Part shown: one piece after another, positions 1 through 64,000 of the stretch
Layout: each line of letters starts with the position of its first letter
How positions within the stretch are numbered: position 1 is the stretch's first letter
DNA from: Lysobacter sp. M2-1
GTDB lineage: Bacteria > Pseudomonadota > Gammaproteobacteria > Xanthomonadales > Xanthomonadaceae
DNA: 64,000 nt
NCBI RefSeq assembly: GCF_022662495.1
Contig: NZ_JAKPBU010000007.1
Span: forward strand, 124,001-188,000
Direction: 5' to 3'
Translations under genes and position numbers: made by a program
Notes under the pieces: generated by a model
Told to the model about the DNA's origin: nothing
What the model saw: only the letters and a program-made list of their open reading frames with translations
Databases searched by the model: none

Positions 1-453
1 TATCCGACCAGTTACGATCGCCACATCCATCGTTTCGCGGACTTCAACGCCGGCTGGTATGCCAGCCGCAACGCGGCGTTCCAGGCCGCAGTGACCGAGG
101 CCAGCGGCGTGGCGCTAGCGCTGGACGGCGACATCGTGCTCGAAGGCGGCCGGGTCGGTGCCACCGAAGCTGCAGTGCGCTCCCTGGCGCCGCAGCTCGA
201 CATGAGCCACGAGGCGATCCACAGGCAACTGCTCGCAGGCGATCGACTGGAGTTCGAACGGACCGAGCTCTATCGGCGTGTGTTTGCGCTGGCCGAGCAG
301 CGGGCCGGTCGCGCGTTGCCGCGTGCGGTGATCCCGCGGATCACCCTGCAAAGCCCAAAGATCACGCGCGAGCTGACCACCGAATGGTTCGCCACCCGGG
401 TGCAGACGCGCTACCAGCGCTGCATGAACAGGGCGTTCGCCAGCCGGACCTGA
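1..453 (+). CDS. C-terminal part of a DUF1615-like protein
   Basis: The reading frame is open from the first base of the window and stops with TGA at 451-453, so the start lies outside and about 150 residues are visible. The segment contains RFADFNAGWYASRNAAFQ near its beginning and LPRAVIPRITLQSPKITREL near its end. These resemble, from memory, the conserved C-terminal part of the DUF1615 family, which are usually envelope lipoproteins of unknown function; a signal sequence cannot be checked here. The internal GTG at 91 is not a credible start because the conserved motif lies before it. The family name is a moderate-confidence recognition; coding on this strand is clear. Confidence 0.65.
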   Translation, partial: YPTSYDRHIHRFADFNAGWYASRNAAFQAAVTEASGVALALDGDIVLEGGRVGATEAAVRSLAPQLDMSHEAIHRQLLAGDRLEFERTELYRRVFALAEQRAGRALPRAVIPRITLQSPKITRELTTEWFATRVQTRYQRCMNRAFASRT

Positions 454-502
454 TCACACCGGCTATGGCGATGACAACAGCATCGCCCGCCATGGCCACT
501 GA

Positions 503-1159
503 TCAGCTCCGCGACTCGACCAGCAGTTCCAGGTCGGCGACGAAGTCGCGGTAGGCCTGCTCCCGTCCAGCCGAATCGCGTTGGCGCAACACCCACGACG
601 GATGCACGGTCGCGAAGCCACGCGCACCTCCCGGCAGTTCCTGCCATGTCCCACGCTCGCGCATCAGGCCGAACCCCGAGCCGAACACAGCCTTGGCGGC
701 GATCGCGCCCAGGCAAACGACGATATCGGGCTTGATCCGACTCAGCTCGCCTTCCAGCCAGGCATGGCATGCGCGCACATGTGCCGACGCGGGGCTGCGA
801 TGCAGGCGGAACTTGCCGCGCATCTCGAAGCGGAAATGCTTGACCGCGTTGGTAACGTACATCGCAGACCGATCCAGGCCGAGCTCGGCGATCGCCTTAT
901 CGAACAGCTTGCCGGCGGAACCGACGAACGGCCGCCCCTGCAGGTCCTCCTCGTTGCCCGGCTGTTCCCCCACTACCAGCACCCGCGCCCTGGCCGGACC
1001 TTCGCCGAACACGGTCTGGGTCGCGTCCTTCCACAGCTCGCAGTTGCGGCAACCCTTCGCGGCGGAGCGCAGCGCGGCCAGACTGTTGCCTGTGGTCATC
1101 GGTGCTTTCACCGTTGTCCGGACACGCGACTCCGTGTTCGCGGGCTTGCGCTTGGCCAT
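503..1159 (-). CDS. UdgX-type uracil-DNA glycosylase
   Basis: The 218-residue product belongs to the Fe-S uracil-DNA glycosylase superfamily and removes uracil from DNA. Motif A is GEQPG at 64-68 and the C-terminal motif is HPSWVLR at 186-192. Cysteines at 37, 40, 131 and 149 fit the [4Fe-4S] ligands. The UdgX subfamily is indicated by GEQPG rather than GEAPG and by the insert RGKFRLH (114-120). In described UdgX proteins this insert is KRRIH and its histidine forms a covalent bond with the abasic sugar; His120 is kept here although the neighbours differ. The start ATG at 1159 (MAKRK) is chosen over upstream in-frame codons because the upstream residues look non-coding. It lies 240 bp downstream of lhr on the same strand. 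Confidence 0.88.
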   Translation of the reverse strand: MAKRKPANTESRVRTTVKAPMTTGNSLAALRSAAKGCRNCELWKDATQTVFGEGPARARVLVVGEQPGNEEDLQGRPFVGSAGKLFDKAIAELGLDRSAMYVTNAVKHFRFEMRGKFRLHRSPASAHVRACHAWLEGELSRIKPDIVVCLGAIAAKAVFGSGFGLMRERGTWQELPGGARGFATVHPSWVLRQRDSAGREQAYRDFVADLELLVESRS

Positions 1160-1324
1160 CGTCTGATTCCTCGTACTCGGCGCGTAGAAGACCAGGTGCG
1201 CGCCGGACGAAATGATGATTCCCTGCGATAGTGAGAATCGGCTCGGCTTGAGCCCTGTGCAGAGTATCGACGCCATCGCGTGGCCAGCGCGTCGACGGGG
1301 CGTAACGGTACCCGCGTGCTCGCC

Positions 1325-1344
1325 AAAAAGGCGGGGAATCCCCG
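1325..1344 (-). terminator. possible lhr terminator
   Basis: Read on the minus strand, a short hairpin CGGGG-ATT-CCCCG (1332-1344) is followed by CCTTTTT, 55 bp after the lhr stop codon. This is the usual form of a weak rho-independent terminator. It would separate lhr from the udgX-like gene. Confidence 0.5.
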
Positions 1345-1399
1345 GTTGCATCTACGAGGCCATGCTACGGCCTGGGTCATGCGGCAAGTGCTTGCAAGC

Positions 1400-6001
<4,602 letters not shown>

Positions 6002-6258
6002 CGCGGAATTATCCCAGCCCGCGGCGGCGGCTGGGTGAACTGCGTCCTGGAACACCAAACGGAATTGACCCTGCATCGACGCAGGTTGCGCGCACCCGAT
6101 CTCAGATCATGCGACGCAGCCCGGCTACGAGCGCCGTCCGTCGGAGCTAACGCCAGCTTTACCCGCGCGGATTCCCGTCTGCGGAAGCCAAGGCGGTGGC
6201 CCAGGCTTCCTCGATGCGGGTCCAGAGCTGCTCTTCGCCCGGCGGCGGGGGAAAGGGA

Positions 6259-7380
6259 CTATCTCGGCGCCAGGTAGCCGCCTGGCACGCCGCGTGGCGA
6301 GAGCACCACCTGCCACAGTTGGATACGGCGCGCGCGGAAGCTGGCCATCGAGCCCGCCAGGTAATAGCGCCACATGCGGCGGAATCGCTCGTCGTAGCGC
6401 GCAGGCAGTTCATCCCATGCCGCTTCCACGTTCGCGCGCCACGCCTGCAGTGTGAGGTCATAGTCGGTGCCGAAACCGTGCCAGTCCTCGATCACGAACA
6501 GGCCTTCGACCGCCCTGGCGATCTGCGCGGCGGAGGGGAGCATCGAATTGGGGAAGATGTAGCGCCCTATCCACGGGTCGGTCCGGTGGCGCGAGACGTT
6601 GCTGCCGATGCTGTGCAGCAGGAACAGGCCATCGCCGCGCAGGCTGCGCTTCACCACCTCGAAATAGGCGCGGTAGTTCTTGACCCCGACGTGCTCGAAC
6701 ATGCCGACCGAAAAAACGTGGTCGAAACGCTCGTCCAGTTCGCGGTAATCCTGCAGCCGGATCTCCACCGGCAGGCCGGCGCAAAGCTCGCGGGCGAGCG
6801 CGGCCTGTTCCTTCGACACGGTGATGCCCACGCCGCTGACCCCATAGCGCTCGGCCGCGAACCTGAGCGCCTCGCCCCATCCGCAGCCGATATCGAGCAC
6901 GCGCATGCCCGGCTTCAGACCGAGCTTGCGGCAGATCAGGTCGAGCTTGGCCTCCTGCGCCGCGTCCAGGTCTTCCGCACGGCGCCAGTAGCCGCAGCTG
7001 TAGACCATGCGGCGCCCGAGCATGGCCCGGTAAAGATCGTTGCCGAGGTCGTAATGGCGCTCGCCGATCTCGAAGCTGTGCCGACGATCCTGCTGGTTGG
7101 TCAGCCAGGCGCGAATGGCGTCGAACGCATCGGCCAGGCTGTGGACCTGCTCGTCCACATGCGCGTCGAGCAGACGGAACAGGAGCCCATCGAGCGAGCG
7201 GGCATCCCACCAGCCGTCCATGTAGGCCTCACCCAGACCCAGCGAGCCCTGCGCCAGCACCCGCGGGTAGAAACCGGGGTGGTGGACCTGCATGTCCCAG
7301 TCGCGGTCTCCGTCCAGGCGCACGTCGGCCGGCCCGAGCAGGGCCTGCAGGCGCCGGCGATAGCGGTCGTGCGTGCGCAT
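6259..7380 (-). CDS. cfa: cyclopropane-fatty-acyl-phospholipid synthase
   Basis: The 373-residue product uses S-adenosylmethionine to add a methylene bridge to unsaturated acyl chains of membrane phospholipids. The SAM-binding motif VLDIGCGWG is at 161-169, and the family signatures HYDLGNDLY (109-117) and MVYSCGYW (125-132) are present. Length is close to E. coli Cfa (about 380). ATG at 7380 starts the protein; no better start is visible. It stands alone: lhr starts in the same direction 257 bp downstream (6001), and the DUF3298 gene lies upstream. The 257-bp gap 6002-6258 holds no gene I can support. Confidence 0.95.
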   Translation of the reverse strand: MRTHDRYRRRLQALLGPADVRLDGDRDWDMQVHHPGFYPRVLAQGSLGLGEAYMDGWWDARSLDGLLFRLLDAHVDEQVHSLADAFDAIRAWLTNQQDRRHSFEIGERHYDLGNDLYRAMLGRRMVYSCGYWRRAEDLDAAQEAKLDLICRKLGLKPGMRVLDIGCGWGEALRFAAERYGVSGVGITVSKEQAALARELCAGLPVEIRLQDYRELDERFDHVFSVGMFEHVGVKNYRAYFEVVKRSLRGDGLFLLHSIGSNVSRHRTDPWIGRYIFPNSMLPSAAQIARAVEGLFVIEDWHGFGTDYDLTLQAWRANVEAAWDELPARYDERFRRMWRYYLAGSMASFRARRIQLWQVVLSPRGVPGGYLAPR

Positions 7381-7436
7381 GACTGCGCGGGATTATCCAC
7401 CCGCAGCCGCCGGTTTTGCATCCGGGCTGCCTCGGC

Positions 7437-8261
7437 TCAGCCGGTGGCGAACAGACCGCGGTAGGCGGGCGCGACGTTCGGCAAGAGCACGTTCGCCGGC
7501 ACCTCCACGGTCTGGGTGCCGTCGGCGTACGGTCCGACCTGGTAGGGCGGAAACACGAAGCGCAGGGCGCGGATGCGGCCGTCGGCGGCAAGCACCGGCT
7601 CGAACTGGGCGAAGTTTGCGGCGTCGGGCAGCGTGCCTTCCTCGATCATGCGGCCGGCGTTCTTGAGCAGATCGGCTCGTTCGGCGGGGTCCATGTCCTC
7701 GGCGTCGATACGCTGGGACAGGCTGGTATGCAGCTGTTCGCGGGCGTAGTCCGAAATCGCCTGCCAGGCCTTCGGGTCGGGGATCAGCTCGGCCGCGGTC
7801 AACAGGCGCTGCTCGGGTGGCAGCCAGACGAAGCGCGCGATCAGCGGATTGCCGTGCGCGCCACCGGTATAGCTGCTGCCATCGGCCGCGATCGCCACCA
7901 CGCCCGGCGTTTCCACCAGCTGGGTGAAGCTCAGCGACAGGTCGTAAGGTGCCGGCGGCGGCTCCGCCCCGAGGCCATCGACGGCCTGCTGCAACTCGGT
8001 CCGCGCGGCATCGGAATATTTCTTCAGTTCCGCCGCCAGTCCCGGGTATTTGTTGACCGTGGGCGGGTAGCTGATGCCGACGATGTAGCGCGGATCGCGT
8101 TCGGACACATCCTTGAGCTGCACCGCGGGTGGCGGCGCCGTCGTGGTGGTTGCGGGGGCCGGACCCGCGGGTTCGGGTGCCGGTGCCTCGCGCCGGCAGG
8201 CTGCTGCCAGCACGGCGCACAGGGCAAGGAGGAGCAGTCGATTCCCCAAGACGCGTGCCAT
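7437..8261 (-). CDS. DUF3298/RsiV-like lipoprotein
   Basis: The protein has about 274 residues from the ATG at 8261; an in-frame ATG four codons upstream (8273) is an equally possible start, and neither has a strong ribosome-binding site. It begins with a hydrophobic signal sequence ending LAAAC, a permissive lipobox, then an alanine/proline/threonine-rich linker. The folded part has the features of DUF4163/DUF3298 proteins, with ISYPP, a DLSLSFTQL strand, SYTGGAHG (the conserved GGAHG of the family) and a C-terminal FVFPPYQVGPYADG. Relatives include extracytoplasmic parts of RsiV and of peptidoglycan deacetylases. No catalytic domain is attached here, so the function is unknown; an envelope location is likely. 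Confidence 0.85.
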   Translation of the reverse strand: MARVLGNRLLLLALCAVLAAACRREAPAPEPAGPAPATTTTAPPPAVQLKDVSERDPRYIVGISYPPTVNKYPGLAAELKKYSDAARTELQQAVDGLGAEPPPAPYDLSLSFTQLVETPGVVAIAADGSSYTGGAHGNPLIARFVWLPPEQRLLTAAELIPDPKAWQAISDYAREQLHTSLSQRIDAEDMDPAERADLLKNAGRMIEEGTLPDAANFAQFEPVLAADGRIRALRFVFPPYQVGPYADGTQTVEVPANVLLPNVAPAYRGLFATG

Positions 8262-8428
8262 CGGTCGATCCATCGTTCGCAACGTATTGGGGCGAAACGT
8301 TAGCGCGGACGATGTGATGCCGTCATCCACACAGGCAAAAGAAAACCGCGCCGCGATCAAGTATCCGTCGCAACTGCTACCAGGCCGCCGCAGCGGCCCT
8401 GGAAACACACGAGACGTAACTCCTTCCA

Positions 8429-8456
8429 AAAGAAAACCCGGCCGGAGCCGGGTTTC
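8429..8456 (-). terminator. rho-independent terminator of the csp gene
   Basis: On the minus strand a G+C-rich stem (AACCCGGC, TCC loop, GCCGGGTT) is followed directly by TTCTTTT. It lies 24 bp after the stop of the cold-shock gene. This is a strong, standard terminator. Confidence 0.85.
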
Positions 8457-8479
8457 CATGGTCTTGCCTTGCAGACGGA

Positions 8480-8692
8480 TCAGACCGCCTGCACCTCATC
8501 GGCCTGCAGGCCCTTCTGGCCCTGCACTACCTTGAAGCTGACCCGCTGGCCTTCCTGCAGCGACTTGAAGCCGGTGCCCTGGATGGAGCGGAAGTGCACG
8601 AACAGGTCAGGACCGCTTTCGGGGGTGATGAAACCAAAACCCTTGGCGTCGTTGAACCACTTGACGGTGCCATTCTGGCGTTCGTCGGCCAT
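8480..8692 (-). CDS. CspA-family cold-shock protein
   Basis: The 70-residue single-domain protein binds single-stranded RNA and DNA. RNP1 is KGFGFI (17-22) and RNP2 is LFVHF (30-34), the two aromatic nucleic-acid-binding motifs. The ribosome-binding site CAAGGAG stands about 8 bases before ATG 8692. The upstream region to about 8841 would give a leader of roughly 150 bases if the promoter proposed below is right; long leaders are typical of cold-regulated csp genes. A clear terminator follows, so the gene is a single transcription unit. Whether it is cold-induced cannot be told from sequence. Confidence 0.97.
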
Positions 8693-8846
8693 TTGCGTAA
8701 CTCCTTGAAACAGTTTGATGGAACACGGCCACGGTCGCGGCCGAGACTGTCGAGCAAGGGGTAACGCGAACGATGTAGCGGATCACAGGATCTACCGCAT
8801 CGGAGCCACGATGTACCGTGATCCCGGCTTGAAACAGTGCGCGCAC

Positions 8847-8875
8847 GATACATCACTTTTGAGCGCGAATGTGAA
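8847..8875 (-). promoter_or_regulatory. candidate csp promoter with long leader
   Basis: On the minus strand TTCACA (8870-8875, five of six consensus -35 bases) is separated by 17 bases from TGTATC (8847-8852, three of six -10 bases). The start of transcription would be about 148 bases before the csp ATG. The -10 match is weak, so this is tentative. Confidence 0.35.
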
Positions 8876-8899
8876 TGGGCGGCATGACCCCGGGCAGGG

Positions 8900-9613
8900 C
8901 TACCAGTCCTGCAGGTCCGGAACCAGGCCGCGCAGCTCCGCATCGGTCAGGTTTCGCCACTGCCCGGGTTTGAGGTGGCCCAGCTTCACGCCGCCGATCC
9001 GCACCCGCAGCAGCTGCTTGACCCGGTAGCCGAAGTGCGCGGCCATGAGCCGGATCTGGCGATTGAGACCCTGGGTCAGCACGATCCGGAAGCCCTGGCT
9101 CCCCAGCTTGCCGGTCTTGCACGGCAGGGTGACCTGCCCGTGCACCGGCACCCCGCGGCTCATGCCACGCAGGAACTCGGGCGTGACCGGATGGTTCACG
9201 ACCACCAGATATTCCTTCTCCAGCCGGCTTTCGGCGCGCAGGATCCGGTTGACGATGTCGCCGTTGCTGGTGAGCAGGATCAGGCCTTCGGAATCTTTGT
9301 CCAGCCGGCCGATCGGGAAGATGCGCTCGGCGTGGCCTACGAAGTCGACGATGTTGTCCTTGACCCCGGCTTCGGTGGTGCAGGTGATGCCGACCGGCTT
9401 GTTGAGCGCGATGTACACGTGCCGGCGCCGACCCTTGGCCGCGGTGCGCGCCTGCAGGCGGTTGCCGTCGATCCGGACGTCGTCTTCCTCGCCCAGCTCC
9501 GCGCCGATGCGCGCGCGCAGGCCGTTGACCGTGACCCGGCCCTCGGAGATGAGGCGGTCCGCCTCGCGCCGCGAGGCGAATCCGGTGTCGCTGATGTATT
9601 TGTTCAGGCGCAT
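8900..9613 (-). CDS. rluF: RluF-like 23S rRNA pseudouridine synthase
   Basis: The 237-residue protein has an N-terminal S4 RNA-binding domain (1-60: MRLNKYISDTGFASRREADR) and a RsuA/RluF-type catalytic domain. The catalytic motif GRLDKDSEGL spans 102-111, with Asp105 the nucleophile. The signature LTQGLNRQIRLMAAHFGYRV and the EYLVVVNHPVTPEFLRGMS stretch match RluF, which makes pseudouridine 2604 of 23S rRNA, better than RluB or RluE. It is convergent with nothing and stands between csp and a small GNAT gene on the same strand. Confidence 0.93.
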   Translation of the reverse strand: MRLNKYISDTGFASRREADRLISEGRVTVNGLRARIGAELGEEDDVRIDGNRLQARTAAKGRRRHVYIALNKPVGITCTTEAGVKDNIVDFVGHAERIFPIGRLDKDSEGLILLTSNGDIVNRILRAESRLEKEYLVVVNHPVTPEFLRGMSRGVPVHGQVTLPCKTGKLGSQGFRIVLTQGLNRQIRLMAAHFGYRVKQLLRVRIGGVKLGHLKPGQWRNLTDAELRGLVPDLQDW

Positions 9614-9655
9614 GCGGCGCGCATGCTGTCACAAGCGCGCCGCATTCGGAACCGG

Positions 9656-9940
9656 CTATTCCCGCAGGTCGGCGTACTCGGGGTGCGTGTCGAAGTAGCG
9701 TGCTGCGTAGGAACAGCGCGGGATCACCTTCAGGCCGGCCGCGCGCGCGTACTCGAGCGCCGCCTGCACCAGGGCGCCGGCAATGCCGCGCCCGCCGATC
9801 GCCTCAGGTACGGCCGTGTGGGTGATGACGATGGCGCCCTCGCCCGCCTTGTATTGGAGGTAGCCCTCCTCGTCGTCGACCACGACGCTGAAGCGTCGCG
9901 CAGCGGCGTCGTGGCGGATCCGGTCAGCGATTCCAGTCAT
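9656..9940 (-). CDS. small GNAT-fold N-acetyltransferase (YjdJ/GTN10 type)
   Basis: The 94-residue protein begins at ATG 9940 (MTGIADRIRHD). It has the compact form of the GNAT subgroup represented by YjdJ: strands SVVVDDEEGYLQYK, ITHTAVPEAIGGRGIAGAL (the acetyl-CoA pyrophosphate-binding loop with GGRGIAG) and VIPRCSYAARYFDTHPEYADL. The substrate is unknown. An upstream in-frame extension up to 10156 is rejected because it is arginine/serine-rich and overlaps the neighbouring gene. Confidence 0.9.
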   Translation of the reverse strand: MTGIADRIRHDAAARRFSVVVDDEEGYLQYKAGEGAIVITHTAVPEAIGGRGIAGALVQAALEYARAAGLKVIPRCSYAARYFDTHPEYADLRE

Positions 9941-9959
9941 GGGATGTCTGGCGCCCGCC

Positions 9960-10655
9960 TCAACGGCTGTCGCGCTTGCCCTGGTTGTGGCGACCCTGGG
10001 TACCGATGCTGCCCTGGATGGCCTGCATTCGGCTCTCGCCCGCATGCAGTTCACCCGCCTTCTGGGCGGCCTCGTCCGACTGGAAGCCAGGCTGCGGCGC
10101 CTGTCCCGGAGCAGCACCCAGCGCCTGCCAGGGCGGCGGCTGGCGGTCGTGCTCATGCTTGGCTTCGAGCAGCGCGCGGGTGTTGGCCAGCGCCTGTTCG
10201 GGGGTGATCTTCCGCTTGCGGGCAGCGTTGCCGGTGCCCTGCTTCGCAGGTACTTTCTTTAGCGGCGGTTTTCTGCCGGCTGCCGGTTTCTTGGCCACTG
10301 ACTTCTTGGCCACTGACTTCTTGGCCACTGACTTCTTGGCCACTGACTTCTTGGCCACTGACTTCTTGGCCACTGACTTCTTGGCCACTGACTTCTTGGC
10401 CACCGATTTCTTGATCGCCGGCCTCTTGCTGGTTGCCGGCTTCTGTGCCGTCTTCTTGGCTGCAGGCTTCTTGACTGCGACCTTCTTCGCCGATGGCTTC
10501 CGGTCCGCGGTACGACTCGCGGCCTTTGCCGGGGTTTTCTTCGCGACGGCCCGGCGTTTCGTCGCGCCAGCCTTCGCGGCGGTCTTGGGGGCGGTCTTCT
10601 TCGTGGTCTGCTTCGTGCCAGCCTTGCGAGCGGCGGGTTTTTTGCGTGTTGCCAT
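9960..10655 (-). CDS. histone H1-like lysine/alanine-rich protein
   Basis: The 231-residue protein starts at ATG 10655 ([11 protein letters not shown]). Residues 1-150 are almost only K, A, P, T, S, R and V, a composition shared with bacterial histone H1-like and AlgP-type nucleoid proteins that bind DNA through disordered basic tails. Residues 82-121 are eight copies of KKSVA/AKKSV coded by a 15-bp tandem repeat. The last 80 residues are different: glutamine-rich, with [31 protein letters not shown], which recalls short conserved segments of uncharacterised proteins in this group. DNA binding is inference from composition. Confidence 0.8.
10291..10410. repeat. 15-bp tandem repeat in the histone-like gene
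   Basis: Eight head-to-tail copies of TTGGCCACTGACTTC fill 10291-10410. The first seven are identical; the eighth has two changes. Being a multiple of three, the array can gain or lose units without breaking the frame. Confidence 0.97.
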
Positions 10656-10800
10656 GCTTCGCTCCTCTGCGGCGGATTGCGGGGACACGTGACCAGTTAC
10701 CACGCCGTCCATTCACGCGAAGTGATCGCGGGCGCTCGAGGCGATGCGATCTACAGGCCCCACAATGATGCCGCGCCAGTCACGCCGGCGAACAACCGAC

Positions 10801-11412
10801 TCAGCGGAAAGACGGCTGCATCAGCCGCTGCATGAAGAGTCCGAGCACGTCCGGCTCCAGCAGCAGGGTGAACATCACGCCGTACGCGGCGCCCCACAGG
10901 TGGGCGCTATGGTTGACGTTGTCGGTGCCATGCCGGTCCATCCAGATCGAGTAGCCGATATAGGCCACCGCATACAGCACCGCCGGCACGGGCAGGAAGA
11001 ACACATAGATCAGCGACCAAGGCGCGAACAGGATGTAGCTAAACAGCACCGCCGAAACCGCGCCGGACGCACCCAGGCTGCGGTAGCCGCTGTCGTGGCG
11101 GTGATTCATGTAGGTCGGCAGGATCGCGATCACGATCGCCGACAGGTAGAAGGCGATGAAGCCGACCAGGCCGATCTTCTCCACGAACACCGGCTCGATC
11201 GCGCGTCCGAAGAAGAACAGCGTGATCATGTTGAACAGCAGGTGCTGGCCGTCGGCATGGATGAAGCCGTGTGTCACCAGGCGGTCGTACTGCCTGTTGC
11301 GGTCGATCGCGGGTGGCCACAGGATCAGCCGGTCGAGCAGCACGCGGTTGTTGAACGCCTGCCACGACACCAGCACGGTGACGCCGATCAGCAGGAAGGT
11401 GGCGATGGGCAT
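10801..11412 (-). CDS. rhomboid-family intramembrane serine protease
   Basis: The 203-residue membrane protein cleaves other membrane proteins within the bilayer. The catalytic serine is Ser116 in GASG (114-117), and the partner histidine is His171 in NHSAHLWGAAYG. HLLFNM (57-62) supplies the conserved His and Asn that line the oxyanion site. About six hydrophobic segments are visible, the core rhomboid number. The stop of the upstream POT transporter gene lies 18 bp before its start, so the two may be co-transcribed, although no functional link is known. Confidence 0.92.
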   Translation of the reverse strand: MPIATFLLIGVTVLVSWQAFNNRVLLDRLILWPPAIDRNRQYDRLVTHGFIHADGQHLLFNMITLFFFGRAIEPVFVEKIGLVGFIAFYLSAIVIAILPTYMNHRHDSGYRSLGASGAVSAVLFSYILFAPWSLIYVFFLPVPAVLYAVAYIGYSIWMDRHGTDNVNHSAHLWGAAYGVMFTLLLEPDVLGLFMQRLMQPSFR

Positions 11413-11430
11413 CGGTGGAGTCCTTGCCGG

Positions 11431-13053
11431 TCAGGCCGCCACGGGGCGGTAGTTGTCCTGCATGCGGTAATTGCGCGCGTACAGTGCGAACGCCGCCGCA
11501 GCGGCGAAGGCGAATGCGGCGAAGAAGAACATCAGGAACGCGTTCTCGCTGTACCCGGTACCGGCGATCCATGTGGTAACGCCGTCGTTGCGCACCGCCG
11601 CGTTGGTCATCAGCACCCACAGGCTGCCGAAGGTGCTGGCGAGGTACCAGAACGCCATGATGATGCCCTTCATGCCCTGGGTGGCCTGGCTGTAGGCGAA
11701 CTCGAGCGCGGTGGCCGACACCAGCACCTCGCCGAAGGTCAGCAGCAGGTAGGGCAGCATCTGCCAGGCCAGCGACGTCGATGCACCGCTGTCGATGCTC
11801 AGCTGGATCAGGCCTGCGCCGATCCAGGCAAAGCCCGAGAACGCGATGCCCCAGCCCATGCGCCTGAGCGCGCTCGGTTCCCAGCCCATCCGCCGCAGCG
11901 CGGGATACAGCACGATGTTGTTGAACGGGATGATCAGCATCACCAGCAACGGGTTGAGCGCCTGCATCTGACCGGCTTCCTTCACCAGGAAGCTCGGCCA
12001 CCACCACTGGTCGTGCGGCACGGTCATCGCCTTGCCCTGGATCACCCAGGTGGAGGCCTTCTGATCGAACAGCGACCAGAACGGCGTGGTCAGCGCGAAC
12101 ACGATGATGATCCGCAGCACCGCGCGCACGCTGTCGACGGCTGCGTCCGCGTGCCTGCCGCGCGCGCGCTCGAGCTGCATCGACACGCCGATGCCGCCGA
12201 AGGCGATCAGCACCCCGAGCGCCACGCAGGCACTGATGACGAAGCCGAAATCCTCCGGCCAGAACGCCGGTCGCAGCGCCCAGCACAGCAGGATCGCCAC
12301 GGCGAGGACCCCGCCGGCAATGGCGACCGCCAGGCCAGGCCTGCCCTGCCCGGCCGCCTGAGAGGTCAAGGCGGTGCGGGCCACGTTGTAGAACGAATCC
12401 GGGTCCTCGCCCCGGGTCGGCGGCACGCGTACGTACTGCTTGCGGCCGAGCCAAAAGATCAGCGTGGCGATGAACATCAGCACGCCGGGAATGCCGAACG
12501 CCACCGCCGGCCCGTAGTTGCGCAGGAACAGTGGCATCAGCAGCGAGGCGAAAAAGCTGCCGAAGTTGATCGTCCAGTAGAAGAAGTCGAACACGATCTT
12601 CGCCAGGGACTTGTTCGACTGGTCGAACTGGTCACCCACGAACGACACCACCAGCGGCTTGATCCCGCCCGAACCCAACGCGATCAGGAACAGCCCGGTG
12701 TAGAAGCCCTGGCGATTGTCGTCGAACAGCGCCAGGCAGGCATGACCGGCGCAGTAGACCAGCGAGAACCACAGCACGGTGTTGTACTTGCCGAAAAACC
12801 GGTCGGACAACCAGCCGCCCAGCAGCGGGAAGAAATAAACACCGATGACGAAACTGTGGAAGATGTCCTTGGCGGCGCCTTCGCGTTCGCCTTCGGGAAC
12901 GTAGGCCAGGATCACGCTGCTGATCAGGAACTGCACCAGGATGTTGCGCATCCCGTAGAAGCTGAACCGCTCGCAGGCCTCGTTGCCGATGATGTACGGC
13001 ACCTGCCTAGGCAGGCGGGCCCTGGGCGGTGCGTCAGCGGCGATCGTCGTCAT
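11431..13053 (-). CDS. POT/PTR-family proton-dependent peptide transporter
   Basis: The 540-residue major-facilitator protein imports di- or tripeptides with protons. The family signature ACERFSFYGMRNIL (27-40) carries the conserved ExxERFxYYG motif of peptide transporters. About fourteen hydrophobic helices are visible, with a charged loop near residues 220-240. The start at ATG 13053 is the only convincing one. Upstream it is bounded by a REP-like palindrome. The exact substrate cannot be read from sequence. Confidence 0.93.
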   Translation of the reverse strand: MTTIAADAPPRARLPRQVPYIIGNEACERFSFYGMRNILVQFLISSVILAYVPEGEREGAAKDIFHSFVIGVYFFPLLGGWLSDRFFGKYNTVLWFSLVYCAGHACLALFDDNRQGFYTGLFLIALGSGGIKPLVVSFVGDQFDQSNKSLAKIVFDFFYWTINFGSFFASLLMPLFLRNYGPAVAFGIPGVLMFIATLIFWLGRKQYVRVPPTRGEDPDSFYNVARTALTSQAAGQGRPGLAVAIAGGVLAVAILLCWALRPAFWPEDFGFVISACVALGVLIAFGGIGVSMQLERARGRHADAAVDSVRAVLRIIIVFALTTPFWSLFDQKASTWVIQGKAMTVPHDQWWWPSFLVKEAGQMQALNPLLVMLIIPFNNIVLYPALRRMGWEPSALRRMGWGIAFSGFAWIGAGLIQLSIDSGASTSLAWQMLPYLLLTFGEVLVSATALEFAYSQATQGMKGIIMAFWYLASTFGSLWVLMTNAAVRNDGVTTWIAGTGYSENAFLMFFFAAFAFAAAAAFALYARNYRMQDNYRPVAA

Positions 13054-13093
13054 TCGGCGGTCCGTGGTTCAGGCCGGGCAAGCCTAACCCAAG

Positions 13094-13199
13094 CGTGGGA
13101 GCGAGGGCAGTCACGACTTTGGGAGCGGCATTGGCCGCGAATCCCGTTGGCCCACCCACAAGCACAAGAGCATTCGCGGCCAGGTCCGCTCCCAGCTAC
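13094..13199. repeat. REP-like palindromic element
   Basis: Two forward heads, GTGGGAGCGAGGGCAGTCACG and TTGGGAGCGGCATTGGCCGC, face one reverse head ending GGCCAGGTCCGCTCCCAGC. The element fills the gap between the divergent-looking ends of the GST gene and the POT gene start. Its right end contains the stop codon of the GST gene (13196-13198). Confidence 0.8.
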
Positions 13200-13828
13200 G
13201 ACCATTCGGTCAGGCCTTCACGTTCGTACAAAGTCCTGAACGACGGGCGCGCCTTCATCGCCGACGCGAGCGCGCCAAGATGCGTCCACTCGATCGCCTG
13301 CCGCGGCATGTTGCGCGACCAGCGCATCAGCATGGTGAGGTAGAAGTCGGCGACCGACAGCCGATCGCCGAGCAGGTACGGGCCGTTCGCCGCCAGGTGT
13401 GCGTCGATGCGCTGCCACTCCGCCTCGATGCGCGGCACGCAGTGCTTGCGCACCGTGTCGGCATTCGCCTCGCCCGCCGGTTCCTGCGGATACCACCACT
13501 GCCGGAACAGCGGCTGGACCATGTTCGCCAGGTTGAACATCCACTGGACGTAACCGGCACGGTCCGGCTCCTCCACCAGTGGAGCCAGCCCGGACGCCGG
13601 GTGCCGGTCGGCCAGCAGCATCGCCAACGCGGCCGCCTCGTACCGCGGCACGCCACCCATCACCAGCGTGGGCACCACGCCGTTTGGATTCAGGGCCAGG
13701 TATTCGGGGCTCTTCTGCTGCTTTGCGGCCGTATCCACCAGCTCCAGCGCGTGCGGAATGTCGAGTTCGATCAGCAGCCAGTGCACCAGCATGCTGGCGG
13801 CGCCCGGTGCGTAGTACAAACGGTCCAT
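13196..13828 (-). CDS. glutathione S-transferase family protein
   Basis: The 210-residue protein starts at ATG 13828 (MDRLYYAPGAASM). It has the thioredoxin-like N-terminal domain, with YYAPGAASM as the likely glutathione-activating region, NPNGVVPTLV (the cis-proline loop) and an E-A-A segment that binds the gamma-glutamyl group. The C-terminal helical domain includes LGDRLSVADFYL, the conserved N-capping box. The substrate is unknown. It overlaps nothing, and its start is 140 bp from the oppositely directed M14 peptidase start. Confidence 0.92.
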   Translation of the reverse strand: MDRLYYAPGAASMLVHWLLIELDIPHALELVDTAAKQQKSPEYLALNPNGVVPTLVMGGVPRYEAAALAMLLADRHPASGLAPLVEEPDRAGYVQWMFNLANMVQPLFRQWWYPQEPAGEANADTVRKHCVPRIEAEWQRIDAHLAANGPYLLGDRLSVADFYLTMLMRWSRNMPRQAIEWTHLGALASAMKARPSFRTLYEREGLTEWS

Positions 13829-13967
13829 GCGGTCCTCGTTGAGCGGGAGAGGCCGCAAGTCTAAGCGTCCGGCTGCTGACACGACGCCGGCAGCAGGTCG
13901 GCCCTTCCATCGTGAAGCCCGATCGCGTGGCGGTTACGATGTCGCACCCCTGCATCGGACCCACCGC

Positions 13968-15755
13968 ATGACGCCGTGCCGCCCTGTCTTCGCCCTGCTG
14001 CTCGCTTGCCTGTCCCCGGCCTTTGCGGCCGCCCCCGTGGCGAAGCCGGACACGTCGTTGGCGACGCTGGCCGAACGCTCCGGATTCACGAAAACCGGCC
14101 GCTACGACGAAGTGATGGCCTTGTGCGACGCCTTTGCGTCGACCTATCCGGATGCGGTGCGCTGCGAAACGTTCGGGACCACGCCCGAGGGCAGGCCGAT
14201 GAAGCTGCTGGTGGCCTCGAGGTCCGGCGCCCTGTCGCCGCAGCAGGCGCGCGAACGCGGACTGCCGGTGCTGCTGGCCCAGGGCGGCATCCACGCCGGC
14301 GAGATCGACGGCAAGGACGCCGGCTTCCAGCTGCTGCGCCAGATGCTCGACGGAGAGGCGGCGCCGGGCGCGCTGGAGAAGGTCGTGCTGCTGTTCGTGC
14401 CGGTGTTCAACGTGGACGGGCACGAACGCTTCGGTCGCTGGAATCGCCCCAACCAGCGCGGTCCGGAGGAGATGGGCTGGCGCACGACGGCCCAGAACTA
14501 CAACCTCAACCGCGACTACATGAAGGCCGACGCGCCGGAAATGCAGGCCATGCTGCGGCTCGTGGACATCTGGGACCCGATCGTGACGATGGACCTGCAC
14601 GTCACCGACGGGGCCAAGTTCGAGCACGACGTGGCGATCACCGCCGAGCCGGTGAATTCCGGCGATGCCAGGCTGCGCAAGCTCGGCCGCGCGCTGCGCG
14701 ACGGGATCATCGAGCGGCTCGCCGCGCAGGGCTCGCTGCCGCTGGCGTTCTATCCCGCGTTCGTCAAGGACGACGATCCGGCCAGCGGTTTCGCCGACGG
14801 GGTTCCGACCCCACGCTTCTCGCACGGGTATTTCCCGCTGCGCAACCGGATGGCGGTGCTGGTGGAAACCCATTCGTGGAAGGACTACCCCACACGCGTG
14901 CGTATCACCCGCAACACCGTGCTCGACCTGGTCGAGCTGGCGGTGCGGGACGGCGCAACCTGGATCCCCACCGCGCGAGCGGCCGACCGCCGCGCATCGC
15001 GGCTGGCGGGCGCCCAGGTGCCGCTGCAGTACGAGGCTAGCGCCAAGGTCCGCACCATTGATTTCCGCGGCTACGCCTATACACGCACCCCGTCCGACAT
15101 CTCCGGCGCGCTGATGACGCATTACGACGAGGCCCGGCCGCAGGTGTGGAAGATTCCGCTGCGCGACGAGGTGCTGCCTTCGCTGTCGGTGCCAGCCCCG
15201 CGCGCCGGCTATCTGGTGCCCCCTGCCTTCGCGGCCCTGGTCGAGCCGAAGCTGGCGCTGCACGGCATCGCGTTCCGCCGCATCGAGCGTACCCAGCCCG
15301 GCACGAAGGTCCAGGAATGGCGCGCGACCAAGGCCAGCTTCGCCGCCAGTTCGGTCGAGGGCCATCAGCGGCTCACCGCCGAAGGCGCCTGGGCGAAGCG
15401 GACGCAGGAGATCGCCGCAGGCACGCTGTTCGTGCCGATCGCGCAGCCCAAAGCCCGGCTGGCGATGGGACTGCTCGAACCGCTAGCACCCGACTCCCTG
15501 CTCGGCTGGGGCGAATTCAACAATGCCTTCGAACAGAAGGAGTACATGGAGGGGTACGTCGCCGAGGAGGTGGCGCGCGAGATGCTTGCCCGTGATCCGG
15601 CGCTGAAGGCCGCGTTCGAGCGCAGGCTGAAGGAGGACCCGGAATTCGCGAAATCGCCGGCGGCGCGGCTGGATTTCTTCTACCGCCGGCACAGCGCCTA
15701 CGACGCGCGCCTGAACCTGTATCCGGTCCTGCGCACGGATTCGATGCCGCGCTAG
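13968..15755 (+). CDS. secreted M14-family zinc carboxypeptidase-like protein
   Basis: The 595-residue protein starts at ATG 13968 with a signal peptide (MTPCRPVFALLLACLSPAFA). Zinc ligands are His109 and Glu112 (HAGE) and His211 (MDLHV). NLNRDY (179-184) carries the carboxylate-binding Asn-Arg of the M14 family, and VLVETHSWKDY holds the likely catalytic Glu. The protein should be exported and cleave C-terminal residues from peptides, or act on cell-wall peptides; the substrate is unknown. After about residue 350 the sequence is a C-terminal region not resembling the peptidase core. Confidence 0.93.
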   Translation: MTPCRPVFALLLACLSPAFAAAPVAKPDTSLATLAERSGFTKTGRYDEVMALCDAFASTYPDAVRCETFGTTPEGRPMKLLVASRSGALSPQQARERGLPVLLAQGGIHAGEIDGKDAGFQLLRQMLDGEAAPGALEKVVLLFVPVFNVDGHERFGRWNRPNQRGPEEMGWRTTAQNYNLNRDYMKADAPEMQAMLRLVDIWDPIVTMDLHVTDGAKFEHDVAITAEPVNSGDARLRKLGRALRDGIIERLAAQGSLPLAFYPAFVKDDDPASGFADGVPTPRFSHGYFPLRNRMAVLVETHSWKDYPTRVRITRNTVLDLVELAVRDGATWIPTARAADRRASRLAGAQVPLQYEASAKVRTIDFRGYAYTRTPSDISGALMTHYDEARPQVWKIPLRDEVLPSLSVPAPRAGYLVPPAFAALVEPKLALHGIAFRRIERTQPGTKVQEWRATKASFAASSVEGHQRLTAEGAWAKRTQEIAAGTLFVPIAQPKARLAMGLLEPLAPDSLLGWGEFNNAFEQKEYMEGYVAEEVAREMLARDPALKAAFERRLKEDPEFAKSPAARLDFFYRRHSAYDARLNLYPVLRTDSMPR

Positions 15756-15794
15756 GCCGGCCTGTCGGCCGCTTCATGCGCGGCATGGGCGGGC

Positions 15795-16406
15795 TCAGCA
15801 GGCCTCGTACTTCCAGTTCCGCCGTTTGCCCTCGGCCAGCCATTCGACGGTCTGCGCCAGACGCCGGGCCCGCGTCTCGTCGCGCCTGGCCTCGGTGATC
15901 CATTCGACGTACTCGCGCCTGTGGCTCGGCGCGAGCGCTTCGAAGGTCGTCCTGGCCTTGCGGTTCTTCGCCAGCGCCGCAAGCAGGTCGGGCGGCGTTT
16001 CGGGTGGCGGTTTTGGCGCGGCCGCCTTGCGCGGTCCGGGCGTTTTGACGCCCGCTTCGTTGAGCTGCATCGCGCGCCGGATATCGGCCACCAGCCGGCG
16101 TTTCGATGGCACGTCTTTCAGCGTAGCCATCTTGCCGTAGCTGCCCATCCCGTCGCGCTGCGCGCCTTCGCCCATGACCAGTGCGTGCTTCCAGTAGCCG
16201 AACGAGGCGTGCTGCTTGAACGCGGCCATGCCGGCGAGGATGCCTCCGGCATAGACGAAGCTGGGCGCGGACCATTTCATGGTTTCCTCGACCTCGGGAC
16301 AGGCCTCGTGCACCACATCGCGGATGCGCTGCAGGATCGGCTGCGCGAGGGGCGCAGCCTTGGCGATGTACGCATCGATGCGCGGATCGCGACTGCCCAT
16401 GGTCAT
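15795..16406 (-). CDS. DUF1801 plus YdeI/OmdA-domain protein
   Basis: The 203-residue protein has an N-terminal DUF1801 domain (MKWSAPSFVYAGG is the family's characteristic strand), a lysine/proline linker near 120-135 and a C-terminal OmdA-type domain (RKARTTFEALAPSHRREYVEWI). Proteins of this layout are called YdeI/OmpD-associated; the biochemical role is not known. The start ATG at 16406 overlaps the stop of the upstream gene in ATGA, so the two are likely translated together; ATG 16400 is the alternative. Confidence 0.88.
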   Translation of the reverse strand: MTMGSRDPRIDAYIAKAAPLAQPILQRIRDVVHEACPEVEETMKWSAPSFVYAGGILAGMAAFKQHASFGYWKHALVMGEGAQRDGMGSYGKMATLKDVPSKRRLVADIRRAMQLNEAGVKTPGPRKAAAPKPPPETPPDLLAALAKNRKARTTFEALAPSHRREYVEWITEARRDETRARRLAQTVEWLAEGKRRNWKYEAC

Positions 16407-16942
16407 TCCTCCGCGGCACGCACCGTGGCCAGGAAATCGGCCAGGCCTGCCAGTTGCATCGCCTGCACCTTGTCCACCACCGGCGCGAGCTTCGACAGAT
16501 CGTCCGGCGCGTAGCCGCCGACCCGGTACCACAGGGTAATGCGCGTGCCCTCGCCCTCGGGCGCGAGACGGAACTCGAGCGTGCCATGCAGGCCCATCCC
16601 CTGCAGCGGCCCGAGCCCGCCGGTCATGCGCAGCAGCTTGCCCGGGTCGACGAAGCTGACCTGCATGTGCTGCGCCTGCTGTACGCCTGCGTCCTCGCAG
16701 AAGCAGCCGCCCGCGCGCGGATCGATCGACAGTTTCGAAGCCTGACCCCACCAGCTGTGGTCCTTGGGCCACCAGCGATCGACGTCGCCGATCAGCGCCC
16801 GCCACGCGGCCTGCGGGTCCACTGGTGCCGTGCTTACGTTCTCGACCGTGAATCCGGTCGCGGTGGCGTCCTTGACCTCAGCCGCGGCCGGCGCGGCAAG
16901 CGCCGCCACAACGACCAGCAGTGCTGCGCGAATCAGGCGCAT
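16403..16942 (-). CDS. exported SRPBCC (START-like) domain protein
   Basis: The 179-residue protein starts at ATG 16942 with a signal peptide ending APAAAE. The mature part reads as an SRPBCC fold, the helix-grip fold that holds hydrophobic ligands: PVDPQAAWRALIGDVDRWWP, then LSIDPRAGGCFCED and FRLAPEGEGTRITLWYRVGG. It is the first gene of a two-gene unit with the DUF1801/YdeI gene. Ligand and role are unknown. Confidence 0.87.
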   Translation of the reverse strand: MRLIRAALLVVVAALAAPAAAEVKDATATGFTVENVSTAPVDPQAAWRALIGDVDRWWPKDHSWWGQASKLSIDPRAGGCFCEDAGVQQAQHMQVSFVDPGKLLRMTGGLGPLQGMGLHGTLEFRLAPEGEGTRITLWYRVGGYAPDDLSKLAPVVDKVQAMQLAGLADFLATVRAAEE

Positions 16943-17045
16943 CGTTATCCCCGTGGCCGCGTCCCGGCGATTAACGCGCGCGGCCTGGCGAAAGGCAAGC
17001 CGCCCCACGGTGTCGCCACTGCGGCGGGCTGCGCCTGCGCCTCCG

Positions 17046-18944
17046 CTACGAAGCCGATTCCAGCTCGGACCAGCGCGCGTACGCTGCGTCCAGCTCGGCC
17101 TGGGCCGTGGCCAGCTCTGCATTGCGGGCCACGATCGTGGCGGCGTCCTGCTGGTAGAACGCAGGTTCGTGCATCGCAGCGCCCAGCGCGGCCAGTCGCG
17201 CTTCCAGCGTTTCGATCCGGCCCGGCAGCTGCTCGAGTTCGCGGGTTTCCTTGAAGCCCAGGCGCCGACGCGGCGGCGCGGATGGCGTGGCCTTTACCGG
17301 ATTGGTCGCAGCGGCACCCGGCTTCGAGGGCGGCGGAGTTGCTGCAGGCTCGCTGCGTTGCCGCAGCCAGTCGCTATATCCGCCCACGTATTCACCAACG
17401 CGGCCCTGACCCTCCATGACCAGGGTCGAAGTCACGACATGGTCGAGGAAATCGCGATCGTGGCTGACCAGCAGCAGGGTGCCCGCATAGTCGGCCAGCA
17501 GTTCCTCCAGCAGCTCCAGAGTTTCCACGTCGAGGTCGTTGGTCGGCTCGTCCATCACCAGCAGGTTGGATGGCTGCGCGAACAGCCGCGCCAGCAGCAG
17601 CCGGTTGCGTTCGCCGCCCGACAGCCGGGTGATCGGCGCGCGCGCGCGCTCGGGCGTGAACAGGAAATCCTGCAGGTAACCGAGCACGTGCTTGCGGCTG
17701 TCGCCGATCTCGATGAACTCGCGGCCGCCGGCGACGTTCTCGATCGCGTTCCAGTCCTCGCGCAGGGTCGACCGGTACTGGTCGAAATAGGCCACCTGCA
17801 GTTGGGTGCCGAGCCGCACTTCACCGGCCTGCGGCGCGAGCTCGCCCAGCAGCAGCTTGAGCAGCGTGGTCTTGCCGCTCCCGTTCGGCCCGATCAGTCC
17901 AATCCGGTCGCCGCGCAGGATGGTGGTGCTGAAGTCCTGCACGATCGGGACCGCGCCGTGCGCGAACGAGACGCCGCGCGCCTCGATCACCTTCTTCCCG
18001 GAGCCTTCCGCCCTGGCCGCCTGCATGCGCACATTGCCGGCTTGTTCGCGCCGCGCCGCGCGCTCCACCCGCATCGCCTCGAGCCGGCGCACTCGGCCCT
18101 CGTCGCGGGTGCGGCGCGCCTTGATGCCCTGGCGGATCCAGGCCTCTTCCTGCGCCAGCAGCTTGTCGAAGCGCGCGCTCTCCTGCGCTTCGGCATTCAG
18201 GCGCTCCTCGCGCCTACGCTGGTAGTTGTCCCAGTCGCCCGGCCAACTCGTGACCCGGCCACGGTCGATCTCGACGATCCGGGTGGCCAGCGCGCGCAGG
18301 AAGCGGCGATCGTGGGTGACGAACACCAGCGCACCGCTCCAGCCTTTGAGGAAGCCCTCAAGCCAGTCGATGGCCTCGATGTCGAGATGATTGGTCGGCT
18401 CGTCCAGCAGCAGCAGATCGGGCGCCGAAACTAGGGCCCGGGCCAGCAGGACGCGTCGCTTCATGCCGCCCGACAGGCGTGCGAAGTCGGCATCGCCGTC
18501 CAGCCCCAGCCGGGTCAGGGTATCGGCGACACGCTGGTCGAGCGACCAGCCGTGCGCCGCTTCGATCCGCGCCTGGACCGCGGCCAGCGCCTCGGTATCG
18601 CCCGTGTCGGTCCCGGCAGCGAGCGATTCGATCAGATGGTGGTATTCGGCCAGCAGCCTGCCCAGCTCGCCCAGGCCCGTGGCCACGACGTCGAATACGC
18701 TCCCGGCGGCGTCCTGGGGCACTTCCTGCTCCAGGCGCGCGATGCGGCGGCCGCCTTCGACCCGGACCGCCCCATCGTCCGGCTTCAGGTCCCCTGCCAA
18801 CAGCTTGAGCAGGGTCGACTTGCCCGCGCCGTTGCGGCCGATCAGGGCGATGCGTTCCCCGGCCTCGATGGCCAGGTCGACATGTTCGAGCAGCAGCGGG
18901 CCGCCGACGCCATAGTCGACGCCGTTCAAGGTGATCAGAGGCAT
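17046..18944 (-). CDS. uup: ABC-F ATPase Uup
   Basis: The 632-residue soluble protein has two ABC ATPase modules and no membrane segments, as in the ABC-F family. Walker A motifs are GRNGAGKST near residue 38 and GPNGSGKTT in the second half. The signatures LSGGMKRR and LSGGERNR are both intact. The C-terminal extension after about residue 545 (PGRIETLEARLAALGAAM...) is the coiled-coil DNA-binding tail of Uup, linked to tolerance of branched DNA intermediates and ribosome function. ATG 18944 is used; a TTG two codons upstream is less likely. A fold-back repeat begins 7 bp before the start codon and would form the whole leader or promoter region. Confidence 0.94.
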   Translation of the reverse strand: MPLITLNGVDYGVGGPLLLEHVDLAIEAGERIALIGRNGAGKSTLLKLLAGDLKPDDGAVRVEGGRRIARLEQEVPQDAAGSVFDVVATGLGELGRLLAEYHHLIESLAAGTDTGDTEALAAVQARIEAAHGWSLDQRVADTLTRLGLDGDADFARLSGGMKRRVLLARALVSAPDLLLLDEPTNHLDIEAIDWLEGFLKGWSGALVFVTHDRRFLRALATRIVEIDRGRVTSWPGDWDNYQRRREERLNAEAQESARFDKLLAQEEAWIRQGIKARRTRDEGRVRRLEAMRVERAARREQAGNVRMQAARAEGSGKKVIEARGVSFAHGAVPIVQDFSTTILRGDRIGLIGPNGSGKTTLLKLLLGELAPQAGEVRLGTQLQVAYFDQYRSTLREDWNAIENVAGGREFIEIGDSRKHVLGYLQDFLFTPERARAPITRLSGGERNRLLLARLFAQPSNLLVMDEPTNDLDVETLELLEELLADYAGTLLLVSHDRDFLDHVVTSTLVMEGQGRVGEYVGGYSDWLRQRSEPAATPPPSKPGAAATNPVKATPSAPPRRRLGFKETRELEQLPGRIETLEARLAALGAAMHEPAFYQQDAATIVARNAELATAQAELDAAYARWSELESAS

Positions 18945-18950
18945 GGCCAA

Positions 18951-19214
18951 GGGCCTGTTAGCGCTATGGGCATGGGTCGCGTTCGTTCTGAGGGGCTGTC
19001 AGGTGGTGTTGCGCAGCGCAGGGCAGACTGGCCGTCTGGTCAAGCTGCGGGACGCCGGCTGGCGGCCCCTCAGAGCGAACCCGTAGGGCCGGGTTTGCGC
19101 GCACGCACGCCGGCGTCATCACTCGGGCGTGGATCCACATCCACTTCCTCGCTCTTCCTTGGCGTGCGCACGCGCAAACCCGGCGCGGCCCATGCCCATA
19201 GCGCTAGCAGGCCC
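18951..19214. repeat. 264-bp fold-back element A
   Basis: The ends are inverted repeats, 18951-18981 (starting GGGCCTGTTAGCGCTATGGG) and 19184-19214, matching at 29 of 31 positions. Inside lie two further inverted repeats: 18982-18996 with 19065-19080, and 19090-19112 with 19161-19183. A single strand would fold into a long stem carrying two hairpins. The element fills the gap between the divergent genes uup and the lysine-rich microprotein gene. No open reading frame inside is credible. Confidence 0.9.
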
Positions 19215-19276
19215 TAGTCTAGCGGGCCGCCCGGACTCGCAGTAGGCTTGCGCCGGGCAAAACCACGGAGCGCGCC

Positions 19277-19378
19277 ATGGCCAAGGGTCTGGACAAGAAG
19301 AAAGAAGACAAGAAGAAGCCGGAAAAGTCGCTGAAGGAAAAGCGCGCGGCGAAGAAGGAGAAGAAAGCCGGCAAATAA
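19277..19378 (+). CDS. 33-residue lysine-rich microprotein
   Basis: ATG 19277 to TAA 19378 encodes a 33-residue protein beginning MAKGLDKKKEDKKKPEKSLK. Fifteen of 33 residues are lysine and there is no hydrophobic core, so it should be an extended, basic, possibly nucleic-acid-binding peptide. A GGAG ribosome-binding site lies 9 bases before the ATG, and a terminator begins within the last codons. I recall similar short hypothetical proteins in pseudomonads and xanthomonads, but no function. It is separate from uup, which runs the other way. Confidence 0.8.
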   Translation: MAKGLDKKKEDKKKPEKSLKEKRAAKKEKKAGK

Positions 19379-19392
19379 GCCGGCTTTTTTCT
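19366..19392 (+). terminator. terminator overlapping the microprotein stop codon
   Basis: GCCGGC, a six-base loop holding the TAA stop codon, then GCCGGC and TTTTTT. The stem therefore starts in the last coding codons. Confidence 0.88.
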
Positions 19393-19417
19393 TGGGCGTC
19401 AGCGAGCGAGCTAATCG

Positions 19418-20071
19418 TCAGCGTTCACGGGCACTGACCTCCACCAGGATGCGGTCGGCCACCCAGCCCCGCTCGCCCCGGCGCAGGCTCATGCGCACCA
19501 GATCGCCGCGCTCCAGCGCATCGACCGGGTAACGCTGGCCGCGATACTCCACCAGCGTCCGGCTGTCGTAGCTCACGCGCTGTTCGCCGCCGGTGTATCC
19601 GCCCTCGGTATAGCGGATCTCGCGTGTGCGGGAATCCACGTAGCTGATCGCGCCGCGGCGCTCCGTGCCGTAGCCGTCGCCCGAGCTGCCGCCGCTGCGT
19701 GCGTCCTGCAGCACCTCGATGTCCTCGGCCCGCCATAGTCCGCCATCGCGGCTGGCCAGTACGCGTACGCGGTCGCCCGGTTCGAGCCCGGCGACCGGCT
19801 GCTCGCGGCCCTCGTAGACCAGGCGCGTACGTTCGTCGTAAGCGACGTCGGCGCGCCCGCCGTTCTGCTCCTGCACCAGGAAGCGGCGGTTGCCGTGATC
19901 GACGTTGCGCACTTCGCCAACCAGGGCCTGGCGCGAGGCCTGCTGCGGATAGCCGCGATCGGGGTAACCGGTTCCGTAGTCGCCCACCGACGCGCAGGCC
20001 CCGAGCAGCAGCAACAGCGCGGGTGCGGCCAGGCGCGCCCATGAACCAAGCGGAAGACGAACAGTAGCCAT
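19418..20071 (-). CDS. lipoprotein with two DUF5666-like repeats
   Basis: The 217-residue protein starts at ATG 20071, supported by AGGAGG 9 bases upstream; this decides against the ATG at 20095. The signal sequence ends LLLLLGAC, a good lipobox. Two similar units follow: VGEVRNVDHGNRRFLVQE...LEPGDRVRVLAS and GAISYVDSRTREIRYTEGG...LERGDLVRMSLR. Each combines a small beta-strand unit and a PGD/RGD turn, as in DUF5666 proteins. It is probably anchored in the outer membrane; the function is unknown. Confidence 0.88.
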   Translation of the reverse strand: MATVRLPLGSWARLAAPALLLLLGACASVGDYGTGYPDRGYPQQASRQALVGEVRNVDHGNRRFLVQEQNGGRADVAYDERTRLVYEGREQPVAGLEPGDRVRVLASRDGGLWRAEDIEVLQDARSGGSSGDGYGTERRGAISYVDSRTREIRYTEGGYTGGEQRVSYDSRTLVEYRGQRYPVDALERGDLVRMSLRRGERGWVADRILVEVSARER

Positions 20072-20152
20072 GGACAACCTCCTGCGATGCGACATAGGAC
20101 GCCGCGCATCTTGCCGCCCGCGCCGCTGAACATCGCATCACGACGGGCCGAT

Positions 20153-21763
20153 TCAGGAACTGCAGGACAGCATCGAGCAGCCGGCCCGGTCCCGGGCCCA
20201 ATCCGGACGCCGGGCGGCGAACGCCTCGCGCCCCGGCTGATCCTCGTAAGGCCTGCGCAGCACCTCGAGCAGTTCGCCGATGCCGGAGGGATCGCCCTGT
20301 TCCGCCCGGTCGATCGCCTGCTGCGCCAGGTAATTGCGGAGCACGTATTTGGGGTTCGTCGCGTGCATGCGGGCACGCCGTTCCGGCGCCGGCCACGCCT
20401 CTTCGCGGACGCGAGCGGCATGACGTTCCAGCCAGGTCTGGAGTGCGTCCCCGCCCGCATGGCGCTTGCCCGGATCGTAGAACGCCTCCTCCAGCGGCTG
20501 CAGCAACGGCGCGACCGGATCCACGTCCGCCAGCGCCCGGAACCACAGCGTCATGTCCACCTCGTGGGCCTGCAAGAGGGCGTGCAGGTCGCGCGCCAGG
20601 TCGATGTCGTCATCCCTGCACGTGCGCAAGCCGAGTTTGGCGGCAATGTCGTCCCGATCCGCCTGTGTGTAGCTGGCTGCGAACTGGTCGAGCCCTGCCT
20701 GCAGCGGCGTGGCATCCGTGAACAGCGGCGACAGCGCCTGCGCCAGGCGCAGCAGGTTCCAGTGCGCGATCTTCGGCTGCCAGCCGAAGCGGTAGCGGCG
20801 GCCGCCCGCGTCGGTGGTATTGGGCGTCCAGTCCGGGTCGTAGTCGTCGATCCATCCGTACGGACCGTAATCGATGGTCAACCCGAGGATCGACATGTTG
20901 TCGGTATTGAGCACGCCGTGGACGAATCCGACACGCATCCAGTGCGCGACCAGCCGCGCCGTGCGCTCGCACACCTCTCCGAACCAATCGGCGCGCATGC
21001 GTTCGGAGAACACCCCGTTCTCGCGCAGGCTGCCCAGGCGCTCGCCCGCGCGTTCGCCAAGCAGGTGTGGAAAATCGCGCCAGATGCAGAAGTCCGCCAG
21101 GCGCGCGAGCAATCCGAGGTCCTGGCGCGCATAGGGCAGCTCGAAGTGCCCGAAGCGCAGGAACGAAGGCGCCACCCGGCACACGATCGCGCCCGGTTCC
21201 GGCTTCGGATGGCCGTCGTAGAACATGTCGCGCACGACCGCCTCGCCGGTGCCGACCAGCGACAGCGCCCGCGTGCTCGCCACGCCGAGGTGATGCATGG
21301 CCTCGCTGCACAGGAATTCCCGGATCGAGGAGCGCAGCACCGCACGCCCGTCGGCGGTGCGCGAATACGGCGTGGGCCCGGCACCCTTGAGCTGCAGCTC
21401 CCAGCGCCTGCCTGACGCGTCGATTGCCTCGCCAAGCGTGATCGCGCGCCCGTCGCCCAGCTGCCCGGCCCAATGGCCGAACTGGTGGCCGCCGTAGTTG
21501 GTGGCGATGGGCTGCATGCCCGGGGCGAGCGCATTGCCGCCAAACACCTGCGCGAACTCCGGCGACGCCACCTCCGCTTCGCTGAATCCGAGCGTGGCGG
21601 CCATCTCCCGCGAGTGCGCCAGAACGACGGGTGCCGCGACAGGTTCGGGCATGACCTCCGACCACGCCGCGCCCTCGACCCGGCGCACGCGCGGACCGGT
21701 TTCGGGATCACCGGGCAATTCGCGTCGGAACGCGTTGTCGAAGCGCAGGCGGGTGAGTTCCAT
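20153..21763 (-). CDS. selO: protein adenylyltransferase SelO (YdiU)
   Basis: The 536-residue protein is a pseudokinase-fold enzyme that transfers AMP from ATP to Ser/Thr/Tyr of target proteins, linked in E. coli to redox control. Family sequences present include [35 protein letters not shown] and [20 protein letters not shown] (the metal-binding N and D). The C-terminus CSMLSCSS resembles the C-terminal Cys/Ser tail in which eukaryotic SelO carries selenocysteine. Length is normal. It is divergent from deaD, with 95 bp between the two starts. Confidence 0.96.
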
Positions 21764-21858
21764 GCGCTGCAGTGTATGCGTGGCTCCGTGGAGTGGCGTC
21801 GGGCCCCGAAAAGCGGCTTTTGCCGCGGCGATGGCGGCGCGCGCGATAGACTGGGCGC

Positions 21859-23820
21859 ATGAACGCCGAGCCTACGCCCGCCAGTTTCACTTCCCTCGGC
21901 CTGCCCGAGTCCCTGCTGCGCGCGCTGTCCGAGGTGGGCTACGAGACGCCGTCGCCGATCCAGGCGGCCACGATCCCGCCGCTGCTCGCGGGCAGCGACG
22001 TGCTCGGCCAGGCCCAAACCGGCACCGGCAAGACCGCGGCCTTCGCCCTGCCGATCCTGGCGCGCATCGACGCGGCCCAGACCAGGCCGCAGGCCCTGGT
22101 CCTGGCCCCGACCCGCGAACTGGCGATCCAGGTCGCCGAGGCCTTCCAGAAATACGCCCATCACCTGCCCGGCTTCCACGTGCTGCCGATCTACGGCGGG
22201 CAGAGCTACGGGCCACAGCTCTCCGCTCTCAAGCGCGGCGTGCACGTGGTCGTCGGCACGCCCGGCCGGGTGATCGATCACCTGGAGCGCGGTTCGCTCG
22301 ACCTGTCGCAGCTGCGCTGCCTGGTGCTGGACGAAGCCGATGAAATGCTGCGCATGGGTTTCATCGACGACGTCGAGGCGGTGCTGAAGAAGACCCCCGA
22401 GTCGCGCCAGGTGGCGCTGTTCTCGGCCACCATGCCGGCGCAGATCAGGCGCATCGCCCAGACCTATCTCAAGCAGCCGGTCGAGATCGCGATCAAGTCG
22501 ACGACCTCGACCGCTGAAAACATCCGCCAGCGGTACTGGATGGTCAGCGGGGTCAACAAGCTCGATGCGTTGACCCGCATCCTGGAGGCGGAAACCTACG
22601 ACGGCCTGCTGGTGTTCGCGCGCACCAAGCTCGGCGTCCAGGAGCTTGCGGAAAAACTCGCCGCGCGCGGCCTGTCCGCTGCCGCCATCCATGGCGACGT
22701 GGAGCAGAAGCAGCGCGAGAAAATGGTCCAGTCGCTCAAGGACGGGCGCATCGACATCCTGGTCGCCACCGACGTGGCCGCACGCGGGCTGGACGTGGAG
22801 CGCATCAGCCACGTGCTGAACTACGACATCCCCTACGACACCGAGAGTTACGTGCACCGGATCGGCCGCACTGGCCGCGCCGGGCGCAGCGGCGAGGCGA
22901 TCCTGTTCGTGTCGCCGCGCGAACGCGGCATGCTGGGCGCGATCGAACGTGCCACCCGGCAGAAGATCGAGCCGATGCAGCTGCCCAGCGTCGACGCAGT
23001 CAACGAGAAACGCGTCGCCAAATTCCTCGGCAAAATCGGCGCCGCGCTGGAAAGCAGCGACCTGTCGATATTCCGCGAGCTGGTGGAGCGCTACGAGCGC
23101 GAACACGACGTGCCGGCGGTCGAAATCGCCGCGGCGCTGGCCCATCTGGTGCAGGGCAAGACCCCGCTGCTGCTCGAACCGGCGCCGGAGCGTCCGAAGG
23201 CCGCATACGAGCCGCGCACGCCGCATGAGCGCCCGGGGCGTACACGACCCGAGCGCACGGCGCGTTCCGCCGACGAGCGCTATCCACGCGCGCCGCAGTC
23301 CGAACGCCGTCCCGCTTCACGCGGCCACGAACGTCCCCCAGCATCGGAACCCGGTGCGCCCGCGGCGCACAAGTCGCGCCCGCCCCGCCTCGACGTCAAC
23401 ACAGGTGAGGCGATGTTCGCCGGCGAGGAAGCCCCGGCCGCGCGCCGTCCGAAGAAATCTGCGGGCGAGCCCGAAGTGGGCATGGAGACCTTCCGCATCG
23501 AAGTCGGCCATCAGCACGGCGTGCAGCCGGGCAACATCGTTGGCGCCATCGCGAACGAAGCCGACCTGGAGAGCCGCTACATCGGCCGGATCGACATCCG
23601 CGACGACCACAGCCTGGTCGATCTGCCCGAAGGCATGCCGCGCGAAGTGCTCGAGATCCTGAAGAAGACGCGCGTGGCCGGCCGCCCGCTGCGCATGAGC
23701 CGCGCAGGCGAAGCCGATGCCGGTGCACCGCGCGGCCCCGGCGCCAAACGGCCCTTCGCCGGCAAACCGCAGGCGCCCCCGCGCAAGCCGGGGTTCGCCA
23801 AGCGCAAGGGCCCGCGGTGA
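21859..23820 (+). CDS. deaD: DEAD-box RNA helicase DeaD/CsdA
   Basis: The 653-residue ATP-dependent RNA helicase is used in ribosome assembly and RNA turnover. Motifs: AQTGTGKT (52-59), APTREL, DEAD (VLDEADEML), SAT and [11 protein letters not shown] proline/arginine-rich flexible region covers about 435-530. After it comes a DbpA-type RNA-binding domain ([20 protein letters not shown]...[13 protein letters not shown]). The tail is lysine- and proline-rich. The domain order fits DeaD rather than RhlB or SrmB. The BaiN-like gene follows 29 bp later on the same strand. Confidence 0.95.
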
Positions 23821-23849
23821 CGGCAGGCGGTCACGGCGTCACATAGCCC

Positions 23850-25061
23850 GTGGATGGCGTGAGCGGACGGTTCGACGCCATCGTGATCGGCGGCGGTGCC
23901 GCAGGACTGATGTGCGCGCAGGTCGCCGGGCACCGGGGCTTGCGGGTGCTGGTAATCGAACACGCCAACCGGGTCGGCAAGAAGATCCTGATGTCGGGCG
24001 GCGGCCGCTGCAACTTCACCAACACCGGCACGGGCCCGGCGAACTTCCTCTCCGCCAATCCGCACTTCTGCAAGTCTGCGCTGGCCCGCTACACGCCGCT
24101 GGACTTCGTCGACCTGGTCGATCGCCATGGCATCGCCTGGCACGAGAAGGAACTCGGGCAACTGTTCTGCGACGAGTCTTCGAAGCAGATCGTGGCGATG
24201 CTTCTGGCCGAATGCACGGCCGGGGTCGTGGAGATCAGGACCAGTTGCAGTATCGAGCGCGTCGCCCATCGCGATGGCGGCGGCTTCGCGCTGCGTACCA
24301 GCCAGGGAAGCTTCGAGGCGGACGCACTGGTCGCAGCCAGCGGAGGACTGTCGATCCCGAAAATGGGTGCGACCGGCTTCGGTTACGCGCTGGCGCGGCA
24401 ATTCGGCCACGCCGTGCTGCCCACCCGCGCCGGCCTGGTACCGCTGACGCTGAGCGGGCGGCCGCTCGAGGAAATCGCCGACCTCAGCGGCATCGCGCTG
24501 CCGGTGGAAGCTTCCTGCAACGGCGTCGCGTTCCGCAACGCCATGCTGCTGACCCATCGCGGCGTGAGCGGACCGGCGATCCTGCAGATCTCTTCCTACT
24601 GGCGGCCCGGCGACTCCTTGCGTATCGATCTGCTGCCGGGCGATGACGCGCTGCAACGACTGCGGACCGAGCGCAAGCGGCGACCCGCGACCGAGCTGCG
24701 CACGATCCTGGCCGAGCTGCTGCCCAAGCGTTTCGCGCAGCGGTTGTGCGAAACCTCGCTCGTGCCGCTGCAGCCGCTACGCCCGCTGCGTCAATTCGAC
24801 GAACCGCAGCTGGGTGCGGTCGCAGGGCTGCTGTCGGCCTGGCCGCTGGTCGCCAGCGGCACCGAGGGCTATCGCACCGCCGAGGTCACCTTGGGCGGGG
24901 TCGATACCGATGGCCTGTCTTCCTCGACCATGCAGTCGCGTCATGTGCCCGGCCTGTACTTCATCGGTGAGGTGGTCGACGTCACCGGCTGGCTTGGTGG
25001 TTACAACTTCCAGTGGGCCTGGGCTTCCGGCCACGCGGCGGGACGCGCCCTGCTGTCGTAA
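23850..25061 (+). CDS. BaiN/HI0933-type FAD-dependent oxidoreductase
   Basis: The 403-residue flavoprotein has an N-terminal FAD-binding Rossmann motif (VIGGGAAGLMCAQ), the family stretch KKILMSGGGRCNFTN and a C-terminal ETVEV-like GLYFIGEVVDVTGWLGGYN, where FAD is bound again. Family members reduce or oxidise small substrates, mostly undefined; one is linked to bile acids in gut bacteria. The start is GTG 23850, with a second GTG at 23859 equally possible; there is no ATG in frame nearby. Confidence 0.92.
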   Translation: MDGVSGRFDAIVIGGGAAGLMCAQVAGHRGLRVLVIEHANRVGKKILMSGGGRCNFTNTGTGPANFLSANPHFCKSALARYTPLDFVDLVDRHGIAWHEKELGQLFCDESSKQIVAMLLAECTAGVVEIRTSCSIERVAHRDGGGFALRTSQGSFEADALVAASGGLSIPKMGATGFGYALARQFGHAVLPTRAGLVPLTLSGRPLEEIADLSGIALPVEASCNGVAFRNAMLLTHRGVSGPAILQISSYWRPGDSLRIDLLPGDDALQRLRTERKRRPATELRTILAELLPKRFAQRLCETSLVPLQPLRPLRQFDEPQLGAVAGLLSAWPLVASGTEGYRTAEVTLGGVDTDGLSSSTMQSRHVPGLYFIGEVVDVTGWLGGYNFQWAWASGHAAGRALLS

Positions 25062-25136
25062 CGGGAGAATGCGGCAGCGCCTCCCGAAGCTGCCCCACGA
25101 CTTGATCCTCGCGCCTCGCTCGGGTTTATTAACGGC

Positions 25137-25892
25137 ATGCCCCGGATCCTTGTTTTCCAGCACGTCGCCGCCGAACCGCTCGGCACGCTCGATCCGCTGA
25201 TCCGGGCGCGCGGGCACCGGATCCGTTTCGTCAATTTCGAGCGCGAGCCCGATGCGCAGCCCGACGTGGAACGCTATCGCGGCCTCGTGGTGCTGGGCGG
25301 GCCGATGAACGTGGAGGATCAGGCGCAGCGCCCGCACCTGGTGACCGAGCTGCGCGCGATCGGGCGCATGCTGGAACTGGGCCGGCCCGTGCTCGGTATC
25401 TGCCTCGGCGCGCAGCTGCTGGCGCACGCGCTGGGCGCACCGGTGCGGCGCCACGTCGCCCCGGAGATCGGCTGGTATCCCGTGCAGGCCACGGCGGCCG
25501 GGCGCGAGGATCCGGTGCTGGCGCCGCTGGGCGCGGAGCCGCGGGTATTCCAGTGGCATGGACGACATTTCGAGATTCCCGACGGCGCCGTCCATCTCGC
25601 ACGCAGCGATACCTGCGAACAGCAGGCGTTCCGCTGGGGCGACAACGCCTACGGATTCCAGTTCCATCCCGAGGTGGACGCCGCGTTGATCGAGCGCTGG
25701 CTCTCGAATCCGGCCTACCGGGAGGAACTGGCTGCATCCGGTCTGCCGCACGACGCCGAAACGATCCGAGCGCAGACGCAAACACACATCGCCGTGATGC
25801 AGGCCAGGGCCGGGCGCGTCTTCGAGGAATTCCTCGACCTGGTGGGACGGCCGCAACGGCGTTACACCCTGCCCTCGCGCGAGTTCGCATAG
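25137..25892 (+). CDS. class I glutamine amidotransferase-like protein
   Basis: The 251-residue protein has the catalytic triad of GATase class I: Cys89 in GICLGAQ, His177 and Glu179 in FQFHPEV. It stands alone, without a synthetase domain, as in the GuaA-like stand-alone amidotransferases that release ammonia or cleave gamma-glutamyl compounds. A C-terminal region of about 70 residues after the domain (HDAETIRAQTQTHIAVMQ...) is helical. The actual substrate is unknown. Confidence 0.92.
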   Translation: MPRILVFQHVAAEPLGTLDPLIRARGHRIRFVNFEREPDAQPDVERYRGLVVLGGPMNVEDQAQRPHLVTELRAIGRMLELGRPVLGICLGAQLLAHALGAPVRRHVAPEIGWYPVQATAAGREDPVLAPLGAEPRVFQWHGRHFEIPDGAVHLARSDTCEQQAFRWGDNAYGFQFHPEVDAALIERWLSNPAYREELAASGLPHDAETIRAQTQTHIAVMQARAGRVFEEFLDLVGRPQRRYTLPSREFA

Positions 25893-25940
25893 GCGCCGCA
25901 CCCGGCGGCGCCTTGCCAGGACGAAACCCGCGGCGCCCGA

Positions 25941-26351
25941 TCAGGCCTGAGCGCGGCGCACCGCCCGCAGCCCGAACCATCCCAGGTCGGCGAACACCGC
26001 CACCGCGGCCGCCTGGACCAGTACGAACGCGATGCCCAGCACGCTCGGCTGGTAGGGGCCGCCGGCCACCAGCCAGACGCTGGCGACGACCCACGCCGCG
26101 TTGATCGCGACCACCGCCGCCATCGCGCGAGGCGGCACCCGCGCCATCCGCGACATCGCCGCCACCCACACCACGAACGGAACCAGGAACAGTCCGGCGC
26201 CCCGCAGCAACGCGGCCGGCAGTTGCAGCAGCGGCTGCAGGAACTCCGCGCCCGCCAGCAGCAGTACTGCGGTGGCGCCGGTGGCGACCGCATCGACCAG
26301 CAGCACGCGCGAAAGAAAACGGGGATGGGCGATGAGATTGCGGAAGTTCAT
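25941..26351 (-). CDS. four-helix membrane protein, divergent from XRE regulator
   Basis: The 136-residue protein from ATG 26351 has four hydrophobic segments (about 15-40, 45-65, 75-98 and 105-128) and little else. No family name is recognised beyond a general likeness to small conserved hypothetical membrane proteins. It is transcribed divergently from the XRE regulator gene, with a 17-bp palindrome in the 122-bp gap, so it may be a target of that regulator. Confidence 0.85.
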   Translation of the reverse strand: MNFRNLIAHPRFLSRVLLVDAVATGATAVLLLAGAEFLQPLLQLPAALLRGAGLFLVPFVVWVAAMSRMARVPPRAMAAVVAINAAWVVASVWLVAGGPYQPSVLGIAFVLVQAAAVAVFADLGWFGLRAVRRAQA

Positions 26352-26421
26352 GACCAGGCTCCTGGATTGGGACGGGACGTTGCCACGGCCGCCATCCTGC
26401 ACAGCCGCACGACGCGGATCG

Positions 26422-26438
26422 ATTACCCCGGAGGTAAT
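26422..26438. promoter_or_regulatory. candidate XRE operator palindrome
   Basis: ATTACC-N5-GGTAAT is a perfect six-base inverted repeat. It lies 70 bp upstream of the membrane-protein start and 35 bp upstream of the regulator start. Its place between divergent genes suggests an operator for the XRE regulator; binding is not shown. Confidence 0.5.
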
Positions 26439-26473
26439 GCATCCGCGCATCGCGCTCGGCTATCGTGGCGCCC

Positions 26474-27310
26474 ATGAATCAGCCACGCCCCGTCGGCGAT
26501 CAGCTGCGCGACTGGCGCCAGCGCCGCCATCTCTCGCAGCTCGACCTCGCCGGTCTCGCCGATATTTCCTCGCGCCACCTCAGCTTCATGGAAACCGGGC
26601 GCTCCCTACCCAGCCGCGCCATGCTGCTGCGCCTGAGCGATCGCCTTGACGTCCCGCTGCGCGAGCGCAATCAGCTCTTCGTCGCAGCTGGTTACGCGCC
26701 GGTCTACGGCGAACGCCGGCTCGACGATCCGGCGTTGCAGGATGCGCGCCGCGCCATCGATCTGGTGCTGCGCGGGCACGAGCCGTATCCCGCCCTGGCG
26801 ATCGATCGCCACTGGCAGATGCAGGCCGCGAATCGGGCGGTGGCGCCGTTCCTCAAGGGCGTCGCACCGCATCTGCTGGAGCCGCCGGTCAACGTGCTGC
26901 GGCTGAGCCTGCATCCGGAAGGCGTCGCGCCACGCATCGTCAACCTGGGGGAATGGCGCGCGCACTTGCTGCAGCGGCTGCAGCAGCAGGTCGAAAGCAC
27001 CGGCGATCCGGTGCTGGAGGCATTGCTGCGGGAACTGCTGACCTACCCGGCTCCGGAGCATGACCCGGCGCCGAATCCTGGCGCCTTCGTGGTTCCGATG
27101 CGGCTGCGCACCGAGGTCGGCGAGCTCGCGTTCCTCAGCACCACTACCGTGTTCGGCACACCGGTGGAGGTCACGCTGTCGGAACTGGCGATCGAATCGT
27201 TCTTCCCGGCCAATCCCAAGACCGCGACCGCGCTGCGCACGATGTCGCTGGTCGGCCGGGTGCTGCGCTTCCCGCTCTCACTGCGGCCGAAGAAAACCGG
27301 CGGCAGATAG
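26474..27310 (+). CDS. XRE-family regulator with MmyB-like ligand-binding domain
   Basis: The 278-residue protein has an N-terminal helix-turn-helix (about 8-65: LRDWRQRRHLSQLDLAGLADISSRHLSFMETGRS). It is followed by an MmyB-type domain (about 90-270: DRHWQMQAANRAVAPFL...), a PAS-like ligand-binding fold that in related proteins binds fatty acids. The start is ATG 26474; a GTG three codons upstream is ignored. It probably represses or activates the divergent membrane protein and itself through the palindrome at 26422. Confidence 0.92.
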   Translation: MNQPRPVGDQLRDWRQRRHLSQLDLAGLADISSRHLSFMETGRSLPSRAMLLRLSDRLDVPLRERNQLFVAAGYAPVYGERRLDDPALQDARRAIDLVLRGHEPYPALAIDRHWQMQAANRAVAPFLKGVAPHLLEPPVNVLRLSLHPEGVAPRIVNLGEWRAHLLQRLQQQVESTGDPVLEALLRELLTYPAPEHDPAPNPGAFVVPMRLRTEVGELAFLSTTTVFGTPVEVTLSELAIESFFPANPKTATALRTMSLVGRVLRFPLSLRPKKTGGR

Positions 27311-27380
27311 AGCGCGCCTTGCGCGCGATAGGCCGCGCTGGGAATCCCGGCGCGGGGATCTGTCCACGACACCGCGAAGG

Positions 27381-27845
27381 TCACCACAGATCGAAGGTCA
27401 GCCCAGGACGCTCGTTGTCCCAGATCGTGCTGAAGATCCACCAGCGGCCGTGCTCGTGACACAGCTGGATGCTGTTGGCGCCGCGCTTGAGCAGCACCGG
27501 CGAATCCGGCGAGGGCCGCGCTTCGTACAGGCTCCATGCGTGGGCCACCTCGCCGAAGCCCTGCACGCGCTGCTCGATCTCGATCTCGTGAAAATCGTTG
27601 CTGGCGAAGAAGGGCTCCACATCGGCGATATACGATTCGACGTCGAATACCGCCGCGCGCGTACTGCCATCGGCTTCGACCACGGTGCGCAGGCTCGTGG
27701 CGCGCGGATGCTGCAGGTAGCGGAAGCGGTCCCAATCGCGCGGCGCGCCGGCCGGGCCGGAGATGCAGGCGTACACCGCACGCACCAGCCTGCCGATGTC
27801 CTGGGTGTCGTGCTGCCATTCGGGGTCGATCGGGCTGGAGGTCAT
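27381..27845 (-). CDS. NTF2-like (SnoaL-type) protein
   Basis: The 154-residue protein from ATG 27845 reads as a cone-shaped NTF2-like fold: a helix with RLVRAVYACISGPAGAPRDWDRFR, then FASNDFHEIEIEQRVQGFGEVAHAWSLYE and WWIFSTIWDNE at the end. Members bind small ligands or act as hydrolases and isomerases; none of the specific catalytic sets is identifiable. It follows the threonine-synthase-like gene start-to-stop in the opposite gene order on the same strand, with 46 bp between. Confidence 0.85.
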   Translation of the reverse strand: MTSSPIDPEWQHDTQDIGRLVRAVYACISGPAGAPRDWDRFRYLQHPRATSLRTVVEADGSTRAAVFDVESYIADVEPFFASNDFHEIEIEQRVQGFGEVAHAWSLYEARPSPDSPVLLKRGANSIQLCHEHGRWWIFSTIWDNERPGLTFDLW

Positions 27846-27891
27846 GGTTGAGCCTATACAGAGGAAAGGTTGCGAACCGCGCAAGCCCACA

Positions 27892-29142
27892 TCAGAGCAG
27901 ATGGCGCAACGCCGGCAGGTACTTCTCCGCCGAGCCGGTGTTGACCGCGACCACGCGCTCGCCGCGCCTGACCAGACCTCGATCGAGCAGTTGCGGCAGC
28001 GCCGCGAGGCAGGCCGCGCCCTCGGGCGAGATCCAGTCGCGCATTTCGCGCCAGGTGCGCGACAGTTCACGGGCGATGTCGTCCTCGGCCACGGCGACCG
28101 CGGCGCCGCCGCTGGCGCGGATGATCTGCAGCACGCGGAAATGCCCGATGCCGCCGGGGACGTTCAGGCCGGTGGCGAGGGTGTCGCCGGCGGGCAATGC
28201 CGTGGTGTCGTCGGCGCCGGTCTCGAAAGCCCGTACCAGCGGCGGCGTCGCCTCGCTTTGCACGCACAGCATGCGCGGACGGGCGTGACCGATCAGGCCG
28301 AGCGCCTCGAGTTCATCCCAGGCCTTCCACATGCCGAGCACGCCGGTGCCGCCGCCGGTGGGATAGATCACCGCATCGGGCAGCGACCAGCGTGTGTCGC
28401 CGGGCGCCGGTTCGGCGAGCTCGAGGCCGAGCGACTTCTTGCCCTCGATGCGCCAGCCCGGCTCCTGGAAGGTGGCCACGGAGAAATACCCCTGGGGTAT
28501 GTACTTCTCCTTCAAGAGGGCGCCGGCTTCGCGGATGGTCGGGCCGACCAGTTCAAGCTTCACCCGATCGGGACGGCGCAACGCCGCCGCGGCGACATTG
28601 CCGAGGATCGGCATCGGCGTGTCGTCGGGCATCGCGACCACGACAGAAAAGCCGCCTGCCAGCGCGTAACGCACCAACGAATCGCCAGCGTTGCCCTGGG
28701 TCGGCACGGCCAACTTAGACAGCCCCAGACGCCGGGCCTGCGCCGCCACCATGGCCATGCCGCGGTCCTTGAAGCTCTGGGTTGGATTGGCGCCGAAACC
28801 GGGATGCGCCTTGCCTTCTTCCTTCAGCTGCAGGCGCAAGCCGCCGCTGCGCGCCACCGGGTGCGCCGCGTAGTCGAGCAGTGGTGTGTGGCCTTCGCCC
28901 AGCGGCACGAGGTGCCGCGCATCTTCTGGATCGGAGGCGTCGAGCGCCATCAGCGCGCCGAAGCGCCACATGTCCTGTCGTGACGGGTCGTACCAGGTCG
29001 CGTTCGGCCGCTCCGCGGTTAGACGCTCCAGGTCGAGCACCATCTCCACCGGCCTGCCATCGGCGGGATCCAGATTCATCGGCCGGTCGGCGGAGTATTC
29101 GATGCCCGAACCCAATCCACGCAGGCAGCGCACGTAGGACAT
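27892..29142 (-). CDS. threonine-synthase-like PLP enzyme
   Basis: The 416-residue protein is a fold-type II pyridoxal-phosphate enzyme. The PLP lysine is Lys125 in TQSFKDRGM, and LGEGHTPLL, PTQGNAGDS and YPTGGGTGVLG (phosphate loop) are in the usual order. It resembles the threonine synthase group that makes threonine from O-phosphohomoserine. It is not in a thrABC operon here, so it may be a second enzyme or act on a related substrate. A 50-residue membrane protein gene ends 9 bp upstream. Confidence 0.88.
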   Translation of the reverse strand: MSYVRCLRGLGSGIEYSADRPMNLDPADGRPVEMVLDLERLTAERPNATWYDPSRQDMWRFGALMALDASDPEDARHLVPLGEGHTPLLDYAAHPVARSGGLRLQLKEEGKAHPGFGANPTQSFKDRGMAMVAAQARRLGLSKLAVPTQGNAGDSLVRYALAGGFSVVVAMPDDTPMPILGNVAAAALRRPDRVKLELVGPTIREAGALLKEKYIPQGYFSVATFQEPGWRIEGKKSLGLELAEPAPGDTRWSLPDAVIYPTGGGTGVLGMWKAWDELEALGLIGHARPRMLCVQSEATPPLVRAFETGADDTTALPAGDTLATGLNVPGGIGHFRVLQIIRASGGAAVAVAEDDIARELSRTWREMRDWISPEGAACLAALPQLLDRGLVRRGERVVAVNTGSAEKYLPALRHLL

Positions 29143-29151
29143 CGGCTGCAG

Positions 29152-29304
29152 TCAGAAGGGTACGGGCAGGCCCAGGTAAGGCGCCGCGAACCAGTACAGG
29201 CCCAGCGCCACGACCCCCCAGAGCACCAGCTTGAGCACGAAGCCGAGCACCTTGATCGCCAGCCACGCTGCGATGATGGCAATGAGGATGCCCAGCCAGC
29301 TCAT
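29152..29304 (-). CDS. 50-residue membrane protein
   Basis: ATG 29304 to TGA 29152 encodes 50 residues (MSWLGILIAIIAAWLAIKVL...), nearly all hydrophobic, with one or two membrane segments and a C-terminal YLGLPVPF. No family is recognised. It lies between trhO and the threonine-synthase-like gene, 9 bp before the latter, in the same direction. Too short for automatic gene calling, but its composition and spacing fit a real gene. Confidence 0.6.
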   Translation of the reverse strand: MSWLGILIAIIAAWLAIKVLGFVLKLVLWGVVALGLYWFAAPYLGLPVPF

Positions 29305-29334
29305 GTCGTTACTCCGCGAAGTTCGCTGCGCAGA

Positions 29335-30084
29335 CTACACAGGGTCGAGCGCCTGGTCGACCAGCGGACGCAGCTCCGGATCCAGCGCGACCCGTCCGTC
29401 GAACACGAAGCATCGTCCGTCGTAGCCCGCGCCACCGACCGTCTCGAAGTAGCCCAGGATGCCACCGTCGAGCTGCAGCACGTGCCCCAATCCGCTTGCC
29501 CGCATCCATAGCGCGGCCTTTTCGCAGCGGATACCGCCGGTGCAGAAACTCACCACCGTGGCGTCGGCGAGCGCGTCCCGATGCGGTTCCAGCGCGGCCG
29601 GCAGCTCGGTGAAGTTGTCGATCGGCAGAGTGAGCGCGCCTGCGAAGCTGCCGTAGCCGACTTCCTCGCGGTTGCGGGTGTCGAGCAGCACAAGCCGCCT
29701 TCCCGCATCGTCCCTGCCGCGCGCGATCCACCTCGCGAGCGTCTGCGCGGCAACGCCTGGGGCCCGACCGGTCAGCGGCGAGGCACCTTCGCGGCGGAAG
29801 GCAATGATTTCCCGCTTGACCTTCACCTTGAGCCGCGCGAACGGTACATGCGCGCTTTCGCTGCATTTGATCGAAAGATCCACGAACCGCGCATCGCCGC
29901 GGAGCCAGGTGACGAAGTCCTCGATCGCCTGCGGCGCTCCAGCCAGGAACAGGTTGAGACCCTCCCCTGCCACCAGCACCGTGCCGCGCAGCTCGAGCGC
30001 CCCGGCCTGCGCGCGGATGGATGCGGCCAGCGCTTGCGGATCGTCGATGGCGACGAAGTGGTAAGCCGCCAGATTCCGGATCAC
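29335..30084 (-). CDS. trhO: tRNA uridine-34 hydroxylase TrhO (rhodanese-type)
   Basis: The 249-residue protein has an N-terminal ferredoxin-like part (AYHFVAIDD...GTVLVAGEGLNLFL) and a C-terminal rhodanese domain. The active Cys181 lies in CTGGIRCEKAA, the family signature with a second Cys at 187. TrhO hydroxylates U34 in tRNAs that read several codons, giving 5-hydroxyuridine. The start is GTG 30084 (GTG ATC CGG), with no good ATG in frame. Confidence 0.93.
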   Translation of the reverse strand: MIRNLAAYHFVAIDDPQALAASIRAQAGALELRGTVLVAGEGLNLFLAGAPQAIEDFVTWLRGDARFVDLSIKCSESAHVPFARLKVKVKREIIAFRREGASPLTGRAPGVAAQTLARWIARGRDDAGRRLVLLDTRNREEVGYGSFAGALTLPIDNFTELPAALEPHRDALADATVVSFCTGGIRCEKAALWMRASGLGHVLQLDGGILGYFETVGGAGYDGRCFVFDGRVALDPELRPLVDQALDPV

Positions 30085-30153
30085 GGTTTCGCCTTTGCGG
30101 TGGGCGGCGCGACGCCCGCTGCTGCGGGGCGGTGCGCATCAATGGGCGGCATT

Positions 30154-30795
30154 CTAGTCGCGCGCCCCAACGGCCGGTTTCCGGGCGATGGCGCGCGTCA
30201 GGTTCGCCCGCGCAGCGCCATCCAGCCGTGCGTGGAAGAAATCGCTCAGGTAGATACGCTCGCGTTCCAGCAAAGACCGGAGGAAGGCACGGCGTTTGCG
30301 GCGATACAGCCATGCGGGTGCCACGCCCCGATACTCCTCGGCGATGGCCCTGTCGTAGCGGTCGAATGTTTCCGGTGGCGCGCCGAGGATCGCCATGTCG
30401 CAATCCAGGAAATGCCGGGTGTCGTCGGCGATGGGCCCTGCGCCGAAATCGGCCGGCGCGAACCGGCCGTGGCGGGCGGTCAGCTCGATCAGCTCGGCGA
30501 CCCGCCCGGCATCCACCGCGCCATGCGGCAGCCAGTGCGCGATGTGCTGGCGCGCGAGCTCGGCCGAACGCGCTTCGTTGTCGCCGGCGCCGGCGTGGTA
30601 GACCGCATCGTGGTAAAGCACCGCCAGCGCTGTTTCGCGCGGCTGCGCCCAACCGGGGCCTGACGCGACCTCGCCGTAGTGGCCCAGGACCGCTTCGACG
30701 TGCCCGAAGTGATGATAGGCACGCGGCGGCGTCGCATAGGCGGACCGCAGCGCATCGATCATGGCAACTGGCAACGACAGTTCGGCGATCTGCAT
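30154..30795 (-). CDS. HD-domain-like putative metal-dependent phosphohydrolase
   Basis: The 213-residue protein from ATG 30795 has the pattern of the YpgQ/predicted HD superfamily: YHHFGHVEAVLGH supplies H..H, AVLYHDAVYHAG supplies HD, and later TARHGRF and DCDMAILGAP supply the last aspartate. Such proteins hydrolyse phosphate esters in nucleotides; the substrate here is not known. The longer reading frame upstream (to 30894) is not used because its residues are arginine-rich and not conserved. Confidence 0.85.
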   Translation of the reverse strand: MQIAELSLPVAMIDALRSAYATPPRAYHHFGHVEAVLGHYGEVASGPGWAQPRETALAVLYHDAVYHAGAGDNEARSAELARQHIAHWLPHGAVDAGRVAELIELTARHGRFAPADFGAGPIADDTRHFLDCDMAILGAPPETFDRYDRAIAEEYRGVAPAWLYRRKRRAFLRSLLERERIYLSDFFHARLDGAARANLTRAIARKPAVGARD

Positions 30796-30953
30796 GGGCC
30801 CGATTGTGGCGGCGCGGTGCCTGCCTCGCCACCGGCGGAGCTTGGGTCGGTAAGCACGGCCTGAATGCCATTGCCCTTCGACGGCCGATCTCATGGGCGG
30901 TTAAGCCGTCCGGCCGCGTACTTGGCCTCAGTCGAACTCCGTGGGACCTTCAC

Positions 30954-32342
30954 ATGAACCTCCGCATCCAACCATTGCTCGGCACGGGGCTGGCGTTGCT
31001 GCTGGCAGCCGGCGCCCTGCCCGCGGCCGCCCAGGACGCGCAGCGCGATCGCGAGGAACGCACTGCGCGTCGCGAGCAGGTCGCGAAGCAGCGCCAGGAC
31101 GCAGCCAAGGCGCAGGCGCGGCAGCAGGCAGCACAGTCGCAAACCAACCGGGCCCGTGAAAGCCTGGCACGCGACAACCAGCGCCGCCAGGCCGAAGCCC
31201 AGCAGCGCAGCGTCCGCCAGCGCGACCAGGCCCTGCAGCGCCAACAGGCGGTCAGGCGTCAGCAGGAACAGCGCGCGTCGCAGCAGCGCCAGGCCGAACG
31301 ACGCCAGTCGGAGGACCGGCAGCAAGCCTTGCGCCGCGAACAGGCGCAGCGCACGGCGGGCGAACGACAGGCACGGCAGCTGGAACGGCGCCAGCTCGAG
31401 GAGCGGCAGCAGTCGCTGGCGCGCGAGCATGCACGGCGGGAGGCGCGGCAACGCGATGTCCGTGATGAGCGGACCCGACAGGCGCAACGTCGCCAGCTGG
31501 AAGACCGCGACCAGACGCGCCGCACGCAGGATGCACGCGCATCGGCTGAACGTCGCCGGCTCGACGCATCACGCCTGTCCGAGCAGCGTCGCGCCGCCGA
31601 CGTGCGCGATCGCCGCGAGCGCGAACAGCGCGAGACCGCCGTACGCGCGCGCGACACCCGTGACTTTGCCGAGCGGCGTAGCCGCGAGAGCCGCGATGAC
31701 CGTCGCGACGAATCCCGCATTTACAGGGAACGCGAGCGCCAGCGCGTCTCGGACACCGAGCGCATGCGCCGCATCAGCGAGCAGCGCCAGCGCAGCGCCG
31801 AGTACGCCCGTTACGTCGCGGCGCGCCAGGCGGCGGAACGGCAGCGCTATCTCACCCTGCAACAGCAGCGGCGGATCCAGCAGTATCGCTACCAGCAGGA
31901 CTACTACCGCCGCCTGCGCGCCGAACAGGCGCGCTGGAACGCCCTGCGCTACAGCTACGACCGGGATCCGTATTACTACACGCCGGCGAGCTATCGCTAT
32001 TACCGCGAAGGCCGCTATTACCAGATCAACCGCTACGCCGCGGACGTGCTGCGCCAGGCGATCCGCTATGGCTACCAGGAAGGCTACCGCGCGGGCCGTG
32101 CCGACCGTCTGGACGGGTGGCGGCCCGATTACCGCAACGCCTATGCCTACCAGGACGCCAATTACGGCTACTACGGCTATTACGTGAACCCGCGCGAGTA
32201 CAACTACTACTTCCGTCAGGGTTTCCGTCGTGGCTATGACGACGGATATGGGCGCAGCTACCGCTACGGCAATTACGTCGACGGCAACTACCTGATCCTG
32301 CAAAACGTGCTGTCGGCGATCCTCAACCTGCAGCATCTGTAG
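30954..32342 (+). CDS. secreted arginine/glutamine-rich coiled-coil protein
   Basis: The 462-residue protein starts at ATG 30954 with a signal peptide ending PAAAQ. Residues about 28-330 are dominated by R, Q, E, A and D in heptad-like patterns, consistent with a very long charged coiled coil. There are only two lysines in the whole protein (45 and 52) and no cysteine after the signal. The last 130 residues are tyrosine-rich, with GYQEGYRAGRADRLDG and GFRRGYDDGYGR, a repeated GYxxGY pattern seen in uncharacterised exported proteins. The function is unknown; a periplasmic place is likely. It is not homologous to any enzyme I know. Confidence 0.82.
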   Translation: MNLRIQPLLGTGLALLLAAGALPAAAQDAQRDREERTARREQVAKQRQDAAKAQARQQAAQSQTNRARESLARDNQRRQAEAQQRSVRQRDQALQRQQAVRRQQEQRASQQRQAERRQSEDRQQALRREQAQRTAGERQARQLERRQLEERQQSLAREHARREARQRDVRDERTRQAQRRQLEDRDQTRRTQDARASAERRRLDASRLSEQRRAADVRDRREREQRETAVRARDTRDFAERRSRESRDDRRDESRIYRERERQRVSDTERMRRISEQRQRSAEYARYVAARQAAERQRYLTLQQQRRIQQYRYQQDYYRRLRAEQARWNALRYSYDRDPYYYTPASYRYYREGRYYQINRYAADVLRQAIRYGYQEGYRAGRADRLDGWRPDYRNAYAYQDANYGYYGYYVNPREYNYYFRQGFRRGYDDGYGRSYRYGNYVDGNYLILQNVLSAILNLQHL

Positions 32343-32411
32343 CTGGCACGTGTAGCTGGCACGCGGGTCGGGCTGGCATGTGCCAGCCAGGCACAGCGGG
32401 ACACGAAAGCA

Positions 32412-32435
32412 AGCGCGCGGAAGGATCCGCGCGCT
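32412..32435 (-). terminator. candidate terminator of the GacA-like gene
   Basis: AGCGCGCGGA, a four-base loop, TCCGCGCGCT: a perfect ten-pair stem just after the stop of the regulator gene. On the minus strand it is followed by TGCTTTCGTG, a weak T-stretch, so it may be only a partial terminator. Confidence 0.55.
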
Positions 32436-32441
32436 GACGCG

Positions 32442-33092
32442 CTACGACATGACCTGGGTCGGATCGACCAGGCCGTACTGGCCGAGCAGCCGGGTCAGGG
32501 CGATGTTGTCCTGGACCCCGAGCTTGTGGAACAGATTGCTCTTGTGGGTGTTGATCGTCTTCGGGCTCAGGCTGAGCCGCAGCGCGATGTCCTGCTGGCG
32601 CAGGCCCTGCACGAGCAGCATGGCGACTTGAACCTCGCGCACGCTCAGCGCATCCAGCGGCGTGGAGCCGCCGCTGATCCCGGCAAGCGCAAGATTCTGC
32701 GCCACCCCGCTGGCGAGATAACGCCTGCCGCTGGCCACGTCGCGCACGGCGCGCAGCAGTTCCTCGGCATCACCGCCCTTGCCGACATAACCCGACGCAC
32801 CCACCTCGATCAGGCGCCTGGGCATCGGCCCGTCCTCGAGCACCGACACCACGATGACCCGGCAGCCGTACTTGCCCTTCACGATGCGTTCGGTCACCTC
32901 GAGCCCGCTGATGCCGGGCAGGTGCAGGTCGCACAGCACGACGGCGGGCTTGAGCTTGCGGATCTGGGGCAGCGCGGCCTCCCCGGTCTCGGCCTCGCCC
33001 ACCACCTCGATGTCGACCTGCGCCGACAGGATCATGCGCATGCCGGTGCGCACCAGCGCATGGTCGTCCACCATGAATACCTTGATCGTCAT
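32442..33092 (-). CDS. NarL/GacA-type response regulator
   Basis: The 216-residue protein has a receiver domain (Asp9, Asp10, phospho-acceptor Asp55, Lys105) and a LuxR helix-turn-helix (about 150-210: LSVREVQVAMLLVQGLRQQDIALRLSLSPKTINTHKSNLF). The sequence VDDHALVRTGM and the C-terminal domain resemble GacA/UvrY, which is controlled by the sensor GacS/BarA. No sensor kinase is adjacent, which is also usual for GacA in this group. Phosphorylation would switch DNA binding. Confidence 0.92.
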   Translation of the reverse strand: MTIKVFMVDDHALVRTGMRMILSAQVDIEVVGEAETGEAALPQIRKLKPAVVLCDLHLPGISGLEVTERIVKGKYGCRVIVVSVLEDGPMPRRLIEVGASGYVGKGGDAEELLRAVRDVASGRRYLASGVAQNLALAGISGGSTPLDALSVREVQVAMLLVQGLRQQDIALRLSLSPKTINTHKSNLFHKLGVQDNIALTRLLGQYGLVDPTQVMS

Positions 33093-33332
33093 CCCTGTTT
33101 ACCCCCGTGCTGCTCCTGGAGCCGAAGCCTAGCGCCGGGGTCGAAGGGCGGCAAGCGTGGCGCCCGACGCCGCTGTCATGACCGGACAAGGCCGGATTCG
33201 AGCACCCGATGGTCCGCTGCCACAGCAGTCTTCTGGACCGGCACCCGGCTCTGACGCATCACGAATCGTGCGCCCTCGCGCTGCGCGATCGCGTTGGATA
33301 TGCGCGCCGAAGCGATCCCATGTTCGAAATGT

Positions 33333-33424
33333 TTTGGCGGAGAGAGTGGGATTCGAACCCACGGTGGTATCGCTACCACGCCGGTTTTCAAGACCGGTGC
33401 CTTAAACCGCTCGGCCATCTCTCC
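33333..33424 (-). tRNA. tRNA-Ser (anticodon UGA)
   Basis: The minus strand begins GGAGAGATGGCCGAGCGG and ends ...GGGTTCGAATCCC...CTCTCCGCCA, with the CCA end coded. The acceptor stem pairs GGAGAGA with the 3' side, the T-arm contains GGTTCGAATCC, and a long variable arm is typical of class II serine tRNA. The anticodon loop is CTTGAAA, anticodon TGA. Length is 92 with CCA. Upstream, TACACT about 10 bases before the gene could be a -10 element; no -35 is evident. Confidence 0.96.
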
Positions 33425-33500
33425 AAGGGCTTTCAGTGTAATTCGCCGGTTTGACCATCGGCCTGCGGCCGATGTTCGCTCCGGCCTTCGGCCTGCGCAG

Positions 33501-33537
33501 TCAAGACCGGTGCCTTGAACCGCTCGGCCATCTCTCC
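33501..33537 (-). pseudogene. 5' fragment of a duplicated tRNA-Ser
   Basis: These 37 bases match the 5' part of the tRNA-Ser at 33388-33424, from the acceptor start through the anticodon stem, with one mismatch (G for A). The rest of a tRNA, with a T-arm and a 3' acceptor, is absent. The spacing between the copies is 113 bp. It is a non-functional duplicate, or a piece of an attachment site left by an integrated element. Confidence 0.85.
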
Positions 33538-33645
33538 GGAGGATCGGTTCAATCGGGCGCCAGACCATCAGCTCGCGGCCGCGTCATCCCGACTACGGCT
33601 CACAGGCAAGGCCAATGCCCTTCGACTCGACAGTGCGGCCATCCC

Positions 33646-34653
33646 TCAGCGCATTGTCGCATGCGCGGTTGGCGGCGAAGGCCGGGCCGCAGCCTTGGAA
33701 TTGGCAGCGGCGTCGGTGCCGGGCTTGGGGCAGTTCTGGCAGTCCAGGCGCGAAGCCTCGATCAGCGGCGGCAGTTTCTCGGCCAGATAATCGATCAGCA
33801 CCCGCACCGCCGGCAGCAGGCCGCGGCGCGATGCGAATACGGCATGCGCGATGCCCTGCGGCAGTCGCCATTGGGGCAGGACCACTTCCAGCTCACCGTT
33901 GCGCACCGCATCCGCACACAGGGTTTCGGGCAGCATGGTGATTCCCAGACCCTGTTTGGCCAGCGCCATCAGCATGGGGAAGTCGAAGCCGGACACGCGC
34001 GGCTTCAGGTCGATGCGCCTGACCTCGCCATCGCGCTGCAGTTCCCAGCGCTGCCTGGCCTCGTCTTCGTTCATCGACAGGGTGACGTGGTCGTGCAGCT
34101 GTTCGGGTTCGGTCGGGCGGCCGGCGCGCTTGAGGTACTGCGGGCTGGCGACCAGCAGCTCCTGGATCTGGCCGAAGCTGCGCATGACCAAGCTGCCGTC
34201 GTCGTCGAGCTTGTTGCGCACCCGAATGGCGACGTCGAACCCCTCGTTGATGACATCCACGCGGCGGTTGCTGACATGCAGCTGCAGCCGCACCTGCGGG
34301 TAGCGCGCCAGGAACTCGGGCAGCAGCTGCGGCATCTGCTGTTGCGCCAGTCCGACCGGCACGCTCACCCGCACCAGCCCGCGCGGTTCGGCGCTGAGCC
34401 GGTCCACCACTTCGCGCGCGGCCTGGGCCTCCGCCAGCATCGACTGCGCATGGCGATGCACGCTCTGGCCCACGTCGGTGACCGCGAAGCGGCGGGTGGA
34501 ACGCTGCAGCAGGCGCACGCCCAGCTCGTTCTCCAGCTGGCTGATACGCCGGCTCAGGCGCGACTTGGGAATGCCCAGCGCCCGTTCGGCGGCGGCAAAG
34601 CCGCCGTGGTCCACGACGGCGCTGAAGTAGTAGAGGTCGTTCAGGTCCTGCAT
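33646..34653 (-). CDS. LysR-family regulator of azoR
   Basis: The 335-residue protein has the LysR helix-turn-helix at 1-60 (MQDLNDLYYFSAVVDHGGFAAAERALGIPKSRLSRRISQLE) and a substrate-binding effector domain after residue 90. Its C-terminal 25 residues are alanine-rich and variable. It is divergent from the azoreductase gene with 111 bp between, the classic layout in which the LysR protein controls its neighbour in response to a quinone or azo-like compound. The effector is not known. Confidence 0.93.
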   Translation of the reverse strand: MQDLNDLYYFSAVVDHGGFAAAERALGIPKSRLSRRISQLENELGVRLLQRSTRRFAVTDVGQSVHRHAQSMLAEAQAAREVVDRLSAEPRGLVRVSVPVGLAQQQMPQLLPEFLARYPQVRLQLHVSNRRVDVINEGFDVAIRVRNKLDDDGSLVMRSFGQIQELLVASPQYLKRAGRPTEPEQLHDHVTLSMNEDEARQRWELQRDGEVRRIDLKPRVSGFDFPMLMALAKQGLGITMLPETLCADAVRNGELEVVLPQWRLPQGIAHAVFASRRGLLPAVRVLIDYLAEKLPPLIEASRLDCQNCPKPGTDAAANSKAAARPSPPTAHATMR

Positions 34654-34670
34654 GGCTCTTTTTCCATGGA

Positions 34671-34706
34671 TGGAACAGTACGTGATATTTGATCACCTTT
34701 ATTCCA
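34671..34706. promoter_or_regulatory. candidate LysR operator between lysR and azoR
   Basis: TGGAA (34671-34675) pairs with TTCCA (34702-34706), and inside them GTGAT (34682-34686) pairs with ATCAC (34692-34696). The nested inverted repeat lies centrally in the divergent gap, where a LysR-type tetramer would be expected to bind. Confidence 0.55.
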
Positions 34707-34764
34707 CACAGGCAACAACGCATCTTATCGACCGGGCGGCACCCCGCCGCCGGAGGACAATCCC

Positions 34765-35346
34765 ATGAAACTGCTGCATCTGGACTCCAGCGCCCTCGGC
34801 GACCAGTCCGTCACCCGGGAACTTGGCGCTGCGATCGTCGCCCACTTGCGGGCCCGTTTCCCCGTTGCCACGGTCGAGTACCGCGACCTGGATGCCGACC
34901 CGGTTCCCCACCTGACCGGAGGCTCACTCGCCCGTACTGATTCCGTCCTGGCGGCGCAGGACGACCGACTGCTGCAGCAATTCCTGGACGCGGATGTCAT
35001 CGTGCTGGGAGCGCCGATGTACAACTTCGGCATTCCCTCCACCCTCAAGGCCTGGATCGACCGGATCGCGATCAAGGGCAAGACCTTCCGCTACACCGAG
35101 CAGGGCCCGCAAGGCCTGGCGGCCGGCAAGCGCGTGATCGTGGCCAGTGGCCGCGGCGGCGCCTATGGCGACAGCAGCCCGGCCGATTTCCAGGAGGCCT
35201 ACCTGCGCCAGCTGTTCGGGTTCCTGGGCATCGACGACATCGAATTCGTGCGCGCCGAAGGCGTCGGCCTCTCGCCGCAGCATCGCGAACAGGCGCTCGC
35301 CACGGCCAAGGCTTCGTTGCTGGCGCCGCTGAGGGACGCCGCGTAG
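34765..35346 (+). CDS. azoR: FMN-dependent NADH azoreductase AzoR
   Basis: The 193-residue flavodoxin-fold protein reduces quinones and azo compounds using NAD(P)H and FMN. MKLLHLDSSALGDQSVTRELG is the phosphate-binding start, and APMYNFGIPSTLKAWIDR the FMN isoalloxazine loop (Y/F/G). GRGGAYGDSSPADFQEAYLR is the dimer segment. The start ATG 34765 has GGAGGA 8 bases upstream. It is divergent from the LysR gene. Confidence 0.95.
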   Translation: MKLLHLDSSALGDQSVTRELGAAIVAHLRARFPVATVEYRDLDADPVPHLTGGSLARTDSVLAAQDDRLLQQFLDADVIVLGAPMYNFGIPSTLKAWIDRIAIKGKTFRYTEQGPQGLAAGKRVIVASGRGGAYGDSSPADFQEAYLRQLFGFLGIDDIEFVRAEGVGLSPQHREQALATAKASLLAPLRDAA

Positions 35347-35369
35347 CCGGACGCCCGCCCGATCCCGGC

Positions 35370-36143
35370 TCACAGCAGTCCGGACATCATTCCCACCGCC
35401 ACCACGAACAGCATCACGGCAACCGCGCGCTGCACACCAGGCATGGTGACCTTGTGCAGCAACCGGTTGCCCAGCAGTGCCCCGAGCGTCGCTGCAAGCA
35501 CCGCCGCTGCCAGAACGCCGTAGTCCAGCGCGTGCATCTGCGCGCCGAACGAACCTGCGTACACGCCCAGTCGACTGAAGTCGATCAGGCAGGCGAGCGC
35601 CACGCCGGTACCGATGAACGCATGCTTGTCCAGGCCGGCGCGGGACAGGAAGGCCGATCGCAGCGCGCCCTGCATGCCGGTCAGGCCGCCGAAGAAACCG
35701 CTGAGCACGCCTCCCAATGGCATCCAGCGCGGGTCGAAGCTGGCATCGCGCCAGCGCGGCACCAGGTCGACCGACGCGAACGCGAGCAGCAGCACTCCGA
35801 CGACGAGTTCCACCGGTGTGACGTTGAAACTGCGTCCGAAGCCGGACCATCCGAATGCGGGCGCCGCACCGGCCAGCTTCACCAGCAACCAGGCGCCGAG
35901 CAGCGACGCCGCGACCGCCGGCACGCCGAAGCGCAGCAGTACGCCGCGGTCGAGGTGGCGTCCGGTCAACGCGAGCTTGAACAGGTTGTTGAGAAAGTGG
36001 ACCACCGCGGTCATCGCCACGGCCTGCTCGACCGGGAAGAACAGCGCGAACGCCGGCAGCAGCAGCGTACCCAGGCCGAATCCGGAAAAGAAGGTCAGCA
36101 GCGAGGCCAGCAGTGCAACGGTGCTGGGAATCAGGAATTCCAT
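35370..36143 (-). CDS. TauE/SafE-family permease
   Basis: The 257-residue protein has about eight membrane helices and the two-fold repeat of TauE/SafE proteins, with GFGLGTLLLPAFALFFP in the first half and GFFGGLTGMQGALRSAFL in the second. The family exports sulfite, sulfoacetate or similar anions. The substrate is not determinable. It is convergent with azoR. Confidence 0.93.
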   Translation of the reverse strand: MEFLIPSTVALLASLLTFFSGFGLGTLLLPAFALFFPVEQAVAMTAVVHFLNNLFKLALTGRHLDRGVLLRFGVPAVAASLLGAWLLVKLAGAAPAFGWSGFGRSFNVTPVELVVGVLLLAFASVDLVPRWRDASFDPRWMPLGGVLSGFFGGLTGMQGALRSAFLSRAGLDKHAFIGTGVALACLIDFSRLGVYAGSFGAQMHALDYGVLAAAVLAATLGALLGNRLLHKVTMPGVQRAVAVMLFVVAVGMMSGLL

Positions 36144-36201
36144 GCGCTTGCGCCGACGGGCAATCTCCGCTGCTTATGCCACGACGCCTGGCTCGAGGCC
36201 G

Positions 36202-39097
<2,896 letters not shown>

Positions 39098-39110
39098 TCG
39101 GCACGCTTGT

Positions 39111-39135
39111 CTCCCTCCGCCCAAGGCGGAGGGAG
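39111..39135. terminator. convergent hairpin after tonB2 and aroA
   Basis: CTCCCTCCGCC, CAA, GGCGGAGGGAG: an eleven-pair perfect stem in the 78-bp gap where the second tonB and aroA meet tail to tail. There is no T-tract on either side, so its use as a terminator is uncertain; a second small hairpin, CCGGCATGCCGG, follows at 39147-39158. Confidence 0.4.
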
Positions 39136-39175
39136 CGGCCGGCCACCCGGCATGCCGGGCGGTGACCGAAAACGG

Positions 39176-40486
39176 CTATCCGGCTTCGAGCCCCATACCG
39201 GCCTGCTTCGCCAGCCGGTCGAAGCCCGGAAACGAGGTCGCCACGTTGGCCACGTCATGGATCGCGACCGGACCTGCGGCACGCTGCGCGGCCACGGCGA
39301 AGGCCATGGCGATGCGATGGTCGCCATGACTGTCGATCGTCCCGCCCCGCAAGGCTCCGCCGTGGATGGTGGCGCCGTCCGGCGCCTCGTCGACGCCAAT
39401 CCCCAGAGCACGCAGGCCGGCCGCCATGGTTGCGATGCGGTCGGATTCCTTGACCCGCAGTTCCGCAGCGCCGGTCACGACGGTGTCTCCCTGCGCACAG
39501 GCGGCGGCCACGAACAATGCGGGAAACTCGTCGATCATGTCGGCCACATGCACCTGTGGCACCACGATCCCACGCAGTAGCGCATGCCGCACCAGCAGGT
39601 CGGCGACCGGTTCTCCGCCCTCCTCGCGCGCAGCGGTTTCGGTGATGTCAGCGCCCATGGCCCGGAGCACATGCAGCAGGCCGGTCCGGCGCGGGTTCAT
39701 GCCGACGCGCGGCAGGCGCAGCTCCGAGCCCGGGATGAGGGTTGCGGCGACGATGAAGAACGCAGCCGACGAGAAGTCGGCGGGCACCTGCACGTCGACT
39801 GCGTGCAGCCGGTGACCGCCTTCGAGGCGTGCCGTTCCTGGCTCGAATTCGATCGGGTACCCGAACGCGGCCAGCATGCGCTCGGTGTAGTCGCGGGTGG
39901 GCTGCGGTTCGCGCACCACCGTGGTCCCGCGCGCATACAGGCCAGCCAGCAGGATCGCGGACTTTACCTGCGCGCTGGCGATTTCACTTGTGTAGTCAAT
40001 GCCTTGCAGAGAACTGTTTGCGTGGATGGTGAGCGGCGGAACTCCAGCTGCCCCGGCGTCGATCCGCGCGCCCATGCGGGCCAGCGGATCGATCACCCGC
40101 CGCATCGGCCTTTTCGACAGCGAGGCATCGCCGACCAGGGTGCACGGGAAGCCCTGCCCCGCCAGCAAGCCGGTCAGCAGGCGCATGCCGGTACCGGCGT
40201 TGCCACAGTCCAGCGGCGCGTCCGGTGCGCGCAAGCCGTCGATGCCGACGCCATGAACCACCCGTACGCCATCGGATGGCGCATCGATCCTCACCCCCAG
40301 CTGGCCGAAGATGGCTGCGGTGGCGCGCGTGTCCTCGCCCTCGAGGAATCCGTCGATGCGCGAGGTGCCGTCGGCCAGCGAGGCCAGCATGATCGCGCGG
40401 TGCGAGACCGACTTGTCGCCGGGCAAGGCGACTTGCTCCCGCAGCGCCGTGCCTGGCCTGCAGATCCAGTCCTGTCGCGCGCTCAT
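39176..40486 (-). CDS. aroA: 3-phosphoshikimate 1-carboxyvinyltransferase (EPSP synthase)
   Basis: The 436-residue enzyme makes EPSP from shikimate 3-phosphate and phosphoenolpyruvate in aromatic amino-acid synthesis. Signatures: LPGDKSVSHRAIMLASLADG, LDCGNAGTGMRLLTGLLAG and RVKESDRIATMAAGL. The start is ATG 40486, overlapping the hisC stop in ATGA, so translation is coupled with hisC. Length and motifs are normal. Confidence 0.97.
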   Translation of the reverse strand: MSARQDWICRPGTALREQVALPGDKSVSHRAIMLASLADGTSRIDGFLEGEDTRATAAIFGQLGVRIDAPSDGVRVVHGVGIDGLRAPDAPLDCGNAGTGMRLLTGLLAGQGFPCTLVGDASLSKRPMRRVIDPLARMGARIDAGAAGVPPLTIHANSSLQGIDYTSEIASAQVKSAILLAGLYARGTTVVREPQPTRDYTERMLAAFGYPIEFEPGTARLEGGHRLHAVDVQVPADFSSAAFFIVAATLIPGSELRLPRVGMNPRRTGLLHVLRAMGADITETAAREEGGEPVADLLVRHALLRGIVVPQVHVADMIDEFPALFVAAACAQGDTVVTGAAELRVKESDRIATMAAGLRALGIGVDEAPDGATIHGGALRGGTIDSHGDHRIAMAFAVAAQRAAGPVAIHDVANVATSFPGFDRLAKQAGMGLEAG

Positions 40487-41595
40487 GCGGACCCGTCCAG
40501 CGCTTCGAGCAGGCGCCGGTTCTCGTCTTCGGTGCCCACGGTGATGCGCAGGCATTCGCCCAGGCCGTAGCCGACCATCGGTCGCAGCACGACGCCGCGG
40601 GCGACCAGGTTCGCTTCGATCCGCGATGCATTCGCACCGAACTCGACCAGCAGGAAATTGGTCTGCGAAGGCGAAACCTTCAGGCCACGCGCGCGCAGCG
40701 CCTCGGCCAGCGCCGCACGCTGGGCCGCATTTCCAGCCAGCGACGCCTGCAGATGGGCGGTGTCGGCCAGCGCCGCTTCCGCGGCGGCCAGTCCCACTGC
40801 GTTGACGTTGAAGCTTTCCCTCACCCGCTCCATCACCGCGATCAGGCCGGGGTCGGCGATCGCGAATCCCACCCGCAGTCCGGCCAGTGCATAGGCCTTG
40901 CTGAAGGTGCGGGTGACGACCAGGTTGCGGTGCCGCGCGGTGAGAGGCAGCGCGGATGCGTAGTCGGGCGCGTCGACGAACTCCGCATAGGCCTCGTCGA
41001 CGACCACGATGACATTGCCCGGCACGTCGTCGAGGAAGGCCTCGAAGTCCTCGCCCCCGAACCAGGTGCCGGTGGGATTGTTGGGATTGGCCAGGTACAC
41101 CAGCTTGGTACGCGGGCCGATCGCGGCCCGCAGCGCCGCAAGATCGTGGCCCCGCGGCATCGGATGGTCGCGCCCGTGCGCAGGCGCCGGCTGCAGCCTG
41201 GCGCCGGCCGCCTGCGCCGCCAGGGAATACACCGCGAAGCCGAACTTCGAGGCCACGACATCGTCGCCGGGGCCGGCGAACACCTGCGCGAACTGCATCA
41301 GCAGCTCATGCGAGCCATTGCCGAGCAGGATCCGCGATGTGTCGACGCCGTGCGTGGCCGCAAGCGCACGTTTGAGGTCGCCGCCCAGTGGATCTGGGTA
41401 GATGTGGATCGAGGCCAGCGCATCGACCACCGCCTGCCTGGCCAGGGGGCTGGCGCCGTACGGATTCTCGTTCGAGCCGAGTTCGACCAGCTGGGCCTCG
41501 GCAAAGCGGCGCCGCAGCGAGATCAGGTCGTGTCCCGGGTCGTACGCGCGCAGGTCGCGGATGCCAGGACGCGCCAGGGTTTCGAAGTCGATCAT
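40483..41595 (-). CDS. hisC: histidinol-phosphate aminotransferase
   Basis: The 370-residue PLP enzyme transfers an amino group in histidine synthesis and, in this gene context, may also serve aromatic amino acids. Signature: NPNNPTGT and the PLP lysine in RTFSKAYALAGLRVG. The start ATG 41595 lies 4 bp after the pheA stop. The mixed pheA-hisC-aroA order suggests HisC works also on prephenate or arogenate, but this is inference. Confidence 0.95.
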   Translation of the reverse strand: MIDFETLARPGIRDLRAYDPGHDLISLRRRFAEAQLVELGSNENPYGASPLARQAVVDALASIHIYPDPLGGDLKRALAATHGVDTSRILLGNGSHELLMQFAQVFAGPGDDVVASKFGFAVYSLAAQAAGARLQPAPAHGRDHPMPRGHDLAALRAAIGPRTKLVYLANPNNPTGTWFGGEDFEAFLDDVPGNVIVVVDEAYAEFVDAPDYASALPLTARHRNLVVTRTFSKAYALAGLRVGFAIADPGLIAVMERVRESFNVNAVGLAAAEAALADTAHLQASLAGNAAQRAALAEALRARGLKVSPSQTNFLLVEFGANASRIEANLVARGVVLRPMVGYGLGECLRITVGTEDENRRLLEALDGSA

Positions 41596-41599
41596 GGCG

Positions 41600-42784
41600 T
41601 CAGAGCACCGCCACCGGATAGGAGCCGAGCACGCGCACCTCGCCGCTGTGCTCCCCCACTTCGGCAAGCGCATCCTTCAGCGGCGATTCGTCCATATGGC
41701 CGGCCACGTCGATGAAGAACGCGTACTGCCACAGATGGCCGTGCGCAGGCCGCGACTCGATCCGGTTCATGCTGATGCCGCGCCGCGCCAGCGGTTCCAG
41801 CACCCCGTACAGCGCGCCCGGCCGGTCGCGGATGAAGACCAGCAGCGAGGTGCGGTCGTGGCCCGAGGGCGGAAACAGTTCACGCCCCAGCACCAGGAAG
41901 CGGGTGGTGTTGTCGCTGCGATCCTCGATCGGACCTGCGATCTTCTTCAGGCCGTACACGTGGCCGGCCGACTCGCCGGCGATCGCTGCAGCGTCGTCGG
42001 CATTGCGCGCGCGGCGCGCCGCTTCGGCATTGCTCGACACCGGGATCCGTTCCGCCTTGGGCAGGTGCTCACGCAGCCAGCCGCCGCACTGCGCCAGCGA
42101 CATGGGGTGCGAATAGATCCGTTCGATGTCCTCGATCCGCCCGCTGCGCGACAGCAGGTGCTGGTGCACCCGCAGTTCGACTTCCCCGCAGATGCGCAGC
42201 GGCGAGGTGAGGAACATGTCCAGGGTGACCTGGATCGTGCCCTGGCCGGAATTCTCCACCGGCACCACGCCGAAATCGGCGTGCCCGGCCGCCACTTCCT
42301 GGAACACTTCCTCGATGCTCGCCAGCGGCAGTCCGTGCGCCGAATGGCCGAAGTGCTTGTGCACCGCCTGCTGCGAGAACGTGCCTTCCGGCCCGAGGTA
42401 GCCGATCTTCAACGGCTCCTGCTGGGCCAGGCAGGCCGACATGATTTCGCGGAACAGGCGCACCAGCACTTCGTCCGACAGCGGTCCGTCGTTGCGGTCC
42501 ACCACCCGGCGCAGCACCTGCGCCTCGCGCTCCGGCCGGTAATAGTCCACCGCCGCCGCCAGCTTGCCCTTGGCCTTGCCCACCTGGTGCGCCCACTGCG
42601 CACGCTCGGCGATCAGCTCCTGGATGCGGCGATCGATCCCGTCGATCTGCGCGCGAACCTCGGCGAGCTCGGGCTTTGCGGCGGACGCCTCCTTCTTGGC
42701 AGGTTTGCCCGATGCGGCGGGCTGCTTCTTCGTCGGCTTCTCCGACTCCGCCTTCTTGTTGCTTTTTGCTTTCTGATTTTTCAT
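41600..42784 (-). CDS. pheA: bifunctional chorismate mutase/prephenate dehydratase
   Basis: The 394-residue enzyme catalyses two steps to phenylpyruvate. Order: a basic N-terminal tail (1-45, lysine-rich), a chorismate mutase domain (about 50-135: ELAEVRAQIDGIDRRIQELI), a prephenate dehydratase domain (about 138-305: IGYLGPEGTFSQQA) and an ACT regulatory domain (about 310-394: RPGALYGVLEPLARRGISMNRIESRP) where phenylalanine binds to inhibit it. The start is ATG 42784. It lies downstream of the large inverted repeat and upstream of hisC. Confidence 0.97.
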   Translation of the reverse strand: MKNQKAKSNKKAESEKPTKKQPAASGKPAKKEASAAKPELAEVRAQIDGIDRRIQELIAERAQWAHQVGKAKGKLAAAVDYYRPEREAQVLRRVVDRNDGPLSDEVLVRLFREIMSACLAQQEPLKIGYLGPEGTFSQQAVHKHFGHSAHGLPLASIEEVFQEVAAGHADFGVVPVENSGQGTIQVTLDMFLTSPLRICGEVELRVHQHLLSRSGRIEDIERIYSHPMSLAQCGGWLREHLPKAERIPVSSNAEAARRARNADDAAAIAGESAGHVYGLKKIAGPIEDRSDNTTRFLVLGRELFPPSGHDRTSLLVFIRDRPGALYGVLEPLARRGISMNRIESRPAHGHLWQYAFFIDVAGHMDESPLKDALAEVGEHSGEVRVLGSYPVAVL

Positions 42785-42806
42785 CACGCACTCAATTGAA
42801 TCGGAC

Positions 42807-43223
42807 ACCCGGAGGGCGGCGGCCATGGATGGCCGCCGTTTTCGGACCGAGCCAGGATGGCGAGTCCGAAAATGGCGACGTCACTCCGCCCTCCTTGAGC
42901 GATCTTGATCTCACGAGGAGGCCGTTTTCTTTGGTTACTTTCTTTTGGGCCAGCAAAAGAAAGTAACTCGCCCGCAAGGGCGAAACGCCGTTGATCCTGC
43001 TCTTCGCAATATGCCGCACCGGATTTAGCCACTGAAGAGCAGGGCTTTCGCCTTCCGGCGAGTTACTTTTCTTTGCTGGTGCAAAGAAAAGTAACCAAAA
43101 GAAAGCACCTTCCTCGTGACGTCAAAACCGCTCAAGGCGTTTGCGGTGCCGCGGGAATTTTCGGACTCGGCATCCTGCCTCGATCCGAAAACGCCGGCCA
43201 TCCATGGCCGGCGCCCTCCGGGT
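42807..43223. repeat. 417-bp giant inverted repeat between serC and pheA
   Basis: The left arm (about 42807-43006, starting ACCCGGAGGGC) and the right arm (about 43034-43223) match as imperfect inverted copies around a loop of about 28 bases. Each arm has its own smaller palindromes: GGCCATGGATGGCC and GTTACTTTCTTTTG/CAAAAGAAAGTAAC near 42934-42966, and the counterpart near 43060-43096. It is the whole of the 479-bp gap 42785-43263. Small reading frames here are produced by the repeat and not supported as genes. Confidence 0.9.
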
Positions 43224-43263
43224 TTCCGGATGCACTGACTTCTGGAAGAAACCGGCAAAGCCT

Positions 43264-44349
43264 TCATCCATGCCGCGCCTGGAAATCGCGCATGAAATCG
43301 ACCAGCGCCCGCACACCTTCGACCGGCATCGCGTTGTACAGCGACGCGCGCATGCCGCCAACCGCCTTGTGTCCCTTCAACGCCATCAATCCGGCAGCGC
43401 GCGACTCGGCAAGGAACATCGCGTCCAGCGCAGGATCGTGCAGGAAGAAGGGTACGTTCATCCGCGAGCGTACGGAAGCCTCGATTTCGTTGCGATAGAA
43501 ACCGTCGCCGGCATCGATCGTCGCGTACAGCAGTGCGGCTTTCTCGGCATTGCGTCGCGCGAACTCATCGACCCCACCCTGCTCCAGCATCCAGCGCACA
43601 GTGAGCCCGAGCATGTACCAGTTCCAGGTGGGCGGCGTGTTGAGCATCGAATCGCGCGCCGCGTGCGCGCGGTAGTCGAAAATCTCCGCGCGATGCTGGC
43701 CGCTGCGTTCGAGCAGCTCGCGGCGCACGATCACGACGCTGATGCCGACCGGACCCAGGTTCTTCTGCGCGCCGGCATAGATCAGTCCGTACTTCGCCAC
43801 GTCGAGCGGCTCGGACGCGATGGACGAACTGAAATCGGCGAACAGCGGCACATCGCCCACCTCCGGCGTGGTGCGGTATTCCACCCCATGAATGGTTTCG
43901 TTCGCGGTGATGTGCACGTAAGCGGCATCGGGCGACAGCCGCCAGCCTTCACGTCCTGGCAACGAGCGGAACCGATCTTCCTCGCTGCTGGCGGCGATGT
44001 TCACCGCGACATACGGTGCTGCCTGCCGGATCGCCGTCTTGCTCCAATGCCCGCTGACGACATAGTCGGCAGTCTGCCCGGCGCCGGCGAAGTTCAACGC
44101 GATCAACGCCTGTTGGGTGGTGGCGCCGCCGGACAGGTACAGGACGACATGGCTGTCGGGGATCGCCAGCAGGGTGCGCAAATCGGCGTCGGCGCGCTCG
44201 GCGACTTGCATGAACTCGGCGCTGCGGTGGCTGATCTCCACGATCGAGGCGCCCAGCCCGTGCCAGTCGAGCATTTCGGCCTGGGCCTGGCGCAGCACTG
44301 CTTCGGGCAGGGTTGCCGGGCCGGCGCTGAAATTGAAGACACGGGGCAT
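43264..44349 (-). CDS. serC: phosphoserine aminotransferase
   Basis: The 361-residue PLP enzyme makes phosphoserine in serine synthesis and the analogous step in vitamin B6 synthesis. [15 protein letters not shown] is the characteristic start, and the PLP lysine is in [12 protein letters not shown]. The start is ATG 44349. It is first in the serC-pheA-hisC-aroA order, separated from pheA by the inverted repeat. Confidence 0.97.
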
Positions 44350-44408
44350 GCGGGCATATCGGCAATGCGGAGAGCACCGAGTATGCCGCACTGCAGCAGG
44401 GCGCGTCG

Positions 44409-45206
44409 CTAGCGTGCGGCTCCGAACAGCAGCAACAGCGCCAGCGCGCCGGCCGTCAGCAACGCGGCCAGCAACAGCCAGGGCCAGCGCCGCCAGGTGC
44501 GGGCGCGGGGCGTTCGCGCTTGCGTCTCGTCCTCGACCTCGAGCCCGATCCCGGCCGCCAGCGGCTTGGCCGTCGCGCCAGGGCCTTCCACCACGAACCG
44601 ATGCTGGGCATCGAACACGAGCTGGTCGCCCGGCCGCAGCAATGCGTCGCGGACCGGCTGGCCGTTGAGCAGGCTGCCATCGGGCGTACCGAGGTCGCGC
44701 AGGACGATCTGCGCACCCACCTGGGACAGCTGGGCATGGCGCTCGGCGAACGCCGGGTCGTCGATCCGAATGTCCGCTTCGGCGGCGCTGCCCACCAGCC
44801 GCGGATGCTCCAGGGTGAAGCTGCGGCCGTGATGCTTGCCCCCCACCCCGCGCAGGACGACCCGGAGGTCTCCGGGCGGCGCCTGCAGGTCGGCGGGCAG
44901 TGCATCGTCGGGCAGCGCAATCGGCTGGTCGCGCGTCAGCACCATCTCCACGCCGTCCACGTACACCGCATCGCCGACCCGGAGCATGGCCATGCGCCGC
45001 ACCCGGCGCCCGTTCACGTGCACGCTGCCCGCGCCTTCGGCGACCGCAAGCCAAACCCCGCGCCGGTCCAGGCAGAAGCGCACGATCGCATCGGCGTCGT
45101 CCGCCGCGGCATGCAGTCCTGCCGCATCGCGCGCGATCGCCTGCACGCCCTCGTGCAGCGACAACTCCGTGCCGTCTTCGGTGACTCGTAGCTTGAGGTT
45201 ATCCAC
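44409..45206 (-). CDS. FHA-domain membrane-tail protein
   Basis: The protein has a degenerate FHA-like N-terminal half and a complete FHA domain at about 120-200 ([29 protein letters not shown]...[13 protein letters not shown]). FHA domains bind phosphothreonine peptides. The end is a single membrane helix ([19 protein letters not shown]). The start is taken as GTG 45206 (VDNLKLRV); a GTG at 45224 is also possible and neither has a ribosome-binding site. The partner kinase is not nearby. Confidence 0.85.
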
Positions 45207-45279
45207 GCGGCGGGAATCTAGCACGCCGGGCCGCGGTCGGATGCTAGGCTTTGCCGATCACGCAAACGCAGAGACAGGC

Positions 45280-45555
45280 ATGCCCGGCATCGACATCCGC
45301 CACCCTCACTCCATGCCGCTGCCCAAGGCCCGCAAGGCGGTGGAGGAAGTGGCCAAGAAGCTCGCGCAGCGCTTCGACATCGAATACGCCTGGGAAGGCG
45401 ATACCCTGAGCTTCACCCGTTCGGGCGTGGACGGGAGGATCGCGCTCGCAGCTAAACACCTGCACGTCACCGCCCAGCTGGGCTTTCTGCTGTCGGCGCT
45501 GAAGGGGCCGATCGAAAGCGAAATCCGGCGGGTGCTGGGCGAACGCTTCAGCTGA
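45280..45555 (+). CDS. polyhydroxyalkanoate-system family protein
   Basis: The 91-residue protein from ATG 45280 (MPGIDIRHPHSMPLPKARKAVEEVAKKL) has the short form of the PHA-system family, which is associated with carbon-storage granules. It has one helix and a five-strand part, SFTRSGVDGRIALAAKHLHVTAQLG. No other PHA genes are in the window. The role here is unproven. Confidence 0.88.
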   Translation: MPGIDIRHPHSMPLPKARKAVEEVAKKLAQRFDIEYAWEGDTLSFTRSGVDGRIALAAKHLHVTAQLGFLLSALKGPIESEIRRVLGERFS

Positions 45556-45564
45556 GCCACCCGC

Positions 45565-45984
45565 TCAGCCCAGCAGCAGGCGTACCGCCAGCAGCAGCCA
45601 AAGGGCCCACAGTACGAAGGCGCCGGCCGCATAGACGTAAAAGCGGTCCATCACCTTGTTGTAGCCGCACTGGATCGCGCTGTGCACGACCCGCAGCGCC
45701 ACGAACGTCCACGCCATCAGCACCACGGCCGTATCCACCAGGCCAGCCTGCGCGGCCAACGCCAGCGCCAGGTAGAACAGCACCGGCAATTCGAACAGGT
45801 TGCGGAAATTGTCCGCGGCGCGGCTGTCGGTAAGCCTCGCTGCCGCCTCGGCCGAAGTCGCCACCGACTGGGGGTGGATCCGCTCGCGCTTCATCTGCCC
45901 GATGCGCACGTAGTACATGCGAAACCAGACGGCACAGGTCAAAGCCGCCATTCCCACGGCGGGCCACCAGATTGCGTTGTTCAT
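45565..45984 (-). CDS. MAPEG-family membrane protein
   Basis: The 139-residue protein has four membrane helices and the MAPEG arrangement: ADNFRNLFELPVLFYLALAL carries the conserved N-F-E-P of the family and the end is hydrophobic. Eukaryotic members handle glutathione and leukotrienes; the bacterial function is unknown. Convergent with the PHA-type gene, 9 bp apart. Confidence 0.9.
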   Translation of the reverse strand: MNNAIWWPAVGMAALTCAVWFRMYYVRIGQMKRERIHPQSVATSAEAAARLTDSRAADNFRNLFELPVLFYLALALAAQAGLVDTAVVLMAWTFVALRVVHSAIQCGYNKVMDRFYVYAAGAFVLWALWLLLAVRLLLG

Positions 45985-46036
45985 GGTCGCTCCCGGGATC
46001 CGGCGCCACTGCGGCGCGCCGGAACAATCATGCAGG

Positions 46037-46066
46037 CTGTCGCGCCAAAGTGGCGCTCCTACACAG
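46037..46066. repeat. short copy of the intergenic palindrome
   Basis: CTGTCGCGCCAAAGTGGCGCTCCTACACAG has the stem GCGCCA/TGGCGC and the family edge TCCTAC(A). It is a single-head member, just downstream of sdhB. Confidence 0.7.
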
Positions 46067-46069
46067 GCG

Positions 46070-46861
46070 TCAGACCTGCCGCGCCAGCATCAGCTGCTTG
46101 ATCTCGCCGATCGCCTTGGCCGGATTGAGGCCCTTGGGGCAGGTGCGCGCGCAGTTCATGATCGTGTGGCAGCGGTACAGCTTGAACGGGTCTTCAAGGT
46201 CGTCCAGACGTGCGCCGGTGTCCTCGTCGCGCGAGTCGATGATCCAGCGATAGGCCTGCAGCAGCACGGCCGGCCCGAGGTAGCGCTCCCCATTCCACCA
46301 GTAGCTCGGGCAGCTGGTGCTGCAACAGGCGCACAGGATGCATTCGTACAGGCCGTCCAGCTTCGCGCGATCTTCCTTCGACTGCAGGCGTTCGCGATCC
46401 GGCGGCGGCGCGCTCTGGGTGCGGATCCAGGGCTGGATCGATGCGTATTGCGCATAGAAATGGGTCAGGTCCGGGACCAGGTCCTTGACCACGTCCATGT
46501 GCGGCAGCGGATACACCGGAACCTCGCCCCTGCCCTTGCCGCAATCGTCGATCGCCTTGGTGCAGGCCAGGGTATTGGTGCCGTCGATGTTCATCGCGCA
46601 CGAGCCGCAGATGCCCTCGCGGCAGGACCGGCGGAAGGTGAGCGTCGGATCGATCTCGTTCTTGATCTTGATCAGCGCGTCCAGGACCATCGGCCCGCAC
46701 TTGTCCAGATCGACCTGGTAGGTGTCGGTGTGCGGGTTCTCGCCGTCCTCCGGATTCCAGCGGTAGACCTTGAACTCGCGCACGCGGGTCGCCCCGGCAG
46801 GCGCGGAGTAGCGCTTGCCCTTGTGGATCTTCGAGTGCTTGGGAAGGGTGAATTCGGCCAT
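46070..46861 (-). CDS. sdhB: succinate dehydrogenase iron-sulfur subunit
   Basis: The 263-residue subunit carries electrons from SdhA to the quinone site. The [2Fe-2S] ligands are in [15 protein letters not shown], the [4Fe-4S] set in [12 protein letters not shown] and the [3Fe-4S] set in [12 protein letters not shown]. The start is ATG 46861, 11 bp after the sdhA stop. It is last in the sdhCDAB order. Confidence 0.98.
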
Positions 46862-46872
46862 CGTGGAATCCG

Positions 46873-48666
46873 TCAGTAAACGCGCTTCTTCGGCGGCACC
46901 ACGTCGACCTCGTCGTCGAGCGTGTACATGTGCACCGGGCGATAGTCGACCCGCGTATTGCCGTCATCGTCCAGCCAGCACAGCGTGTGCTTGTGCCAGT
47001 TGGCGTCGTCGCGCTCGGGGAAGTCCTCGCGCGCATGCGCGCCGCGGGATTCCTTGCGGTTTTCCGCGCCGGTGATGGTGACCTGCGCCTGGCCGAGCAG
47101 GTTCATCAGTTCGTAGGTCTCGATCAGATCCGAGTTCCAGATCAGCGATCGGTCGCTGACTTTGACTTCGGCAAACGACTCGCGGATCTCATGGATCTGG
47201 CGGACGCCTTCGGCCAGCGTTTCTTGGGTGCGGAACACCGCGGCATGGCTCTGCATCGAGCGCTGCATGCGGTCGCGGATCGTCGCGGTCGGCAGGCTGC
47301 CGTTCGAATTGCGCAGGTGGTCGAGCGTGGTGAGGGCCTTGTCTGCCGCATCGGCGGGCAGCGGCCGGTGCAACTCGCCCGGCCTGATGGTTTCGGCGCA
47401 GCGGTTGGCGACCGCGCGACCGAACACGACCAGGTCCAGCAGCGAGTTCGAACCGAGCCGGTTGGCACCATGCACCGACACGCAGGCCGCTTCGCCGATC
47501 GCGTACAGGCCGGGCACCACGGCATCGGGGTCGCCGTTCTTCAGCTGCACGACTTCGCCGTGGTAATTGGTCGGGATGCCGCCCATGTTGTAGTGCACGG
47601 TCGGGATTACCGGGATCGGCTGCTTGGTGACGTCGACGCCGGCGAAGATCCGCGCGCTCTCGGCGATGCCCGGCAGCTTCTCGTGGATGTCCTTCGGGTC
47701 GAGATGGGTCAGGTCGAGGTGGATGTGGTCCTTGTGCTCGCCGACACCGCGACCTTCGTTGATCTCGATCGTCATGGACCGGCTGACCACGTCACGCGAA
47801 GCGAGGTCCTTGGCGTTGGGCGCGTAGCGCTCCATGAAACGCTCGCCGTTGCTGTTGCGCAGGATGCCGCCTTCGCCGCGCACGCCTTCGGTGATCAGGC
47901 AGCCGGCGCCGTAGATGCCGGTGGGATGGAACTGCACGAATTCCATGTCCTGCAGGCCCAGCCCGGCACGCAGCACCATGCCACCGCCGTCGCCGGTGCA
48001 GGTATGGGCCGAGGTGCAGCTGAAATAGGCGCGACCATAACCGCCGGTCGCCAGGACCACGCCGTGTGCGCGGAACAGGTGCAGCGTGCCTTCGGCCATG
48101 TCCAGCGCGAGCACCCCACGGCATGCGCCGTCGGCGTCGAAGATCAGGTCGAGGGCGAAGTACTCGATGAAAAAGCGCGCATCGTGCTTCAGCGACTGCT
48201 GGTACAGCGTATGCAGCATCGCGTGGCCGGTACGGTCGGCCGCGGCGCAGGTGCGCTGCGCAGCCGGCCCTTCGCCGTAATGCGTGGTCATGCCGCCGAA
48301 CGGACGCTGGTAGATGCGTCCGTCCTCCGTGCGCGAGAACGGGACCCCCTGGTGCTCGAGTTCGATCACCGCCGGGATCGCCTCGCGGCACATGTACTGG
48401 ATCGCGTCCTGGTCCCCCAGCCAGTCCGAGCCCTTCACCGTGTCGTAGAAATGGAAGCGCCAGTCGTCCTCGCCCATGTTGCCCAGCGCCGCCGAGATGC
48501 CGCCCTGCGCCGCCACGGTATGCGAGCGCGTCGGGAACACCTTGCTGATGCAGGCGGTCTGCAGGCCCTTGTGGGCCAGGCCGAAGGTGGCGCGTAGCCC
48601 GGCGCCGCCGGCGCCGACCACGATCATGTCGTACTTGTGTTCGGTGATCTTGTAGGCAGAAGTCAT
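46873..48666 (-). CDS. sdhA: succinate dehydrogenase flavoprotein subunit
   Basis: The 597-residue FAD enzyme oxidises succinate to fumarate. FAD is bound at GAGGAGL, and the covalent FAD-histidine is in SHTVAAQGG. The active-site stretch [20 protein letters not shown] is intact. The start ATG 48666 overlaps the sdhD stop in ATGA. Length is normal. Confidence 0.98.
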
Positions 48667-49064
48667 GGGGCGATCATCAGCGCGATACGGCCGATGGAGT
48701 AGAGCGACGCGAGCGCGCCGACCACACAGGCCAGGATGACGAGGAACTGGAGGACGAGCTCGGTAGCGCGGGTGTGCACGTAATCCTCGATCACCACCTG
48801 CATCCCCATCTGCGCGTGCCAAAACAGCGCGACCACGAACACCGACAGCAGGATCGCGTTCCAGGGTTTGCCCAGCGCGAACTGCACGCTGGCCAGGTCC
48901 GCACCTACGAACGACACCAGCAGACCCACCAGCCACGGCACCAGCAGCGCCAGCACCACGGCGGTCACCCGTTGCCACCAGAAATGCGCCGTGCCCGACT
49001 TCGCCGATCCCAACGCGCGCGCGCGCTGCATTGGATTGCGGTAGCGTCCGTTCGCGCTGCTCAT
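48663..49064 (-). CDS. sdhD: succinate dehydrogenase membrane anchor subunit
   Basis: The 133-residue protein has three membrane helices and anchors SdhAB at the inner membrane. The haem-ligand segment [14 protein letters not shown] is present. It overlaps sdhA and sdhC by ATGA at both ends (start 49064; stop at 48663-48665). Confidence 0.93.
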
Positions 49065-49447
49065 GCGTTGCCTCCCAGCGCAGCCCACCAGATCAGGACG
49101 GTGAACACCACCGTCAACACCGCCACCGCATAGCCGGACTTGTACACCTCGGGAATTTCGAAGCCCCAGCCGGCATCCCACAGCAGATGGCGGATGCCAT
49201 TGAGCAGGTGATAGACCAGCGCGAGCGAGAACCCGAACAGGACCAGCTTGCCCCAGGGCGATGCCAGGCATTCGGCCGCGCGCAGAGCGGACTCGCCGCC
49301 GGTGGCCATGGCCATCAGCCACCACGCCAGCGCGAAGGCACCGACCGTCAGCACCATGCCGGAGACCCGGTGCAGGATCGACATCACCATGGTGATCTGC
49401 CAGCGATAGACCTGCAGATGCGGCGACAGGGGACGTTGGTTGGCCAT
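49061..49447 (-). CDS. sdhC: succinate dehydrogenase cytochrome b556 subunit
   Basis: The 128-residue membrane subunit has [26 protein letters not shown] as the quinone-site start and the second haem ligand in [15 protein letters not shown]. Three helices are visible. It is first in the sdhCDAB unit. The start ATG 49447 is only 12 bp from the end of fold-back element B, so the promoter must lie within or above that element. Confidence 0.95.
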
Positions 49448-49458
49448 CGTGCGTTCCT

Positions 49459-49725
49459 AGAGCCTGTTCAATGCCTCCCCATGGCCCGCGCTGCGTCACG
49501 CTGCGCGCAGGCCAAGGAGGAGCGATGGAATGGATGTCGATCCATGACTGAGCGAGGACGCGGGCCTGGGTGCAGCGTGACCCAGCCCTTCGGGTTGTCC
49601 CGCAATGGCCGCCATGCGGCGCCGCGTGGCTTGACCTTGCAGGCAGCAAGGCGCGGCGCCACGCGGCACCACCTGACGGCCATTGCGGGACAACGCGGGC
49701 CATGGGGAGGCATTGAACAGGCTCT
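49459..49725. repeat. 267-bp fold-back element B
   Basis: The ends 49459-49490 and 49694-49725 are perfect inverted repeats of 32 bases, starting AGAGCCTGTTCAATGCCTCC. Inside, 49490-49513 pairs imperfectly with 49562-49586, and 49594-49611 pairs perfectly with 49677-49694 (GTTGTCCCGCAATGGCCG). The form is the same as element A: a terminal stem with two hairpins. It occupies the 5' region of sdhC. With the tail of the SdhAF4-like gene it fills the gap 49448-49788. Confidence 0.92.
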
Positions 49726-49788
49726 CATCTCGCTGGACGGCATGCGCCGTGTTGGCTGGGGCGGCATGGGGCCGCGATGGCTGGGGCG

Positions 49789-49968
49789 TCAGAAGTCGAT
49801 GCAGCGGCCGTTCTTTTCCCAATCGCCGTAGCGAGTGGGCTCAGGGCCATCGCGGCCGCCGGTTTCCGGAACCCGCACAGGTACGGTTGCCGGCGCTGGA
49901 ACGCTGGTTTCCGATGCTGCCGGTTCGGGCGAGGACTGGCCTTGGCCTAAGATGGACTTCTGTTGCAC
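49789..49968 (-). CDS. DUF1674/SdhAF4-like small protein
   Basis: The 59-residue protein ends GPEPTRYGDWEKNGRCIDF, the DUF1674 hallmark (G-PEPTRYGDWE-K-G-DF). In eukaryotes the related SdhAF4 protects free SdhA until it joins SdhB. The N-terminal 35 residues are a disordered proline/serine-rich tail. The start is a GTG (49968), since no ATG is in frame before the upstream stop TAG at 49977-49979. It lies upstream of sdhC beyond element B, in the same direction, and is divergent from ygfZ. Confidence 0.85.
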   Translation of the reverse strand: MQQKSILGQGQSSPEPAASETSVPAPATVPVRVPETGGRDGPEPTRYGDWEKNGRCIDF

Positions 49969-49992
49969 CGCGGAATTCTAGTCCCCACCCCC

Positions 49993-50847
49993 ATGAGCGA
50001 CAAGCCGCCACCCGCCTCCACCGGATCGTTTGCCCTGCCCGACCATGGCGTCATCAGCCTCACCGGGCGCGATGCCGTGGGTTTCGCGCAGGCGCAGACG
50101 ATGAACGACGTCGCGGGGCTGACTGACGGGCAATGGCAGTGGAACGGCTGGCTGACCCCGAAAGGACGGGTGATCGCGCTGTTCGCCGTGCTGCGGCTGG
50201 ATGCGCAAAGCCTGTGGCTGATCGTGCCCGATGCGGACGTGCGGGCGCTGGCAGCAGGTTTGCAGCGCTTCGTGTTCCGGAGCAAGGTCGTCATCGCTGC
50301 GCGCGATGACCTGTACGTGTCCGGTCGCTTCGGCGCGCCCGTGGCAGCGTCCGGCGCACGGCTTGCCGGAGATGTCGAACACGGCGTCGAAATGGACTTC
50401 GGCGGCGCGAGTGGCCCGCGCAGCGTGCGCATCGAGGGCGCGCCTGCTCCGACGGACGCAGAATCGCTTGCCCGCTGGCGCGCCTTCGATCTCCAGCATG
50501 GACTGCCACGGCTGGAGGCTTCACAGTCCGAACGCTGGACGCCGCAGCAACTCTCGCTCGAGCGCCTGCGCGCTTTCAGCGTCAAGAAGGGTTGCTATCC
50601 GGGCCAGGAAATCGTGGCACGGACCCATTTCCTCGGGCAGGCGAAGCGCGGGCTGGCGCTGCTGCGCGCGGAACAGCCCCTCGCGCCTGGCGACGCCGTC
50701 GCGCACGAAGGGGTCGAACTGGGCAACGTGATCAGCGCGGCGGATGCCATCGCGCTTGCGGTGCTGCCGCTGGAGCACCCGCAACCTCTGCAGGTACATG
50801 GCCTGTCGTTGCAACACGAAGCGCTGCAGGAAGGTTTGGCCCGCTAG
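49993..50847 (+). CDS. ygfZ: YgfZ-like folate-binding Fe-S cluster protein
   Basis: The 284-residue protein has the GcvT-like fold and the signature KKGCYPGQEIVARTHFLGQ with the conserved Cys. YgfZ uses folate to help repair or build Fe-S clusters in enzymes. ATG 49993 is the start; 30 bases earlier is a TTG that is less likely. Divergent from the SdhAF4-like gene, with 24 bp between. Its stop overlaps the fds regulator stop on the other strand in CTAG. Confidence 0.93.
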   Translation: MSDKPPPASTGSFALPDHGVISLTGRDAVGFAQAQTMNDVAGLTDGQWQWNGWLTPKGRVIALFAVLRLDAQSLWLIVPDADVRALAAGLQRFVFRSKVVIAARDDLYVSGRFGAPVAASGARLAGDVEHGVEMDFGGASGPRSVRIEGAPAPTDAESLARWRAFDLQHGLPRLEASQSERWTPQQLSLERLRAFSVKKGCYPGQEIVARTHFLGQAKRGLALLRAEQPLAPGDAVAHEGVELGNVISAADAIALAVLPLEHPQPLQVHGLSLQHEALQEGLAR

Positions 50848-51923
50848 CCGTCGCGCATCGTCGGAAACGCTTCTTCCAGGCTCTGCACGACCCCGCAGAA
50901 GCTCGGATCGTATCCCGGGATAAGCGCGAGTTCACGCCGGAACGCCGGATCGCGCAGGATTTCGAGCACGCCATCGATGCGCCCGCCTTCCAGACCGGCG
51001 CCATCGCACAGGAAGAAGTACTGCTCGGTCGCCAGCGGAATGAAATCGAGCCCGTAGCGCCGCGCCGGCGGCTCCAGCGCCAGACCGACATCGGCCAGCC
51101 CGCTGGCCACATTCGCGGCCACGGCAGCATGGGTCAGCTCTTCCATGCCGACGCCGGCAACATCAGCCGGCGACATGCCCTCGCGCCGCAGCAGGCATTC
51201 GAGCAGGAGCCGCGTGCCGGAGCCGGGCTGGCGATGGATGAAGCGCACGTCGCCACGCACCAGATCGGCCACGCCATGGATCCCGCGCGGATTGCCTGGC
51301 GCCACCACCAGCCCCTGACGGCGCATCGCAAGGTGGACCACGCGGTCGGTCCGCGGGCGCAGGCGATCCCGGTAATGGGCCAGCACCGGTGCCTGCAGCT
51401 CGCCGATCGGCAGATGCAGGCCGCCCAGTTCGCAGGCGCCGGCGCGCAGCGCGGTGAGCGCTTCGTCCGGGCTGCGGTATTTGAGGTCGAGGGGACGGTC
51501 GCCCGCCGCCATCGCCCGGCGCAGGGCTTCCACGCCGAAGCCATGCGAAGCCTGCAGGCGCACGGGCGCCGCGTGCAGGCTCAGGCTGCGCTCCAGTTCC
51601 GACTCCAGTTCGGCCGCCAGGCTGTCCAGGGTCGGAGACAGACGGGCGGCGATCCGGCGGTCGGCCCAGACCAGACGCTCGCCCAGCGGCGAAAGCACGG
51701 CGCCGCGGCCGCGCGCCGCGCGCACCAGCGGGACGCCGAACATCGCCTCCCCCTGCTGCAGCAACCCCCACGCGTAGCGATACGACAGGCCGACCTGGCG
51801 GCAGGCAGCCGCAAGCGATGCGTTTCCGTGCACGGCCACCAGCAGTTCCACCAGCCTCGGCGGCAGGCTGCGTCCCTGGGCGGTCTGCACGTCCCAGGCG
51901 GGACGCAGGGTGACCTTGTACAT
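50844..51923 (-). CDS. ModE-type HTH plus periplasmic-binding-like regulator of fds
   Basis: The 359-residue regulator has a ModE/LysR-like winged helix (1-110: PRLVELLVAVHGNASLAAACRQVGLSYRYAWGLLQQ) and a C-terminal substrate-binding-like domain (about 125-345: RLQASHGFGVEALRRAMA..., FIHRQPGSGTRLLLE, ...). The second domain is of the type that binds oxyanions or molybdenum cofactor related ligands. It is divergent from fdsG with 166 bp between. Since FdsA holds molybdenum, molybdate is the natural guess for the ligand, but this is inference. The start is ATG 51923. Confidence 0.88.
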   Translation of the reverse strand: MYKVTLRPAWDVQTAQGRSLPPRLVELLVAVHGNASLAAACRQVGLSYRYAWGLLQQGEAMFGVPLVRAARGRGAVLSPLGERLVWADRRIAARLSPTLDSLAAELESELERSLSLHAAPVRLQASHGFGVEALRRAMAAGDRPLDLKYRSPDEALTALRAGACELGGLHLPIGELQAPVLAHYRDRLRPRTDRVVHLAMRRQGLVVAPGNPRGIHGVADLVRGDVRFIHRQPGSGTRLLLECLLRREGMSPADVAGVGMEELTHAAVAANVASGLADVGLALEPPARRYGLDFIPLATEQYFFLCDGAGLEGGRIDGVLEILRDPAFRRELALIPGYDPSFCGVVQSLEEAFPTMRDG

Positions 51924-52049
51924 TCAGCCCTCCGGAATGTTGCGAGGCAGCGCCGTTGTATTCGGCTTCTGGAAGCATAACCTGCCGCGTCACCGACGCT
52001 GCCTTACGGCCGGATCTGGTCTACTCTGCGCCTGGATCGTCGCCCGCAG

Positions 52050-52069
52050 CTATGTGCTGCAATACATAG
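52050..52069. promoter_or_regulatory. candidate fds operator
   Basis: CTATGT-N8-ACATAG is a perfect six-base inverted repeat 20-40 bases upstream of fdsG, in the gap with the divergent regulator. It is the most likely regulator site by place; it is not the known ModE box sequence. Confidence 0.45.
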
Positions 52070-52089
52070 GCACGACGGCAGGAGCGCGC

Positions 52090-52629
52090 ATGAAAACAGG
52101 CCAGGGCAAACGCGGCCGCCACGCCGAATCGAATACCGAGACAGTGCCCCTGCTGGAGCCCGCACATCGGGCCGCGGTCGACGCCGCGATCGAGGCCCAT
52201 CGCCATCGCGCGGGTGCCCTGCTCCCGATCCTGCACCACGTGCAGGCCGCGTTGGGCCATGTGCCCGACGGCGCCGTGGCGCCGATCGCGGACGCCCTGC
52301 GCCTGACCCGTGCCGATGTGCACGGCGTCATCAGCTTCTATCACGACTTCCGCCGCGCCCCGGCGGGGCGGCACGTGCTCAGGCTGTGCCAGGCCGAAGC
52401 CTGTCAGGCGATGGGCGCGCGCCGATTGCAGGCGCACGCGCAGCGCCGTCTGGGATTGCCCGACGGCACCCACGACACCGCCGATGGTCGCTTCACCCTG
52501 GAACCGGTCTACTGCCTGGGCAACTGCGCCCTGTCGCCGTCGCTGCTGCTGGACGGCGAGTTGTACGGTCGCGTGACACCCGAGCGCCTCGATGCGCTCG
52601 TCGCCTCCTGCAACACGGAGGTCGCATGA
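52090..52629 (+). CDS. fdsG: formate dehydrogenase gamma subunit (NuoE-like)
   Basis: The 179-residue subunit carries a [2Fe-2S] cluster: CQAEAC and CLGNC are the four cysteines in the NuoE pattern (C-x4-C, C-x3-C). It passes electrons within the soluble NAD-dependent formate dehydrogenase. AGGAG stands before ATG 52090. The stop overlaps the fdsB start in ATGA. The N-terminal 25 residues are basic and unconserved. Confidence 0.95.
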   Translation: MKTGQGKRGRHAESNTETVPLLEPAHRAAVDAAIEAHRHRAGALLPILHHVQAALGHVPDGAVAPIADALRLTRADVHGVISFYHDFRRAPAGRHVLRLCQAEACQAMGARRLQAHAQRRLGLPDGTHDTADGRFTLEPVYCLGNCALSPSLLLDGELYGRVTPERLDALVASCNTEVA

Positions 52630-54179
52630 GCGCCTTGCGCGTATACCTGCCGCGGGACGCGTCCGCGATGGCCATGGGTGCCGGTCGTGTGGCGCAGGCC
52701 TTGGAACGCGAAGCCGCAGCGCGCGGCATCGAGCTCAGCCTGGTCCGCAACGGCTCGCGCGGGCTGCTATGGCTGGAACCGCTGGTGGAAGTCGAAACCG
52801 CAGACGCGCGCATTGCGTACGGCCCGGTGGCCGAAGCCGACATTCCAGCCCTGTTCGACGCATGGACGGGCGATGACGCGCATCCGCTGCGCCTGGGCGA
52901 TATCGAGTCCCATCCCTACTTCGCCCGCCAGCAGCGCGTGACCTTCCGCCGCGTCGGCCTGATCGATCCGGTGGATGCGAACGCCTATGCCGCGCACGGC
53001 GGCTGGAGCGGACTACGTGCGGCGCTGACCATGGCGCCAGCCGGGATCGTGCAGGCGGTGACCGATTCCGGTCTGCGCGGCCGCGGCGGCGCGGCCTTCC
53101 CCACCGGGATCAAGTGGAAGACCGTGCTCGATGCGCCCGCGCAGCAGAAATACATCGTCTGCAATGCCGACGAGGGCGACAGCGGTACCTTCAGCGACCG
53201 CATGCTGATGGAAGGCGATCCTTACTCGCTAATCGAAGGAATGATCATCTCCGGCCTGGCCGTTGGCGCGGATCGGGGCTATGTGTACCTGCGCAGCGAG
53301 TATCCGCATGCGAGACAGGTACTGGAGGAAGCCATCGCCAACGCCACTGCGGCCGGCTACCTGGGCGTGGACATCGCCGGTTCCGGCCGCCGATTCGACC
53401 TGGAACTGCGCATCGGCGCGGGCGCCTATATCTGCGGCGAGGAAACCGCGCTGCTCGACAGCCTGGAAGGCAAGCGCGGACAGGTCCGCTTCAAGCCGCC
53501 ACTGCCGGCGATCGAGGGTCTGTTCGGTCAACCGACCGTGATCAACAACGTCATCACCCTGGCCTCGGTGCCGATGATCCTGGCCGATGGCGCCGCGGCC
53601 TACCAGACGTACGGGACCGGGCGTTCGCGCGGCACGCTGCCGCTACAGCTGGCCGGCAACATCAAATACGGCGGCCTGTTCGAGGCGCCCTTCGGCATCT
53701 CTCTGCGCGAGCTGATCGAGGACATCGGCGGCGGTACGTATTCGGGTCGCCCGATCCGCGCGGTGCAGGTGGGCGGGCCGCTCGGCGCCTACCTGCCGCT
53801 GTCGCAGCTGGATACGCCGGTCGACTACGAGGCCTTCGCCGCGCTCGGTGCCATGTTGGGCCACGGCGGCATCGTGGTGTTCGACGACAGCGTCGACATG
53901 GCCGAACAGGCGCGCTATGCGATGGAATTCTGCGCGATCGAATCCTGCGGCAAATGCACGCCCTGCCGGATCGGTTCGGTCCGCGGCGTCGAGGTCATCG
54001 ACCGCATGCTCGCCGGCGTCGAACCGGAACGCAACGACGCACTGCTGCGCGACCTGTGCGAAACCATGACCCAGGGCTCGCTGTGCGCGATGGGTGGGCT
54101 CACGCCGCTGCCCGTGCTGAGCGCGCTCAACCATTTTCCCGAAGACTTCGCGCGCGCGTCGCGCCAGGTCGCTGCCTGA
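52626..54179 (+). CDS. fdsB: formate dehydrogenase beta subunit (NuoF-like, NAD/FMN)
   Basis: The 517-residue subunit reduces NAD. A thioredoxin-like N-terminal part (1-110) precedes the NuoF-like core: GRGGAAFPTGIKW (NADH), ICNADEGDSGTF-like CNADEGDSGTF (FMN), GAGAYICGEETAL and ESCGKCTPCRIG (the [4Fe-4S] ligands, with a later Cys in GSLCAMGG). This is a typical FdsB. The start ATG 52626 overlaps fdsG. Confidence 0.97.
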   Translation: MSALRVYLPRDASAMAMGAGRVAQALEREAAARGIELSLVRNGSRGLLWLEPLVEVETADARIAYGPVAEADIPALFDAWTGDDAHPLRLGDIESHPYFARQQRVTFRRVGLIDPVDANAYAAHGGWSGLRAALTMAPAGIVQAVTDSGLRGRGGAAFPTGIKWKTVLDAPAQQKYIVCNADEGDSGTFSDRMLMEGDPYSLIEGMIISGLAVGADRGYVYLRSEYPHARQVLEEAIANATAAGYLGVDIAGSGRRFDLELRIGAGAYICGEETALLDSLEGKRGQVRFKPPLPAIEGLFGQPTVINNVITLASVPMILADGAAAYQTYGTGRSRGTLPLQLAGNIKYGGLFEAPFGISLRELIEDIGGGTYSGRPIRAVQVGGPLGAYLPLSQLDTPVDYEAFAALGAMLGHGGIVVFDDSVDMAEQARYAMEFCAIESCGKCTPCRIGSVRGVEVIDRMLAGVEPERNDALLRDLCETMTQGSLCAMGGLTPLPVLSALNHFPEDFARASRQVAA

Positions 54180-54195
54180 CGGCAGGAGGTCCACC

Positions 54196-57114
54196 ATGCG
54201 TTCGATCGCCGAAGCCGATTACGGCACGCCCAACCCGCAGCTGGTCCAGCTCGAACCGCTGCGCCGCGTGCGCGTGCAGATCGATGACCGCATGATCGAG
54301 GTACCCGAAGGCACCTCGGTACTGCGCGCGGCGGCGCTGGCCGGCACGTCCATTCCCAAGCTTTGCGCGACCGACGCGCTCGAAGCATTTGGCTCGTGCC
54401 GGCTGTGCCTGGTCGAGATCGAGGGACGCAAGGGCTATCCGGCCTCGTGCACCATGCCGGTGGCCGAGGGCATGCAGGTGCGCACCCAGACGCCCAAGCT
54501 GGCGCAGCTGCGTCGCGGAGTGATGGAGCTCTACATTTCCGACCATCCGCTGGACTGCCTCACCTGCCCTGCGAACGGCCATTGCGAGCTGCAGGACATG
54601 GCCGGTGCGGTCGGCCTGCGCGAGGTGCGCTATGGCTACGACGGCGCCAATCACGTCTATGCCAAGTCCACGGACGGCGCGCACAACCCGCTGTTCGCGG
54701 ACAAGGACACGTCCAACCCGTATTTCACCTTCGATCCATCCAAGTGCATCGTCTGCTCGCGCTGCGTGCGCGCCTGCGACGAGGTGCAGGGCACGTTTGC
54801 GCTCACCATCCAGGGCCGCGGCTTCGCTTCCAAGGTATCCGCCAGCCAAGACCAGCCGTTCCTGGAATCCGAATGCGTCAGCTGCGGCGCCTGCGTGCAG
54901 GCATGTCCGACGGCCACGCTGACGGAGCGCTCGCTGATCGAAATAGGCCAGGCCGAGCACAGCATCGTCACCACTTGCGCCTATTGCGGTGTGGGCTGCT
55001 CGTTCCGCGCCGAGATGCGCGGACAGGAACTGGTGCGCATGGTCCCCAACGCCGACGGACATGCCAACCACGGCCATTCCTGCGTCAAGGGTCGCTTCGC
55101 GCTGGGCTATGCCACCCATCCGGACCGCATTACCACGCCGATGATCCGCGACAGGATCACCGACCCGTGGCGCGTGGTGAGCTGGGAAGCAGCCATCGCC
55201 CATGCCGCGTCGGAGTTTAAGCGCATCCAGGCCAAGTACGGAAAATTCTCTGTGGGTGGCATCACCTCATCGCGCTGCACCAACGAGGAAACCTACCTGG
55301 TACAGAAGCTGGTACGCGCCGCCTTCGGCAACAACAATGTCGATACCTGCGCGCGGGTCTGCCATTCTCCGACCGGCTATGGCCTGAAGCAGACCCTGGG
55401 CGAATCCGCGGGCACCCAGGATTTCGATTCGGTGCGCTACGCCGATGTGATGCTGGTCATCGGCGCCAACCCCACCGACGGGCATCCGGTGTTCGCCTCG
55501 GCCATGCGCAAGCGGCTGCGCGAGGGCGCCCGCCTGATCGTGGTCGATCCACGCCGCATCGACCTGCTCAAGACTCCACACGGCAGCCCGGGCATCCACC
55601 TCAAGCTGCGGCCCGGCACCAACGTGGCCATGCTCAATGCGCTGGCGCATGTGATCGTGACCGAAGGGCTGGTGGCCGAGGACTTCGTCGCCGCACGCTG
55701 CGATGCCGCCGCGTTCGAGCAGTGGCGCGCGTTCGTGGCAGATCCGGCGCATTCGCCCGAAGCGATGGAAGCCGAGCTGGGTGTGGCTGCCACGGCCATC
55801 CGCGACGCGGCCCGGCTGTACGCCACCGGCGGCAATGCGGCGATCTATTACGGCCTGGGCGTGACCGAACATTCGCAGGGTTCCACCGCGGTGATGGGCA
55901 TCGCCAACCTGGCCATGGCCACCGGCAACATCGGCCGCCCCGGCGTGGGCGTGAATCCGTTGCGCGGCCAGAACAACGTGCAGGGCAGCTGCGACATGGG
56001 CAGCTTCCCGCATGAACTGCCCGGCTACCGGCACGTTTCCGACACGCCGGTGCGCGAAGCCTTCGAGCGGCGCTGGGGCGTGCCGTTGCACGCCGAACCC
56101 GGCCTGCGCATTCCCAATATGTTCGACGCCGCCCTGGATGGCAGTTTCAAGGGCCTGTACATCCAGGGCGAGGACCTGGCCCAGAGCGATCCCAATACCC
56201 AGCACGTGACCGCTGCGCTGGGCGCCATGGAATGCGTCGTGGTACAGGACCTGTTCCTCAACGAGACCGCCAAGTTCGCGCACGTGTTCCTGCCCGGCAG
56301 CAGCTTCATGGAGAAGGACGGCACCTTCACCAACGCCGAGCGCCGGATCTCGCCGGTGCGCCAGCTGATGGCGCCGCGTGCGCGCTACGCAGACTGGGAA
56401 GTGACCCAGCTGCTGTCCAATGCGCTCGGCTACCCCATGCACTATGCGCATCCGGGCGAGATCATGGATGAGATCGCCAGCCTCACGCCGACCTTCAGTG
56501 GCGTGAGCTTCGACCTGCTCGACCGCGTGGGCAGCGTGCAGTGGCCCTGCAACGACGCGCATCCGCAGGGCTCGCCGACCATGCACGTCGATACGTTCGT
56601 CCGCGGCAAGGGCAACTTCATGCTCACGCCCTATGTGCCCACCCGCGAGAAGATCACTCCGCGCTATCCGCTGCTGCTGACCACCGGGCGCATCCTCAGC
56701 CAGTACAACGTGGGCGCGCAGACCCGGCGCACGGCAAACGTGGTCTGGCACGACGAGGACCGCCTGGAGCTGCACCCGCACGACGCCGAGGAGCGCGGCA
56801 TCGCCGAGGGCGACTGGGTGGGCGTGGAAAGCCGTGCGGGTGACACCGTGCTGCGCGCGCGCATCACCGACCGGGTCCAGCCCGGCGTGGTCTACACCAC
56901 GTTCCACTTCCCCGAATCCGGCGCCAACGTCATCACCACCGAGAATTCCGACTGGGCCACCAACTGCCCGGAATACAAGGTGACCGCGGTGCAGGTCACG
57001 CGCGTCAGCCAGCCATCGGAATGGCAGCGCCGCTTCCACGCATTCGCCGACCTGCAGGAGTCGCTGTTGCCGCACGACACCGTCGTCACGCATCCGGAAA
57101 TCGCCGGACGCTGA
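54196..57114 (+). CDS. fdsA: molybdenum formate dehydrogenase alpha subunit
   Basis: The 972-residue catalytic subunit oxidises formate to CO2 at a bis-MGD molybdenum centre. Order: NuoG-like [2Fe-2S] and His-Cys3 clusters (1-140: CATDALEAFGSCRLC..., CLTCPANGHC), two [4Fe-4S] clusters (CIVCSRCVRAC, CVSCGACVQAC), a further CAYCGVGC cluster, and the molybdopterin domain. The molybdenum ligand is Cys389 followed by His390 (RVCHSPTG). The ribosome site AGGAGG stands before ATG 54196. The usual fold and length are met. Confidence 0.97.
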   Translation: MRSIAEADYGTPNPQLVQLEPLRRVRVQIDDRMIEVPEGTSVLRAAALAGTSIPKLCATDALEAFGSCRLCLVEIEGRKGYPASCTMPVAEGMQVRTQTPKLAQLRRGVMELYISDHPLDCLTCPANGHCELQDMAGAVGLREVRYGYDGANHVYAKSTDGAHNPLFADKDTSNPYFTFDPSKCIVCSRCVRACDEVQGTFALTIQGRGFASKVSASQDQPFLESECVSCGACVQACPTATLTERSLIEIGQAEHSIVTTCAYCGVGCSFRAEMRGQELVRMVPNADGHANHGHSCVKGRFALGYATHPDRITTPMIRDRITDPWRVVSWEAAIAHAASEFKRIQAKYGKFSVGGITSSRCTNEETYLVQKLVRAAFGNNNVDTCARVCHSPTGYGLKQTLGESAGTQDFDSVRYADVMLVIGANPTDGHPVFASAMRKRLREGARLIVVDPRRIDLLKTPHGSPGIHLKLRPGTNVAMLNALAHVIVTEGLVAEDFVAARCDAAAFEQWRAFVADPAHSPEAMEAELGVAATAIRDAARLYATGGNAAIYYGLGVTEHSQGSTAVMGIANLAMATGNIGRPGVGVNPLRGQNNVQGSCDMGSFPHELPGYRHVSDTPVREAFERRWGVPLHAEPGLRIPNMFDAALDGSFKGLYIQGEDLAQSDPNTQHVTAALGAMECVVVQDLFLNETAKFAHVFLPGSSFMEKDGTFTNAERRISPVRQLMAPRARYADWEVTQLLSNALGYPMHYAHPGEIMDEIASLTPTFSGVSFDLLDRVGSVQWPCNDAHPQGSPTMHVDTFVRGKGNFMLTPYVPTREKITPRYPLLLTTGRILSQYNVGAQTRRTANVVWHDEDRLELHPHDAEERGIAEGDWVGVESRAGDTVLRARITDRVQPGVVYTTFHFPESGANVITTENSDWATNCPEYKVTAVQVTRVSQPSEWQRRFHAFADLQESLLPHDTVVTHPEIAGR

Positions 57115-57953
57115 TGGCCCGGCCCGACCCTCTTGCCATCCCAGCGCCTGCCGGAAGCGCACAGCGCCAGGTCGTGCGCGTGCGCAACGGGCGGGTGCGG
57201 CGGTACGTGGACGACGTGGCCGAGGAAATGCCCGTTGCCTTCGTGATCAATGAGGCGCCGTTCGCGGTAATGATGGCTACACCGGCGGATCTGGAGGACT
57301 TCGCGCTCGGCTTCATGCTGAGCGAAGGCATCGTGGACGATGCGGGCGAGGTCGAATTGCTCGGCAGCGAACAACTGCTGGAAGGCATCGAAATTCGCCT
57401 GCGCATTCCCACGCAATACGCGGAGGCGCTCGAGCGCCGACGGCGTTCGCTCAGCGGTCGCAGCGGATGCGGGCTGTGCGGCAGCGAACTGCTCGAAGCC
57501 GCACTGCGCCGGCCCGAAGCGGTGGGCGAAGGCGTCGCAGTCACGGCGGCCGCCTTGCGGCGGGCCCTGCGCGGACTGCATGCCCTGCAGGGGCTGGCGC
57601 GATTGACCGGGGCGACGCATGCGGCCGCCTGGGCCGATTCCGACGGCCAGGTGCGCCTGGTCCGCGAGGATGTCGGCCGGCATAACGCGCTCGACAAGCT
57701 GATTGGCGCCATGTTCCGCGCTGGCGAGAATCCGCAGGCGGGCTTCGCCGTGGTCACCAGCCGCGCCAGCTATGAGATGGCGATGAAGGCTGCGTCCGCC
57801 GGCATCGCGCTGCTGGCCGCCGTCTCCGCACCCACCGCACTCGCGATCTCGCTCGCCGAAGCCTGCAACCTCACGCTCGTGGGCTTCGCTCGCGAGGACG
57901 GCCATGCCGTGTACACCCACCCGCGCCGCATGCCGATGGAGCCCACCGCTTGA
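57114..57953 (+). CDS. fdhD: formate dehydrogenase accessory sulfurtransferase FdhD
   Basis: The 279-residue protein passes sulfur to the molybdenum cofactor of formate dehydrogenase, which is required for activity. The CxxC motif is in SGRSGCGLCGS, and DVGRHNALDKLIG is the family core. It starts within the end of fdsA (TGATG overlap) and ends with TGA overlapping the start of fdsD. Equivalent to FdsC in other clusters. Confidence 0.96.
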   Translation: MARPDPLAIPAPAGSAQRQVVRVRNGRVRRYVDDVAEEMPVAFVINEAPFAVMMATPADLEDFALGFMLSEGIVDDAGEVELLGSEQLLEGIEIRLRIPTQYAEALERRRRSLSGRSGCGLCGSELLEAALRRPEAVGEGVAVTAAALRRALRGLHALQGLARLTGATHAAAWADSDGQVRLVREDVGRHNALDKLIGAMFRAGENPQAGFAVVTSRASYEMAMKAASAGIALLAAVSAPTALAISLAEACNLTLVGFAREDGHAVYTHPRRMPMEPTA

Positions 57954-58213
57954 ATCCGCAACGCCTGGTCGACATGGCCAATGACATCGCCGCCAACCTG
58001 TCCGCAAACCCGGACCATGCCACTGCGGTCGAAACCATGGTCGTGCACCTGCAGCGGTTCTGGGAGCCGGGGATGCGCCAGGCGATCGTCCGCCACCTGC
58101 ATGCCGGTGGCGACGGGCTGGGGCCGCTGGCCCGCGACGCGATTGCCGCCCTCGCATTTCGCCTCGAACAATCCGCGCCACCCACGGCGCGCGGCGCCAG
58201 CGATGCGGGCTGA
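57950..58213 (+). CDS. fdsD: formate dehydrogenase delta subunit
   Basis: The 87-residue protein has the FdsD form: MNPQRLVDMANDIAANLSANPD...VVHLQRFWEPGMRQAIVRHL. The delta subunit is needed for stable fds enzyme, though it has no cofactor. The start is a TTG at 57950, overlapping the stop of fdhD in TTGA. It ends the cluster, convergent with the NADPH-FMN reductase gene 12 bp away. Confidence 0.92.
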   Translation: MNPQRLVDMANDIAANLSANPDHATAVETMVVHLQRFWEPGMRQAIVRHLHAGGDGLGPLARDAIAALAFRLEQSAPPTARGASDAG

Positions 58214-58225
58214 GCCCGCAGCAGT

Positions 58226-58768
58226 TCAGGCCACCCAGGCCGCGAACCCGTCCATCCAGCCCTGCAGGAACTTGCGCGTACCAGCGTCGGCGATACCGCC
58301 TTCGGCGTCGAAGAATCCGTCCTTGACGTGGAGGAAGACCTCCGGCTGGCCAAGCGTGGCGACGTCCAGGTAGGCAAGGACATTGCGCAGATGCTGCTGC
58401 GCGCATGCCGTGCCCACCGCTCCGATCGATGCGCCGATCACGCCGGCGCGCTTGCCGGCGAAGGCGCTATGACCGTACGGCCGCGAACCGATGTCGATGG
58501 CGTTCTTGAGCACGCCGGGAATCGACCGGTTGTATTCCGGGGTGACGAACAGCAGCGCATCCACGGCTTTGATCCGGGCCTTCAGCTGCTGGCAGATTTC
58601 CGGATAGGCTTCGTCGAAATCCTGGTTGTACAGCGGCAGATCGTCGATCCTCAGGTGATCGAAGACGAAGTCCGCGGGCGCAAGGGTTTCCAGCGCCCGC
58701 GCCAGCCGGCGGTTGATCGACTCCTTGCGCAGGCTGCCGACCAGGACGGCGATCTTCGTGGTTGCCAT
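58226..58768 (-). CDS. NADPH-dependent FMN reductase
   Basis: The 180-residue flavodoxin-like protein begins VLVGSLRKESINRRLARALE (FMN phosphate loop) and holds FVTPEYNRSIPGVLKNAIDIGSR (isoalloxazine region), both typical of NAD(P)H-FMN reductases such as ArsH/SsuE. It reduces FMN or quinones. Role not specific. It is convergent with fdsD. Confidence 0.94.
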   Translation of the reverse strand: MATTKIAVLVGSLRKESINRRLARALETLAPADFVFDHLRIDDLPLYNQDFDEAYPEICQQLKARIKAVDALLFVTPEYNRSIPGVLKNAIDIGSRPYGHSAFAGKRAGVIGASIGAVGTACAQQHLRNVLAYLDVATLGQPEVFLHVKDGFFDAEGGIADAGTRKFLQGWMDGFAAWVA

Positions 58769-58856
58769 GACATGGGTCCCGTGCTGGAAAGGCAGCAGCT
58801 TCGCGCATCCGCCGTTGCAGTGGCGTCAAACGGCGATCCAAGCCCGCTGGAAACAG

Positions 58857-58924
58857 GTAGGAGCGGCGCAAGCCGCGAGCTTTTCTCTTGGGACGCGAGA
58901 GCTCGCGACTGACGTCGCTCCCAC
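58857..58924. repeat. REP-like palindromic element
   Basis: GTAGGAGCGGCGCAAGCCGC on the left faces GACGTCGCTCCCAC on the right, in the same two-headed form as the elements at 5213 and 13094. It lies between the FMN reductase start and the tail of the E1 gene. Confidence 0.85.
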
Positions 58925-58936
58925 GGGACCGAGCCG

Positions 58937-61213
58937 TCAGGCCAGCGAATCGGCCGCGGCCACGATCTCCTCTTCCGAGGGAATCACCAAGAAGGCCGCG
59001 CCAGCCAGCGGGGTGAAAGTGTCGGCGCCCACCACGCGCCTGAACGGACGCGCGCCGTAGCCGCCCTCCACCACCGCGGTGATGATGCCCTCGCCCACAC
59101 CCGCGCTGCGACGGCCTTCGTCGACGATCAGGATCCGCTTCGCCGTTGCCGCCTGCTCGCGGATGTAGGCGTCGTTGAGCGGCACCAGCCAGCGCAGATC
59201 GACGACGCGGGTTTTCCAGCCGTGCTTGCGCTCGATGGCGCGCGCGGCGCGCAGGCTCATCGGCACGCCGTTGCCGAAGGTGAAGATAACCAGATCGTCG
59301 CCTTCCCCATACACCCTGCCCTCGCCCAGCGTCATCGCCTGGTCCGGCTCGGGATACTCGGTCAGCCAGCCGCCGTCGCCGGCTTCGTACAGGTCCTTGG
59401 CCATGTACAGCGCGATCGGCTCCAAGAATGCGCACACACGCCCGTCCACCTTGGCCAGCGCGGCGAGCGTGCGCAGCATCATCGCAGCGTCGTCGCCGCG
59501 ACTGGGGCAGCCCACCACGAGGCCGGGGATGTCGCGCAGCGCGGTGATCGAATTGTCGTTGTGGAAATGCCCGCCGAACCCGCGCTGGTAGCCGAGCGAC
59601 GCGATCCGCATCACCATCGGATTGCGGTACTGGCCATTGCTGAAGAACTGCAGGCTCGCCGCCTCGCCGCGGATCTGGTCGCAGGCGTTGTGGAAATAGG
59701 CCAGGTACTGGATCTCCGGCAAGGGCAGCATGCCCATGTTGGAGTAACCCTGGGCCAGGCCGAGAATGATCGTTTCATCCAGCAGCGTGTTGAACACGCG
59801 CTTGTTGCCGAAGGCCTTGTGCAGGCCCTTGGTCACCGTATAGACGCCGCCCTTCTGGGCCACGTCCTCGCCGAACAACAAGGCTTCCGGGTACTTGCAG
59901 AACAGATCGTGCAGGGCCTGGTTGATCTGGATGGCGAGGTGCTTCGGCGCCTGCTTCTCGGGGAGCCTGTCTTCCCCGCCGAATACGGCCAGGCGTCGCT
60001 GCGCGTAATCGAAGCGCTCCGCTTCGGCCCTGACCTGGTCCGGCGTGTACGGCGCCAGCGGCGCCATCACCTCTTCGAGTGAGGCCAGGCGTGGCCGCTT
60101 GTCGGCATCTTCTGCGGCGACGAAGCACTTGCGCCGCGTGTCCTCATACAGCGCCAGGATCTCGTCCTTGGACATCAGGCCGGATTCGAGCGCGATCGCC
60201 GCGCTGCGCAGCAACGGGTCGGTCGCCTCCACCGCGCACAGCTCCTCGAGGCTGCGCCATTCGATCTCGAAGTCGGTCCCGGCATGACCCATGATCCGGG
60301 TCGTTCGGAGGTGCAGGAAGGTCGGCCTACGCGTGCGCCGGCAATGATCGACCGCGCGCTGCACGTCGGCATAGCCCTGCGCGAGATCGAGGCCGTCGGC
60401 ATGAAAATAGTCTAGGTCGGCCCTGTCGCGGAAGTTGCGTCCGATCCAGCCGTCCGGCGTCTTGACCGAAATGCCGATGCCGTTGTCCTCGCACACGAAC
60501 AGGACAGGAGCCGGCAGCTTCTGGTAGGCCGTCCACGCCGCGGCGTTGAACGCCGTCTGCGCGGTGGCATGGTTGCTGGACGCGTCGCCGAACGAGCAGA
60601 TTGCGATGCTGTCGTCGGGGATCGGCAATGCGTGGCCGATCCTGCGCGCCTGTTCGATCGCCACCGCGGTGCCAAAGGCCTTGGGCAGGTGCGAGGCGAT
60701 GGTGGAGGTCTGCGGCAGCACCCACAGCGGCTTGCTGCCCCACACCTTGTGGCGCCCGCCGCTGGCCGGGTCGTCCTTGCTGGCGGCGAACGACAGCGCG
60801 GAATCCATGATCGGGTCGAGCTTCTGACCAGCCTGTGCCGGCAGCTTGCGGAAACGCTCGGCCATGAACCCGCCGCTGCGGTAGTGCAGGAAGGCCGGAT
60901 CGGTGTGGCGGGTGAGTCGCGCCACCATCGCATTGCCTTCGTGCCCGGACGAACCGATGGTGTAGAAGACCTTGTTCTGCACCCGCAGCACTCGCGCCAT
61001 CAGATCGAGATGACGCGAGATCAATTGCGATTCGAACAGTTCGCGGAACCCGCGCGCATCGAGCGCGCTGCCATTGAGGATGGGTTCGTCCGGCGCCGGC
61101 TTTGCATCGACACGTCCGCTCCAGTCGCGCACGAATTCCTGGAAGTTGACGTCGCAGATCTCGGCGCGGTTGAGTCCGCGCATGCGGGCGGGGATGGTGC
61201 TGCTGGTATTCAC
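58937..61213 (-). CDS. fused E1 alpha-beta of a 2-oxoacid dehydrogenase
   Basis: The 758-residue protein joins an E1-alpha-like half (about 40-410: QNKVFYTIGSSGHEGNAMVA; thiamine-diphosphate motif GDASSNHATAQTAFN) and an E1-beta half (about 430-758: LLFGEDVAQKGGVYTVTKGL). Such fused proteins are like branched-chain 2-oxoisovalerate dehydrogenases. No E2 or E3 gene is near. GTG 61213 is used; ATG 61183 (MRGLNRAEI) is an alternative. Confidence 0.9.
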   Translation of the reverse strand: MNTSSTIPARMRGLNRAEICDVNFQEFVRDWSGRVDAKPAPDEPILNGSALDARGFRELFESQLISRHLDLMARVLRVQNKVFYTIGSSGHEGNAMVARLTRHTDPAFLHYRSGGFMAERFRKLPAQAGQKLDPIMDSALSFAASKDDPASGGRHKVWGSKPLWVLPQTSTIASHLPKAFGTAVAIEQARRIGHALPIPDDSIAICSFGDASSNHATAQTAFNAAAWTAYQKLPAPVLFVCEDNGIGISVKTPDGWIGRNFRDRADLDYFHADGLDLAQGYADVQRAVDHCRRTRRPTFLHLRTTRIMGHAGTDFEIEWRSLEELCAVEATDPLLRSAAIALESGLMSKDEILALYEDTRRKCFVAAEDADKRPRLASLEEVMAPLAPYTPDQVRAEAERFDYAQRRLAVFGGEDRLPEKQAPKHLAIQINQALHDLFCKYPEALLFGEDVAQKGGVYTVTKGLHKAFGNKRVFNTLLDETIILGLAQGYSNMGMLPLPEIQYLAYFHNACDQIRGEAASLQFFSNGQYRNPMVMRIASLGYQRGFGGHFHNDNSITALRDIPGLVVGCPSRGDDAAMMLRTLAALAKVDGRVCAFLEPIALYMAKDLYEAGDGGWLTEYPEPDQAMTLGEGRVYGEGDDLVIFTFGNGVPMSLRAARAIERKHGWKTRVVDLRWLVPLNDAYIREQAATAKRILIVDEGRRSAGVGEGIITAVVEGGYGARPFRRVVGADTFTPLAGAAFLVIPSEEEIVAAADSLA

Positions 61214-61236
61214 AAGTTGGCTCGACTGAAAGGGAA

Positions 61237-61340
61237 CCGTTCGTCCTGAGCGTAGGCGTGCAGCGCCGGAGTCGAAAGATGCATTTCGCGAAAGGCGTCC
61301 TTCGACTTCGCGCCGTCGGCGCTACGCTCAGGACAAACGG
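61237..61340. repeat. inverted repeat CGTCCTGAGCGTAG
   Basis: The left arm CCGTTCGTCCTGAGCGTAG (61237-61255) and the right arm CTACGCTCAGGACAAACGG (61322-61340) face each other, with an internal repeat CGGAGTCGAAAG/CTTCGACTTCG. It is a fold-back element of a kind common in pseudomonads and xanthomonads. It may lie in the leader of the E1 gene and beyond the GST stop. Confidence 0.75.
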
Positions 61341-61349
61341 GATTGGAGA

Positions 61350-61994
61350 TCAGGCGGAGGCTTCAATCAATGCTGCGTTTTCCGGCGCCGGTTCCGGCAT
61401 GGCCACGAATCCGGGCGTGGCGCGCACCCGTGCCAGCCAGTCGCAGATCGCAGGAAAGCCACTCAGGTCGAAGCCGCCATGATGGGCAACGTCGGTGTAG
61501 GCGAACAGGGCGATGTCGGCCACTCCGTAATCCGCGCCCGTGAACCAGGGCTGCGACGACAGATGGCGTTCCATCACTGCGAGCGCCTGGTGGCCGCGCT
61601 CGCAGCACCTCGGCAGTTCCGCTGTACGACGCGGCGAGTCCAGCGGTGTCCAGCCGCGGATGAAACGCGCAACCGCGATGTAGGGCTCGTGGCTGTACTG
61701 CTCGAAGAACATCCAGCTCAGCGCCTGCGCGCGTTCCCAGGCGTCCCCGGGCAGGAACTGCGTGCCGTCGGCGAGATAGCACAGGATGGCGTTGGATTCG
61801 ACCAGGATTCGGCCGTCGTCCAGTTCCAGCATCGGCACCTTGCCGTTGGCGTTCTTGGCCAGGTATTCGGGCGTACGGGTTTCGCCCTGGCTGCTGTCCA
61901 CCTCGATCCAGCGATAGGGTCGGCCCAGCTGCTCCAGCAGCAGCCGCAGCTTGTGGCAATTACCGGATACCGAATAGCCGTAAATGGTAGTCAT
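61350..61994 (-). CDS. glutathione S-transferase family protein
   Basis: The 214-residue protein from ATG 61994 (MTTIYGYSVSGNCHKLRLLL) has S-x-N-C-x-K in the N-terminal active region, NANGKVPMLELDDG as the cis-proline loop and a C-terminal helical domain with YGVADIALFAYTDVA. It is near the nu- or beta-like classes. The GNAT gene upstream overlaps it in ATGA (stop at 61991-61993), so the two are probably made together. Confidence 0.93.
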   Translation of the reverse strand: MTTIYGYSVSGNCHKLRLLLEQLGRPYRWIEVDSSQGETRTPEYLAKNANGKVPMLELDDGRILVESNAILCYLADGTQFLPGDAWERAQALSWMFFEQYSHEPYIAVARFIRGWTPLDSPRRTAELPRCCERGHQALAVMERHLSSQPWFTGADYGVADIALFAYTDVAHHGGFDLSGFPAICDWLARVRATPGFVAMPEPAPENAALIEASA

Positions 61995-62560
61995 GCGAAA
62001 CGCTTCCGGTTTTCCGCCCATTCGGCGCGGGTCTGGCCCCAGACATCGATCGGATGGTCGTGCAGCGGCTCGGGTAGCCGTCCCGGTCCGCGATTGCTCG
62101 AGCCCAGGCGCTGCGCGACCTTCTGTGAGGCGGTGTTGGCCGGGTCGATGCAGTGGATGATTTCGCTCCAGCCCAGGCTGGCGAAGGCCCAATCGACGGC
62201 GGCCACCGCAGCCTCGATCGCATAGCCCTTGCCCCAGGCATCCGGGTGCAACGCATAGCCGATCTCCGTGCCGGGCCAGCCGTCGGGTTGCCATGGGCCG
62301 AGCTGTCCCTGCCACAGCCCGCTGTCCTTCTCGATCACCGAGAACATCGCGAACCCCTGCACCGCCCAAGCACCGGGCATCTGCAGGAAGCGGCGCCAGG
62401 CCGCGTGCCGCTCCATCTGCCCGCCGATGTAGCGCGTCGCCTGCTCGTGCGCCTGCAGTTCCGCATAGCGCTCGAAATCCTCGATGCGCGGCACTCGCAG
62501 GACCAGGCGCTGGGTTTCGATGCGTGGGTCGGTCGTCACATCCACTCCGGATTTCTGCAT
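61991..62560 (-). CDS. GNAT acetyltransferase (RimJ/RimL type)
   Basis: The 189-residue protein from ATG 62560 has IETQRLVLRVPRIEDFERY (first strand and helix), TEIGYALHPDAWGKGYAIEAA (acetyl-CoA loop) and IHCIDPANTASQKVAQRLG (conserved N in helix 4). It looks like RimJ/RimL acetylating proteins or amino groups; the target is unknown. Codons 1-5 (MQKSG) may be replaced by a later start. Confidence 0.9.
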   Translation of the reverse strand: MQKSGVDVTTDPRIETQRLVLRVPRIEDFERYAELQAHEQATRYIGGQMERHAAWRRFLQMPGAWAVQGFAMFSVIEKDSGLWQGQLGPWQPDGWPGTEIGYALHPDAWGKGYAIEAAVAAVDWAFASLGWSEIIHCIDPANTASQKVAQRLGSSNRGPGRLPEPLHDHPIDVWGQTRAEWAENRKRFA

Positions 62561-62660
62561 GCGTTTCGCGTGAGCGACTCGCTCGGGAAAGCTCTTGGCC
62601 AAAGCCGTTTCAACCAATGCAAAGCGATGTCTCCCGTGTGAACGGGAGACGAGCAATGAC

Positions 62661-63824
62661 TCAGAACGCGTTGATCCCGGTGAGTTCGCGTCCGACCACC
62701 AGCTGATGCACGGTTTCGGTGCCCTCGTAGGTGATCACCGATTCCAGGTTCAGCGCGTGCCGGATCGGGCAATGTTCGGTGGTGATCCCGGCGCCGCCGA
62801 GCAGGTCGCGCGCTTCGCGGGCGATGTCGATGGCCATGCGGCAGTTGTTCCACTTCGCCAGCGACACCTGGGTGGGCTGCATCCTGCCGGCGTCCTTGAG
62901 CCGGCCCAGCTGCAGCGACAGCAGTTGGGCCGAGGTGATGCGCCGCGCCCAGTCGGCCATCTTCAGCTGCGCGCTCTGCGTCGCCGCAACCGGACGATCG
63001 AACAGGATGCGTTCCTTGGAATAGTTCAGCGCTTCGTCCAGGCAGGCGATGGCCGCGCCGATCGGGCCCCAGGTGATGCCGTAGCGCGCCTGGGTCAGGC
63101 AGCCGAGCGGCCCTTTCAGGCCCTTTACGTTGGGCAGGCGATTCGCTTCCGGCACGCGCACGTTGTCGAAGAACAGCGCGCTGGTCACCGACGCGCGCAG
63201 GCTCATCTTGTGCTTGATCTCCTGCGCGGTGTAGCCGGCGAAATCCTTCTCGACCACGAAGCCCTGGATGCCGTCCTCGGTCTGGGCCCAGACGATCGCG
63301 ATGTCCGCCAGGTTGCCGTTGGTGATCCACATCTTGGAGCCGTTGAGGATCCAGTCCGCCCCGTCCTGCTTCGCATTGGTCTTCATGTTGGCCGGGTCGG
63401 AGCCGCCTTGCGGCTCGGTCAGGCCGAAACAGCCGATCACCTTGCCGGCGGCCATGTCCGGCAGCCACCGCTTGCGCTGCTCCTCTGTGCCGTAGGCATA
63501 GATCGGGTACATGCACAGAGAAGACTGCACGCTGGCGAAGCTGCGGATGCCGCTGTCGCCGCGCTCGAGCTCCTGGCAGATCAGGCCATAGCTGACTGCG
63601 TTGAGGCCGGCGCAGCCGTATTGCTCGGGCAAGGTGGCGCCGAGCAGGCCCAGCCCGGCCATTTCCGGGATCAGCTCCCTGGGGAAGACGGCCTTGTCGA
63701 AGCATTCACCGATGATCGGCAGCACCCGCTCGTCGGTGAACCTGGCCACGGCGTCCTGGACCGCACGCTCCTCCTCGCTGAGCAGGGAGCGGACGTCGTA
63801 CAGATCGTAGGGGTGCAGGGCCAT
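62661..63824 (-). CDS. gcdH: glutaryl-CoA dehydrogenase
   Basis: The 387-residue acyl-CoA dehydrogenase oxidises and decarboxylates glutaryl-CoA in lysine and tryptophan breakdown. ERGDSGIRSFASVQSSLCM carries the arginine of the glutaryl subgroup, CFGLTEPQGGSDP binds FAD, and TYEGTETVHQLV holds the catalytic glutamate. The start is ATG 63824. Length and motifs are standard. Confidence 0.95.
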   Translation of the reverse strand: MALHPYDLYDVRSLLSEEERAVQDAVARFTDERVLPIIGECFDKAVFPRELIPEMAGLGLLGATLPEQYGCAGLNAVSYGLICQELERGDSGIRSFASVQSSLCMYPIYAYGTEEQRKRWLPDMAAGKVIGCFGLTEPQGGSDPANMKTNAKQDGADWILNGSKMWITNGNLADIAIVWAQTEDGIQGFVVEKDFAGYTAQEIKHKMSLRASVTSALFFDNVRVPEANRLPNVKGLKGPLGCLTQARYGITWGPIGAAIACLDEALNYSKERILFDRPVAATQSAQLKMADWARRITSAQLLSLQLGRLKDAGRMQPTQVSLAKWNNCRMAIDIAREARDLLGGAGITTEHCPIRHALNLESVITYEGTETVHQLVVGRELTGINAF

Positions 63825-63877
63825 GGGGAGTCTTCGGCGGGAAAGCCGGGCATTTTACGGGAAGCGGCTTGCCCTCC

Positions 63878-63908
63878 CCTGTGCGAGCGCCTTACAGGCG
63901 CGACCGCC
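63878..63908. repeat. short copy of the intergenic palindrome
   Basis: TGTGCGAGCGCCTTACAGGC with the stem GCGCC/GGCGC matches the single-head family member at 46037. It is upstream of gcdH. The last 92 bases of the window hold no gene I can support. Confidence 0.6.
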
Positions 63909-64000
63909 TTGTGCTGGGGGAACCACCCAACCCGGAACCGGGCCCATGTCCAGGCCCGCTGCGGCGGTTCGGAAGCCTTCGCGGCGGAAACGATGATCGC

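Follow-up and report, generated by a model that had tools for sequence, protein, structure and literature searches.

The fold-back unit in front of uup in Lysobacter sp. M2-1 is a miniature inverted-repeat transposable element (MITE), a non-autonomous element without a transposase that is repeated in its genome and belongs to a previously uncatalogued family of small mobile elements of the Xanthomonas/Lysobacter order. We put a probability of about 75% on the full account developed below, in which the MITE is moved by IS5-type transposases and its arms retain their complementarity through a DNA-level process, chiefly template switching. The features concerned lie within the window, i.e. the whole stretch of 64,000 nucleotides that was analysed, and are as follows.

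18950..19215, plus strand: element A, complete 266-bp MITE copy in the standard orientation P1-P2-P3-P1'
18950..18980, plus strand: element A, left arm of outer stem P1; its outer ~16 bp correspond to the IS5-type terminal inverted repeat GGGCCTGTTA
18981..19080, plus strand: element A, hairpin arm P2, with the conserved 5' arm GTCAGGTGGTG and internal loop GGTCAAG
19081..19087, plus strand: element A, junction mini-hairpin with the sequence CCGTAGG
19088..19184, plus strand: element A, hairpin arm P3, with the conserved apical domain CATCACTCGG..GGATCCACATCC..TCGCTCTTCCTTG
19185..19215, plus strand: element A, right arm of P1, followed by TAG (TA/CTAG target duplicate)
17046..18944, minus strand: uup, ABC-F ATPase flanking A (domains ABC_tran x2 and ABC_tran_CTD)
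49459..49725, minus strand: element B, another complete copy, in inverse orientation to A and lying 11 bp upstream of sdhC
49061..49447, minus strand: sdhC, succinate dehydrogenase cytochrome b subunit (PF01127), flanking B

Anatomy and distribution of the element family

The terminal arms of element A (18950-18981 and 19184-19215) show 94% complementarity across 32 nt and enclose inner hairpins at 18978-19083 (78%, 40 nt) and 19088-19184 (92%, 24 nt). As single-stranded DNA the element folds into a three-way junction with -118.4 kcal/mol, whereas shuffled sequences average -63.6 (z -13.3, 0/200 shuffles); as RNA it likewise forms a three-way junction, at about -217 kcal/mol. The initial annotation, which had described a foldable unit with matching ends and two internal hairpins, directly in front of uup and free of a transposase, is thereby upheld: the edge of A lies 6 bp upstream of the uup ATG (18944, minus strand), and no transposase gene is present inside it. 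A search of element A for promoter-like or terminator sites found none, and a role as promoter or terminator was rejected. The same annotation had seen the plan of A again in B within 64 kb, and B indeed shares it, with ends 97% complementary over 35 nt; its claim that the two are unlike in sequence beyond the GCCTGTT edge was, however, mistaken because one copy is inverted, and B, once reverse-complemented, is 72% identical to A across ~200 bp (E 1e-20). A third copy, C, at 1731.7 kb of contig C1, brings the total for this genome to three, and these copies are only about 70% alike.

Further copies, for which a search had been proposed as a check, were found well beyond this genome: a DNA search located them in at least 40 of the 247 sampled Lysobacteraceae genomes and in 18 of 54 genera, with up to about 25 matches to a consensus query in one genome (G008). 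Rhodanobacteraceae also hold many copies, and the pattern of the P3 tip recurs in more than 100 stretches from Dyella, Rhodanobacter, Luteimonas, Lysobacter, Pseudoxanthomonas, Stenotrophomonas and Xanthomonas. Searches outside the order Lysobacterales gave weak matches only. Partial matches in other gammaproteobacterial families (L297, L299 and L300, in genomes G456 and G593) may represent contamination or transfer, two of them (L299 and L300) sitting at contig ends. One locus (L128, G008:C7:172259-173090) holds two family copies in opposite orientation, lying within ~600 bp of one another. Plasmid and phage records contained no match to the family, and carriage by either was rejected on this ground. 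About 146 distinct full-length copies from two bacterial families could be aligned over 267 columns with few gaps; together with the homology of A and B, this alignment leaves a negligible probability that the likeness is a chance resemblance of unrelated palindromes, an explanation that we rejected.

Across the family, P1 is an outer stem of 31 bp and P2 a 35-pair hairpin arm in which the 5' arm and the loop motif GGTCAAG are conserved; the junction mini-hairpin takes the form CCNNNGG, and P3, a stem of 21-24 pairs, carries the conserved apical domain CATCRCTCGG-N-hairpin-CCCTCNCTCTTCCTTG. Most full-length copies measure 263-268 bp, and size variants of 150-412 bp have one arm (P2 or P3) absent or enlarged. 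Shortened relatives of ~177-192 bp consist of P1 and P3 alone, or of P1 and P2 alone (L213, L162, L165, L166, L180, L240, L272 and L143, L136, L067), showing that the P2 and P3 arms behave as modules. A fixed-length RNA gene was rejected on account of the variants that lack P2 or P3, and a larger gene-bearing form sharing P2/P3 because split copies contained no transposase-sized spacer. Among 19 copies picked for divergence, both-side changes with pairing kept occur at 77 of 104 pairs (0/500 shuffles), 96.4% of cells are paired, and the covariation score is 0.656, as against 0.193 when shuffled and about 0.1 when slid. Alignment columns 153-158, in the lower P3 stem, form a CA/CG-type dinucleotide tract with alternating A-C/C-A mismatches in all copies, whose sense is the reverse of that of the P2 T.G mismatches considered below.

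Insertion sites and probable IS5-type partners

Assignment to the MITEs follows from several properties taken together: the copies are short and non-coding, have terminal inverted repeats (the arms of A and B being 94-97% complementary), are dispersed, and are flanked by target-site duplications. Of 62 GAG-type copies, 24 have the same TNA on both sides, whereas 5000 permutations gave a mean of 10.1 and a maximum of 21; where TNA is present on both sides, N is identical in 24 of 36 copies (10.9 expected). GGG-type copies show CTAG on both sides in 20/58 cases and TA/TA in 36/58. Element A itself has CTAG on the right only, the left flank reading CCAAG, which is degenerate. Both of the remaining checks proposed for the unit thus gave positive results, the target-site duplications being TNA or TA/CTAG and clear empty sites in relatives being found at two loci, e.g. 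GTGGCCTGAGC and GACGACTGAGC as compared with the filled sites.

Where the left-hand gene reads toward the element, its stop codon lies exactly at the junction in ~27/51 cases, and use of the stop codon as target in about half of cases is what one would expect if insertions into C-TAA-G, C-TGA-G and CTAG survive. Insertion would accordingly be directed to C-TNA-G or CTAG, duplicating TNA or TA, and copies would persist either at stop-codon targets (TAA/TGA/TAG), because insertion re-creates the stop, or in tight intergenic gaps. A crude gene finder assigned the genes on either side of 101 copies; of these, 71 lie between co-directional genes, 24 between divergent and 6 between convergent ones, the last being fewer than we had expected.

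PF13340 transposases are present in 51 of the 247 genomes, and complete insertion sequences (ISs) of 805-830 bp carry them, with TA duplications at their flanks. The ends of these ISs are GGGCCTGTTAACACTA (L362, L363, L372 and also L345/L346, the L346 protein combining PF13340 with DDE_Tnp_1) or GGGCCTGTCATCAATT (L359), and match MITE copies exactly over about 15-17 bp, each IS type corresponding to a different MITE subfamily. Ends in common with an autonomous element were seen for GGG-type subfamilies only; we found no IS partner for GAG-type ends, and the MITE interior bears no similarity to the complete ISs. Identity of the IS and MITE ends indicates that the outer half of P1 is the terminal repeat, of which the outer ~16 bp would be recognised by the transposase. 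We infer from these shared ends that transposases with PF13340 and DDE domains probably move the MITE, so that A and B, as copies of this Lysobacterales family, would have been mobilised in trans by enzymes of the IS5 superfamily; judging from the duplication lengths, the partner IS group is presumably IS427/IS1031-like. P2 and P3 are retained in all subfamilies regardless of terminal repeat, and the subfamilies appear to have exchanged their IS partner. A PF13340 gene is absent from the M2-1 genome and present in only 4 of 22 copy-bearing genomes, and across the family its presence is not associated with that of the element (about 9/40 versus 51/247); a resident IS5 (PF13340) was therefore rejected as a predictor of the element, and the copies are either old or were moved by another IS5 group.

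Maintenance of complementary arms

Comparison of six pairs of orthologous insertions revealed 37 both-side base-pair changes against 7.9 expected (maximum 16 in 2000 permutations), which indicates that complementarity has been restored in place, after insertion. Transversions account for 11 of 34 switches from one Watson-Crick pair to another at these sites, and such switches allow no wobble intermediate. In P1 one-side changes are almost absent, and its arms are near-perfect in Watson-Crick pairing. Template-switch correction, by which one stem arm would be copied from the other during replication, is the most likely means of keeping the arms paired, and is the reading we prefer. Template switching is a published maker of perfect stems, and correction of inverted-repeat arms by this route has microbial precedent and has been proposed to maintain RNA stems (PMC8794818). 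The elements described here resemble such template-switch hairpins in that compensatory changes span several bases and the stems show perfect Watson-Crick pairing; the published case, however, concerns RNA genes such as rRNA (PMC8794818), whilst here stems of 24-40 bp belong to a mobile DNA element.

Such strong covariation would also be expected of a mobile or cis-acting structured RNA, whose three-way junction would be preserved by RNA-level compensatory mutation, and two further observations point the same way: P2 has conserved T.G (U.G) mismatches on one strand, at positions 50, 55, 58, 61 and 65, with G-U far exceeding A-C there, and family-wide entropy is lower in unpaired columns (0.58) than in stems (0.88), i.e. 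the loops are more conserved. However, P2 alone shows this G-U excess over A-C. The tolerance of G-U over A-C that marks a structured RNA was not found in P1 (93 G-U versus 95 A-C cells in 146 copies) or in lower P3 (56 versus 92), so that no single strand fits RNA selection. Nor does host transcription act consistently: for P1, lower P2 and lower P3 summed, the G-U:A-C counts are 62:59 in the plus and 48:44 in the minus direction, single helices deviating in opposite directions with the total unchanged, and transcript-level selection was rejected for want of a consistent effect. The equal rarity of G-U and A-C mismatches in P1 and the indifference to transcription direction argue against RNA-level selection and for a process at the DNA level. 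The element shows no clear orientation bias relative to flanking genes (41 versus 30), and its pair switches in place include the transversions noted above. An Rfam search returned no match at gathering score, miRNA and snoRNA models scoring at chance level only, and membership of an Rfam RNA family was rejected as no curated covariance model matched; this, the promoter search in A and the mismatch ratios together make the structured-RNA explanation very unlikely.

Conversion between elements, swapping whole hairpins and so mimicking compensation, is suggested by the clustered double changes in L210/L282 and L150/L209 and by the P2 segment of L282, which resembles that of L212/L259. Some of the clustered changes could indeed have arisen in this way. 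As a general explanation it is nevertheless improbable, since the double changes in L262/L278 are isolated and scattered, and copies as diverged as A, B and C would make poor recombination substrates.

Pure arm correction does not account for everything, as it would erase the conserved T.G mismatches of P2 and leaves the greater conservation of loops than stems across the family unexplained. After insertion, the loops drift at least as much as the stems (44/300, 14.7%, versus 127/1302, 9.8%), which, given their conservation in the family, fits a requirement during propagation; the conserved loops may thus act in cis at that stage. These loop data, the near-perfect Watson-Crick arms and the retention of P2 and P3 whatever the terminal repeat are also what would be seen if folded DNA (a lagging-strand hairpin or cruciform) were needed for mobilisation, with pairing selected in transposing lineages and no arm correction. 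We regard this as possible but doubtful: selection confined to propagation does not predict double changes at orthologous sites after insertion, and no requirement for a folded substrate is known for IS5-type DDE transposition. Similarly tentative is the proposal that the three-way junction serves as a functional module of folded DNA whose loops are recognised as single strands or in a cruciform, whether by the transposase, by replication or by a host protein. Template-switch correction remains the preferred explanation for the pairing itself.

Relation to known repeats and significance

The family resembles IS5-superfamily MITEs (IS427/IS1031-type) in sharing its terminal repeats with complete ISs over 15-17 bp, in its TA/TNA duplications, in lacking an open reading frame and in having dispersed copies; unlike them, it has an interior that is a conserved, covarying junction of ~265 bp with conserved loops, not derived from an IS. 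ERIC, Correia (NEMIS) and RUP elements are likewise MITE-like, about 100-155 bp long and forming a single long hairpin. The present family shares with them the small intergenic palindrome, the TA-type duplication and the strong fold of the element as a whole, but is a ~265-bp three-way junction with other hosts and another sequence, sequence being compared via Rfam only; from ERIC it is set apart by size and hosts. With REP/BIME sequences (RAYT, IS200/IS605-like) it has in common intergenic hairpins and a CTAG near the foot, yet it possesses true target-site duplications (the N of TNA being equal in 24/36) and terminal inverted repeats in common with DDE-type ISs, which does not agree with IS200/IS605-REP (RAYT) elements, as these have hairpin ends acting in single-stranded form and do not duplicate their target. 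The searchable literature, which left most subscription papers and ISfinder out of reach, contained no description of the family; MITE status as such is ordinary, whilst a covarying three-way junction with exchange of partners is undescribed in that literature.

Other repeats also occur in the window. A large inverted repeat at 42779-43251, with 184-nt arms 73% complementary and inner arms TTTTCTTTGGTTACTTTCTTTTG / CAAAGAAAAGTAACC, looks like another dispersed fold-back repeat; a REP-like hairpin at 13120-13194 (TGGGAGCGGCATTGGCCGCGAA...TTCGCGGCCAGGTCCGCTCCCA) resembles a common gammaproteobacterial REP; and nested palindromes at 61237-61340 (arms CCGTTCGTCCTGAGCGTAG / CTACGCTCAGGACAAACGG) belong to another short repeat type.

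The aligned copies constitute an extensive natural data set: stems of 24-40 bp remain near Watson-Crick perfect despite sequence turnover, and they do so within a mobile DNA element and largely free of the wobble bias of RNA. They make testable the contested question of whether long inverted repeats are kept perfect by selection or by template-switch correction, and they warn that covariation by itself is no proof of a functional RNA. As regards annotation, the family accounts for recurrent structured gaps of ~265 bp at gene ends in Xanthomonadales. Should the junction prove to be a folded-DNA module, mobility would depend on shape and not on sequence, and terminal repeats could be exchanged for those of different IS5 transposases whilst the module is retained.
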